Source: Akkermansiaceae bacterium (GTDB lineage Bacteria; Verrucomicrobiota; Verrucomicrobiia; Verrucomicrobiales; Akkermansiaceae). Taken from it: DNA of 42,929 bases. Each line of letters opens with the position of its first letter. Positions within the stretch are counted from its first letter, which is position 1. A program made the position numbers and the translations under genes. Where the stretch lies: positions 1-42,929 of the forward strand of contig CAIVKO010000166.1 of NCBI GenBank assembly GCA_903906515.1, given 5' to 3'. Below, piece by piece: positions 1 to 42,929 of this stretch. The notes under the pieces are model-generated. The model was not told the DNA's origin and did not search any database. It saw only the letters and a program-made list of their open reading frames with translations.

Positions 1-54
1 CTGCGGGCAGAATGCCCGCGCCACGGTGGCCCGGGCATTCTGCCCGCAGCCTTA
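1..54. repeat. Palindromic repeat type B, copy 1 (in frame in glycosyltransferase gene)
   Basis: Positions 1-18 are the exact reverse complement of 32-49, and the centre (20-24 against 26-30) is also self-complementary, so nearly all of 1-49 folds into one hairpin. The right half (26-54) matches 9376-9404 at 24 of 29 positions, which makes it a dispersed repeat and not a chance hairpin. It may begin before the window. Confidence 0.85.
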
Positions 55-753
55 TCCGATGCATGGAATTCACGTCTGGCACTCGAAAATCCGGCGATCA
101 CCGTTATCCCTAACGGAATCGACGCCGCCAGCTACTCAACTCTATCAGTGAAGAACGGTCCACCAGTGATCGGTTATCTTGCGCGGATGTCGCGGGAAAA
201 AGGCCTGGAGGTGATGGTGGATGCCTTCATTCACTTGCGCACGGTGCTGGGTCATCCGACGGCACGTCTCCACTTGGCGGGTGCCGCCACGGCGGAAAAC
301 GACGGATTGATCGAGGAATTGAAACAGAAGGTTTCCAGTGCGGGCCTCGCCGACCAGGTTTGCTGGACGCCTAACATCACCCGTTCGGAAAAGACCGCGA
401 TGCTTGGTTCGCTCACATTGTTTTCGGTACCGGCGCTTTATCCTGAAGCGTTCGGGCTTTATCTGATCGAGGCGATGGCGTCCGGTGTTCCCGTGGTCCA
501 ACCGGAGTTGTCGTCGTTTCCGGAAATCATTGGAACGTCGGGGGGTGGGGTGTTGGTGAATGCCAGCGACGGTCATAGACCGCCGCTACAGGTTTTGCTT
601 GCGCGGGCTTGGAATGATCTTCTTTCGCGGCCTGAGGAACTTCACGTCATGGCGGATCGTGCGCGCCGGGTCGCGATGGAACGCTACGACGCGAGTGTCA
701 TGCGCGACGGATTTATGGCTCTCGTGCATCAAGTGATGGCAACCCGGATTTGA
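1..753 (+). CDS. GT4-type glycosyltransferase, 3' part (truncated by left edge)
   Basis: The frame is open from the first base to the stop at 751-753, so the gene starts outside the window; a GTG at 148 is unlikely to be the true start because the family motif VIPNGID lies upstream of it, at about 100-125. The visible part is the C-terminal Rossmann half of a GT-B fold glycosyltransferase: a strand and loop (VIGYLARMSREKGLEVMVDA), then the sugar-nucleotide region with PEAFGLYLIEAMASGVPVV, which holds the family's E-x7-E motif. Such enzymes transfer a sugar from an NDP donor during glycan or glycolipid synthesis; the acceptor cannot be told. The next gene starts 31 nt downstream. Two palindromic repeats (1-54 and about 565-592) are translated in frame; the second adds about nine residues (GHRPPLQVL) where relatives run directly from the D of NASD into the helix. 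Whether the enzyme is active is open. Confidence 0.85.
   Translation: MRAECPRHGGPGILPAALSDAWNSRLALENPAITVIPNGIDAASYSTLSVKNGPPVIGYLARMSREKGLEVMVDAFIHLRTVLGHPTARLHLAGAATAENDGLIEELKQKVSSAGLADQVCWTPNITRSEKTAMLGSLTLFSVPALYPEAFGLYLIEAMASGVPVVQPELSSFPEIIGTSGGGVLVNASDGHRPPLQVLLARAWNDLLSRPEELHVMADRARRVAMERYDASVMRDGFMALVHQVMATRI
565..592. repeat. Palindromic repeat type A, copy 1 (inside glycosyltransferase gene)
   Basis: The core GCGACGGTC-ATA-GACCGCCGC is an imperfect hairpin (one mismatch) followed by TACA. Close copies occur at 2330-2356 (inverted), 2422-2450 and 10555-10583. This copy lies within the coding frame without a frameshift or stop. Confidence 0.85.
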
Positions 754-784
754 CAAGAACACCACCAAAGCGAATATCACAGCC

Positions 785-2368
785 ATGCCATCCATCCGTA
801 TCGACGACCTTGCCATCGAGGTGAACCCTGGTGAAACCATTCTCCAGGCCGCTCGTCGCGCAGGCATCGAGATTCCGACCTTGTGCTACCTCGAAGGTTT
901 CGAGGCCGGGGCCTCATGCATGGTTTGCGCGGTGAAACTCAAGCACAACGGCCAGTTCATTCCGGCTTGCGGGTCGCGGGCGATTGATGGCATGGAAATC
1001 GAGCACGACACACCCGAAGTTCGCGATACCCGACGCATGGCGCTTGAGTTGTTGTTCAGCGATCACCTCGGTGATTGTTTGTCTCCTTGCGAGCGGATTT
1101 GCCCGGCGCATCTCGGCATACCGGCGGTGCTCAAACACATGCGCGCCGGAGAAGTCGGCTTGGCCGCCGCGTCCGCACGACGGGATCTGCCGCTGGCCGG
1201 CATTCTTTGCCGAATTTGTCATCGCCCCTGCGAGCACGGTTGCCGCCGCGGCGTCCACGATGAATCCGTGGCCATCGCCGACTTGGTGGTCCATGCGATC
1301 GATACCGAATGGTCCGCTGGCGAGGCACGCTTGCCCACCCTTGCGCCGGATCGTCAGGAAAAGGTCGCTATCATCGGTTCCGGTTTCACCGGCCTGAGTG
1401 CCGCGTGGTTTCTCCGTCAGCAGGGATACAAATGCACGGTGATCGAACGGAACCCGGCAGTTGCGGATACGATCCGTGCGGCTTATTCCGACCTGTCAGC
1501 CGCGTTGCTCGATGATGAGGTTGATTTGTTAGAGCGGGCGGGAGTGAAATTCCGGACGTCGACGGAGATTGATCGAGAATCCACGCTCGATGCACTTCTA
1601 ACGGAGTTCGACGCGATACTGTTGGCCACTGGAGCCACCACCCATGACCAAGCCGCTGCTCTCGGGCTCGCCTGCGAGGGAAAAAAACCGGTGTCTGACA
1701 AGCATTCGATGATGAGTTCCCGGCAGGGCGTGTTCATCGCTGGGCGGGCGGTCCGATCCAACTGCCAGCCGGTCGTCTCCGTGGCGGATGGCAAGGCGGC
1801 GGCGGTGTGCATCCATCAGTTTCTAACGGGCCAACCGCTGTCGCGTCCGGCCAAGCCCTTCAGTGTTTTCATGGGCAAGGTGGTGGATGCGGAAATGGAC
1901 GATTTTCTCCAGCAAACCAGCTCTGCCGGCCGAGGGATCCACTTCGATTCTGAACAAGCCATTGAGGAATCCAAGCGCTGCGTCCACTGCAACTGCGCCA
2001 AGGCGGATGTTTGCAAGCTGCGGCAGCTGGCGATCGATTATGATGTCAACCTGCACCGCTTCAGCAGTGGCGAGCGGATGAGGTTCCAGCGCAACGTCGA
2101 GCATCCTCTGGTGCGATTCGAAGCAGGGAAATGCATCCGCTGTGGGAATTGCATCAAGGTGGCGGGCGATCACCAGGAAGCGCTTGGGCTCACCTTCATC
2201 GGCCGTGGATTCGATGTCCACATCGGAGTGCCGTTCCACGAATCCATGCGCGATGGTCTGCTAGAAGCCGCCCGCGCCGCAGTTGCCGCATGCCCCACCG
2301 GTGCGCTCACGCTCAGGGAGACTTATAATTGTAGCGGCGTGTCTATGACCGACGCTGATTGCTCCTGA
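785..2368 (+). CDS. Multi-cluster iron-sulfur flavoprotein (2Fe-2S ferredoxin + GltD-like), NAD(P)H domain apparently missing
   Basis: A cytoplasmic redox protein of 527 residues. Residues 1-75 are a plant/NuoG-type 2Fe-2S ferredoxin with C34, C45, C48 and C62. Residues about 95-160 carry the cysteine-rich helical domain found at the N-terminus of GltD/dihydropyrimidine-dehydrogenase proteins (C98, C102, C106 and C142, C145, C149, C153). Residues 193-220 are an FAD-type Rossmann motif (IIGSGFTGLSAAW) and residues 316-350 the family's closing FAD segment. The C-terminus has further cysteine groups (C399, C402, C404, C410; C450, C453, C456; C503) suited to 4Fe-4S clusters. The second GxGxxA Rossmann unit that binds NAD(P)H in GltD is not present: the chain goes from LLATGA (279-284) to VFIAGR (316-321) in about 30 residues. 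Its partner is unknown; it may be a subunit of a larger oxidoreductase. The last ~14 residues are encoded by a repeat (2330-2356), so the ancestral end was probably near LTLRE. Confidence 0.8.
   Translation: MPSIRIDDLAIEVNPGETILQAARRAGIEIPTLCYLEGFEAGASCMVCAVKLKHNGQFIPACGSRAIDGMEIEHDTPEVRDTRRMALELLFSDHLGDCLSPCERICPAHLGIPAVLKHMRAGEVGLAAASARRDLPLAGILCRICHRPCEHGCRRGVHDESVAIADLVVHAIDTEWSAGEARLPTLAPDRQEKVAIIGSGFTGLSAAWFLRQQGYKCTVIERNPAVADTIRAAYSDLSAALLDDEVDLLERAGVKFRTSTEIDRESTLDALLTEFDAILLATGATTHDQAAALGLACEGKKPVSDKHSMMSSRQGVFIAGRAVRSNCQPVVSVADGKAAAVCIHQFLTGQPLSRPAKPFSVFMGKVVDAEMDDFLQQTSSAGRGIHFDSEQAIEESKRCVHCNCAKADVCKLRQLAIDYDVNLHRFSSGERMRFQRNVEHPLVRFEAGKCIRCGNCIKVAGDHQEALGLTFIGRGFDVHIGVPFHESMRDGLLEAARAAVAACPTGALTLRETYNCSGVSMTDADCS
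2330..2356. repeat. Palindromic repeat type A, copy 2 (inverted; forms the 3' end of the flavoprotein gene)
   Basis: Reads TGTAGCGGCG-T-GTCTATGACCG-A-CGCT, the reverse complement of the 565-592 element with a one-base insertion and one substitution. It is translated as the tail of the preceding protein (about SGVSMTDA), and the stop follows at 2366-2368. Confidence 0.8.
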
Positions 2369-2421
2369 GGGCGGGGTGTCTGAGAATAGCCAAAGACAAG
2401 CTTCTCGCATCTCATTGGCAT

Positions 2422-2450
2422 CGACGCTCATAGAGCGACGCTACAAGCGG
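2422..2450. repeat. Palindromic repeat type A, copy 3
   Basis: CGACGCTCATAGAGCGACGC followed by TACAAGCGG is a variant of the same element, in the opposite orientation to 2330-2356 and about 65 nt away. The two form an inverted pair like a REPIN, spanning the end of the flavoprotein gene and the leader of the subtilase gene. The pair could act as a terminator or mRNA-stabilising structure. Confidence 0.75.
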
Positions 2451-2517
2451 ATTCTCGCCCGTTGCTTTTTCGATCAATTTCGTGACTTTTGGGCGTTTGC
2501 GGTTATCATAACCGGGC

Positions 2518-4140
2518 ATGAGACGCCGCCCACTGATGTTTACCTTGGCATTCGCGCTGGTCGCGGTGCTGGGTTATTGGCTGGTGGGCAAGACGCGGCC
2601 GCGTGAGGTTTCCAGGGGCGGGCAACCGGTTGAGGGTTTTCGTGGGCCTGCGAATGGAGCGGACGATCCGATGCCGAAATTCCGTCATGGCGGGCGGGAT
2701 TCGGTCAAAAAAGGCGACACAGATGCGGAGAATGCAGGGGCTCTGGAAGGTCAGAGGATCGTGGTATTCAAGGACCGCGCGGCGCTGGAGGATTTTCTCA
2801 AACAGTCGGGACCCGGCATTCGTTTGCTCGGTCGTTTGGACTCGCTCAATGCGTTGAGGATTGGTTTTTCGGATTATGATGAACTGCTTGCCATGATGGA
2901 TGGGAGCGAGGAGGAATCCTTCGTTTTTCCGGTCTATACGCCCACGCCCAAGGATGGTAGCGTGCAGGATGGTGCGGTGGCCATGGGCAACAATCTCTTA
3001 AATTGGTTGGGCGTCTCCGGTGACAATTCGCCCTGGGGCAAAGGGGTGCGCATCGCCATTCTCGACACGGGCGTGACCGCGAATTCCACGTTCAACACCG
3101 GCATCAATATGATCAATCTGGTGGGGCTTCCATCCGATCCATCCGCCCAGAACGGCCACGGGACTGCTGTGGCGTCGATGATCATCGGCAATGATTCCCT
3201 CGCTCCCGGTGTGGCACCGTCCACGGACATTCTCTCCGTGCGCATCGCCGATGACAATGGTTTATCCGACAGTTTTTTGTTAGCGAAGGGCATCGTTGCC
3301 GCCGTTGATGCCGGGGTGTCGTTGATCAACATCTCGATGGGTGGTTTCGGCGACAGTCGGATTGTTAGGAATGCCATCGAATACGCCAACGAGAGAGGAG
3401 TGCTGATTTTTGCGGCCGCCGGAAATAACGGAACCCAGGAATTGACCTATCCGGCGTCCAATGCCGGCGTGATCGCGGTGGGGGCGGTTGATGCCATGGG
3501 AAATCACCTGGATTTTTCCAATTCAGGCACATCCGTCGCCATTTCCGCGCCGGGGTATGGTGTGAACGCGGCATGGTCGGGTAATGAGTTTGCAAGTGTC
3601 ACCGGCACCTCTTTCAGCACGCCGATTGTGGCTGGATCGGTGGCTGCAATCATGAGCCAGTCCGGCAAGGTGGATCTAACGGCGGCGCAGGCGTGGCAAC
3701 TGCTGACCACCTATCTCAACGATGGCGGCGCTGCCGGGGCAGATGCCCAATTGGGTGCGGGCATGCCGGATATCGGTCGTGTGCAGACCGGAAACACGCC
3801 CGGTGTTTACGATGCGGCGGTGGCTTCGACCAGGATACTTCCTCCGGATGCGGGGAATCCATACGGACAGGTCGAGATCCTCGTGCAGAACCGGGGCACG
3901 GAAACGTTGATCAATGCCGGAGTGCGTGTCAGTACCGGTGCGGGGATGGTTTCCAGCAACATCAATTCATTGGCAGCCAATGCGGTGACCACCGTGCGCG
4001 TGCCGATCACCCGCCCACCCACCGCCGGAGTCAGCACGATGAAGGTGGATGCGCAGGTCGTGCTTTCCGGCGGCGTGCAGGATGCGAAACCCTCGAATGA
4101 CCGCCGTGTCGAAACCTATGCCGCTCCGTCAGGTCGTTAG
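2518..4140 (+). CDS. Subtilisin-like serine peptidase (S8), membrane-anchored or exported
   Basis: 540 residues. An N-terminal hydrophobic segment (about residues 6-23 after MRRR) suggests export or anchoring. Residues about 78-140 resemble a propeptide or linker. The catalytic domain carries all four expected residues: Asp183 in AILDTGV, His214 in NGHGTAVAS, Asn303 in AAGNNG and Ser365 in GTSFSTPIVAG. Residues about 430-530 form a CARDB-like beta-sandwich (VEILVQNRGTETL), common in secreted peptidases and likely used for protein contact. The family cleaves proteins with broad specificity, here in the periplasm or outside the cell. The next gene starts within its last 23 nt, so the two are probably co-translated. 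The start chosen is the first ATG, giving a positively charged N-region before the hydrophobic stretch. Confidence 0.93.
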   Translation: MRRRPLMFTLAFALVAVLGYWLVGKTRPREVSRGGQPVEGFRGPANGADDPMPKFRHGGRDSVKKGDTDAENAGALEGQRIVVFKDRAALEDFLKQSGPGIRLLGRLDSLNALRIGFSDYDELLAMMDGSEEESFVFPVYTPTPKDGSVQDGAVAMGNNLLNWLGVSGDNSPWGKGVRIAILDTGVTANSTFNTGINMINLVGLPSDPSAQNGHGTAVASMIIGNDSLAPGVAPSTDILSVRIADDNGLSDSFLLAKGIVAAVDAGVSLINISMGGFGDSRIVRNAIEYANERGVLIFAAAGNNGTQELTYPASNAGVIAVGAVDAMGNHLDFSNSGTSVAISAPGYGVNAAWSGNEFASVTGTSFSTPIVAGSVAAIMSQSGKVDLTAAQAWQLLTTYLNDGGAAGADAQLGAGMPDIGRVQTGNTPGVYDAAVASTRILPPDAGNPYGQVEILVQNRGTETLINAGVRVSTGAGMVSSNINSLAANAVTTVRVPITRPPTAGVSTMKVDAQVVLSGGVQDAKPSNDRRVETYAAPSGR

Positions 4141-4921
4141 CATTTTGTGGTTTTTTTGCGCCGCTTGGTTGCCTGCGGCTCCGGTTGGAAAGGATGCGGG
4201 AAAACCGTCACCGGTTCCGGTGAACCAGTTGTTAGTGGCCGGCAATGCCTGTGGTCCGGCCGCGTTGATCAATGCTTTTCGTTTTGGTAATTCGGATTGG
4301 CAGCGCGCCTTGGATGCGGCAGTCGCGGACAATGACAAGCAGTGTATTCTCAGGGTCATCCGCGAGATCGGCATGAGGCCGTCCAAGCATATCCCTGGGT
4401 GTTCTCGTTGGAGCCGTAAAGGCGTCAGCGTGGCGGACCTACGGGACATGGCGGATGAGATGACTACCGGGCGTTTCCTTCCCCGATTGTATGATGAGGT
4501 CTTTTTCCTGAATCCCCGCGAGTCGCCGGAAAATCTCCTGTTTCGGGTCTATCAGCGGCTATCAAAATCCATATCCAAAGGACTCCCGCCGGTTCTCAGT
4601 CTGCGCCGATACGCGCTGCGTGTTCAATCATCCGGTCCGCCGCAATGGACGTTGATCGACGCGCATTTCGTGACTCTCACCGCGATTCACGGCAAGCCTG
4701 CTAGAGACACGCGTGGGTTTGCCGTCGATTACATCGATCCGTGGGGAGGGAAATTTTGTCAGGGAAACATCCGCATTCCATACCAACCGTTTTTGTCAGA
4801 TGCCAGCGGAAATCCATCATGCCTTGAGGCGGTTTTTCCAAAAACTTCGGTCGGCGTGAAAATGGTGCGCAAGGGAGAAAAGTCCTTCATCGCTGTCTCT
4901 GCCGCCATTGGCAGGTGGTAG
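4118..4921 (+). CDS. Exported C39-like (papain-fold) putative cysteine peptidase
   Basis: The open frame extends upstream to 4049, but ATG 4118 gives a clean signal peptide (MPLRQVVSILWFFCAAWLPA) and overlaps the subtilase stop by 23 nt, so I chose it (267 residues). The mature part starts with a C39-type nucleophile motif (VAGNACGPAALINAF, Cys45) after a Gln (Q37) that could serve the oxyanion hole. His183 (DAHFVTL) and Asp207 (DYIDPWGG) follow in the right order for a papain-like triad. Family members cleave peptides or act as amidases; the substrate here is unknown. Overlap with an S8 peptidase gene suggests the two exported proteins act together. The specific family is uncertain, since only the triad-like motifs support it. 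Confidence 0.7.
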   Translation: MPLRQVVSILWFFCAAWLPAAPVGKDAGKPSPVPVNQLLVAGNACGPAALINAFRFGNSDWQRALDAAVADNDKQCILRVIREIGMRPSKHIPGCSRWSRKGVSVADLRDMADEMTTGRFLPRLYDEVFFLNPRESPENLLFRVYQRLSKSISKGLPPVLSLRRYALRVQSSGPPQWTLIDAHFVTLTAIHGKPARDTRGFAVDYIDPWGGKFCQGNIRIPYQPFLSDASGNPSCLEAVFPKTSVGVKMVRKGEKSFIAVSAAIGRW

Positions 4922-4937
4922 GGGTGGAATCGTAATT

Positions 4938-5070
4938 GGTAGCGCGGCCTCGATGAGGCCGCATGATTCAGTGAAGAGGAAACAGGATGCCAAGCAAGAC
5001 CGGAAGGATCCGGTTTGGGCTGATCTTTTGCGATTGCATTAGCGTGCGGCCTCATCGAGGCCGCGCTACC
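4938..5070. terminator. Inverted pair of palindromic repeats (type C), likely bidirectional terminator
   Basis: The 26 nt at 4938-4963 are the exact reverse complement of 5045-5070. Each arm is itself a hairpin (GCGGCCTC-GAT-GAGGCCGC). The right arm is followed by GCTACC and TTTTTT at 5071-5076, the layout of a rho-independent terminator for the plus-strand peptidase gene. The pair sits between convergent genes ending at 4921 and 5081. The 81-nt spacer has a small hairpin (ACCGG-AAGGAT-CCGGT) and no gene. Confidence 0.75.
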
Positions 5071-5080
5071 TTTTTTAAAA

Positions 5081-5962
5081 TCAGGCGGTGCCTGCTAGAC
5101 GATGGTTCAGGGAGATCGAGCGGCGCAGGGCGCGCATCACGTCGACGAGTCCGTGTTGATGTGCGGATGCTGCGGCGCAAGTCGGATCCTGATTGGCATT
5201 GCGGCTTACGTAGCGTCCGATTTCGGCGTGGAGCTGCCGCATCTTGGTTTCAATCAATGCGGTTTCGGCGCGCAGGATGGAAATCTCTTTGTTCCCCTCG
5301 CCGATCACCTGGAAGGTTACCGAGGCTTGGCCACGGCGTTTCTGGCGGGTCTCCCTCAGCTTGTCATCAATGATGTCGATCTTGCGATCTCCTTCCTCGA
5401 TGGTCTCGGCGATTTTGATGCGTTTCTGTTTCAAGTCTGCAAACCGGGCTTTCAGTTCGATCAGGCGGGTCTTGACGTTGTCGATCTCAGTTTTGTTAGA
5501 CTTGGTGGCATCGGACTCCTTGCTGAGCACTTCCAGTTTCATTTTGAGGCCGATGTATGTGCGGCGGACATCCCTTGCGTCGTTGACGATTTGATCGCGT
5601 TCTTTAGAAAGCGCTTCGAGTTCGAGGAGTTGGCTGATTCTTTCGTCGAGCAATCCCTCATCGTTCTCCGGTGTGCTGTTGAGCAGGGCGACGCGTTCTT
5701 CGTGGGCTTGGTTGAGTCGTTCCGAGCACTGTGCCAGTCTGGCGCGCGCGGCGTCCCTTTCCTTGATCAATTTTCTGAGGTTCCAGTATTCCACCGAGAG
5801 GGCTTCGATATTTTCCACCTTTTCCCAGACGGCGGCGCCAAGGAAGGCCTCGGCTTCACGCAGTAGATGCATCTCGGTTGCCGCATCCGCCATGCGTTGG
5901 TTGCGGCGGAAGTAACCGAAAGCTTGGGCAAGGCGGGCAACGAGGTAGCGTGATGAGGTCAT
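5081..5962 (-). CDS. Coiled-coil protein of unknown function, downstream of acs
   Basis: 293 residues, with no signal peptide or membrane segment. About residues 35-250 are rich in Leu, Glu, Lys and Arg in heptad-like spacing (for example AARARLAQCSERLNQAHEE and DLKQKRIKIAETIEEGD), predicting long coiled coils. The N-terminus (SSRYLVARLAQAFGYFRRNQ) and C-terminus are non-coiled. The start lies 9 nt after the acs stop, so it is very likely co-transcribed with acs. I do not recognise a family. A structural or scaffolding role in the cytoplasm is an inference from the coiled coil only. Confidence 0.75.
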   Translation of the reverse strand: MTSSRYLVARLAQAFGYFRRNQRMADAATEMHLLREAEAFLGAAVWEKVENIEALSVEYWNLRKLIKERDAARARLAQCSERLNQAHEERVALLNSTPENDEGLLDERISQLLELEALSKERDQIVNDARDVRRTYIGLKMKLEVLSKESDATKSNKTEIDNVKTRLIELKARFADLKQKRIKIAETIEEGDRKIDIIDDKLRETRQKRRGQASVTFQVIGEGNKEISILRAETALIETKMRQLHAEIGRYVSRNANQDPTCAAASAHQHGLVDVMRALRRSISLNHRLAGTA

Positions 5963-5971
5963 GGCGGCGGA

Positions 5972-7927
<1,956 letters not shown>

Positions 7928-8024
7928 CGGTTTGGGAAAATTTCAAAAATCAGGGCAGACGAAAATCGCGCATGATAGGGCGGAATCTAGGGGGGGATTT
8001 CGACTTCGGCAAGCCATCAACCGA

Positions 8025-8777
8025 TCAGGCGCCGTTTTTTTTACGCGGGCGGGCCGGAGCGGCCTTTTCGGAGGCTCCGTTGCTCAGCAACATCGCGATT
8101 TCCACGCGGTTGAGGATGGCGAATCGTCCGGGTTCCAGGTCGCCCAGCCAGAGGCCGCCGACGCGGACGCGCATCAGCTTGGTGACCTGGTAACCGAGTG
8201 TGTCGAACATCACCCGGATTTGGCGCTTGGCTCCATGTTCGAGCACGACGCTGAGGCGGCGGGGCGACAGACGCTCGATGGATTTAGCCTTGAGCTTGCC
8301 TTCGGGGGTGTAAACGCCGGCCAGAAATTGGTCCAGATGTTCGTTTTCGAACGCCTGATTCGAGGTGACGAGGTATTCCTTTTCCACCGATTTCGATGGA
8401 TGCATCAATTGTTGGGAAAGATCGCCATCATTGGTCATGATCAACAATCCCTCGGAATCCCGGTCCAATCGCCCGACGTGGTGGAGCGAACGCATGGTTT
8501 CCGGAAGAAGCGTGTAAATGGTGTCTCTGCCGAGCTCGTCCTCGCGGGTGCAGACGAAGCCACGCGGCTTGTGGAATGCCACGATCAGGACCTCACGCGG
8601 AGCCACCCGTTTGCCATCCACGCGGACGTGATCGCCCGGCGAGATGCGGGTTCCCATGTTGACGCACGGGCTGCCATTCACCTCCACCCGTCCGCCTTGG
8701 ATGAGATCATCACAGGCGCGGCGGGATCCCACCCCGCAGGATGCGAGGTATTTATTGAGGCGTGGGCCGTCTTTCAT
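8025..8777 (-). CDS. rluB: rRNA pseudouridine synthase, RsuA/RluB family
   Basis: 250 residues. Residues 5-50 form an S4 RNA-binding domain (RLNKYLASCGVGSRRACDDLI). The catalytic domain has the family motif GRLDRDSEGLLIMTNDG with the nucleophilic Asp105, and a later K-x-x-Y-like segment (KEYLVTS) plus KRQIRVMF. These enzymes isomerise a single uridine in rRNA to pseudouridine; RluB acts on the large-subunit rRNA. Length and the short basic tail (ARPRKKNGA) favour RluB over RsuA, but the exact target is inferred. It lies between the small basic protein gene and acs on the same strand. Confidence 0.92.
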   Translation of the reverse strand: MKDGPRLNKYLASCGVGSRRACDDLIQGGRVEVNGSPCVNMGTRISPGDHVRVDGKRVAPREVLIVAFHKPRGFVCTREDELGRDTIYTLLPETMRSLHHVGRLDRDSEGLLIMTNDGDLSQQLMHPSKSVEKEYLVTSNQAFENEHLDQFLAGVYTPEGKLKAKSIERLSPRRLSVVLEHGAKRQIRVMFDTLGYQVTKLMRVRVGGLWLGDLEPGRFAILNRVEIAMLLSNGASEKAAPARPRKKNGA

Positions 8778-8796
8778 AGCAGTGGTATGGAATGCA

Positions 8797-8830
8797 AAAG
8801 GCGCGAAACCCGGTGGGCTCCGCGCACTTT
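8797..8830 (-). terminator. Probable rho-independent terminator after the small basic protein gene
   Basis: On the minus strand, AAAG-T-GCGCG pairs with CGCGC-CTTT around a GC-rich loop, then TTTGC follows. It lies 22 nt beyond the stop at 8853 and before the rluB start at 8777, so it would separate the two transcripts. The T-run is short. Confidence 0.5.
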
Positions 8831-8852
8831 GAAGGTGGAAACCAGCAAGGGA

Positions 8853-9008
8853 TCAACCCTCGTGTTTGGTCTTCGGAAGTCCTACGGGAGAACGTCCGTC
8901 TTTCCATTCACCGCGCTCCTTGAGAAGCTTGACGCGTTCAAAACGCTTGAGAACGGAACGTTTGCCGCCGACGGTGGCGCTTGATTTGAGACTGTTGTGC
9001 TTGGACAT
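8853..9008 (-). CDS. PVC-superphylum small basic protein
   Basis: 51 residues, beginning MSKHNSLKSSATVGGKRSVL. It is very rich in Lys and Arg and matches from memory the small basic protein described as a signature of Planctomycetes, Verrucomicrobia and Chlamydiae, thought to bind RNA or ribosomes. The frame is open further upstream (to 9071), but the conserved family starts at the ATG at 9008, so that start was chosen. Neighbours are rRNA-modification gene rluB downstream and a ~400-nt gene-free region upstream holding a plausible promoter. This is the best lineage marker in the window. The function is known only in outline. Confidence 0.88.
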   Translation of the reverse strand: MSKHNSLKSSATVGGKRSVLKRFERVKLLKERGEWKDGRSPVGLPKTKHEG

Positions 9009-9042
9009 CGCGTGTGGTGGTTTGAAGAATCGCGGGAGGCGC

Positions 9043-9071
9043 AAGCTAGGGGCCGTCCGCGCATCTGGCAA
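9043..9071 (-). promoter_or_regulatory. Possible sigma-70 promoter for the small basic protein gene
   Basis: On the minus strand TTGCCA (9071-9066) and TAGCTT (9048-9043) are separated by 17 nt, and the -10 box lies 34 nt before the ATG at 9008. The boxes match the consensus only partly and nothing else supports it. Confidence 0.35.
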
Positions 9072-9375
9072 CCCGAAAAACGAATTTTTTTTAACAACGC
9101 CCGGATGGATGGTCCGGACTCATGGAAAATCGTGCCTTATTTTGTTTTTCAGTTGCGTGAAATCGGTGGCTGGGTATCTTACCTGTGACTGCTGTGTCCG
9201 ACAATTTTGGTTGCTGGCCCGAACCGATATGATTGAAACGGAGTCATTATCCGAGGTAAAGAAGTCACGCCTTCACAGGTAGACTGAAAGACAACGGACG
9301 ACCCCACTTATTGAGTTTACGGAACGTGGCTCACAGCGCCAATGACGGCACAGCGGTTTTTTTCTCCTTCCAGAA
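9072..9375. other. Gene-free stretch
   Basis: About 300 nt between the small basic protein promoter region and the repeat at 9376. It is less GC-rich than the genes. I see no coding frame with family features, no tRNA and no strong hairpin. It may hold the rest of the upstream regulatory region; a small RNA cannot be excluded by eye. Confidence 0.4.
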
Positions 9376-9404
9376 GTGGCTCGGACATCCTGCCCGAGGC
9401 CTTA
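9376..9404. repeat. Palindromic repeat type B, copy 2
   Basis: Matches 26-54 at 24 of 29 positions; the core CTCGG...CCGAG pairs imperfectly. It lies 5 nt beyond the stop of the small membrane protein (9410, minus strand), where it could act as a 3' mRNA structure. Confidence 0.7.
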
Positions 9405-9409
9405 TGAGC

Positions 9410-9742
9410 TCAGAAAGGCTTCATGATTGCCAGATATGCGGCGTATGTGGCGGCAAGCAGGCAGAGCAGAAGCACGATTGAAGAGGGGAGCACCTTGCGC
9501 TTTGCCAAGGTTGGGGCCACGCCGATAAACAGCCACAAACCGAGTTTGATCATCCACCAGGCATGATGCATCGGTGGTTTGCCAAGCATGGCGAAACCGA
9601 GAAGCAGCACCAGCACGAGTGATATGCCGTGGAGCATGGAAGCACCCTTTTTGCCGGATCCGGCTAGCAGGATGGATCCAAGCGATGTGAAGAGGGCGAA
9701 GACTCCGGCGATGTGGAGTGTTTTGAGGAGGAGGATGTTCAT
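9410..9742 (-). CDS. Small integral membrane protein, four predicted helices
   Basis: 110 residues from the ATG at 9742; the frame continues upstream but MNILLLKTLHIAG is the more typical membrane-protein start. Hydrophobic segments at about residues 5-27, 37-51, 64-79 and 86-104 predict four inner-membrane helices. The conserved-looking His (LHIAGVFALF and PPMHHAWWMIKLGLW) resembles SirB/CopD-like small membrane proteins, where such histidines can bind haem or metal, but the match is not firm. It is divergent from the thioredoxin-fold gene at 9919, with 176 nt between them for promoters. Confidence 0.65.
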   Translation of the reverse strand: MNILLLKTLHIAGVFALFTSLGSILLAGSGKKGASMLHGISLVLVLLLGFAMLGKPPMHHAWWMIKLGLWLFIGVAPTLAKRKVLPSSIVLLLCLLAATYAAYLAIMKPF

Positions 9743-9918
9743 GGTTGGGGTGTTGCGCCCGCAGACTCCGCCATCATCCACTACGACGCAAATCAAAAAT
9801 CCGCTCCTTCCATAACAGGCATGCGTGTGAGGGTTGACGATTTTGACCTGAAACCATGCGCGGACGGGGAGATTTTAGAAGGGTTGTAAAAACCGAATTT
9901 ATGTGATAGCTTCCAACT

Positions 9919-10509
9919 ATGCCTGAAGTTCTTTCCACATTTCGATTGGGCGCCGGGGTTGCGGTTCCGGATTTTTCCCTGCCTGATGCAGACGGTCGTA
10001 TGGTTTCGTTGGCCGAGGCGTTAGGGCATCAGGGGTTGTTGGTGGTGTTTGCGTGTAATCATTGTCCGTTCGTGATCCATGTGGCGGACGCACTGGGCCG
10101 TTTGGCCTCTGAAATCAAAGCGATGGGAATCCACACCGTGGCGATCAATTCGAACGATGTGGAGCGTTACCCGCAGGATGCCGCAGCCAAAATGAAATCC
10201 TTCGCTGCGGAACACGGTTGGGAGTTTCCCTATCTGATCGATGAAAGTCAGGAAACCGCCAAGGCATACGGCGCGGCCTGCACGCCGGATTTTTTCCTGC
10301 TGGATGGCGAGGGCAGGCTGTTTTATTCTGGGCAGTTTGATTATTCCCGCCCGAGCGGTGCTGTGGCGGCGCATGGTGGCGATCTACGGGAAGCCGTGAG
10401 AAGAATGCTTTGCGGGGAGGAGGCGCTTGCCCGTCCCTATCCGAGCAGCGGTTGCAATATCAAATGGAAGCCGGGAAACGAGCCGGATTGGTGGGGCGTC
10501 TCAGTTTGA
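9919..10509 (+). CDS. Thioredoxin-fold protein, AhpC/TSA (peroxiredoxin-like) family
   Basis: 196 residues, no signal peptide, so probably cytoplasmic. The N-terminal part follows the AhpC/TSA pattern (VPDFSLPDADGRMVSLAEAL). The active-site motif is CNHCPFV with Cys46 and Cys49, and the C-terminus has the family-specific SSGCNIKWKPGNEPDW. This subgroup of PRX-like thiol proteins is widespread and its true substrate is not established; a thiol peroxidase or disulfide reductase role is inferred. The first ATG after the divergent promoter region was chosen as start. A type A repeat lies about 45 nt after the stop. Confidence 0.9.
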   Translation: MPEVLSTFRLGAGVAVPDFSLPDADGRMVSLAEALGHQGLLVVFACNHCPFVIHVADALGRLASEIKAMGIHTVAINSNDVERYPQDAAAKMKSFAAEHGWEFPYLIDESQETAKAYGAACTPDFFLLDGEGRLFYSGQFDYSRPSGAVAAHGGDLREAVRRMLCGEEALARPYPSSGCNIKWKPGNEPDWWGVSV

Positions 10510-10554
10510 GTGGTTAGATATGGAAAGCTTTTCCCTCGGAGTGTTCATTGGCTT

Positions 10555-10583
10555 CGACGGTCACAGACCGCCGCTACAAGCGG
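10555..10583. repeat. Palindromic repeat type A, copy 4 (provides the stop codon of the MidA-like gene)
   Basis: CGACGGTCACAGACCGCCGC followed by TACAAGCGG differs from the copy at 565-592 by one base in the hairpin core. The TAG stop of the minus-strand methyltransferase (10576-10574) is the conserved TTGTAG part of the repeat. It also lies just downstream of the plus-strand gene ending at 10509, between convergent genes. Confidence 0.8.
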
Positions 10584-11554
10584 TACGTTGCCTTTTGGTC
10601 CAGCACCAGAAAGGCTTTTCCAGCACCTTCCGGGTTTGTCAGATCGTGGTCGATGGACGATGACGGATTCGCATGGTTTTGGAGAAAGGTGGCGAAGTCG
10701 CACAATGTCACCTCATCCGTCCATGGTGCGCTCCAGCGGATGATGTCGGTGAAATTCACGTCGGCGGTCAGGTCCTGGCGTCCCGGGTTTTGATAGATTT
10801 TCATCCCTTCCATCCGCTGCTGCATGAGATAGCCGCGCACGGTCCCCCGTGGTCGGCGGTGGTAGAGGGTGTCCGCGGTGGATCCGTAATCGATGGTCAG
10901 CATCCGCCCGGATTTCCAGTGCGGCTGCCATGCTTCCAGCCAGAGGCGGTAGGAATCGTGCACTTCGATCCATTGGCCTGGCGGGTGGTTGTCGGAAAAC
11001 CCGGATGAATCCGGCAATGGTGCGGGTGACAGCAGAGACTCTAACGGATTTCCGGCGGAGTTGAAAGTCACCGCGAGTTCCCGCCAGCCCTCTGGCGATT
11101 TGCAGAATCTTTTGACGGGAAATGCATCCACAAGTTCGTTGGAAAAAATGACAGCCTTCCCGCGGCAGGCGTCAAGTGCAGCGGCGGGGCAGTCGTGCCA
11201 GACGGCGGATTTTCCCAGGAGTTTTTTCTGCAGATCCGCGAGTGGTGCCGATGTTTCCACCAGATGCAGGCGGGTGCGCCATTTGGTGTGCCATGGCAGG
11301 TGTTTCATCACGGCGGCAGCCAGTTTTCCCTCGCCGGGACCGATTTCGATCAGATTACGGCACCCACATTTCGTCATCGCTCTTAACGCCCAGTTCGCGA
11401 TGGCCTTGCCCGGCATTTCCGAGAGCACCGGGGCGGTGGTGAAGTCGCCGTGCAGGCCGACCCCGGTGATCCGCCGCGCGTAGTATCCGCGTGCGGGATC
11501 GTGCAGTGCCCGCCGCATGAATTCTTCGAAGGAAATGGGAGTTTCAGACATCAT
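10574..11554 (-). CDS. Class I SAM-dependent methyltransferase, MidA/NDUFAF7 (COG1565) family
   Basis: 326 residues from ATG 11554 (a second ATG follows at once). The longer upstream frame was rejected because it runs back through the bS16 terminator and into rpsP. The N-terminal MSETPISFEEFMRRALHDPARGYYA and the pair NLIEIGPGEGKLA (SAM-binding motif I) and IFSNELVDAFPVKRF are diagnostic of the family, as is MLTIDYGS. The mitochondrial relative NDUFAF7 methylates an arginine of a complex I subunit; the bacterial target is unknown. The last residues (about TYRL and the stop) come from a palindromic repeat. The gene is downstream of rpsP but separated from it by a terminator. Confidence 0.88.
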   Translation of the reverse strand: MMSETPISFEEFMRRALHDPARGYYARRITGVGLHGDFTTAPVLSEMPGKAIANWALRAMTKCGCRNLIEIGPGEGKLAAAVMKHLPWHTKWRTRLHLVETSAPLADLQKKLLGKSAVWHDCPAAALDACRGKAVIFSNELVDAFPVKRFCKSPEGWRELAVTFNSAGNPLESLLSPAPLPDSSGFSDNHPPGQWIEVHDSYRLWLEAWQPHWKSGRMLTIDYGSTADTLYHRRPRGTVRGYLMQQRMEGMKIYQNPGRQDLTADVNFTDIIRWSAPWTDEVTLCDFATFLQNHANPSSSIDHDLTNPEGAGKAFLVLDQKATYRL

Positions 11555-11569
11555 GGCCTGACCAAACAA

Positions 11570-11601
11570 AACAACCGCAGTCCTTGCGGAACGCGGTTGT
11601 T
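11570..11601 (-). terminator. Rho-independent terminator of rpsP
   Basis: A 9-bp perfect stem (AACAACCGC at 11570-11578 with its complement at 11593-11601) and a 14-nt loop. On the minus strand it is followed by TTGTTTGG. It lies 31 nt past the rpsP stop at 11632 and just before the MidA-like gene. Confidence 0.75.
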
Positions 11602-11631
11602 CTGAAAAGTGGTGGGGTTGCCGACAGTCGA

Positions 11632-11886
11632 TCAGGCTTTGGTCGCCGCAGTGCGGGCCTTGCGGATGATGCTGTTGACGGTTTCCGAGGGCTTGGCGCC
11701 GACGGCGAGCCATTTATCGGCGATGGCCAGATCAATGGTGTAGTTGGTGCCTTCGATCTTTGGATCGTAGGTGCCAAGTTGTTCGATGTAACGACCGTCG
11801 CGACGCTTGCGGCTGTCAACGGCAACGATTTTATAGTAAGGGCGGTCTTTGGTTCCCTTGCGATTGAGGCGGATGGATACGGACAT
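11632..11886 (-). CDS. rpsP: 30S ribosomal protein bS16
   Basis: 84 residues, the normal length for bS16. The start [20 protein letters not shown] and the later [15 protein letters not shown] are the standard bS16 signature. It binds 16S rRNA early in small-subunit assembly. In many bacteria rpsP is followed by rimM and trmD; here a terminator and a MidA-like methyltransferase gene follow, so the usual operon is broken. About 200 nt separate it from the divergent methyltransferase gene and should hold its promoter. Confidence 0.97.
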
Positions 11887-12087
11887 GGTGAGGCTCGATT
11901 AGGCCGGTCGGCAGACAGGCGGGCGCGGAAATTGGAAGATCCTCGCCCGGTTGCCAAGCAGAATCTTACGTAAATTTGAATTTCCAAAGATTTTTCGCGG
12001 ATTCTACCCCGAAAACCGGCCATCGACGGGTCGCTGGGAGCAGGAATGGGTTTCCATTCCGGGGAATTTCGTGCAGCCTGCGTGACC

Positions 12088-12828
12088 ATGCGCCGCACGC
12101 AAGTCGTCCATACATCTCACCAATCGCTCGAAATCTGGAAATCCGCGCATGCGACGGAATTCCGAGTCGAGGGCGCGGTCCACGCGTCATTTCACCGGCA
12201 GCGGTTTCTCACCGGGCTGGCCTGGGACATGATCGCGGCGGGAGCTTTGCTGGGTCGGCATGATCCACCACGATCGATCCTGATGCTCGGTTTGGCAGGC
12301 GGCACCGCATTCCGGATTTTGAGGCATTTGCTGCCGGATTGCCGGCTGACGGCGATCGATATCGACCCCGGGATTGTCGACCTCGCCCGCGAGCACATGG
12401 AGCTCGATGCCTTGGGGATCGAGGTGAGACTTGGCGATGCCTACTCATGGCTGGAGAAAAACCGGCGCTCGTTTGACGTGGTGATCGACGATATTTATCT
12501 GGCGGGTAAAACCGATGTTTTCCGTCCGCGGGCGTGGGATGGCGGTTTGATCGGTCATCTTAAGCGAGCGGTGGCCCCGGGCGGGGTGTTGGCGGTCAAT
12601 CTGGTGACGGGCGAGGGGCATCGGACGATGCAATCGCTGACCCGGCGCTTGCTGCGTGGCGCTTTTTCGGTGGTGCGGACGGTCAAGTCCGCGGAGGCGA
12701 TGAACGAGGTGCTTGTGGCGGGCGATTTTGTGGCCACCGGTCGCAGGTTGCGTGGCTATAACGAATCGTTTTCTAACTGGCGCGACTGTGATTATTGGCA
12801 GCGCTTGGAAGTCACCCGCATTTACTGA
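12088..12828 (+). CDS. Spermidine-synthase-like SAM methyltransferase
   Basis: 246 residues from ATG 12088; an earlier in-frame ATG at 12046 is possible, but the segment before MRRTQVVHTS is not family-like. It has a Rossmann core: motif I LMLGLAGGTAFRIL, acidic loop AIDIDPGIVDLAREHM, then LGDAYSWL and FDVVIDDIYLAGK. This layout resembles SpeE-type aminopropyltransferases and their methyltransferase-like relatives, but I cannot place the polyamine-binding residues, so the substrate is unknown. The stop overlaps the convergent GH29 gene by 7 nt, which marks the border between the housekeeping stretch and the glycan operon. Confidence 0.75.
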   Translation: MRRTQVVHTSHQSLEIWKSAHATEFRVEGAVHASFHRQRFLTGLAWDMIAAGALLGRHDPPRSILMLGLAGGTAFRILRHLLPDCRLTAIDIDPGIVDLAREHMELDALGIEVRLGDAYSWLEKNRRSFDVVIDDIYLAGKTDVFRPRAWDGGLIGHLKRAVAPGGVLAVNLVTGEGHRTMQSLTRRLLRGAFSVVRTVKSAEAMNEVLVAGDFVATGRRLRGYNESFSNWRDCDYWQRLEVTRIY

Positions 12829-13850
12829 CCCTCACGTATGTTCAGTTGCTTGCCGATTTCCGCAAGCACCTCGATGCTGGCAGGCTCGAACCGGCCATTC
12901 TTGTTAGGTCCGACATTGAGCAGGAAATTCGAATGCCTGTTGTTAGCCCTCTTCAGGAGATCGACGACCTGACTGGCGGTTTTCGGGCGAGTGCCTTCGG
13001 ACCAAAACCAGCCTTTCTCCAGGGTCCAGCACGTTTCGCCCGGATACTGGTTGTCTTCCGGGAGTTCCGTCATCTCCTTCACCGCGATGTCCAGAAATGG
13101 AGTGCCCTTCTTTTTCCAATCCCACCAGTTTGCGATGCCTAACACGTCGCGACTGAGGCTGCGGTAGAAGGCGCTCGCATCCGCCGCCGGCATGATTCCT
13201 TCTTCAAGGCCGTCGTTCCAGATGCAGAACGCTTCGGGGTATTTCTCCACCAGTTCAGAGATTTGTTTCTTTTGAAAATCGACCTGTTCGGCAAACGAAT
13301 GCGTGGCTGGATCACACTCGGGCGGCAGCACCTTGTATTCACTTTTGAATTCCTTGTTCCGCCAGCAGTAATAAAGCCCAACCTTGAGGCCGCGGCTGGT
13401 GAAAGACTTGATGAACTGCGCGACGATATCCTGTTGGTAAGTGCACGCCGGATTCATCACGTCGTAGGTGGTGAATTTGCTGTCCCACAGGCAGAAGCCG
13501 CTGACATGTTTTGCGGTTAGAATGGCATATTTCATTCCGGCGGATTTGGCCGCATCCGCCCATGCGTCGGTATCGATCTTGCCGCCCGGGTTGAAGTCGG
13601 CTGGATTCTGGTATTCCGATACCCACTGGACGCCCTTGTAGGTCTCCATGTTATAGTGGATGAACATGCCGAATTTCAATTTCAGAAATTCATCCTGCAT
13701 TTTTTTGATGGATTTCTCAGCTGTAGCCGAGGGCGTGGCTGCATCGGCATTCGGTTGGATTGTGCCGCTTTCCTTTCCGTGGGAAAAACCAAGGGTTGCA
13801 ACTGCGAATACAAAACCCGCAGTCCAATGTTTCATGCGTATGGCCGTCAT
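12822..13850 (-). CDS. Alpha-L-fucosidase, GH29 (single domain)
   Basis: 342 residues with a signal peptide (about 1-25). The catalytic barrel is complete: FGMFIHYNMETYKGVQW at the start, KHVSGFCLWDSKFTTYD, then CIWNDGLEEG, in which Asp213 is at the position of the GH29 nucleophile (usually WFDG; here WNDG). It should remove alpha-L-fucose from glycans outside the cytoplasm. There is no C-terminal beta-sandwich as in the second GH29 (25777-27261). The start ATG forms an ATGA overlap with the stop of the preceding hydrolase gene, supporting 13850; an ATG at 13835 would also give a signal peptide. It is the last gene of the 15-gene block. Confidence 0.9.
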   Translation of the reverse strand: MTAIRMKHWTAGFVFAVATLGFSHGKESGTIQPNADAATPSATAEKSIKKMQDEFLKLKFGMFIHYNMETYKGVQWVSEYQNPADFNPGGKIDTDAWADAAKSAGMKYAILTAKHVSGFCLWDSKFTTYDVMNPACTYQQDIVAQFIKSFTSRGLKVGLYYCWRNKEFKSEYKVLPPECDPATHSFAEQVDFQKKQISELVEKYPEAFCIWNDGLEEGIMPAADASAFYRSLSRDVLGIANWWDWKKKGTPFLDIAVKEMTELPEDNQYPGETCWTLEKGWFWSEGTRPKTASQVVDLLKRANNRHSNFLLNVGPNKNGRFEPASIEVLAEIGKQLNIREGQ

Positions 13851-14659
13851 GGAGGTGTGGTGCCTTCCTTGCTAAGGAGTTCTATCAGCGGTGCGGGATC
13901 GGGCAATCCGTGGGGATGGTGGTCGCCGCCTTCCTTGGGGAAGGTTTTGAAGCGGCCGCCGGATTTTTCCCACAAGTCCACGACGAGTTTGGCGTTATCG
14001 ACGTAGGGCACGGTGTGATCCGCAGTGCCGTGCACGGAGATCAAAAACACGTTGTTCTTGATGGCAGGAGCAAAGCTGTCGGCCGCACGGATGGATTTCT
14101 CCATGGCTTCTTCGTCCGAAGTAAACTTGAACTCGGTCTTGTAGCGGGTCCAGTCACCTTTGCTGCCCTTGCCTTTTTCTGTGAGTTGGAATCCGCCGGG
14201 CCACGAGCGGACGTCACACACGCCGTTATCCAGATAGAGCACGCTGACACGATCGGGATGCAGGCGTGTCCATGCATTCACATAGAGCCCGCCTCGTGAG
14301 ATGCCGAGCAGGGCGGGACGCGCTGCGAGGCCGCGTTTTCCGTGAAGCTCCTCGTAAACTTTTTCCCAGACGGCCATGGATTCGGGCGAGCCGAACTGGT
14401 TGCTGACGCCCACATAGGCGACGTGCCAGCCTTTTGCAACAAGGCCGTCTTCGAGCGATTTGAGGTGGCCGCCGAATTCGCCGACCCAGAGCCAGGGTTT
14501 TCCGGGCGCCGCCTCCGTGGGTACTTTGAGGGTCAGCATTTTGCCCTCAATGGTGATAGTCTCAACCGTTGATGGGGGATTGGGCTTGGGTGCGTCTGCT
14601 GCGGGGCAGAGTGGCAGGGCAAGCAACGAATACAGCAAGCAGACGAGTGTGTGTTTCAT
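13847..14659 (-). CDS. Secreted alpha/beta hydrolase, putative carbohydrate esterase
   Basis: 270 residues from ATG 14659, which gives a signal peptide (MKHTLVCLLYSLLALPLCPA). The frame is open further upstream, but that part overlaps the end of the GH2 gene. The fold is shown by the nucleophile elbow GISRGG (Ser121), Asp214 in HGTADHTVPY and His in GGDHHPHG (about 247-250), in the normal order. Such proteins cut ester bonds; in this operon deacetylation or removal of another acyl group from the target glycan is the likely job. It is coupled to the GH29 gene by a 4-nt overlap. A peptidase or other esterase activity cannot be excluded. Confidence 0.82.
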   Translation of the reverse strand: MKHTLVCLLYSLLALPLCPAADAPKPNPPSTVETITIEGKMLTLKVPTEAAPGKPWLWVGEFGGHLKSLEDGLVAKGWHVAYVGVSNQFGSPESMAVWEKVYEELHGKRGLAARPALLGISRGGLYVNAWTRLHPDRVSVLYLDNGVCDVRSWPGGFQLTEKGKGSKGDWTRYKTEFKFTSDEEAMEKSIRAADSFAPAIKNNVFLISVHGTADHTVPYVDNAKLVVDLWEKSGGRFKTFPKEGGDHHPHGLPDPAPLIELLSKEGTTPP

Positions 14660-14753
14660 GAATGATTTTAAATGGGGTTCCTTTGGCTTCGCCGCTGATA
14701 CGGACGTGGGGTGCTCAATCTTTCGGTAATGATTCTCGATAGCGGCACAAATT

Positions 14754-17606
14754 TCAAGGTTCTTTTCGGTCAAAGAACTCACTGAATGAACCATCGGGAT
14801 TCTTTATCTGGGCCGGACTCGGCGGCGCGAAGATGGCATTCAATGTTTCCACCGGGAGGTCCGTTTTAGGGGTGATGTCCGATTGTGCATATTTAAACAA
14901 ACTATGTAGCATCTGCCGCGCGACGGCGCTTTGCGGTTTATGCAACAAATCCAAGGTGCAGGCGAGCAGCTTTCCTCGCCCGACTCTGGCCTCGAAAAGA
15001 TAGCCGAGCTTGTGATTGCGCTCGAAGTTATCGATGCCCTGTACGATGGGCCGATAGGCGGAAGGTGTAGCGTCCAAAACCAGTGCCCGGCTACCCATCA
15101 CCAGATCCCACCATTGCCAGTCACTGTGGTTCTCAGTCGGGAACTCCGACAGGGCTGGATGGCTCGAATCGATCAATAATCCCAGCGTTCCTGGGGCAAC
15201 CGCCTGCTTGCGTGATTCGCAAATGTTGCGAAACATCGTGTAACACCAAAAATCTGGAGCGAAGAAGCCTTCCACGCCGGGCAAACTATCCGGGGGGGGC
15301 AACAGCAAGACCGTTTTGCCATCGCGAAGAAGCTCCTGCGTGTCAAGGTCCCATGTGTGACGAATGGTGACGGATTCCGGAGGCGTGGTGTCCACCTGAT
15401 TGGGATAGATCCACAGCGGATAATAATTCTGATAGACGGTCTGTCCCAGTCGCAGTTGCAAATCATAACGCGCTGGTGCGGGCAGCTTGTCCAATGGAAT
15501 TGTCACGGTTCCAGCCGGGACTAGCCCTTGACCGTAATCACGCGCCGCCAATTCGCCTTCAGCGACGATTGTTTTATGGCCATCAACCAACCGCCAGATC
15601 AATGGAATCTGTTTCAAATCCGTCGGGCCATACTGCGCAATTTCAATCCGGGCAGTGAACATTTGGTCATTTGACCAAGTGTAGCTGTCCATTCTCGCCA
15701 GCGGAACGACCGGTCCACAGAAGTGGCGCCACGCTTCCGGGGTGATGAGTCCCTTGCTTTCCATGAAGGCATTGAGAATGCCAACCGGCGCGGTTCCCTG
15801 CCCTGGAAAATCCTGGAGGTCTAGCAGTTGAAATCCGCCGAAACCCGGAGTGCGCAAGCAGGCTTCGATGTCCTCACGGTAACATTGCACAGCCAGCGCA
15901 CCGGAAGCGGCGACGAAGGCATCGGCCTGATCCAGCATTCCCGCGGCATCCAACCGGCGACGAAAGGTTTCCAGATTCCATGGTTTTTGTATGCCGGTAT
16001 ATTTCTTGATCTCGCGGAAGTCCGGGAACACCTCGAACTGGCCTACTTCATGGCCGATTACCGGGATGGGCACATCCTTGATCGCTAACCGATAGTCATA
16101 GGTTGTGGCAGGGCGCAGACACTGGATATGGCCCAGCGGTTTATCGGCATGCGCAAAGGAACCTCGCACCGCATGCTCCGCTGAATCCGTCCTGGTCCGG
16201 ATAGTCGTCCAATAATCATCTCCTTCCGCCAGCTTCAACCGGTTGAAATCGTTGTTTGATCCTTGTGCATAGAGCCGCGTCGAATCAAACGCCTTCAACC
16301 CGGCCACTGTTTTTACTCGGTTCTCGCGTCCTTCCTTGATCTCGTTTCCCAGCGAGAACATGACAAACGAAGGATGATTGCCATAGGTTGTCAGAATGCG
16401 AGTTCCCTCCTCCAGGTTATAGGCGAGGGCCTTGTTGTTGTAAGAACCATTGTTATAGAGTTCCGGTTGCAGATAGATGCCCACACGGTCTGCCGCCGCA
16501 AAAGCCGCCTCTGGCGGTGTGCAGGTGTGGAACCGGTAGTGATTGATCCCATAGGATTTTGCCACTGTCAGCACGCGCATCCACTCGGCACGATCCATAG
16601 CCACATGCCCCTGCATCGGGAAAACCATGGCGTCGTGCTTGCCGCGGAGCATGAGGACGCGTCCGTTGATGGTGAATTGACCGTTCTTCGTTTTGAATTC
16701 CCGGAGTCCAAACTCCTCCTGGCGGATGTCTTGGAATATTTTTCCATTCACCGCTTCGGTCGCAAGCTTCACCTCCAAGCGATAAAGCGCTGGATGAAAT
16801 TCATCCCACAGCAGTGCATGGGACCCCAGTGGCAGGATGATAGAAAAGGTTGTGCCTCCCGGAACGGCGGTAAAGTCGCGGGTGATGTTGGTTGGCGTTA
16901 GGTCGTTCGCTTCCGGGACGTTGAACGGCGTGGCGGACAAAATAATCCGACCGCGCTGCGGAATGTTAGTGGTGTTGCCTATGGAGATATTTATCAGCGC
17001 CGCCTGGTGAGGCAGGTCTGGAGTCACGCGCACCTGTTGAATCCAAACCGGTTCGTGTGCCGTGAGATTCAGGTCTCCTAGAAGACCGTTCCATTTTGTC
17101 TGCGGGCTGGTGATAATCATGTGTCCGCCAACACCAAACGGACGGGTCTTGCTATCCACGCGGACTGTCAGCCGGTGCGAGCCGGGAGAAAGCTCCCCCA
17201 GTTGATATATTTGTGCGGTACCCAGAGCGTCCTGCGTGCCCAGGTAATTATCGTCCAACCAGGCCATGGTGACCTTGCTGCGTTCCAGAAAAAGTTCGAT
17301 AGAGCGCCCGCGCCAGTTTTCGGGAATTTGAAACGTTCTCTGATACCACGCGAATCCTTCGTAGGGATATTCTGAACTCAGTTCTTTGGTGATTTCCGCC
17401 GGTCCGGCTCGTGGACCTTGATGATTCTGTGCGAGGGTTCCTGGCAAATGCACCGTGCCTTCCAAGTCGCCGGTAAACCATTTCTCTTGTTCACCGGTTC
17501 CTTTGTAATCTAGCGAAAAACGCCATTCACCCGCGAGCGAGAGGCTTTCCACCGCACTTGCTGAAGACAGGCATGCCAGCAGCACCGTGAGAAGTGTGTG
17601 TTTCAT
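14754..17606 (-). CDS. Secreted glycoside hydrolase family 2 enzyme
   Basis: 950 residues from ATG 17606, which begins a signal peptide (MKHTLLTVLLACLSSASA). Domain order is a sugar-binding jelly roll (about 20-185, with WYQRTFQIP and FLERSKVTMAWLDDNYLG), an Ig-like domain (about 186-300) and a TIM barrel (about 305-600). SLGNE carries the acid/base Glu422, and GHEVGQFEV at about 519-527 is the likely nucleophile region (Glu520). The C-terminal part (about 735-900) resembles a glutamine-amidotransferase-like or ThuA-like domain seen in long GH2 proteins. Family 2 includes beta-galactosidases, mannosidases and glucuronidases; the sugar cannot be assigned here. It is 47 nt downstream of the SASA gene. 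Confidence 0.88.
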   Translation of the reverse strand: MKHTLLTVLLACLSSASAVESLSLAGEWRFSLDYKGTGEQEKWFTGDLEGTVHLPGTLAQNHQGPRAGPAEITKELSSEYPYEGFAWYQRTFQIPENWRGRSIELFLERSKVTMAWLDDNYLGTQDALGTAQIYQLGELSPGSHRLTVRVDSKTRPFGVGGHMIITSPQTKWNGLLGDLNLTAHEPVWIQQVRVTPDLPHQAALINISIGNTTNIPQRGRIILSATPFNVPEANDLTPTNITRDFTAVPGGTTFSIILPLGSHALLWDEFHPALYRLEVKLATEAVNGKIFQDIRQEEFGLREFKTKNGQFTINGRVLMLRGKHDAMVFPMQGHVAMDRAEWMRVLTVAKSYGINHYRFHTCTPPEAAFAAADRVGIYLQPELYNNGSYNNKALAYNLEEGTRILTTYGNHPSFVMFSLGNEIKEGRENRVKTVAGLKAFDSTRLYAQGSNNDFNRLKLAEGDDYWTTIRTRTDSAEHAVRGSFAHADKPLGHIQCLRPATTYDYRLAIKDVPIPVIGHEVGQFEVFPDFREIKKYTGIQKPWNLETFRRRLDAAGMLDQADAFVAASGALAVQCYREDIEACLRTPGFGGFQLLDLQDFPGQGTAPVGILNAFMESKGLITPEAWRHFCGPVVPLARMDSYTWSNDQMFTARIEIAQYGPTDLKQIPLIWRLVDGHKTIVAEGELAARDYGQGLVPAGTVTIPLDKLPAPARYDLQLRLGQTVYQNYYPLWIYPNQVDTTPPESVTIRHTWDLDTQELLRDGKTVLLLPPPDSLPGVEGFFAPDFWCYTMFRNICESRKQAVAPGTLGLLIDSSHPALSEFPTENHSDWQWWDLVMGSRALVLDATPSAYRPIVQGIDNFERNHKLGYLFEARVGRGKLLACTLDLLHKPQSAVARQMLHSLFKYAQSDITPKTDLPVETLNAIFAPPSPAQIKNPDGSFSEFFDRKEP

Positions 17607-17653
17607 GAATGAATCCCTAGCTTGATTGCTGTGGGGGAAAACATGAGGATGGT

Positions 17654-19951
17654 TCAGGGCTTCACGGCTTCGATGCCCGGCGGGAGTTTTTGTTCCTCCA
17701 TCCAGGCGGTTAGATGACCGCTGGGTGGGATAGGGCCGGACTTGCTGGCATATTGCAGGAAGCTCTTCACCGCGATGGTGACCTTGCCGCCTTTGAATTC
17801 GTCGCGAAGGTCGGTGAAAACATATCCGCCGCGTGGCAGGCCGCCGACACGGGTGGGGACGCCTTCCTTGGATTCTGCGAGCAGCTTGCCATTGACGTAG
17901 ATGGCATAGCCTTCGCCTGATAGAACGTGGGCGCTGCCACCGACGACGAAACGGTAGCGATGGCCGTCCTTGAGTGGCGGGATGTCGAAGGTGCCGCGGG
18001 TGAGCAGCACTTCCTTTTCCCAGAGCGTGCGGGGCATTTTGCCGCAGCCGCAGACACCAAGTTCGCAAGTGCGGAGGGGGGCCAGCTTGCCATCCAGTTG
18101 GCCGAAGGGTGGCAGGCTTTTCTTCCAGCCCGCCTTGGCGGCATCGAAGTCGGTGGAGAACCAGTTTTCCATGCCGGCTGGTGGTGTTACGGCGCGATAG
18201 CGTGGGCGTTTTTCCTTGGGCAGCGTTTCAGCGGGATCAAAACTGAATGATTCCCATTCGAGGTCACGCAGATCCTTGCCGAAGATTTTCCAATCGTAAT
18301 CGTGGATTCCGGCGGCATTGTAAGCGCTGATCACGCCGTCCATGACACCACGCAGGATTTGGTCGGTTTGCTTGGGCCGCACGCCCTTGGCTTCGGTGGT
18401 CAGCAGGGCTTGTTTGGCGGGGTCGGCGATGAAGGCGGGTATAATGCCGTCGAGGATGATAGGGGTGAGCTTCTTCCAGACCGCAGCTTGTTGTTCTGCT
18501 GTCAGCTCTTCCGAAGTATTCTTGGCAGCCACTTGCGGACGGGGAGGCTGTGGCAGAGGTTCCGCTTTGCCACCTAACAAACCGACCATTGCGCGACCAA
18601 AAGCGTCACCGGCGCGGAGATAGGTTTCGGCATTGCGGTTGTAATGATAGTCCTCGGACTTGGGCGATTCGTCCACTTCGCGCCAGAAATCGCGGGTATC
18701 AACCGAGGCGACGGTGCCTGCGAATTCCGGATGCTTCGCGGGATCTCCAACAGCCATCTGCGCTTCCATGATACGGCGGAATTTTTCCTGTATATTGTGA
18801 CCGCCGAAGCCGAGACCGCCGATGACCACAGGCATCTTCGGTGCCTTGAATTCCTTGCGGAGGTCGTTGATCAGGTTGACGAGGTTTTTTTCGTATTCGG
18901 CGATGGTTCCTTCGGTGCCGCTGTCCTTGTGACCCTGCCACCATGCGAAGCCCGCGATTTCATAGCCCTGGCCCTTGTAGCCCGGGACGTGTTGATCGAT
19001 TTTGGCAAGTGTGTTGTGCACTCCCTCAATCATGAGCCGGTATTCAAGGCTTTCCCATTCGCTCTTGGGATCCTTGCGGCCGCTGGAGGGCGGACGAAAA
19101 TCGAAGGCCAGGGCACGGTTGCCCATCGCGCATTTGATGATGAGAACGGCCTCATCGTGATAGGTGCCCATGACGTGGCCGAAGCCAAGTTCAGGGCCGA
19201 CGGATTTACCCCCATTGTTCACAGTAGGCAAGAGGGGCACTCCGTTGCCCGTGGGATTCAGACGGGCATCCCGAATGAAAACATCCTGACGGGCGAGCCA
19301 CATGCCTGACGGATCGGCGAGCCATGGAAACATGCCATCGCGTTTTACGATTGTTTCGAGGTCACCTTTTCCTAACAAATCCATTTTTCGTAGCCAAAAT
19401 CGTGGTGCGCCACCTTCGAATCCGGTGATGGTGAAAGGGTAGCGCTTGCCGGGTTCAAGGGTGATTTCCCCTTTTAACCGCAAGCCGCCCGTCGAGCGGG
19501 AGTAGACTGTCTTGCCATCGATATCCATGGAACCAAACGATCCATCGCCGCTGCCGCATTGGACCTGATAGACTCCGTGTTCCGGAACTTCGATCAAGCC
19601 TTGGGCAAGCGGGTCGCGGGCGGGTTTGCCGTCGGGTTGGAATACGGCAAGCGGAGCAAATTTGAATTTGCCGACCTGCGGGAGGTCATACGGGCCTGTA
19701 GGCGTTTCCGGATCCGAACTCAGGTAAACGCCGGTGTATGCGCATTTCGCGCCCGTCAATTCCCCCATGCCGACCATGTTCGACTGGCCGGCGAGGATAT
19801 AGACTTTCACCGGTTTGGCGGGATTTCCCGGCTTGCCGTCCGGTGCCGGAAGTTGTGCGGGGATTGTGGCGGCGATTGCCGGAAAAGCGGACGCCGCGAG
19901 GGCAAAAACGGAGAAAGCGATCGCTCCGATGGTGTTTTGGTTAGGCTTCAT
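17654..19951 (-). CDS. Sialate-O-acetylesterase (SASA) with inserted beta-sandwich domain, catalytic residues intact
   Basis: 765 residues; signal peptide about 1-27. The SASA/CE6-type SGNH domain starts with YILAGQSNMVGMG (nucleophile Ser57). It is interrupted at about 105-215 by a PA14-like beta-sandwich (GVYQVQCGSGDGSFGSMDIDG). It then resumes with GFAWWQGHKDSG and ends with DYHYNRNAETYL, where His436 completes the triad. The C-terminal 300 residues (from about 490) carry a helical segment and a further beta domain (WFSTDFDAAKAGWKK, YAIYVNGKLLAESK). It should remove O-acetyl groups from glycans. It is the intact relative of the two chimeric proteins at 36692-40927, which share the same insert but lack this Ser and His. 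Confidence 0.85.
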   Translation of the reverse strand: MKPNQNTIGAIAFSVFALAASAFPAIAATIPAQLPAPDGKPGNPAKPVKVYILAGQSNMVGMGELTGAKCAYTGVYLSSDPETPTGPYDLPQVGKFKFAPLAVFQPDGKPARDPLAQGLIEVPEHGVYQVQCGSGDGSFGSMDIDGKTVYSRSTGGLRLKGEITLEPGKRYPFTITGFEGGAPRFWLRKMDLLGKGDLETIVKRDGMFPWLADPSGMWLARQDVFIRDARLNPTGNGVPLLPTVNNGGKSVGPELGFGHVMGTYHDEAVLIIKCAMGNRALAFDFRPPSSGRKDPKSEWESLEYRLMIEGVHNTLAKIDQHVPGYKGQGYEIAGFAWWQGHKDSGTEGTIAEYEKNLVNLINDLRKEFKAPKMPVVIGGLGFGGHNIQEKFRRIMEAQMAVGDPAKHPEFAGTVASVDTRDFWREVDESPKSEDYHYNRNAETYLRAGDAFGRAMVGLLGGKAEPLPQPPRPQVAAKNTSEELTAEQQAAVWKKLTPIILDGIIPAFIADPAKQALLTTEAKGVRPKQTDQILRGVMDGVISAYNAAGIHDYDWKIFGKDLRDLEWESFSFDPAETLPKEKRPRYRAVTPPAGMENWFSTDFDAAKAGWKKSLPPFGQLDGKLAPLRTCELGVCGCGKMPRTLWEKEVLLTRGTFDIPPLKDGHRYRFVVGGSAHVLSGEGYAIYVNGKLLAESKEGVPTRVGGLPRGGYVFTDLRDEFKGGKVTIAVKSFLQYASKSGPIPPSGHLTAWMEEQKLPPGIEAVKP

Positions 19952-19984
19952 GTGTTTGATAGGATGGAAAATATGGGTTGGAAA

Positions 19985-22303
19985 TCATTTGAAATCGGTC
20001 GGTTGTAAGGCGCGGGTGCCGTTTGCGGGCAGGGAAAGTTTGACGGTGCCATTGGCATTGCGGATTTCGCATTTGGCTTCGGTTCCCGATACATTGCGGA
20101 TCTCCGCGTGGACGAGGCTGCCTTTGTCCCACTGCATGTCGATTTCGAAGCCTCCGCGAACGCGCATTCCTTTGACGTGGCCCTGTGGCCACGCCTTAGG
20201 CAATGCCGGCAGCAGGTGGATGAATCCCATGTGCGACTGGGCGAGCATTTCGTTAGTCGCCGCAGCAAAGCCGAAATTGGCGTCGATCTGGAATGGCGGA
20301 TGCGTCATCCAGAGGTTGTCGGCGGTCTTTTCGGCAATGACTTCAGACAAGCGCTTGTAGGCATTCTCCGCATCAAGCAGGCGGGCGAGAACGCAGGATC
20401 TGAAAATCTTGCTCCAGCCCGTCGGGCCGGGCCCGCGTGCGAGGGTGCTGATCTTGGCGGCCGTGGCGAGCTCGGGTGTGACCGTCGGGTGAATCTGGTG
20501 TCCGGGAAAAACCGCCATCATGTGACTGATGTGGCGATGGTCGTTTTTCGGATCATCGATGTCCTCCATCCATTCCTGGAGTTGGCCCCACTTGCCGATT
20601 TTCGGTCCTAACAGTTTCTTTTGTTTGGCGATCAATTCGTCGCGATAAGTGGCATCGACGCCCAGCGCCTTGCTTGCCTCGATCGTGTTGCTGAAGAGAT
20701 CCCAGCAGAGTTGTTGGTCGTAGGAGACGGCATCGGATTTCTCCGGGCCATGCTCGGGTGATCGACCGTCAGGGACGACCAGCGTTCCATCGGGGAGTTC
20801 TTTCAAGTGATCGACCCAGAACTCGCTGATCTCCTTCATCACCGGATAGGCGTAGCGTTTGAGATATTCCTTATCCTGCGTGAAGGCGTAATGGTCCCAA
20901 AGATTTTGGGAGATCCAGGCGGAATCGCCTTTTTGGAAATAGTAGGTCGAGCCACCGAAGATGTTGTTCTCCGAGCGCATCAGCCAACCGCGCTTGACCC
21001 CGAGCACTTTCTGGGTCTCCTCCTTGCGGACGTCGCGGATTGAATCGACCCACTCGGCCAGTGGTATGAAACATTCGGCAACGTTCGCCTGGTCGGTGAA
21101 CCAGTAGTTCATCTGCACATTGATGTCGGTGTGGTAATCGCAGCGCCATGCGGGCCGCAATTCGTAGAGCCAGAGCCCTTGCAGGTTGGCGGGAAGCGCG
21201 CCTTCGCCCGGGCGCGAGCAACTGAGCATGAGGTAGCGGGCATACTGATAGATCAACGTCTCCAGATCGCGGTCTTCGGCGATGCCCTTGGCTTTGAACT
21301 GTTCCTGATAGGTTTTCACCCGTTGGGCCGTGGGAAGATCGGTGATGCTTTTCAGGGTCTTGCCCAGATTGATGGCGAGGCGGCCGTAGAGACGTTGGTA
21401 ATCCGCCACATGTTCCTTGAGAAGTTCATCGAAGCCGCGTGGCTCCGCAGCGGCAAGTTGGGCGCAGATGCGTGCGTGTGGATGATCGGTGCGCCATCCC
21501 TTGTCGCGCTGGTTGATATAGTTCGTGTCCGCAGCGAGAAGAATGGTCAGGCTGTCGCAGTTTTCAAATACGACCGCATCACCGACCGTTTTGACCGTGC
21601 CACCTCCGTTGATCACCCGTGCCTGAGCCTCGAAATCGAGGTCGATGATCTTGTCCGAGGCGTATTCGCGTCCGCCTAACAAGCGTTTCGGTTGCTTGAC
21701 CTGGAGCTGCCACCAGAAGAACGGCTCGGTGTGGCCTTTCATGGTGAGAGTTTTCCCCTCGGCGGTGGTCGGGATTTCATGGAGATTACCGATCGTCACC
21801 TTGCCGGTGAGAGAACCATTTTTGTCCGCAGTGAAGCGGTATGCCATGACCTGGGCGGGATGGCTGGAGAAATACTCCCGTTTGTAGTTCACTCCGCCTG
21901 AGGTGTAGGTGACCGTCTGCACGGCGTTGCTGATGTCCAGTTCGCGTCTGTAGTTAGAGAACTCGGTGTGCGGCATCTCGATGTAGAGGTCGCCGAATGG
22001 CTGATAGCCGCCGGTGCAGTCCTCGTTGCCAACCCACAATGAGTCCTCGTTGAACTGGATCCGCTCCTTTTTTGGGTCACCGAAAACCGTGCAACCCAAT
22101 CGGCCATTGCCGAGGGGAAACACATTCTTGGACCAATGTTCTGCGGCGTAGCGCATGTTCTCCGTCTGTCTCTGATCGAAAACCACCGGTTTATCCGACC
22201 AGAGGATTCGTTTTTCAATCGCATCGTCGGCGCGGGCGGATCCGGTGAACGCGGCGAGCACGAGAAGTGAAAGGAGGTGTTTGGAGTAATGTTTGTGATT
22301 CAT
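19985..22303 (-). CDS. Alpha-L-fucosidase (or alpha-L-galactosidase), GH95
   Basis: 772 residues from ATG 22303, which gives a signal peptide (MNHKHYSKHLLSLLVLAAFT); an ATG at 22321 is also in frame. The N-terminal beta-sandwich has FPLGNGRLGCTVFG and FNEDSLWVGN. The (alpha/alpha)6 barrel has LPANLQGLWLYEL, DYHTDINVQMNYW with the catalytic-network Asn residues, WGQLQEWMED with the general acid Glu, and PFQIDANFG with the base Asp. All are as expected for GH95, which inverts alpha-1,2-fucosyl bonds and in some members attacks L-galactose in plant glycans. Spacing of 30-50 nt to the upstream gene fits one operon. A second, more divergent GH95 is at 31407-35099. Confidence 0.93.
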   Translation of the reverse strand: MNHKHYSKHLLSLLVLAAFTGSARADDAIEKRILWSDKPVVFDQRQTENMRYAAEHWSKNVFPLGNGRLGCTVFGDPKKERIQFNEDSLWVGNEDCTGGYQPFGDLYIEMPHTEFSNYRRELDISNAVQTVTYTSGGVNYKREYFSSHPAQVMAYRFTADKNGSLTGKVTIGNLHEIPTTAEGKTLTMKGHTEPFFWWQLQVKQPKRLLGGREYASDKIIDLDFEAQARVINGGGTVKTVGDAVVFENCDSLTILLAADTNYINQRDKGWRTDHPHARICAQLAAAEPRGFDELLKEHVADYQRLYGRLAINLGKTLKSITDLPTAQRVKTYQEQFKAKGIAEDRDLETLIYQYARYLMLSCSRPGEGALPANLQGLWLYELRPAWRCDYHTDINVQMNYWFTDQANVAECFIPLAEWVDSIRDVRKEETQKVLGVKRGWLMRSENNIFGGSTYYFQKGDSAWISQNLWDHYAFTQDKEYLKRYAYPVMKEISEFWVDHLKELPDGTLVVPDGRSPEHGPEKSDAVSYDQQLCWDLFSNTIEASKALGVDATYRDELIAKQKKLLGPKIGKWGQLQEWMEDIDDPKNDHRHISHMMAVFPGHQIHPTVTPELATAAKISTLARGPGPTGWSKIFRSCVLARLLDAENAYKRLSEVIAEKTADNLWMTHPPFQIDANFGFAAATNEMLAQSHMGFIHLLPALPKAWPQGHVKGMRVRGGFEIDMQWDKGSLVHAEIRNVSGTEAKCEIRNANGTVKLSLPANGTRALQPTDFK

Positions 22304-22351
22304 GGTATCGTAGAGGTTCATAATTTTGATTGTGTGAAGATGATGTGCGTC

Positions 22352-25300
22352 TTATTTCGATAATTGTTTATCCAACCACAGGCCGACTTTCTGCGCCCAT
22401 GCTTCGCCGTGTTTCTGTAATCCCTCGCCGTTGAAATGCACTCCGGCGCGCAGATTGCCCTTGAGCGCATCGCTGTCCGGGCCTTCGACGGCGATCCCGT
22501 TATCCCACAACGCTTTTTGCGCGGCGCGAAACTCCTCATCGGCGGCATCCTTCTCGCTGTGAAAGGTCGCCAGCGCAACAAACCAAGGCATTTCCCAACC
22601 GGCTTGTTTGCGGGTCGCCTTGATCAAGATCTCCATGAACTGGCGGTATTGCTCGCCGGTGATCTGACGGTCGGCCGGGTAACCCGCCCGCGCCTGTCCG
22701 GCATCGGACTCTCCTTGATGCCACAGCACCGCGCGGAAACCCCGAGGACCGAGCGCCTGGCACCGCTTCACGAACTTGTCAAAAAGCACTCCCATACTCG
22801 TCCACTCACCGGGGCCTGCGGGCACGACGTTTTTACCGGTCGTCGGTTGTTGGCGCATCTTCTCGCCTTGCGGCAGCCATTCTCTAACACTGGAGCTTCC
22901 GACACCCGTTGCGGCAAGGGCGACAGGCACTTGATACTTGGCCACGAGCGCATCGCCAAAGGCCGGCAGGAAACTTCCGCCTCCACCTGAAGCACCGGGC
23001 TGCGGATCATTCGCCAGCACCCAGCGCTGACCATCAAAGGCCGACACCAAACCACTCTTCGGTTGTTGTTTTCCCGATCCGTGGTTCGCGGAATTCGATT
23101 GTCCGGCGACGACAAAAACCTCGCCCACTCCAACACGTTCGACCACAGTGGATTTCCCCTCGCTGCGGACTTCCAGTTTATACCATCCACCTGCGGGGAC
23201 AGCCGCTTTCGTGGCAAACGAACGCGTTGTGGCATTGATTGGCAACGGTTGCCAATTCCCCGGCAATTCTCCGACGCGGGAATTTCCGGTTAGACGGTAT
23301 TCCCAAGTCCCGGCGGACTTGACGCTGCCAGCAATTTCTATCTTTCCGGCATCTTTGGACTCGCGTTGAAACACTTGGTAATCCTGTGGTGAACTCAACA
23401 GCACCGGGGCGTCCGCGGTTACGGTGACGGCGGAAGTTTCGGCGGCGAGTGGGAAAATCTGAATGTCCGCCCGTCGCGACTCAGGGCTAACAGAATCCAC
23501 GATCACCTTGCCGCCGGTGACGTGGCCGGTGACGGTGGTCTGATAGGGAGCGCACAGTTTGAATGAGCAGTTCCAGTTTTTCGGCCATGCGGGACCTAGC
23601 AGGATGCGTTTTCCATCGGCCTGCATCAGCATCTCTTGAAGGGCTGTCATGGCGGTGCCTCCATGGTCCATGTCCGGGCTGTGACAGAAATTTCCTTTGC
23701 CGCCGGAGTAACGGGTGAAATAGAACGTGGGGAACCGGTAGCCGGGATGGTTGAATTTCTCCACAGTGAGGGCGGCCGCTTGCGCCGCTTGTCCCATACG
23801 CGCGAGATTGATTGCGGATTGATACCAACATTGGTTCTGATGTTGGATGGCGGGCTCGATTGGACTGAGATCCCAGGTGTTTTGAGCCAGACTCATATCA
23901 CTGCGACCGAGCGAGAGGATGGAGAACGGGAAACAGACATACATTTGCGGGAAGTCCATATTGCCGTTTTTCATCACCCATTCCCATGATCTGGCTGCGC
24001 CGAAAAACTTCTTACCGTCCTTCTCTTCCATCGGGAATTCTGGGATGCGCGCGCGAAATCCTTCGACATAAGTCCGCTGCTTGGCGGTCAGGCGTCCTTG
24101 CGGCAATGCGAGAAGTTCCCGGCTGAGCGCGGTGAGACCGGCGATGACATCGGTGTTGTTGGTGCATCCGTGATACGGTTCGCAGGCGTCACTTGGATAG
24201 ATGATGAGACGGCCCTTTTCATCGAGTGGCTTGCCGGTCCGCTTGAGGGTGGATTTCTGAAAATACTCGTCGTAATAGGAAATGAAACCAAGAGCGGGTT
24301 CAACGTAGCCGTCGATCGCCTTGCCGGTGTAGCGCTCCATCTCCAACATCATGAGCGCGAACTCCATGCCGGAGGTGTAGTGATAGAGCAAATGCTTGGG
24401 TTTGCATCGTCCATCGCCATCGGTGCCGATGGCACTAAGACCGAAAATATTCAAAGCTTCGGGATAGGTGACACCCTCGACATCCCAGAATTTCCGCACA
24501 TGCATGCGGTTCATTTCCGTGCGTTCCTGATAGAAATCCGTGGCCACCTTGAGCAGGTCGAAGTCCCCCGCACGCAGCATCGGCCAGTAAACCAGTCGTT
24601 GGTTCTGGGCCATGAACTGGCAGAAATCCCAGTTGCGTTTGTCAGGATTGCCAGCGCAGGCGAAGATACCGCCATTGAACAAGGTCATCGCGCGGCCGGA
24701 GGTATTGGCAGCCATGGTATAGCGGACAAGTTGATAGTTTCTTCCCGTCAGCCATGGTAGATCCTGCGTGCGATCCTTCGAGGGATCCGCCGCGATGGAT
24801 ATATGGCTGCGGTTCCAGAATGATTTCCACCAATCCAATGTGGCCGCGCGTGATTCGCTCGTGGACGCCTTGACCTGTGCAGCAGACGCGGCGAGCGCGG
24901 ATTTCCATGCTGTGAGAGAATCGTCCTGCTCCATACGCAGGGTGAACGTGAGGTTGATTGCAGAAACCGGAGTTTTCGTGGCAACCGATGTGATCTGGGT
25001 GTCCAGAGTGTTGAATTTCCCCTTGGATTCCGGCAGCGCGATCAAGCCGGGTGCATCCAGGCGTCCGCCGAGTGTGAGTTTTGAAAGCGGGTCGGGGATG
25101 GATTTGGCAAAGTCCTCCATGCCCTGCGACTTCATGTCTTGCGTCCTCCGCGGGTTTACCTCGGCAAGGCGTTTGACCCACTCGAAGCCACCTTCTTGTT
25201 GGGATGCCTGATATCCGGACCACGTTTCATAAGACGTCGTGAGAGTGCGGGGTTCTCCCGAATTCATATCAACATGAATGACCGGTCGATTGACCTCGCA

Positions 25301-25699
25301 CCAGAGCTTGACCTCGACCTTTCCACCGGAAGGACTGCTTCCGCTCACGATGATCTCGCTTTCCTGCAAGCGCAGTTCTTGTCGGAAATTCTTGTCGAAA
25401 ACCGGTTGGTCGAAGTGCAGGCGGACCAGTCCGAGTTTCACCTGCATGCCTCGTTCATCCATGCAGTTAGGACTGCCGATGAGTAACAACAGGTCGTTGT
25501 TCTCCACCCAGACATTGAGTCCGAGATTGCCACCTGCGAGTGGCATCGAATCCGTCGAACTTTTGCTCTGACTGTCCCAGACGACGTTGTAAGACTCCAT
25601 CGGTGGTTCCGATGTTTGTTTCAACGCCGTCCGCTCTTCTCCGCCGGTAGCAACGACCGTCGCGAGCAGGCTCATGGTTTGGATTAATTTCAACATCAT
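22352..25699 (-). CDS. DUF5703-type glycosidase-like domain fused to a sialate-O-acetylesterase
   Basis: 1115 residues with an N-terminal signal-like segment. The first 750 residues match from memory the DUF5703 family (YNVVWDSQSKSSTDSMPLAGG, then NDLLLLIGSPNCMDERG). This consists of a beta-sandwich and an (alpha/alpha)6 barrel related to GH95/GH65-like hydrolases (FNGGIFACAG, FWDVEGVTYPEALNIF, HQNQCWYQSAINLARMG). Residues about 770-860 form an Ig-like linker domain. Residues 863-1115 are a full SASA esterase: VVAGQSNSANHG with Ser868, LWHQGESDAG, and GVHFNGEG with His1088. A single protein may thus deacetylate and cleave the same glycan. The glycosidase activity of DUF5703 is inferred from fold and context. 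The esterase half has its own catalytic residues. Confidence 0.85.
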   Translation of the reverse strand: MMLKLIQTMSLLATVVATGGEERTALKQTSEPPMESYNVVWDSQSKSSTDSMPLAGGNLGLNVWVENNDLLLLIGSPNCMDERGMQVKLGLVRLHFDQPVFDKNFRQELRLQESEIIVSGSSPSGGKVEVKLWCEVNRPVIHVDMNSGEPRTLTTSYETWSGYQASQQEGGFEWVKRLAEVNPRRTQDMKSQGMEDFAKSIPDPLSKLTLGGRLDAPGLIALPESKGKFNTLDTQITSVATKTPVSAINLTFTLRMEQDDSLTAWKSALAASAAQVKASTSESRAATLDWWKSFWNRSHISIAADPSKDRTQDLPWLTGRNYQLVRYTMAANTSGRAMTLFNGGIFACAGNPDKRNWDFCQFMAQNQRLVYWPMLRAGDFDLLKVATDFYQERTEMNRMHVRKFWDVEGVTYPEALNIFGLSAIGTDGDGRCKPKHLLYHYTSGMEFALMMLEMERYTGKAIDGYVEPALGFISYYDEYFQKSTLKRTGKPLDEKGRLIIYPSDACEPYHGCTNNTDVIAGLTALSRELLALPQGRLTAKQRTYVEGFRARIPEFPMEEKDGKKFFGAARSWEWVMKNGNMDFPQMYVCFPFSILSLGRSDMSLAQNTWDLSPIEPAIQHQNQCWYQSAINLARMGQAAQAAALTVEKFNHPGYRFPTFYFTRYSGGKGNFCHSPDMDHGGTAMTALQEMLMQADGKRILLGPAWPKNWNCSFKLCAPYQTTVTGHVTGGKVIVDSVSPESRRADIQIFPLAAETSAVTVTADAPVLLSSPQDYQVFQRESKDAGKIEIAGSVKSAGTWEYRLTGNSRVGELPGNWQPLPINATTRSFATKAAVPAGGWYKLEVRSEGKSTVVERVGVGEVFVVAGQSNSANHGSGKQQPKSGLVSAFDGQRWVLANDPQPGASGGGGSFLPAFGDALVAKYQVPVALAATGVGSSSVREWLPQGEKMRQQPTTGKNVVPAGPGEWTSMGVLFDKFVKRCQALGPRGFRAVLWHQGESDAGQARAGYPADRQITGEQYRQFMEILIKATRKQAGWEMPWFVALATFHSEKDAADEEFRAAQKALWDNGIAVEGPDSDALKGNLRAGVHFNGEGLQKHGEAWAQKVGLWLDKQLSK

Positions 25700-25776
25700 A
25701 TAACAGGTTTTTTGTTCTTCATTTCTTGTGAAACCGGAGCGGTGGCGACAGCAGCAGGGAGGTGAGGAATGTGGGT

Positions 25777-27261
25777 TTATTTTTCAGGGTTAAGTGGTTT
25801 GTCGCTCATGTCTGAAACGGTGATCAGATTGAGACTGGGAGGAGCAGAGGATTTGGTGATGCGGATCCGGAGCTTTTCTGCTTTGTGTTTCGTGACAAAT
25901 CGGATCACACGTGCAGCGCCGATTTCCTTGCCCTCATGAATGGTTTTCCATTCGCCGTCCTCGAGCGCGTCGATGGTGAACTCCTGGATACGGAATATCC
26001 GTTGTTGGGAAAAACCATCGCCAAGCTCCTTAATTTCCGCGTGTTCGTTGATGGATATCTTGTCGAAGTGGAAGGGCGTCTCTGGAGAAAGCGTGAGGTT
26101 CGCGACATTGTCCTTCGCGGCCCAACGGCTGCGTTCAAGGCTGCCATCCACTGCCATGGATGCCTCGTATCCGGCTTTCAAGACACTGTCCGATACCGCG
26201 GAAACTCCTGCTGCCTGATTGACGGGAGCTTTGGGCAGCGGTTTGTCTCCGCCACGGATACCTAACAAATCCGCGGTTTTGAGAATGACTTCGCATTCGT
26301 TGTCGCGGATGCGACCGGTTTGGTCGGGTGGTAGGTTGACCAACAGGACATTATCGTTGGCAGTGCACCAGTAGAAGAGTCCCTCCAATTCGTCCGGATC
26401 ACGAGCGGGGATCACGTTCTTTTTCTGAAACCAGTTCCAGCGGTCCGAGATGCAGATCGTGTGTTCGAAGGGCAGATAGTGAAGAGCCCCGTCGGCCGTG
26501 GCGAACTCCTTCGGGTCGTCCGCCCTGACAAGGTTGGGATCCTTCGTGCGGAAATCGACGGGCCAGAAGCGGATGGGGTCACCTTTCTGATAGTCCTCGG
26601 GCACACGCATCGAACGAGGCTTGCCGGGTTTCTTGATCGTGTGGTTGACAGTCACCTGGCAGTTGGGCTGAAGCTTCTTGATCAGGGCGTAGACCTCGGG
26701 AATGCGCCAATCTTCGTCCGGTTTCGCCCAACCTCCGTCGAACCACAGCTCACAGACATCGCCGTAGTTGGTTAGAATCTCGGTGAGCTGGTTTTTCATG
26801 TAATCGACATATTTGCCGGGGTCCTTGTCCTTGAAGGATGGTTCACTGTTATCCCAGAGCGAGTAGTAGAGACCCAGCTTCACGCCGTATTTGCGGCATG
26901 CCTTGGCGACTTCCGCGACGATGTCGGTTTTCACCGGAGAGTTTGCCACGTCGTATTCGGTGAATTTCGAATCCCACAAGCAAAAGCCGTCGATATGTTT
27001 CGTAACGAGAACGACATGGCGGAAGCCCGCCTCTTTCGCAATGCGGATCCATTGGTCGCAATCGAGATTCGTCGGATTGAAGCTGGATGCCGGGAGTTTT
27101 CCATATGACCACTCAACCTCGTTGAACGTGTTCACGCCGAAGTGGATGAACATCCCGTAGCCGCGCTCTATCAGGCGCTTCTGGCCGGGGTCAGGTGTGT
27201 CTGCCAGAACAGCGGCTCCGAGCGCGAAGAAAAGGCAGATGAGTTGTTTGGCGGTTTTCAT
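25777..27261 (-). CDS. Alpha-L-fucosidase, GH29, with C-terminal beta-sandwich
   Basis: 494 residues; signal peptide MKTAKQLICLFFALGAAVLA. The catalytic barrel has YGMFIHFGVNTFNEVEW, KHIDGFCLWDSKFTEYD, GLYYSLWD and ELWFDGGW with the nucleophile Asp175. The C-terminal ~130 residues (from about 360) look like a discoidin/F5-8 type C domain that often binds sugars in GH29 enzymes. It should release terminal alpha-L-fucose. It lies 6 nt after the GH141-PDZ stop, so the two are surely co-transcribed. It shares the barrel motifs with the smaller GH29 at 12822-13850 but not the C-terminal domain or the WNDG variant. Confidence 0.95.
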   Translation of the reverse strand: MKTAKQLICLFFALGAAVLADTPDPGQKRLIERGYGMFIHFGVNTFNEVEWSYGKLPASSFNPTNLDCDQWIRIAKEAGFRHVVLVTKHIDGFCLWDSKFTEYDVANSPVKTDIVAEVAKACRKYGVKLGLYYSLWDNSEPSFKDKDPGKYVDYMKNQLTEILTNYGDVCELWFDGGWAKPDEDWRIPEVYALIKKLQPNCQVTVNHTIKKPGKPRSMRVPEDYQKGDPIRFWPVDFRTKDPNLVRADDPKEFATADGALHYLPFEHTICISDRWNWFQKKNVIPARDPDELEGLFYWCTANDNVLLVNLPPDQTGRIRDNECEVILKTADLLGIRGGDKPLPKAPVNQAAGVSAVSDSVLKAGYEASMAVDGSLERSRWAAKDNVANLTLSPETPFHFDKISINEHAEIKELGDGFSQQRIFRIQEFTIDALEDGEWKTIHEGKEIGAARVIRFVTKHKAEKLRIRITKSSAPPSLNLITVSDMSDKPLNPEK

Positions 27262-27267
27262 GGTGGC

Positions 27268-29673
27268 TTATTTCCCCTTGCCTTGCATGGTGATTTCCAC
27301 CGTTTGCTGGTTGCGGATGACTTTTAGTTTGATTGGAGTTTCCCCCGTTTTTTTGAGGGCGGCAAAGAGTTGGTCGGTGTTGCTGACTTTCATTCCATTC
27401 AACTGCTGCACCAGATCGTTGTCCATCATGCCCGCGCGGGCGGCGTCAGACCCTGCTGGCACTTTGACGAGTTGCACGCCTCCATCCTCCTTGCTCACGC
27501 CGAAGGCGGAAAACTCTTCGCCCCGCAGACCGTGAAGCGTGGCACCGAGCCATTGGAGCGGTGCCTGTGGTTTAGACTCCGCAGCTGGAGCGGTTGTAAG
27601 GCGCAAAGCAGGAATCACGGGTGTCTTCGCGATGGCTTTGAGCGCAGGTTTTTTCACGCCGAATTGATTCATTGGAAAATTCTTGAAGCCGGTTTTGAGG
27701 ACGGGTGATCCATCTTTGACGCGGAAGTCACCGGCCGCTGCATCGACGAACATGGGGTCGCCACTCAGTGAATTTGCATCACATCCGGAGTCGGGTTGCG
27801 GGGTGCGGTCTGCTTCGGAGGTGAAGAAATTATAGTCCACCAACGCACCCCAGTTTTTCGGCAGGCCTGTGCCGGCGTGTTTTTTCATGACGATGTTTCG
27901 TTGAAACTCGCTGGCACAGTCGATGAACCAGACATGCGGGTGAAAGCCGTTGTTGATCATGATATTGTTATAGGCTTTGCGTCCATATCCCTCACGGAAT
28001 TTCAGGCCTCCGACGAGCATCAGGTTGTTGTAAATTTCGTAATTCGACGAGCCGTCATCGAGGTCGATGTCCCAGCCATGGTCGCAACGCCAGCGGCTAT
28101 TACGGATGACGGTGGTCTGCACGGCATCAAGATAGGGCAGTTTCGGGTCCAGCTTCACATCGGCTGGGGTCGCAGAGTGCCAATAGCGGTCGCGGCCCCA
28201 AGAGTTGAAGGATCCGTGGTCGCTGGTTTCGAGAACGGTATCGAACACATCGCAGCGTTCGATCAGGTGACCGCCCCAAGTGCCTTCGCTGATGTTGATG
28301 CCAGCGCGTGCGCAATCATGGATCGTGCTGTCGCGCACGGTGATGTGGCGTGCCATCGATATCTGTACGCCAGCCGGTTGGCGTTCGACGCGGCCAATGC
28401 CTTCGATCAGGCAGTCCTCGACCGTAGAGTCGGCCGGATAATTCTCCGTCTTCGGTCCAGGCGTGCGGTCGATTTTCTTCACATCCTGCGTCTTGTTATA
28501 ATCAAACAACGGGTCGCGCACGGCCGCCGGATCGCCGACGAAGCACACGCCGCTGGCACCGGCATCATGGATATGGCAACCCTTGATCAGCGCGCGGCGG
28601 TTGTAGTTGTTTACAAAAACCGCGTTGCCGCCGGGCTGGTCGAAGGTGGAATCAAGAACATGGATATCCTCGGTGTCGGTCAGCATGACCGCGCCACCGC
28701 GGTAGATCGCCCAGTCCGAGCGCAGCAGCGGTTCGCGGGTGTTCATGAAGGTGCGTGCCGTGTGGCGGAAGGTGAAGCCTTGGAACTGGATGAATTTCAC
28801 CGGCTTTTCCAACGTGCCCTGAAGCTCGATCAGATGGGCAAGTTCAACCACCTCGACGCTCGCTTTGGACATGTCGGTTCCCGTCTGGGGTTTGAAATAG
28901 AGCGTGTTGGTTTGCGCGTTGTGGAACCATTCACCGGGGGCATCGAGTTCCTCGAAAATGTTTTCCACCATGCGGAATGTCTTGTGCATGCCCATCTGGC
29001 GGTTGTTCTGCCAGCCGCCTTCATAAGCGAGCGAGCCATCGGGATTTTTCCCGGTGATGCGGTAGTGATAGCCACCCCAGCGCGCCTTGTGCATGGCATG
29101 GATGTAGCCCCCAGCCGGGTTGGCCCAGCGCGCGGCTCGTTCGTTAGAAGTCGCATCTGCTGCATATCCCTGATAGGCCGCCGTCTTCTGCGTTGGATCG
29201 TAATTCGGATAGCGCGCCATGTGCTGGCGGAGGCCGTCGATGAACAACTGGTCGATGGTCATCCCGGCCGGTGTGGTGGCCATGAAAATGCCGTCGCGCC
29301 AGGGCTTCCACTCGAGTTTTAGTTTCCTGCCGCCGCTGAGCACCGCCTTGCCCTCGTTCACCGCACGCCACACGACAGGATGGTCCTTGGTCCCGGAGTC
29401 CTCGGGGCGGAATACCAGTGTTTCAGGTAGGTAATGGATGCCGTCCGCCACATGGATGGTGACTGACTCCTTGCCGGTCTTCGAGCGGGCGGCATCGCGT
29501 GCAGCGCCCAGGGTCGCGAAGGGTGCGGCAGCGGATCCTTTGTTAGAATCCTTGCCCGTGAGGGAAACATAGAAATCCGATGCGTGTGCGTGTGAACTCA
29601 GCACAACGATGGCCAAAGCCGTCAGGGATCGCGCGGGGAATGAATAGGTGGACATCAGGTTAGTTGGTTTCAT
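27268..29673 (-). CDS. GH141-like right-handed beta-helix protein with C-terminal PDZ domain
   Basis: 801 residues. The start at 29673 makes an ATGA overlap with the amidohydrolase stop; ATG 29655 is also possible. After a signal peptide (about 8-32) comes DFYVSLTGKDSNKGSAAAPFATLGAARDA (in part), typical of this family. A long parallel beta-helix follows, with VMLTDTEDIHVLDSTF, HIHDAGASGVCFVGD and HGWDIDLDDGSSNYEIYNNL, the most conserved GH141 stretch. Characterised GH141 members are an alpha-L-fucosidase of rhamnogalacturonan II breakdown and a xylanase; the fucosidase reading fits the operon. Residues about 718-801 are a PDZ-like domain (GVQLVKVPAGSDAARAGMMDND), rarely joined to glycosidases. 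Linker residues about 670-715 are Ala/Pro/Lys rich. Confidence 0.83.
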   Translation of the reverse strand: MKPTNLMSTYSFPARSLTALAIVVLSSHAHASDFYVSLTGKDSNKGSAAAPFATLGAARDAARSKTGKESVTIHVADGIHYLPETLVFRPEDSGTKDHPVVWRAVNEGKAVLSGGRKLKLEWKPWRDGIFMATTPAGMTIDQLFIDGLRQHMARYPNYDPTQKTAAYQGYAADATSNERAARWANPAGGYIHAMHKARWGGYHYRITGKNPDGSLAYEGGWQNNRQMGMHKTFRMVENIFEELDAPGEWFHNAQTNTLYFKPQTGTDMSKASVEVVELAHLIELQGTLEKPVKFIQFQGFTFRHTARTFMNTREPLLRSDWAIYRGGAVMLTDTEDIHVLDSTFDQPGGNAVFVNNYNRRALIKGCHIHDAGASGVCFVGDPAAVRDPLFDYNKTQDVKKIDRTPGPKTENYPADSTVEDCLIEGIGRVERQPAGVQISMARHITVRDSTIHDCARAGINISEGTWGGHLIERCDVFDTVLETSDHGSFNSWGRDRYWHSATPADVKLDPKLPYLDAVQTTVIRNSRWRCDHGWDIDLDDGSSNYEIYNNLMLVGGLKFREGYGRKAYNNIMINNGFHPHVWFIDCASEFQRNIVMKKHAGTGLPKNWGALVDYNFFTSEADRTPQPDSGCDANSLSGDPMFVDAAAGDFRVKDGSPVLKTGFKNFPMNQFGVKKPALKAIAKTPVIPALRLTTAPAAESKPQAPLQWLGATLHGLRGEEFSAFGVSKEDGGVQLVKVPAGSDAARAGMMDNDLVQQLNGMKVSNTDQLFAALKKTGETPIKLKVIRNQQTVEITMQGKGK

Positions 29674-30629
29674 TTGTTGTTCCAGAAAAGTTGTTTGGCA
29701 TTATCCCGGCAGATCTTGTCTTCCACATCTTTCGGGAGCTTGATTTCGTCGATGAAGGCATACTCCAGTGCAGGCTTCGCACCCGGCTTGAAGGACCACC
29801 AACCGTTGTCGGAGCCAAACAGCAACTTGTCCGCGTGCTTGATGAAAAATTCGCGTGCCATCGCCTTGTCTTTGCCGACCGGGCTGCGGCCCACGGAGCA
29901 CGAGATGTCGGCGTATAGGTTCGGGTAGGTTTCAAGAAGTCGGGCGCATGAGCCATCCGTGATGCTCCTCCACCAGTCCGAGTGCGCGATGAAGGTGCAC
30001 TTCGGATAGGTTTTCAGGATGTTCTGCAGATGCGGGAAATCCTTCTCATCCAGATTGCTACCTCGATCCATGTGAAACATCACCGGTAAACCCACCTTTT
30101 CGCAGGCCTCGAACAGCACCATGCTCTTCGGATCGTCGATAAACAAACTTTTATAGACCGGCTTCCCATTGACAACCTCGGCAGGCTTCGGGTTGACAGC
30201 TGATCCGTAGTGTTCGCCGAATCCGACGGCGCCGGCCTGTTTCTCGCGGGTAAGAATCGCCACCGCTTCGTTCACGCTGTTCACCTCGTCGTAATACACG
30301 ATGCAGAACCGCGCCATGCTGCTCTTGTATGGTTTGTAGTTCTCAATTTGCTGGGCGCGCTCCTTGTCGTTGTTAGCGCGGCTTTGCATGAGCGGATGAT
30401 TGATGATGCGTTGCACGTTGTTGGCCTTCATCCATTCGGCGGCCTTATCCAGATCACCCGGATTGCGATCATGGAAGTGAACATGCGCATCAATGAACCG
30501 GCCTTCCGGCGCTTTGGCCGGTTCTTGCGCTCTCATGTGCCCGTTGCCGAGTGTCAGGGACATGAGTAATCCGCTAACTCCCAAGTATTTTTTAATCATG
30601 GTTTTGTTGCTGTTGAGAGTTGTCTTCAT
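29670..30629 (-). CDS. Secreted amidohydrolase family 2 (TIM-barrel metal-dependent hydrolase)
   Basis: 319 residues from ATG 30629 (a shorter start is at 30599, MIKKYLGVSGLLM). A signal-like hydrophobic segment is followed by the metal-binding HxH in FIDAHVHFHDR (His49, His51). Later ligands are seen in VMFHMDRGS, FIAHSDWWRS and LLFGSDNGWW, which ends with the catalytic Asp region. The amidohydrolase-2 family includes sugar-lactone lactonases (for example for L-fucono- and L-rhamnono-lactone) and decarboxylases. A lactonase or ester role on a fucose-derived product is a guess; secretion is unusual for that pathway. It lies 4 nt downstream of the SGNH gene and overlaps the GH141-PDZ gene by 4 nt. 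Confidence 0.82.
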   Translation of the reverse strand: MKTTLNSNKTMIKKYLGVSGLLMSLTLGNGHMRAQEPAKAPEGRFIDAHVHFHDRNPGDLDKAAEWMKANNVQRIINHPLMQSRANNDKERAQQIENYKPYKSSMARFCIVYYDEVNSVNEAVAILTREKQAGAVGFGEHYGSAVNPKPAEVVNGKPVYKSLFIDDPKSMVLFEACEKVGLPVMFHMDRGSNLDEKDFPHLQNILKTYPKCTFIAHSDWWRSITDGSCARLLETYPNLYADISCSVGRSPVGKDKAMAREFFIKHADKLLFGSDNGWWSFKPGAKPALEYAFIDEIKLPKDVEDKICRDNAKQLFWNNK

Positions 30630-30633
30630 CAAG

Positions 30634-31365
30634 TCACGGTTTGGATTTTGAATCGGTTTTATTTTCGTCGGGAAGATTTTTCTGGATGCTGTCAGCCACC
30701 TGCTTTGCCATCATGTAGGCTGCGGCTTGTGAGAAGTGGACATTGTCTTCCTTCTGCAACTCGCTCTGGCGCGGCTTCAGCAATGCGTATAGATCATTCA
30801 CCTGCACGTCATGCTTTTTCATGACTTGTAAGGCCGCGTCCCGATATTCGCGTTCCAGTTCCGGACTGATCACCACTTCCTTCTTCCAGCGCTTGAGCAT
30901 GGTCCCCTCGGCTTTTGGCGGGCAGGGCGTGGTCGTTGCCCAGATGAGTTTGGCTCCGGTCTTCTTCATGCGCACGACCAATGTTTCGAGGCGTTGTGCA
31001 TACGCTGCGGGTGACCGTTCGTCCGCTGCATACTGCCAGCCATAGATATCCCACACGCCCCAGTTGAAGTGAATGACATCCCACTTGGTGTCGCCCAACC
31101 AGCCGTCGATTTTGAGGACTCCGACCGCTGTGGACTCGCCGTTATCGCCGCTCTTGGCCACTACCGCCTTGCCCTCAAGGGCCTTGGCGACCGGCTGAAG
31201 ATAGGAGGCGGAGATCGAGTCGCCGACTAACAACACCTTGGGCAGATTATTGGGGTTTGGAGGAATCACCGGCGGAGAAGCAGGCTTGTCTTTCTCCCAT
31301 GCGAACGCGGACGATGGAAGCAGTGCGAATAAACATAGGATTTGTAGAAATTTCGGCATGGTCAT
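30634..31365 (-). CDS. Secreted SGNH/GDSL hydrolase, single domain
   Basis: 243 residues; signal peptide about 1-22. The SGNH blocks come in the usual order: LLVGDSIS (Ser50), SGDNGEST (block II), DVIHFNWGVWD (Asn101) and KEDNVHFSQ (Asp207, His210). It is probably a periplasmic or extracellular esterase that removes acetyl groups from glycans. It is the plain version of the domain that appears cut and reordered in 36692-38791 and 38840-40927: the segments DVIHFNWGVWD, LIWATTTP and LLVGDSIS all have close counterparts there. ATG 31359 is an alternative start. It is followed 4 nt later by the amidohydrolase gene. Confidence 0.9.
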   Translation of the reverse strand: MTMPKFLQILCLFALLPSSAFAWEKDKPASPPVIPPNPNNLPKVLLVGDSISASYLQPVAKALEGKAVVAKSGDNGESTAVGVLKIDGWLGDTKWDVIHFNWGVWDIYGWQYAADERSPAAYAQRLETLVVRMKKTGAKLIWATTTPCPPKAEGTMLKRWKKEVVISPELEREYRDAALQVMKKHDVQVNDLYALLKPRQSELQKEDNVHFSQAAAYMMAKQVADSIQKNLPDENKTDSKSKP

Positions 31366-31406
31366 GGTGATGGTTTAACTAACGGTTTATGGGTTGAGTG
31401 CTTCTT

Positions 31407-34400
31407 CTATTTCGATGCGTTCCCGGTGTATACCTGTGATTCACCGCGAGGGATGGCGATTTTCGTGACGTTGTCTTTGTATCGCACCGAGCACTCGTTT
31501 GCAGGGCTTGAGATATTGCGGATCGTCGCGTGTGTCAGTTTGCCGTCCTGCCAGTCGATATCCACCTCGAAGCCGCCGCGTGCGCGCAGGCCTTTGATGG
31601 AGCCGGTGGGCCATTCTTTCGGGAGGGCTGGCAAGAGATCGATTTCATAGCGACCGGCGGCATTATCGAGAGGCTTTTGGCTTTGTAGCAACAATTCGCA
31701 GACACCGGATGCATAACCGCAGGGTGCGTCGATCTGCTGTTTTCCCTCCCAGATCAGGTTGTCGTGAAAACCAAACAACACGGTGGACAAGGCCAGATAT
31801 GCCAAGTCCGGTCGATTGAGGCGTGCATAGATGCTGATCCGCCATGCCTTCGACCAACCGGTGGAGCCTTCGCCACGGGCCACGAGAGTTTTGATCGCGG
31901 CGGTATTCAGTTCCGGGGTATCAACTGGATTGATCGCCCGGCCTGGGAAGGCTGCGTATTCGTGCATCATGTGACGGTGCGTGCAGTAGCGTGAGTCCTC
32001 ATCGCCCTCCCATTCCTGGATTTGTCCCCAGCGACCGATCTTCGGCGGCACGATGTGGGTGCGCAGGTCTTCCACCTGTTTGGAAAACTCGGCATCGCAT
32101 TTCAGTCGGGCGGCAGCGGACTGATAGTTGGTTAACAGGTCATAGACCATTTGGCGATCCTGGCCGATGCCATATTGAAATGGCCCGTGCTCGGGTGAGC
32201 TGGTCTTCGGTGTGGTGAGCCAGCCGTCGGGCCGTTTGATCAGGAGGTCCTGCCACTGTTCCGACAGTTCCTTCATAAGCGGATAGGCGCGCTTGTTGAG
32301 GAAGTCCATGTTTTGGCCGAACTCGAAATGCGAGGCATAATGCCAGGCGAGCCATGCACCGCCTGGCGGGTAGTTCATATAAGTGCCACCGCCGAATATG
32401 TTGTTCATGTATTCAACAGTCCATCCGCGCACCTTCTCACCGAAGACGATCTTTGCTTTCTTCCGCCAGAAAGGAATCTGGCTTTCGATATAATCGAAGA
32501 GCGGAACCGCGCACTCGGCCAGGTTGGCCGGTTCGACGAACCAGTAGTTCATTTGGACGTTGATGTCGGTATGGTAGTCGCCTGTCCATTCGGCGCTGTT
32601 GGTTTCATTCCAGTGGCCTTGGAGGTTCGCAGGCAGCGATCCGGGACGCGAACAAGCAATCATCATATAGCGCGCCGCATCAAAGGCCAGCGTGTGGAGT
32701 CCGAAATCAGTAGCCTCGTTCTGATAGAGCCGGTTTCTATAAGCCAAGCGGCGTTTGTCGATCGGTTGCGCCTCGGATTCAGGGGCGCTGGTCGCAAGAT
32801 CAAAGGTGCAGCGGTCAAACAGCTTCGCGACATCCGCAATCGATTCATCCTTCATCTTGTCGAAAGTCATCTTACTGATGTTGGCGAGATGCGGTGCGAT
32901 CTTCTGTTGCGGGTCGGCACCCTTGAATTGGTTTGCTGGATCCATGGCGTAATCGGTGTCGCCTGCCACATAGATCGTCACGCTGTCACAGCCTTCGACT
33001 ATGATGCTTTTGTATTCCTCGCTGGACGCTGTTCGTTTCCCGCCACGTTGTGTGGACGTGTCAGTCACGCCGTCTTTGCCAGCCTCGGGCAGCACCTTGC
33101 CGCCCTGGGCGTTCACCCGCATCACGCAGGCAAACTTCTGACCGTTCGACTTCTGACCGGAGAATTCGATGCCGTCCTTGCTTTTGGTGAACGTGGCTTT
33201 GTGCCGCGCGGTCAACTCCAACGGACCTGATAGAGAGCCCGGTTTGTCAGCCGTGAAACGGATCGCCAGCAAACCACTCGGGTAAGAGCAGAATGCCTCG
33301 CGCTTGTAGGTCACGCCATTCGATTGATAGGTCATTGTGAACAGTCCCGTCCGCAAATCGAGTTCACGACGGAAATTCGTCGCCGTCTTCGGATCATGGC
33401 CTAGGCGGAAATTGATCACACCCAGTGACTGGAAGGTGCCGTGCTTCGTGTCACTGCCATCCCAGGAACTATCGAGGTCAAGAATGGTCTTGGCTGTGTC
33501 GGTATCGCCATACATCATGGCAGCCATGATGCCATTGCCCAATGGCAGAAACACACCGCCGGGCTTGTCAAACCATAGCTTGTGCCGCTCCTGCAACGGT
33601 GTTTTCACGAAGGTAGCCGGTGCCGGCGCAGGCTTCTCGGGTGTAGGTGCGGCGGGCTTGATCGATGCAACGGGCGTCGCGTTTTTGTCTGTCAGGGCGA
33701 TGCTCGCTGCCTCATTTTCCTTCACAGGAATTGTTCCGCCGAGCTTGGCGGTGTAATCGCTGCTGAACATGAGCAAGCCGCCGTCGCTGGCGAACTCCAT
33801 GTTGTCGATGGGTCCGGGCTTTAGCAGCCATGGTTGCTGAATGGCACCAGCGGCATCGAGCATGACCACGCGCGTCGGTTCATCCGGGCGACGATACGCC
33901 GTTGCCAGCGCCACGGCCATTTTCTTGCCATCCGGGTTTGCGGTGACCCGGTAGATTTGGTAGTCCTTCGGACTTTTTTCGGATAGAGAAGCCGCATCCT
34001 TAACCCATAGCGGTTTGAGAGTCTTGCAGTCGAACGCCGTCACATCGTGCGAAGCGTAAGCGATGATCCGGTCGCCACAAAGCGTGAGGGCGGCCTCTTT
34101 GATGTAATGTTTCAACGAGAGCGACGTGTCCGTCACCTTGCCGTCGGATAGTCCAATGCGGACCAGTCTGCGTTCGACGGCGACGCCACCGATGGTGTCA
34201 TCGACTTTTGCCAGCAATAGGTAAAGCGCGTCGTTTGAAACCACGCCGGACTCGAAGGTTTCTTTAACCGCGTCGCCCACGGGAATGATGTTAGACTGGT
34301 TCAGGCTCCGCCCTCCATCGGCTTTGAGTCCCGGTTGGGAGTGGACGACTGAGATCTGTCCGCTTTTGAGGGACGCGATGGTCCAGAAGCCCTGGCCGTT

Positions 34401-35099
34401 CGGATCGGCAAATAAGCCTGCCGGGACGATGCCTCCACGTTTACCGCTCGTGACAGCATCGCCTCCGAACGTCATATCGACGCTGTCCTTCTCGCTGAAT
34501 GGGACAGGTGCGGATCCTGCGCCGAAGGGCACGACGGTGAAAAATTCTCCATCCAGCGTTGATACCGCCCGTAGCACGGCAAGTCCCGCTTTTGGAAACA
34601 TCAGCATTCCCGGCTTCCCATATCGGGCGTCAGCATCGAGACAGAATCCGTAGGTTTCCATGACCGATGCACGGGCTTTCATCCCTTCGTCGACGGTGGC
34701 GGGATCCATGATTTTTCCGTCACGGCTGATTCGATACCATGTGTATGAGCCATTGCCTTGAAATCCATTGGGCACCGCAGCGTAATATTCACCGTCGCAA
34801 GCCTGGAGGGATGCCAGATCCAGTTTGTTGAAGCGGATGTTCTTGCCGTTGATCGACTCGTCGGCGAGGTGGCGTCCGTCGTTGTCCACTGCCACCCGAG
34901 CTTTGGCTGGCGTGGTGATCATGTTTTCGTTAGAACCGTGGTGAAACCATGGCTGCGCGAGATAGACCGGTTCGTTGGCAGGCGAAGGGGCTGCTAGAAT
35001 CACACCCTGGGCGGCCAGCGTGAAGATGCCGGAAATCATCCGCGCGTTCCATGGTGAGCTGCGCGGGCAGTTGTTTTTTTGGGGGATGCGAGTATTCAT
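31407..35099 (-). CDS. GH95 enzyme with N-terminal beta-propeller-like domain
   Basis: 1230 residues from ATG 35099, 10 nt past the preceding stop; the frame extends to 35198 but that part overlaps the upstream gene. Residues about 20-40 are a signal segment. Residues about 45-475 contain repeated beta-sheet units (DGEYYAAVPNGFQGNG, GQGFWTIASLKSGQISVVH, NDALYLLLAKVDD, GDRIIAYASHDVTAFD) like a beta-propeller. A Pro/Ala linker (about 480-497) leads to a GH95 module with FLPLGNGIMAAMMYG, LPANLQGHWNE, DYHTDINVQMNYW and WGQIQEWEGD (acid Glu). The base Asp lies in QIDAPCGYASG in place of the usual QIDxNFG, so the enzyme may act on a different linkage or sugar. It should act outside the cytoplasm. 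The function of the propeller is unknown; glycan or protein binding is likely. Confidence 0.87.
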   Translation of the reverse strand: MNTRIPQKNNCPRSSPWNARMISGIFTLAAQGVILAAPSPANEPVYLAQPWFHHGSNENMITTPAKARVAVDNDGRHLADESINGKNIRFNKLDLASLQACDGEYYAAVPNGFQGNGSYTWYRISRDGKIMDPATVDEGMKARASVMETYGFCLDADARYGKPGMLMFPKAGLAVLRAVSTLDGEFFTVVPFGAGSAPVPFSEKDSVDMTFGGDAVTSGKRGGIVPAGLFADPNGQGFWTIASLKSGQISVVHSQPGLKADGGRSLNQSNIIPVGDAVKETFESGVVSNDALYLLLAKVDDTIGGVAVERRLVRIGLSDGKVTDTSLSLKHYIKEAALTLCGDRIIAYASHDVTAFDCKTLKPLWVKDAASLSEKSPKDYQIYRVTANPDGKKMAVALATAYRRPDEPTRVVMLDAAGAIQQPWLLKPGPIDNMEFASDGGLLMFSSDYTAKLGGTIPVKENEAASIALTDKNATPVASIKPAAPTPEKPAPAPATFVKTPLQERHKLWFDKPGGVFLPLGNGIMAAMMYGDTDTAKTILDLDSSWDGSDTKHGTFQSLGVINFRLGHDPKTATNFRRELDLRTGLFTMTYQSNGVTYKREAFCSYPSGLLAIRFTADKPGSLSGPLELTARHKATFTKSKDGIEFSGQKSNGQKFACVMRVNAQGGKVLPEAGKDGVTDTSTQRGGKRTASSEEYKSIIVEGCDSVTIYVAGDTDYAMDPANQFKGADPQQKIAPHLANISKMTFDKMKDESIADVAKLFDRCTFDLATSAPESEAQPIDKRRLAYRNRLYQNEATDFGLHTLAFDAARYMMIACSRPGSLPANLQGHWNETNSAEWTGDYHTDINVQMNYWFVEPANLAECAVPLFDYIESQIPFWRKKAKIVFGEKVRGWTVEYMNNIFGGGTYMNYPPGGAWLAWHYASHFEFGQNMDFLNKRAYPLMKELSEQWQDLLIKRPDGWLTTPKTSSPEHGPFQYGIGQDRQMVYDLLTNYQSAAARLKCDAEFSKQVEDLRTHIVPPKIGRWGQIQEWEGDEDSRYCTHRHMMHEYAAFPGRAINPVDTPELNTAAIKTLVARGEGSTGWSKAWRISIYARLNRPDLAYLALSTVLFGFHDNLIWEGKQQIDAPCGYASGVCELLLQSQKPLDNAAGRYEIDLLPALPKEWPTGSIKGLRARGGFEVDIDWQDGKLTHATIRNISSPANECSVRYKDNVTKIAIPRGESQVYTGNASK

Positions 35100-35109
35100 G
35101 CCCTTGATT

Positions 35110-36690
35110 TTATTGTGGCAGGTCATCTGTGCGGAATGGGTGGGCGGGCAGATTGACGCTATTGACGAGGTTGACGGCGGGTTTTCCGGAAAAGGCATAG
35201 CGGACGAATGCGGGTGCCGTTAGGCCGTCGGCCTCAAGTTCAACCGTGTTCCCCTTGATGGATGCCTTGGTGGGCAGCCAGACTTTGTCGCTGCCGGCTA
35301 GCGAGAATCCCAGCGGTGCGGAACCATCGGCCGTTTTCAGGCCGTCGGCGTGGTCGAATTCGATCACCATGCGGTTTCCTTTCACGGAGGCATTCCGATA
35401 GACCGGTCCCTGAGCCTCGATTTTCTCACCGTAAACATCCCTGCGGGCGAGCAGGGCCAGGCGTTCGCAGACCGGTGCCTTGTCGGCGGGGTGGATGTTG
35501 TTCTCCTCACCTAGATCAATGGTGTTGGCCACCGAGGTGTGCGGTAATTTTGCGAATCCCATCTGCGCCTCCCGAAACCACGGCCAGGTTTTGGAGGCGG
35601 GGGTGCCGAATCCCGGCAGCATCACGACCATGAAGTGGAAATCATCGCGCGCCCATTCCGTCCGCAGTCGCTTGGCCCACAGCGGGTAGCTTTCCGCGTA
35701 TTGCGCAGGCTTGTCGGCATTTGCTTCTCCCTGATACCAGACCATTCCCCGGCATGCGAAAGGTGCCAATGGATGCAGCATCGCATTGTACAAGAGATTG
35801 GGTTGTTTGCGGATGAAAACATTTCCGGGTCTGATGTCCTTCTCCAGTGTCGCACGAATCCGTTTCTGCAGAATGTCCGACGCATCGAATTCCTCCATGA
35901 TGGTCTTGAAATACGGCAGCTGTGCGGTCATATCGCGCGGCATCCAACCTTCAATGCTCGAACTGCCCCAACAGGTGACGACGGCCGCCACCGGCACGTT
36001 CAGTTTTTGATAGAGAAAATAACTGAATCCGAATGCCACCGCGCTGCCGGAGACATCCGTTGACCATGCCCCTTTCTTGCAGGTGTCCGCCGGTTCGAGC
36101 GCGACATCGGGTTGCACGGTGTAACTCCGGATCGGTTTTGTTTGCGCATCGGCGACCAGCGCGGCCAGCTTGGCGTCACCGCCCCAATTGAAAATGGGGT
36201 GCGACTGTGTGCCCCAACCGTATTGCATGTTCGATTGACCGGAGCAGATCCAGACCTCGCCGACGAGGATGTCCTTGAGCGCGACCTTGTTGCCCGCGTT
36301 GTCGCTGATGGACATTTCCTGCGGGTTTGCGCTGGCTGGCAGGGGATCCAGTTTGACTAACCACTTTCCGTCCTTGCCGGTCGCGGTTGTTTTTTTCTGT
36401 CCGGAAAATTCAACCGTGACGGTCGTGCCCGGAGCACACCAACCCCAGACTGGCACCGGCAGATCACGCTGCAAAACCGCGTGATCGCCGAACAGAGCGC
36501 CCAGCCTGATGGCAGGAGCGGCGGCAGGAGCAGCGGCAGGAGCAGCGGCAGGAGCGGCGGCAGGAGCGGCGGTTGGAGCGGCGGTTGGAGCCGCTGGAGC
36601 GGCCGGATTTTGTTCTTCGGCCATCGCTGTGGCGGACCAGGACGCCATGGCGATAAGTGAACACAGCGTGGATTTTAGTATGGTTTTCAT
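35110..36690 (-). CDS. Sialate-O-acetylesterase (CE20-like) with Ala/Pro repeat linker
   Basis: 526 residues; signal peptide MKTILKSTLCSLIAMASWSA, followed by an Ala/Pro-rich linker (about 28-60) encoded by a tandem DNA repeat. An Ig-like domain (about 62-140, LGALFGDHAVLQRDLPVPVWG) precedes the SGNH domain with WICSGQSNMQYG (Ser153), MVWYQGEANA and the His motif ENNIHPADK. A second beta domain closes the protein. This layout matches the sialate-O-acetylesterase-like carbohydrate esterases that remove acetyl groups from plant or host glycans. The gene starts 1 nt after the upstream stop and ends 10 nt before the GH95 start. The linker length may vary between strains because of the repeat. Confidence 0.92.
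   Translation of the reverse strand: MKTILKSTLCSLIAMASWSATAMAEEQNPAAPAAPTAAPTAAPAAAPAAAPAAAPAAAPAIRLGALFGDHAVLQRDLPVPVWGWCAPGTTVTVEFSGQKKTTATGKDGKWLVKLDPLPASANPQEMSISDNAGNKVALKDILVGEVWICSGQSNMQYGWGTQSHPIFNWGGDAKLAALVADAQTKPIRSYTVQPDVALEPADTCKKGAWSTDVSGSAVAFGFSYFLYQKLNVPVAAVVTCWGSSSIEGWMPRDMTAQLPYFKTIMEEFDASDILQKRIRATLEKDIRPGNVFIRKQPNLLYNAMLHPLAPFACRGMVWYQGEANADKPAQYAESYPLWAKRLRTEWARDDFHFMVVMLPGFGTPASKTWPWFREAQMGFAKLPHTSVANTIDLGEENNIHPADKAPVCERLALLARRDVYGEKIEAQGPVYRNASVKGNRMVIEFDHADGLKTADGSAPLGFSLAGSDKVWLPTKASIKGNTVELEADGLTAPAFVRYAFSGKPAVNLVNSVNLPAHPFRTDDLPQ
36515..36598. repeat. Tandem 12-bp repeat coding for an Ala/Pro linker
   Basis: Seven consecutive 12-nt units of the type GGAGCGGCGGCA (plus-strand reading) with few changes. 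On the coding strand they encode AAPA-type repeats in the esterase linker. The unit length keeps the frame, so gain or loss of units would only alter linker length. Confidence 0.9.
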
Positions 36691-36691
36691 A

Positions 36692-38791
36692 TCACTTTGT
36701 GGTTTTCGTTGGTTTAAATAATTCGAGCATCGCGCGTCCCATCGTTTCGCCGATTTCCAGGAAGGATTCGGCGTTTGTGTTGTAACAAAACGCAGGGGCT
36801 CCGGGCGAAAGTTCAGGGGTGCGGTAGAAGGGGAGCGTATCGATACTTTTCACGTTGTCTGCGAATTCTTGATATTTTTCCGGATTGCCCACCGCCATTT
36901 GTGCATCGTGGATTTTTTTCGTGTTCGCGTTCATGGTGGTCCCGCCGAATCCGATTGCGGTTACAATGATCGGCAGGGTGGGGGACTTGAATTCCTTGCG
37001 CACGTCGCGGATCAAGTTGGCGAGATTTTTCTCATAGGCCGATGAGAACGCATTCGACTGGGAGTCTGCGATGCCTTGAAACCAAACCATGCCGGCCAAT
37101 TCCACGCCTTGATTTTTGTAGTTAGGGATGAATTTTTCTGGTTTGGCCAGCATATCCTTCACGCTATCCACCAGTTGCAGATATTCCTGACCACTCTGCA
37201 GATAACGCTTCAAATCAAGCCATTCCTCGATATGAGCCAGACCGTTCCCGGTATGTCCGGCGTTACCAGCGCTCATGTAAATGGACGCTTTCCCGTCGAG
37301 GTTCTTGGTCACCTTCTCGATATAGGTACCGGTGATGGAATCGCCAATCAGCAGCACCCGCGGAAACGGTTTGGTGGATTGTTTGCGGTTGGCCAGTGCC
37401 GCAAGGATCGTCTCGGTGACCTTCGGTGCGAGGTTGCCGACGCTGTGGACATTGTCCGGACTCTTCGGAAAACCCTGACGGATCGACTCGGCATGGAGGT
37501 CGTCGATCATCACGTCGTTCTCTTTCATGATGCGGTCGGCGACGGCGTTGTATTCATCCTCGATACCCTTGACCCATCCATCCGTGTTTTCGGGAAGAGG
37601 GGTGGTTCTGGCCCAGACCAGAGTCGCGCCGGTGGTTTTCATTCTCGACACCATCTTGCGGAGGTTGGCTTCATATTGCTCGATGGGAACCGTGATTGGA
37701 TACTTGGTTTTGTCGCGGTCGGTGTAGTTGTTAGGATTGCGGTGTGCGGTGTCATGCACGCCAAAATTGAAGTGGATGATATCCCAGTTTCCCTTCAGGT
37801 CGGGGTCGCCACCACTCGATGGCGGCATGTAATCCTGCCCGAGCGAACGGCTGCCCTTTAGGAATCCGATGGGGTGGCGGGTCGCAAAACGATGAATGAA
37901 TACCGGTTCTTCGAAGTGTTCTCCGAGGATCTGGCCTAACATGAGATCAGGTGCCACTCCATGTCCGGGATCTTTTGGGTCGGCTGAAATTCCGAGCAGG
38001 CGGCCCATCGCCTTCGTGTTGTTGAACATCGGTTGGCCATCGTAAACCACCACATCGTCCCGCTTGCCCCACCCGCCGTCCGCGTCCTTCAGGAATCCCC
38101 AGTGCTCCTTGTTTCCGGTTACGACGGACTCAAGAGTGCCGGGTTTGTTACCCAGTAAAACGCGGAACTCATGTCCGGGTTTTTTGAAGAAAATGGTTTT
38201 GAACGCGCAACGTTTTTTCGCTTCGAGTTGAACCGGGGTAATGGTCGCCTCCTGTTGTCCGATATCCCGCCGGTAAACCTCCTTGCCCTCCAATGTCGTG
38301 ACATTGAAGGCGGACTCACCGGCTCCCGGAAGAATCTGATAGAGTCCCGGACGGGCCACCGATACATAGCCGCGCAGCTCCGTGGTGTGGCCGTCTTGCT
38401 CGGCAAGCGCGGGAAACGGCGTCAGCGGGATTGGCTGCCGGACTTTATTTTTGTTAGACCCTTTCTCCATGCGCGGAGCTCCGATTTCAACCACTCCGGT
38501 GGCTTCGGGCTTGAGCGTGTCGTAATTTGTTCCAGGCGCGTAGGCTCCTTGGTAAACCGCGCAGTTGACGTGCTTCGTCCGTTCATCCTTCACGGGCTTG
38601 TCACCGGGATAGAACGACGCCTCGCTGCCGTCCGAAGTCATTTCCACCACGCCTTGCTCCAGGCAGTTCTCGTCACCCGCCAGGATAAACACCTTGATGG
38701 GCTTCGTCTCAGCCATGGCCGATGTGACGATCGTGGCGGCGATGATAGCTTTGCTGATGAAATTTCGAGTTGCGGACGGAAGGGAAAGCAT
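36692..38791 (-). CDS. Chimeric esterase: degenerate SASA scaffold containing a circularly permuted SGNH domain
   Basis: 699 residues; signal peptide about 1-27. The SASA start reads VFILAGDENCLEQG, so the nucleophile Ser of GQSNM is Glu41. The PA14-like insert (about 60-240) is as in the 765-residue SASA protein. After YMPPSSGG (about 321-328) a foreign block begins: WDIIHFNFGVHD (Asn342), LVWARTTPLP, DNVHSVG (Asp446, His449), then LLIGDSITG with Ser485 and NAGHTGNG. This is the order C-half then N-half of an SGNH hydrolase. The SASA fold then resumes (GMVWFQGIADSQ; IHDAQMAVGNPEKY) and ends at CYNTNAESFL, where the catalytic His is Cys669. Thus only the inserted domain has a full set of SGNH residues. 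I infer that it is the active esterase and the SASA part a scaffold. Confidence 0.82.
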   Translation of the reverse strand: MLSLPSATRNFISKAIIAATIVTSAMAETKPIKVFILAGDENCLEQGVVEMTSDGSEASFYPGDKPVKDERTKHVNCAVYQGAYAPGTNYDTLKPEATGVVEIGAPRMEKGSNKNKVRQPIPLTPFPALAEQDGHTTELRGYVSVARPGLYQILPGAGESAFNVTTLEGKEVYRRDIGQQEATITPVQLEAKKRCAFKTIFFKKPGHEFRVLLGNKPGTLESVVTGNKEHWGFLKDADGGWGKRDDVVVYDGQPMFNNTKAMGRLLGISADPKDPGHGVAPDLMLGQILGEHFEEPVFIHRFATRHPIGFLKGSRSLGQDYMPPSSGGDPDLKGNWDIIHFNFGVHDTAHRNPNNYTDRDKTKYPITVPIEQYEANLRKMVSRMKTTGATLVWARTTPLPENTDGWVKGIEDEYNAVADRIMKENDVMIDDLHAESIRQGFPKSPDNVHSVGNLAPKVTETILAALANRKQSTKPFPRVLLIGDSITGTYIEKVTKNLDGKASIYMSAGNAGHTGNGLAHIEEWLDLKRYLQSGQEYLQLVDSVKDMLAKPEKFIPNYKNQGVELAGMVWFQGIADSQSNAFSSAYEKNLANLIRDVRKEFKSPTLPIIVTAIGFGGTTMNANTKKIHDAQMAVGNPEKYQEFADNVKSIDTLPFYRTPELSPGAPAFCYNTNAESFLEIGETMGRAMLELFKPTKTTK

Positions 38792-38839
38792 TGGGATGAT
38801 TGGGAGGTTTGTTGCGAGATGATCGATGGGATTGTCGGA

Positions 38840-40927
38840 TCATCTGCCTTGCTGCAGTTCCACCATTGCCTTGCCCATGGCTTCGCCGATGAGCAGGAAG
38901 GATTCTGCATTATTAAAGTAATCCCAGTCGCGCCCGCCGGGGGATTGTTCCTTGGGGAAGAAAAACGGGATGGTGTCGATGGAGGTGATGTTGCCTTTGA
39001 GTTCAGGATGTTTTGCGGGATCGCCGACTGCCATCTGAGCGTCGTGAACCTTGCGGTTGTCGGGCTGCATGTCCTTGCCATACTGGCCAAGTGCGGCGAC
39101 GACGACGGGAAGGGCAGGTTGGTTGAACTCGCGGCGCAGATCCTGGATAAGTCCCGCCAGATTCTTCTCATATGCGGTGGAAAATGCTCCGGACTGGGTA
39201 TCCGCGATGCCCTGGAACCAAACCAATCCGGCGAGTTCGGGCGTGCAACCGGCGAAGTCGGGACAGTAGCGGTCGAAGTCCTTGAGCGTTTGTTTCACCC
39301 CGTCGATGAGTTCAAGGTATTCCTGGCCGTTAAGGAGGTACCGCTTGATGTCCACCCATTGATCGATGCAGCGCGCGCCGGTGCCCGAGTGTTCGGCGTT
39401 GCCCGGGTTCTTGCCGACGAATGCCTTGCCATCGAGGTTTTTCGTAACTTTTTCCAAATAGCCGCCGGTGATCGAGTCGCCGATCAACAGCACTCGGGGA
39501 ATCGGGCGCGATGGGTTTTGCCGCGCATTGAGCGCAGCAAGAATGGTTTCAGTGACCTTCGGCGCGAGGTTGCCGACGTCGTGGACATTAAGCGTCTTGG
39601 GCGCACCTTGGCGTCGAGATTCGGCGTTGAGGTCGTCGATGATCACGCCATTTTCCTTCATCACCTTGGCAGCGACCTCGTTGTATTTGTCCACCATTTC
39701 GCCGCCGACGAAGCCGGGCGTGCCCACGAGTATGGGAGTGGTGCTGGCCCAGATGAGGGTGGCCTTGGTTTGCTTGAGACGGGCAACGATGGAGCGGAGG
39801 TTCTTCTCGTAGTCTTCGATTGAGATGAGGATGCGTCCCTTGCCCGGTTCGGCAATTTTATTCGGATTGTTGATGTCTCTATATAACTGGTCCCAAACGC
39901 CGTGGTTGAAGTGAATCACATCCCAGCCGCCTTCGAGATCGAGCCCGCCGCCGCCGGATGGCGATAGGTAATCGTAGCCGAGTGAACGCGAGCCACGAAG
40001 AAAATGGACGTAATGTTTCGTGGCGAAGCGGATGAGCAAGACCGGTTCGTTCAATGTTTCTCCGACCACATGGCCGAACATCCGATCCACCCCGACGCCC
40101 AAGGCGCGCGGGTCGGCGGGAGTGGGTCGCAGTTGCAACAAACGACCCGGCGTTCGGGTGTTGTTAGATATCGGATGGGCATCATAGAGCACGACGTCAT
40201 CGCGCTTGCTCCATCCGCCATCCGCGCCCTGCAGAAAACCCCAGCGCTCTTTCTTCTCCGCCACCAGCATTTCGAGCGTGCCAGGCATATGGATTTGAGG
40301 AGTGCGGAACTCGGTCCCCGGCTTCTTGAAATAGATCGTCTCAAACGCATGCCGCTTTTTCGCTTCCAATGGCACGGCCGTAATTGTCGCTTTCGCCTGG
40401 TCCACATTTCGCCGGTAAACCTCCTTCCCTCCCACGGTCGTGACGTTGAACACCGAATCGTCCGCGCCCGGCATCACTTCATACTGTCCCGACCGCGGCA
40501 CCGAAAGGTAACCACGCAATACGGTGGTGTAGCCATCTTTCAACGCCAATTCGGGAAAGACTTCAACCTTCTTACCCCGACGCTGTGCGCCTAATCCAAC
40601 CAATCCGCTCACCTCGGGCGTGAGTTTCTGGTAGTCCGTTCCGGCCACGTAAGCGCCCTTGTAAACGGCGCAGTTGACATGATTTTCTCGCTCACCATTG
40701 GCCGGTGCGGCGTCCGCATAGAACGCGGCTTCACTCCCATCCGTCCGGCCGGCCACCGTGCCCACCTCCAGGCAGTCCTCATCACCGGCGATGACGAAGA
40801 CCTTGACCGGTTTTGTCTCTGCCTGAGCCGATGAGAGGACTAAAGCCGCAGTGATAACCTTGGTGAAGATGGGACGGATGATGGACGGTGAGATGAGCAT
40901 TGGAGTGATCGGGAGGGTTATTGCCAT
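38840..40927 (-). CDS. Paralogue of the chimeric SASA/permuted SGNH protein
   Basis: 695 residues; a signal peptide ends near residue 36 (start at 40927 or 40900). The domain order is the same as in the neighbouring 699-residue protein. The degenerate SASA start is VFVIAGDEDCLEVG (Ser replaced by Glu50), followed by a PA14-like insert with VYRRNVDQ and YFKKPGTEFR. Then come WDVIHFNHGVWD (Asn341), LIWASTTP, NVHDVGN (His449), LLIGDSITG (Ser485), FQGIADTQ and DYFNNAESF at the end, where the SASA His is Asp. Unlike its neighbour the Asp three residues before His449 is Leu446, so the permuted SGNH triad is also incomplete. Activity is therefore less certain. The pair surely arose by tandem duplication. 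Confidence 0.82.
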   Translation of the reverse strand: MAITLPITPMLISPSIIRPIFTKVITAALVLSSAQAETKPVKVFVIAGDEDCLEVGTVAGRTDGSEAAFYADAAPANGERENHVNCAVYKGAYVAGTDYQKLTPEVSGLVGLGAQRRGKKVEVFPELALKDGYTTVLRGYLSVPRSGQYEVMPGADDSVFNVTTVGGKEVYRRNVDQAKATITAVPLEAKKRHAFETIYFKKPGTEFRTPQIHMPGTLEMLVAEKKERWGFLQGADGGWSKRDDVVLYDAHPISNNTRTPGRLLQLRPTPADPRALGVGVDRMFGHVVGETLNEPVLLIRFATKHYVHFLRGSRSLGYDYLSPSGGGGLDLEGGWDVIHFNHGVWDQLYRDINNPNKIAEPGKGRILISIEDYEKNLRSIVARLKQTKATLIWASTTPILVGTPGFVGGEMVDKYNEVAAKVMKENGVIIDDLNAESRRQGAPKTLNVHDVGNLAPKVTETILAALNARQNPSRPIPRVLLIGDSITGGYLEKVTKNLDGKAFVGKNPGNAEHSGTGARCIDQWVDIKRYLLNGQEYLELIDGVKQTLKDFDRYCPDFAGCTPELAGLVWFQGIADTQSGAFSTAYEKNLAGLIQDLRREFNQPALPVVVAALGQYGKDMQPDNRKVHDAQMAVGDPAKHPELKGNITSIDTIPFFFPKEQSPGGRDWDYFNNAESFLLIGEAMGKAMVELQQGR

Positions 40928-40949
40928 GTATTGTCAGAATGCGGAATGT

Positions 40950-42929
40950 TCATGGCTCACGGAGTGCCGGCGTGATGATGCGCACCGGACCGAGGAGTCC
41001 GGATTTCATGAGAGGTGGAATTTTCTTATAAACCGGCCGTCCTCCACCTCGCGGACGATTGCTGTATGAACTGTCGGATGTGGGGTCGGTCTGCATGCGG
41101 TCGAGATTGCTGCGGGTGAACCGTTTGGATTGGGGTAGCAACGAGTCGCCATTGAATCGGTTAGCCCAGAGGTTGGCGATACGGACCTTGAGTTCGTTGG
41201 TGCCGGCTTGAATGACTCCGGTGACTTCGACTCGATAGGGTGGCAGCCAGACGATGCCGAGTGGTTTTCCGTTGAGTGACACATCGGCGATTTCTGCGAG
41301 GTCGCCCAGTTCCAGGAAGATCCGGGATTGTTTGGTGAGGGAACCCGGTGCGTCGAAAGTTTTTTGATACGTGGCGATTCCGGAAAACAAGCGGATGCCC
41401 TCATCCTTCGAGTCGGTCCAGCTTTCCAGTTTCGGAAACGTCGTCTTGGCGGGTGCGCCCCAGCCTTCCGGGAATTCGACCTGCCATGGGCCATCGAGGG
41501 TGAGTGGGGCGGGAGTTTTGGCTGCGGCGAATGTCTCGATGACGAGTGGATCCGGAATGGTATCCCAGGCCTTGTTAGATTTTCGGAAGACAACGAATAC
41601 CGAGCCGAGTGGAGCCAACTCCAGCGGCACTTCGGTGGTTCCATCTTCGATGGATTTCCAATCCGGGCATGAGGTCCGGCGGCCCGAGTGCGGCCACCAA
41701 AGTTCAGGAACCTGTCCATTGATCTTGGCTGCAACACGGAACCGGCAGGTTAGTGATTGGCTTTGCCGGGTCTTGTTGCGCACGAAATAGAATTCGTCTT
41801 CGGTGGTCTTGCGGTGGACGAAATCCAATGGCCCGAGGTCACCGGGTTTGTTGCCGGCGATACCGAAATCCTCGGTAACGCCGATTTCACGGAGCGCCTG
41901 GCTGCGGTCGGCTGTGACAACCAGGCGGCCTTTATCTAACGGAATGATCGAAACCGTCTTGCTATCCACTTTGGTTTGCGCGCCCCAGAGTTCGGCGGAG
42001 ATTTTCTCGACGCTTTGCGATAGGCTGTCGCCGTCGTGCAGGCCGGGTGCGCGTGTCGGTCTCTGGTTGCCGATCACAGTGGCTCCGGCGGCGATCAACT
42101 CGCGGATTTTTTTCATCACGGCTAGCGGAATGTGGTCTTGTTCAGGAAGCACCAAGGTTGCGTAGCTCATGCCATCAGGCAAGGTGATCCGCCCGTTTTC
42201 CACGCGCATGCGTTCGAGAATGACTTCGGCGGAACACACGTCGTAATCGTAGCCCGCATGAAGTCCTGCTAACAAAGGCTTTTCCGGCGCACCGATCAAG
42301 GAAGGGTAAAAGTTCGGTGCCTGCTCGCCATAGTAATAACAAACATCCGCCACGAACCATCCTTGTCGCAGCATGTGGGAGCAGCGCGTCAGATAGTCCA
42401 TCAACCCGCGGACCATCGGCCACCAGGTGGCGCTCGGGTTGATGTCGGTGCCGGCATGATAGGCCCGTCCGGGTAATCCCGCTTCGGGAGGCGAACTGGC
42501 AAAGGAGTGAAGCGAAAAACAATTCAAGCCCTCGCAAAGTGCGCGATCGGCGAGGTCTTTGTGATTCAACGGTCCGTCCACCCAGCGCCGCCATGTGGTG
42601 AATGCCTCGGCATCGACCAGGCGCTTGTCATACACATGCGCGGCCGAGGAGATCGATTTGACGAGGAAGATGCCGCGATGACGGTTCCAGAACTCGCCGC
42701 GCGGAATATCGGCCGCGCCGAGAGCCTTGATGGCATCGACCGGATTGGAATTCCAGATCGGCGGGCCGGGGCCACCGGACTCGGCGATTAGGCTGACGCC
42801 GAATTTTTTGAGAAACTCGCGGGCGGTTACGTAATGGGATTCGATCAAGCGGTCGCTCACCACCTTTTTCCAATCGTAGAGGAAACGTTCCTGCACACCT
42901 GGTTCCGTCATTTTCCAACCGACTAACAG
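40950..42929 (-). CDS. GH106-like glycosidase (probable alpha-L-rhamnosidase), N-terminus beyond right edge
   Basis: The frame is open to the last base: six codons (LLVGWK) precede the ATG at 42911, so the true start lies outside and the visible part is about 659 residues. Family features are FLYDWKKVVSDRLIESHYV, AESGGPGPPIWNSNPVDAIK, ADIPRGEFWNRH and WFVADVCYYYGEQAP in the barrel region. A flavodoxin-like segment (LPDGMSYATLVLPEQ) and a C-terminal galactose-binding jelly roll (LELGDLAEIADVSLNGKPLG) follow. This is the layout of GH106 alpha-L-rhamnosidases and related long Verrucomicrobia/Bacteroidetes glycosidases. The substrate is inferred from family only. It is the first visible gene of the operon, 22 nt upstream of the chimeric esterase. 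Confidence 0.8.
   Translation of the reverse strand: MLVGWKMTEPGVQERFLYDWKKVVSDRLIESHYVTAREFLKKFGVSLIAESGGPGPPIWNSNPVDAIKALGAADIPRGEFWNRHRGIFLVKSISSAAHVYDKRLVDAEAFTTWRRWVDGPLNHKDLADRALCEGLNCFSLHSFASSPPEAGLPGRAYHAGTDINPSATWWPMVRGLMDYLTRCSHMLRQGWFVADVCYYYGEQAPNFYPSLIGAPEKPLLAGLHAGYDYDVCSAEVILERMRVENGRITLPDGMSYATLVLPEQDHIPLAVMKKIRELIAAGATVIGNQRPTRAPGLHDGDSLSQSVEKISAELWGAQTKVDSKTVSIIPLDKGRLVVTADRSQALREIGVTEDFGIAGNKPGDLGPLDFVHRKTTEDEFYFVRNKTRQSQSLTCRFRVAAKINGQVPELWWPHSGRRTSCPDWKSIEDGTTEVPLELAPLGSVFVVFRKSNKAWDTIPDPLVIETFAAAKTPAPLTLDGPWQVEFPEGWGAPAKTTFPKLESWTDSKDEGIRLFSGIATYQKTFDAPGSLTKQSRIFLELGDLAEIADVSLNGKPLGIVWLPPYRVEVTGVIQAGTNELKVRIANLWANRFNGDSLLPQSKRFTRSNLDRMQTDPTSDSSYSNRPRGGGRPVYKKIPPLMKSGLLGPVRIITPALREP

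Follow-up and report, generated by a model that had tools for sequence, protein, structure and literature searches.

Circularly permuted SGNH-like domains are known from the O-acetyltransferases AlgX/AlgJ, PatB1 (DHHW) and WssI, as far as the available parts of the literature describe them, and the permuted block order of AlgX/AlgJ is given there as H-S-G-N (PMC9487903). SGNH-type esterases with Ser-His dyads and with a water-mediated triad have been described in the available part of another study (PMC12313940). The original prediction for the protein reported here, P0001, was an esterase of a design not described before. Since circular permutation of SGNH domains is already known, this holds in part only: what is new is the N-H-S-G cut together with the nesting of the permuted domain, and no description of a SASA domain with a permuted SGNH domain inside it was found in the accessible portion of the open-access literature.

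The window, which is the whole stretch of 42,929 nucleotides analysed (Akkermansiaceae bacterium, contig CAIVKO010000166.1), contains P0001 as a real ORF at 36692-38791 (Table 1). It lies on the minus strand, a point absent from the original prediction, which had correctly given GDENC (residues 39-43), Asn342 in HFNFGVHD, Asp446/His449 in DNVH, Ser485 in GDSITG and Cys669. The order Ser50, Asn101, Asp207/His210 given for P0003 also fits the BLAST register. A helix at residues 6-25 of P0001 appears at low confidence in the full-length model, and export of the protein is probable. The PA14-like stretch aligns with the PA14 regions of GH3 and GH31 enzymes in VIA-align and matches 6X8A in Foldseek; it is missing in the homologues L018, L020, L025, L027 and L110 in the alignment. 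Pfam assigns two GH29-type, two GH95, a GH106 and a GH2-type gene and further SASA genes to the same locus.

Table 1. Features of P0001 and related genes in the window
Feature	Position	Strand	Length or residues	Description and basis
P0001	36692..38791	-	699 aa	SASA fold bearing a PA14-like and a circularly permuted SGNH insertion
P0001 probable signal peptide	38711..38791	-	1-27	Judged by eye
P0001 outer SASA, N-terminal half	37802..38710	-	28-330	Houses PA14-like insertion
P0001 GDENC	38663..38677	-	39-43	Replaces SASA nucleophile motif GQSNM
P0001 PA14-like domain	38126..38638	-	about 52-222	VIA-align, Foldseek, alignment
P0001 permuted SGNH, native C-terminal part placed first	37391..37792	-	334-467	HMM 54-194
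P0001 linker	37367..37390	-	468-475	Connects native C- and N-termini of SGNH
P0001 permuted SGNH, native N-terminal part placed second	37208..37366	-	476-528	HMM 2-54
P0001 outer SASA, C-terminal half	36695..37207	-	529-699	Pfam SASA 521-634, blastp
P0002	38840..40927	-	695 aa	Divergent paralogue of the same layout, 58% identical to P0001
P0003	30634..31365	-	243 aa	Standard-order SGNH protein, same gene run as P0001
P0004	35110..36690	-	526 aa	Ordinary SASA carrying GQSNM, immediately downstream of P0001
Insert-free SASA protein	17654..19951	-		GQSNM and HYN, same locus

A profile HMM built from 81 standard-order SGNH domains matches all 13 permuted proteins of the family in crossed order, profile positions 52/54-176/194 coming first in the chain and positions 2-52/55 second. 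The first piece of P0001 (residues 334-466, profile 54-194, i-E 1.1e-43) belongs to the stretch that holds block III Asn342 and block V His449, and the second piece (residues 476-528, profile 2-54, i-E 7.5e-16) holds block I GDSITG with Ser485 and the block II region, so that the blocks run N-H-S-G in 13/13 inserts and not S-G-N-H as in standard SGNH domains. This order is not due to chance: 2,000 shuffled P0001 sequences gave two lines at E<=1, about as expected. An additional insignificant HMM line (i-E 0.15-3.1) is present in 11 of the 13 proteins. Nor is the motif order the normal layout of a known single domain; the opposite was found, the profile having the standard order. A profile of the insert likewise crosses against the solved hydrolase 4H08 (E 4.4e-19), with profile positions 138-173 on chain residues 16-51 and positions 2-133 on residues 76-199. 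In BLAST, the two SGNH halves of P0001 (residues 334-467 and 470-525) are 54-55% identical to the standard-order protein L029, and the SASA match resumes at residue 523 or 536. A pattern screen of the collected loci found the SASA motif WFQG in 22/22 permuted-order ORF rows, which represent the 13 distinct proteins, some of them more than once because loci overlap, versus 0/75 standard-order rows; block I is missing in five rows of the screen. Both Pfam families are detected in the two window proteins above their curated cut-offs, SASA (PF03629) at 52.3 bits in P0001 and 51.9 in P0002 (cut-off 24.8) and Lipase_GDSL_2 (PF13472) at 35.1 and 37.3 bits (cut-off 32.9), the best PF13472 stretch spanning only profile positions 58-153 and 63-160, respectively.

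The insert modelled alone is predicted to form a single compact domain (pLDDT 93.2, pTM 0.90), and GDSITG and DNVH both fall in this one predicted domain and not in separate folds. The insert is predicted with lower confidence in the full-length model built from 11 sequences, where 10-residue blocks score between 38 and 92 and the DNVH loop (residues 445-450) stays below 50. VIA-align matches the full chain with the SASA structure 2APJ over residues 30-693 (Z 23.2, 230/241 residues, 3.6 Å) and reports just the first and the last aligned residue; the match is probably made of both outer halves and none of the insert. The fold matches listed for the full-length model include carbohydrate esterase structures, CE20 among them (9EGA, Z 21.5; 7KMM, Z 21.9). 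With a sequential aligner, insert residues 2-138 match 4H08 chain residues 94-223 (Z 8.4, 119 residues), residues 2-134 match 3RJT residues 74-212 (Z 8.3) and residues 2-173 match 3MIL residues 69-221 (Z 9.1, 132 residues), and in the matches with 3P94, 4IYJ and 4HF7 the chain range begins near the N-terminus. The same aligner matches the known permutant AlgJ (4O8V) at 27-200 (158 residues, Z 7.0), and unrelated folds appear at similar Z values, namely the kinase 7PUP (8.6) and phosphatases and UMP kinases (about 6.5-7.3).

Because each of the two domains is cut between blocks II and III, the segment order a1-b2-b1-a2 can also be read as two ordinary folds, a-b and b-a. A segment swap would then have produced two chimeric SGNH folds, one from the outer N-half and the inner C-half and the other from the inner N-half and the outer C-half, with no spatial permutation, and a 2APJ alignment range defined by its ends alone would agree with this. 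We regard such a swap as extremely improbable, since the insert by itself is predicted to fold compactly at high confidence and nearly the whole of 2APJ is matched by the full chain. In addition, the two cuts are not equivalent in secondary structure, the SGNH domain being cut after the helix that follows block II and the SASA domain before the helix preceding block III, and the full Ser/Asn/His set exists in the nested reading only, one chimera being without Ser and the other without His. Profiles, predicted structure, two trees and 13 distinct homologues support the original prediction that an SGNH domain in circularly permuted form sits inside a SASA domain that has lost Ser and His.

The nested layout occurs in 13 distinct proteins, two in the window and the others in further genomes, and its recurrence in several genomes rules out an assembly artefact. 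One genome bearing the layout is a Phycisphaerales MAG. L026, cut by a contig end, and L107, with an in-frame stop, are left out of these counts, and the pairs L016/L024 and L025/L112, each the same ORF, are counted once. With P0001 alone as the query, no match was obtained in genome contigs or in plasmids. In a tree of 94 SGNH domains, the 13 permuted domains form a single clade (SH-aLRT 98), sister to the standard-order L028/L029/L074 (98); the SGNH halves treed separately give supports of 97 and 90 on few columns. The insert and L028/L029 share the Ser, Asn and His motifs and a four-residue shortening after the block V His. In the outer tree of 48 rows, from which the DUF5703-SASA protein of the window was omitted, the 13 nested proteins again form a single clade (99), sister to the uninserted SASA proteins L019/L021 (90), which have a PA14-like stretch as in P0001 in the alignment. 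By blastp, the outer N-terminal half of P0001 matches L021 over 10-336, and the match of L019 continues through the insert up to 516. The two trees agree on the clade and the tip groups and disagree on deeper forks: the insert tree joins L027 to L022 (95), and the outer tree puts L027 outside the other 12 on a long branch (85), and L016/L017/L106 are outside the other 10 in one tree and next to L015/L025/L110 (96) in the other. Both trees place P0002 with L018 and L020 (99, 100), and so P0001 and P0002 are not recent tandem duplicates.

These trees are consistent with a single origin, which would be the simplest account. An SGNH domain whose nearest counterparts in Phycisphaerae are fused to GH29-type alpha-L-fucosidases may have been circularly permuted, its old ends linked by about eight residues and its new ends lying between blocks II and III, and have entered a SASA esterase at the block II-III loop; the closest uninserted relatives of that esterase have the PA14-like stretch as well. 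The SASA site would have been replaced, Gln-Ser by Asp-Glu with loss of the His, and the fold kept as a scaffold. An intermediate form was not found. The tandem SGNH-SGNH proteins L035, L039, L048, L055, L059 and L061 have a suitable block order and spacing in the middle of the pair, but they are rejected as direct donors because none of them belongs to the group sister to the permuted domain, and tandem duplication as the origin is hence no more than a guess.

The outer GQSNM is replaced by GDE in 13/13 family members, those of L025 and L106 having been read individually, and GQSN is intact in 36/36 SASA ORFs without an insert; P0004 and L139, both with GQSNM, lie outside the 36 because the search pattern missed them. 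The outer C-terminal half of P0001 retains WFQG and has Cys669 at the SASA His position, which across the 13 rows is a gap in four, Asp in three, Cys in two and His, Leu, Thr or Tyr in one each. Since the outer fold has lost its own active site, catalysis seems, from the residues conserved, to have moved to the inner domain. Arg301, Trp570, Phe571 and Asp651 of the outer domain are invariant across the 13; His306, which had seemed invariant in seven sequences, is present in 11/13 of the full set.

The conservation of GDE is too strong for a site that is merely decaying. The invariant GDE and these four invariant residues might mean that the outer domain is still catalytic by a new chemistry of the Asp-Glu pair, the insert serving for binding only. 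This is highly improbable, however, because the outer His position is unconserved and the hydrolase Ser, Asn and His are all retained in the insert. Moreover, no SGNH or SASA enzyme is known to us to use a carboxylate nucleophile at the GDE position, which also counts against it. The invariant Asp-Glu pair may suggest that the dead site was remade and not abandoned. We therefore put forward tentatively, as a possibility that we hold to be somewhat less than even, that the permuted SGNH domain took over catalysis and that the host's dead site was remade via Asp-Glu into a ligand-binding or regulatory site feeding the inner one. If so, the protein would be a natural nested two-site enzyme in which one active site displaced another within a single superfamily.

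In the inner domain, Ser485 of block I, Asn342 of block III and His449 of block V are invariant (13/13), and candidate Gly positions of block II are G517 (13/13) and G509 (12/13). Asp446 and His449 are both present in P0001, as had been claimed, but Asp446, the Asp at -3 of the His (DxxH), is private to P0001 (1/13) and is thereby rejected as the catalytic acid of the family. At -2, nine members have Asn and four have Asp. Mean pairwise identity is 58% and 63% in the two inner halves versus 39% in residues 467-475 between them and 52-60% in the outer core segments. The absence of the classical acid at -3 in 12/13, the loss of the outer site and the PA14-like domain of P0001 would suit a carbohydrate binder in which the inner domain is inactive too. 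A non-catalytic protein is nevertheless very unlikely, given the invariant Ser, Asn and His and the well-conserved inner halves; the standard-order relatives mostly lack Asp at -3 as well (2/79 have it), and the dyads and water-mediated triad described in SGNH-type esterases point the same way. Ser485 would thus be the putative nucleophile and His449 the base, with Asn342 in the oxyanion hole, and in most members the acid is not the classical Asp at -3; catalysis there probably relies on Asn/Asp at -2 or dispenses with a side-chain acid.

The described permutants AlgX, AlgJ, PatB1 and WssI being O-acetyltransferases, the permuted domain might transfer acetyl groups onto a glycan and not hydrolyse them. 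This, too, is very improbable, since the hydrolase Asn of block III is kept in 13/13, where AlgX/AlgJ have Tyr and WssI has Asp according to the accessible parts of the sources. Of the standard-order relatives scanned, the closest, L028, has its SGNH domain joined to a fucosidase domain, and no MBOAT/AlgI-type partner is listed among the 19 window proteins scanned with Pfam. At E<=1, PF16822 (AlgX/AlgJ) matches neither P0001 nor P0002, and P0003, which is of standard order, matches it weakly at 24.1 bits, below the cut-off of 26.5. P0001 and P0002 are likely members of a small carbohydrate esterase family of polysaccharide-degrading bacteria, probably exported and most likely removing O-acetyl groups from a polysaccharide containing fucose or rhamnose. 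Taken jointly, a permuted SGNH domain nested in a disabled SASA domain, in a family of carbohydrate esterases and most simply of one origin, is an explanation that we consider quite likely.

Circular permutation and domain insertion thus coincide in one natural family, which offers a natural test of whether inserting a permuted domain can let an enzyme replace its own active site. Because the uninserted SASA proteins L019/L021 and the unpermuted SGNH proteins L028/L029 are candidate donors, this history can be followed on trees and reconstructed in the laboratory with harmless enzymes. There is a warning for annotation, too: profile scores label nested proteins either as SASA or as one half of a GDSL lipase, and a SASA label would direct attention to the dead site. 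Compared with the SASA family (PF03629; sialic-acid-specific acetylesterase, CE6-like), P0001 has the outer fold and the WFQG region in common and differs in the change of GQSNM to GDE, the loss of the catalytic His and the permuted SGNH domain of about 200 residues in the block II-III loop. Standard SGNH domains (PF13472) differ from the insert in block order and in not sitting inside another domain. AlgX/AlgJ, PatB1 and WssI are permuted as in P0001, but with H-S-G-N in place of N-H-S-G; in the SGNH literature found, as far as available, the N-H-S-G cut is absent and nesting of these permutants in another SGNH-fold domain is not described. The haemagglutinin-esterase HEF has an SGNH esterase domain of non-contiguous segments as P0001 does, whereas no permutation of its block order is described in the part of the source available and its outer domain is unrelated. 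The CE20 enzymes Fl8CE20_II and PpCE20_II, as far as the accessible text describes them, are SGNH-type esterases split by an inserted domain like the outer fold of P0001, with a catalytic His that has no direct acid contact; the domain inserted in them is a beta-sandwich, and catalysis remains with the SGNH domain that it splits, whereas in P0001 the insert bears the catalytic motifs (PMC12313940).

The predicted open reading frame exists, encodes 699 residues and lies on the minus strand, and re-reading of the sequence found every motif and residue number originally assigned to its product, P0001, to be correct. Pfam places a SASA domain at residues 521-634 of P0001 (52.3 bits), and a Lipase_GDSL_2 match at residues 331-436 covers only the later part of that profile (positions 58-153), hinting at a broken domain order. 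Neither P0001 nor its paralogue P0002 matched a Pfam or NCBIfam model spanning the whole protein. An SGNH HMM built from 81 standard-order SGNH domains, taken from homologous loci, matches all 13 distinct proteins of the permuted family as two pieces with crossed coordinates, and so the family profile bears out the permuted order of the original prediction. Profile positions 54-194 fall on residues 334-466 of P0001 (i-E 1.1e-43), followed by positions 2-54 on residues 476-528 (i-E 7.5e-16). The pieces join within two profile positions in each of the 13 proteins, and the first stops early in the relatives L024 (profile position 176) and L023 (position 188). A third HMM line in 11 of them (i-E 0.15-3.1) is noise; 2,000 shuffles of P0001 yielded two lines at E<=1. 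When all PDB sequences were searched with an insert profile (A6), the top match was 4H08 (BT3161, a putative hydrolase), with two crossed segments and an E value of 4.4e-19, followed by a sugar isomerase (E 0.0034). These crossed matches indicate that the native second part of the SGNH domain comes first, followed by a linker of about 8 residues and the native first part, giving the block order N-H-S-G.

AlphaFold2 modelling of the insert alone, with an input of 27 rows (7 permuted inserts, with standard SGNH domains supplying 10 C-parts and 10 N-parts), gave a mean pLDDT of 93.2 and a pTM of 0.90, and the predicted strands run 3-4-5-1-2 in our own strand numbering. A sequential structural aligner pairs residues 94-223 of the 4H08 chain with insert residues 2-138 (Z 8.4) and aligns comparable insert stretches with other GDSL esterases, a pattern that a permutant should give. 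With AlgJ (4O8V), which is itself permuted, the alignment extends over insert residues 27-200 (158 residues, Z 7.0). Since unrelated folds reach nearly the same Z (7PUP, 8.6; phosphatases and UMP kinases, 6.5-7.3) and the aligned ranges of the GDSL rows 3P94, 4IYJ and 4HF7 begin close to the chain N-terminus, the aligner values are insufficient on their own. The full-length P0001 model (11 rows) has a mean pLDDT of 79.2 and a pTM of 0.71, with a less confident insert and values below 50 for the DNVH loop (residues 445-450). Between chain residues 30 and 693, this model matches the SASA structures 2APJ (Z 23.2, 230 of 241 residues) and 1ZMB (Z 22.2), a match of which only the range ends are given and which appears to be drawn from both outer halves. 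Residues 52-222 of the model resemble PA14 regions of GH3 and GH31 enzymes in structural alignments.

Ser485, Asn342 and His449 of the insert are present in 13 of 13 family members. Asp446, listed together with His449 in the original prediction, is present in P0001, but Asp at position -3 of the His occurs in only one of the 13, and in 2 of the 79 standard-order relatives that show the motif. The residue at -2 is Asn in nine and Asp in four permuted proteins (Asp 41, Asn 37 and Ser 1 in the standard-order relatives). Because excerpts of PMC12313940 describe both SGNH Ser-His dyads and a CE20 triad whose acid is water-mediated, the missing classical acid is no argument for inactivity. The predicted loss of the outer nucleophile motif holds throughout the family, with GDE in all 13 members; GQSN is retained in 36 of 36 SASA ORFs without the insert, which were chosen by a pattern that did not require GQSN. 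The Asp-Glu pair at the former SASA nucleophile elbow (residues 40-41 of P0001) is constant in 13/13.

The full layout was found in P0001, P0002 and the homologous loci L015, L016, L017, L018, L020, L022-L025, L027, L106 and L110, L016 being the same ORF as L024. L022-L027 come from the best 80 loci of a longer match list. L026 is a truncated, partial copy, and L107 (genome G294) is broken by a single in-frame stop that falls after block III and before block V. Counting the window's own genome, matches occur in 6 of 386 genomes of an order-wide sample (E<=1e-60) and in 2 of 387 of a phylum-wide sample (E<=1e-80). Six of 145 genomes in another sample match, one of which, G055, has SASA proteins without insert (L019, L021), leaving the permuted form in five. 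By record title, L022 belongs to Verrucomicrobia, L024 to Haloferula and L026 to Akkermansiaceae; L027 is a MAG record labelled Phycisphaerales (Planctomycetota) by its title alone. The protein of G053, of the same genus as the window's genome, is identical to that of L024.

When 94 SGNH domains were placed in one tree, with permuted rows put back into standard order, the 13 permuted rows form one clade (SH-aLRT 98), whose sister comprises the standard-order Phycisphaerae domains L028, L029 and L074 (98; L074 on a long branch). A shortening by four residues past the block V His is common to L028, L029 and the permuted domains. Trees of each SGNH part alone also group the permuted rows (97 and 90, from few columns), suggesting that both parts likely came from one donor. 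SGNH-fucosidase fusions occur among the closest standard-order relatives; PF01120 was confirmed for L028 only. Among 48 SASA outer domains, the 13 members again form one clade (99), with L019 and L021, which have GQSNM and no insert, as sister (90). Both trees, which were quick searches, recover the tip groups P0002+L018+L020, L015+L110 then L025, and L016+L017+L106. The insert tree pairs L027 with L022 (95), the outer tree sets it on a long branch apart from all 12 remaining members (85), and L023 and the L016/L017/L106 group also shift. This conflict at deeper forks may reflect weak signal or domain exchange among members. Two tandem SGNH domains per ORF were seen in L035, L039, L048, L055, L059 and L061 (Planctomycetota and Opitutaceae records). 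Across the middle of a tandem pair, the blocks follow the insert's order with similar spacing, a possible route to the permutation.

Every scanned ORF in the surrounding gene run is on the minus strand, and its domain content marks it as a putative long run for a fucose/rhamnose-type polysaccharide. Of nine selected neighbour ORFs of relatives, five have catabolic domains, three are DUF6288 proteins and one (at L024) has no match. Excerpts of PMC8857213 describe consumption of fucose- and rhamnose-rich polysaccharides by Akkermansiaceae and Puniceicoccaceae, with loci containing GH29, GH95, GH106 and PF03629. Together, the neighbourhoods and this description make O-deacetylation of a fucose/rhamnose-rich glycan the likeliest predicted role.

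Coordinates of the nested genes, their neighbours and related loci
Feature	Location	Strand	Description
P0001	36692-38791	-	nested protein under study
Former SASA nucleophile elbow	38669-38674	-	Asp-Glu of P0001
P0002	38840-40927		paralogue of like layout, directly upstream in gene run; 695 aa, 58% identical
Glycoside hydrolases	within 12822-42911	-	alpha-L-fucosidase x2 (PF01120, GH29-type), GH2-type, GH95 x2, GH106
Predicted esterases	within 12822-42911	-	SASA x2, DUF5703-SASA, SGNH, two nested proteins
Others	within 12822-42911	-	amidohydrolase; beta-helix protein with weak PDZ matches
DUF5703-SASA	22352-25699	-	one protein, C-terminal SASA domain (GQSNS)
SGNH-fucosidase ORF	L028:5956-7491		single ORF, SGNH then alpha-L-fucosidase domain (PF01120)
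SGNH-fucosidase-like	L009:27-2204		own genome, contig C208; SGNH then alpha-L-fucosidase-like domain
DUF6288 proteins near permuted gene	L023:4397-7423; L024:10118-13711; L025:2021-5116
Catabolic neighbours			L022 amidohydrolase and GH43/GH10; L023 SASA; L027 melibiase and sulfatase

The original prediction knew of no described enzyme of this design; the open-access literature searched, and the scans of both paralogues against Pfam and NCBIfam models, agree with this. In the open-access literature, no description was found of an N-H-S-G SGNH permutant, nor of an SGNH-fold enzyme inside another, inactivated SGNH-fold enzyme. As far as excerpts of the published descriptions go, SGNH domains that are split or carry an insertion are known from CE20, Ape1 and HEF, and permuted SGNH domains from AlgX, AlgJ, PatB1 and WssI, in which the blocks run H-S-G-N or H-S-G-Y/D, whereas those of the nested family run N-H-S-G.
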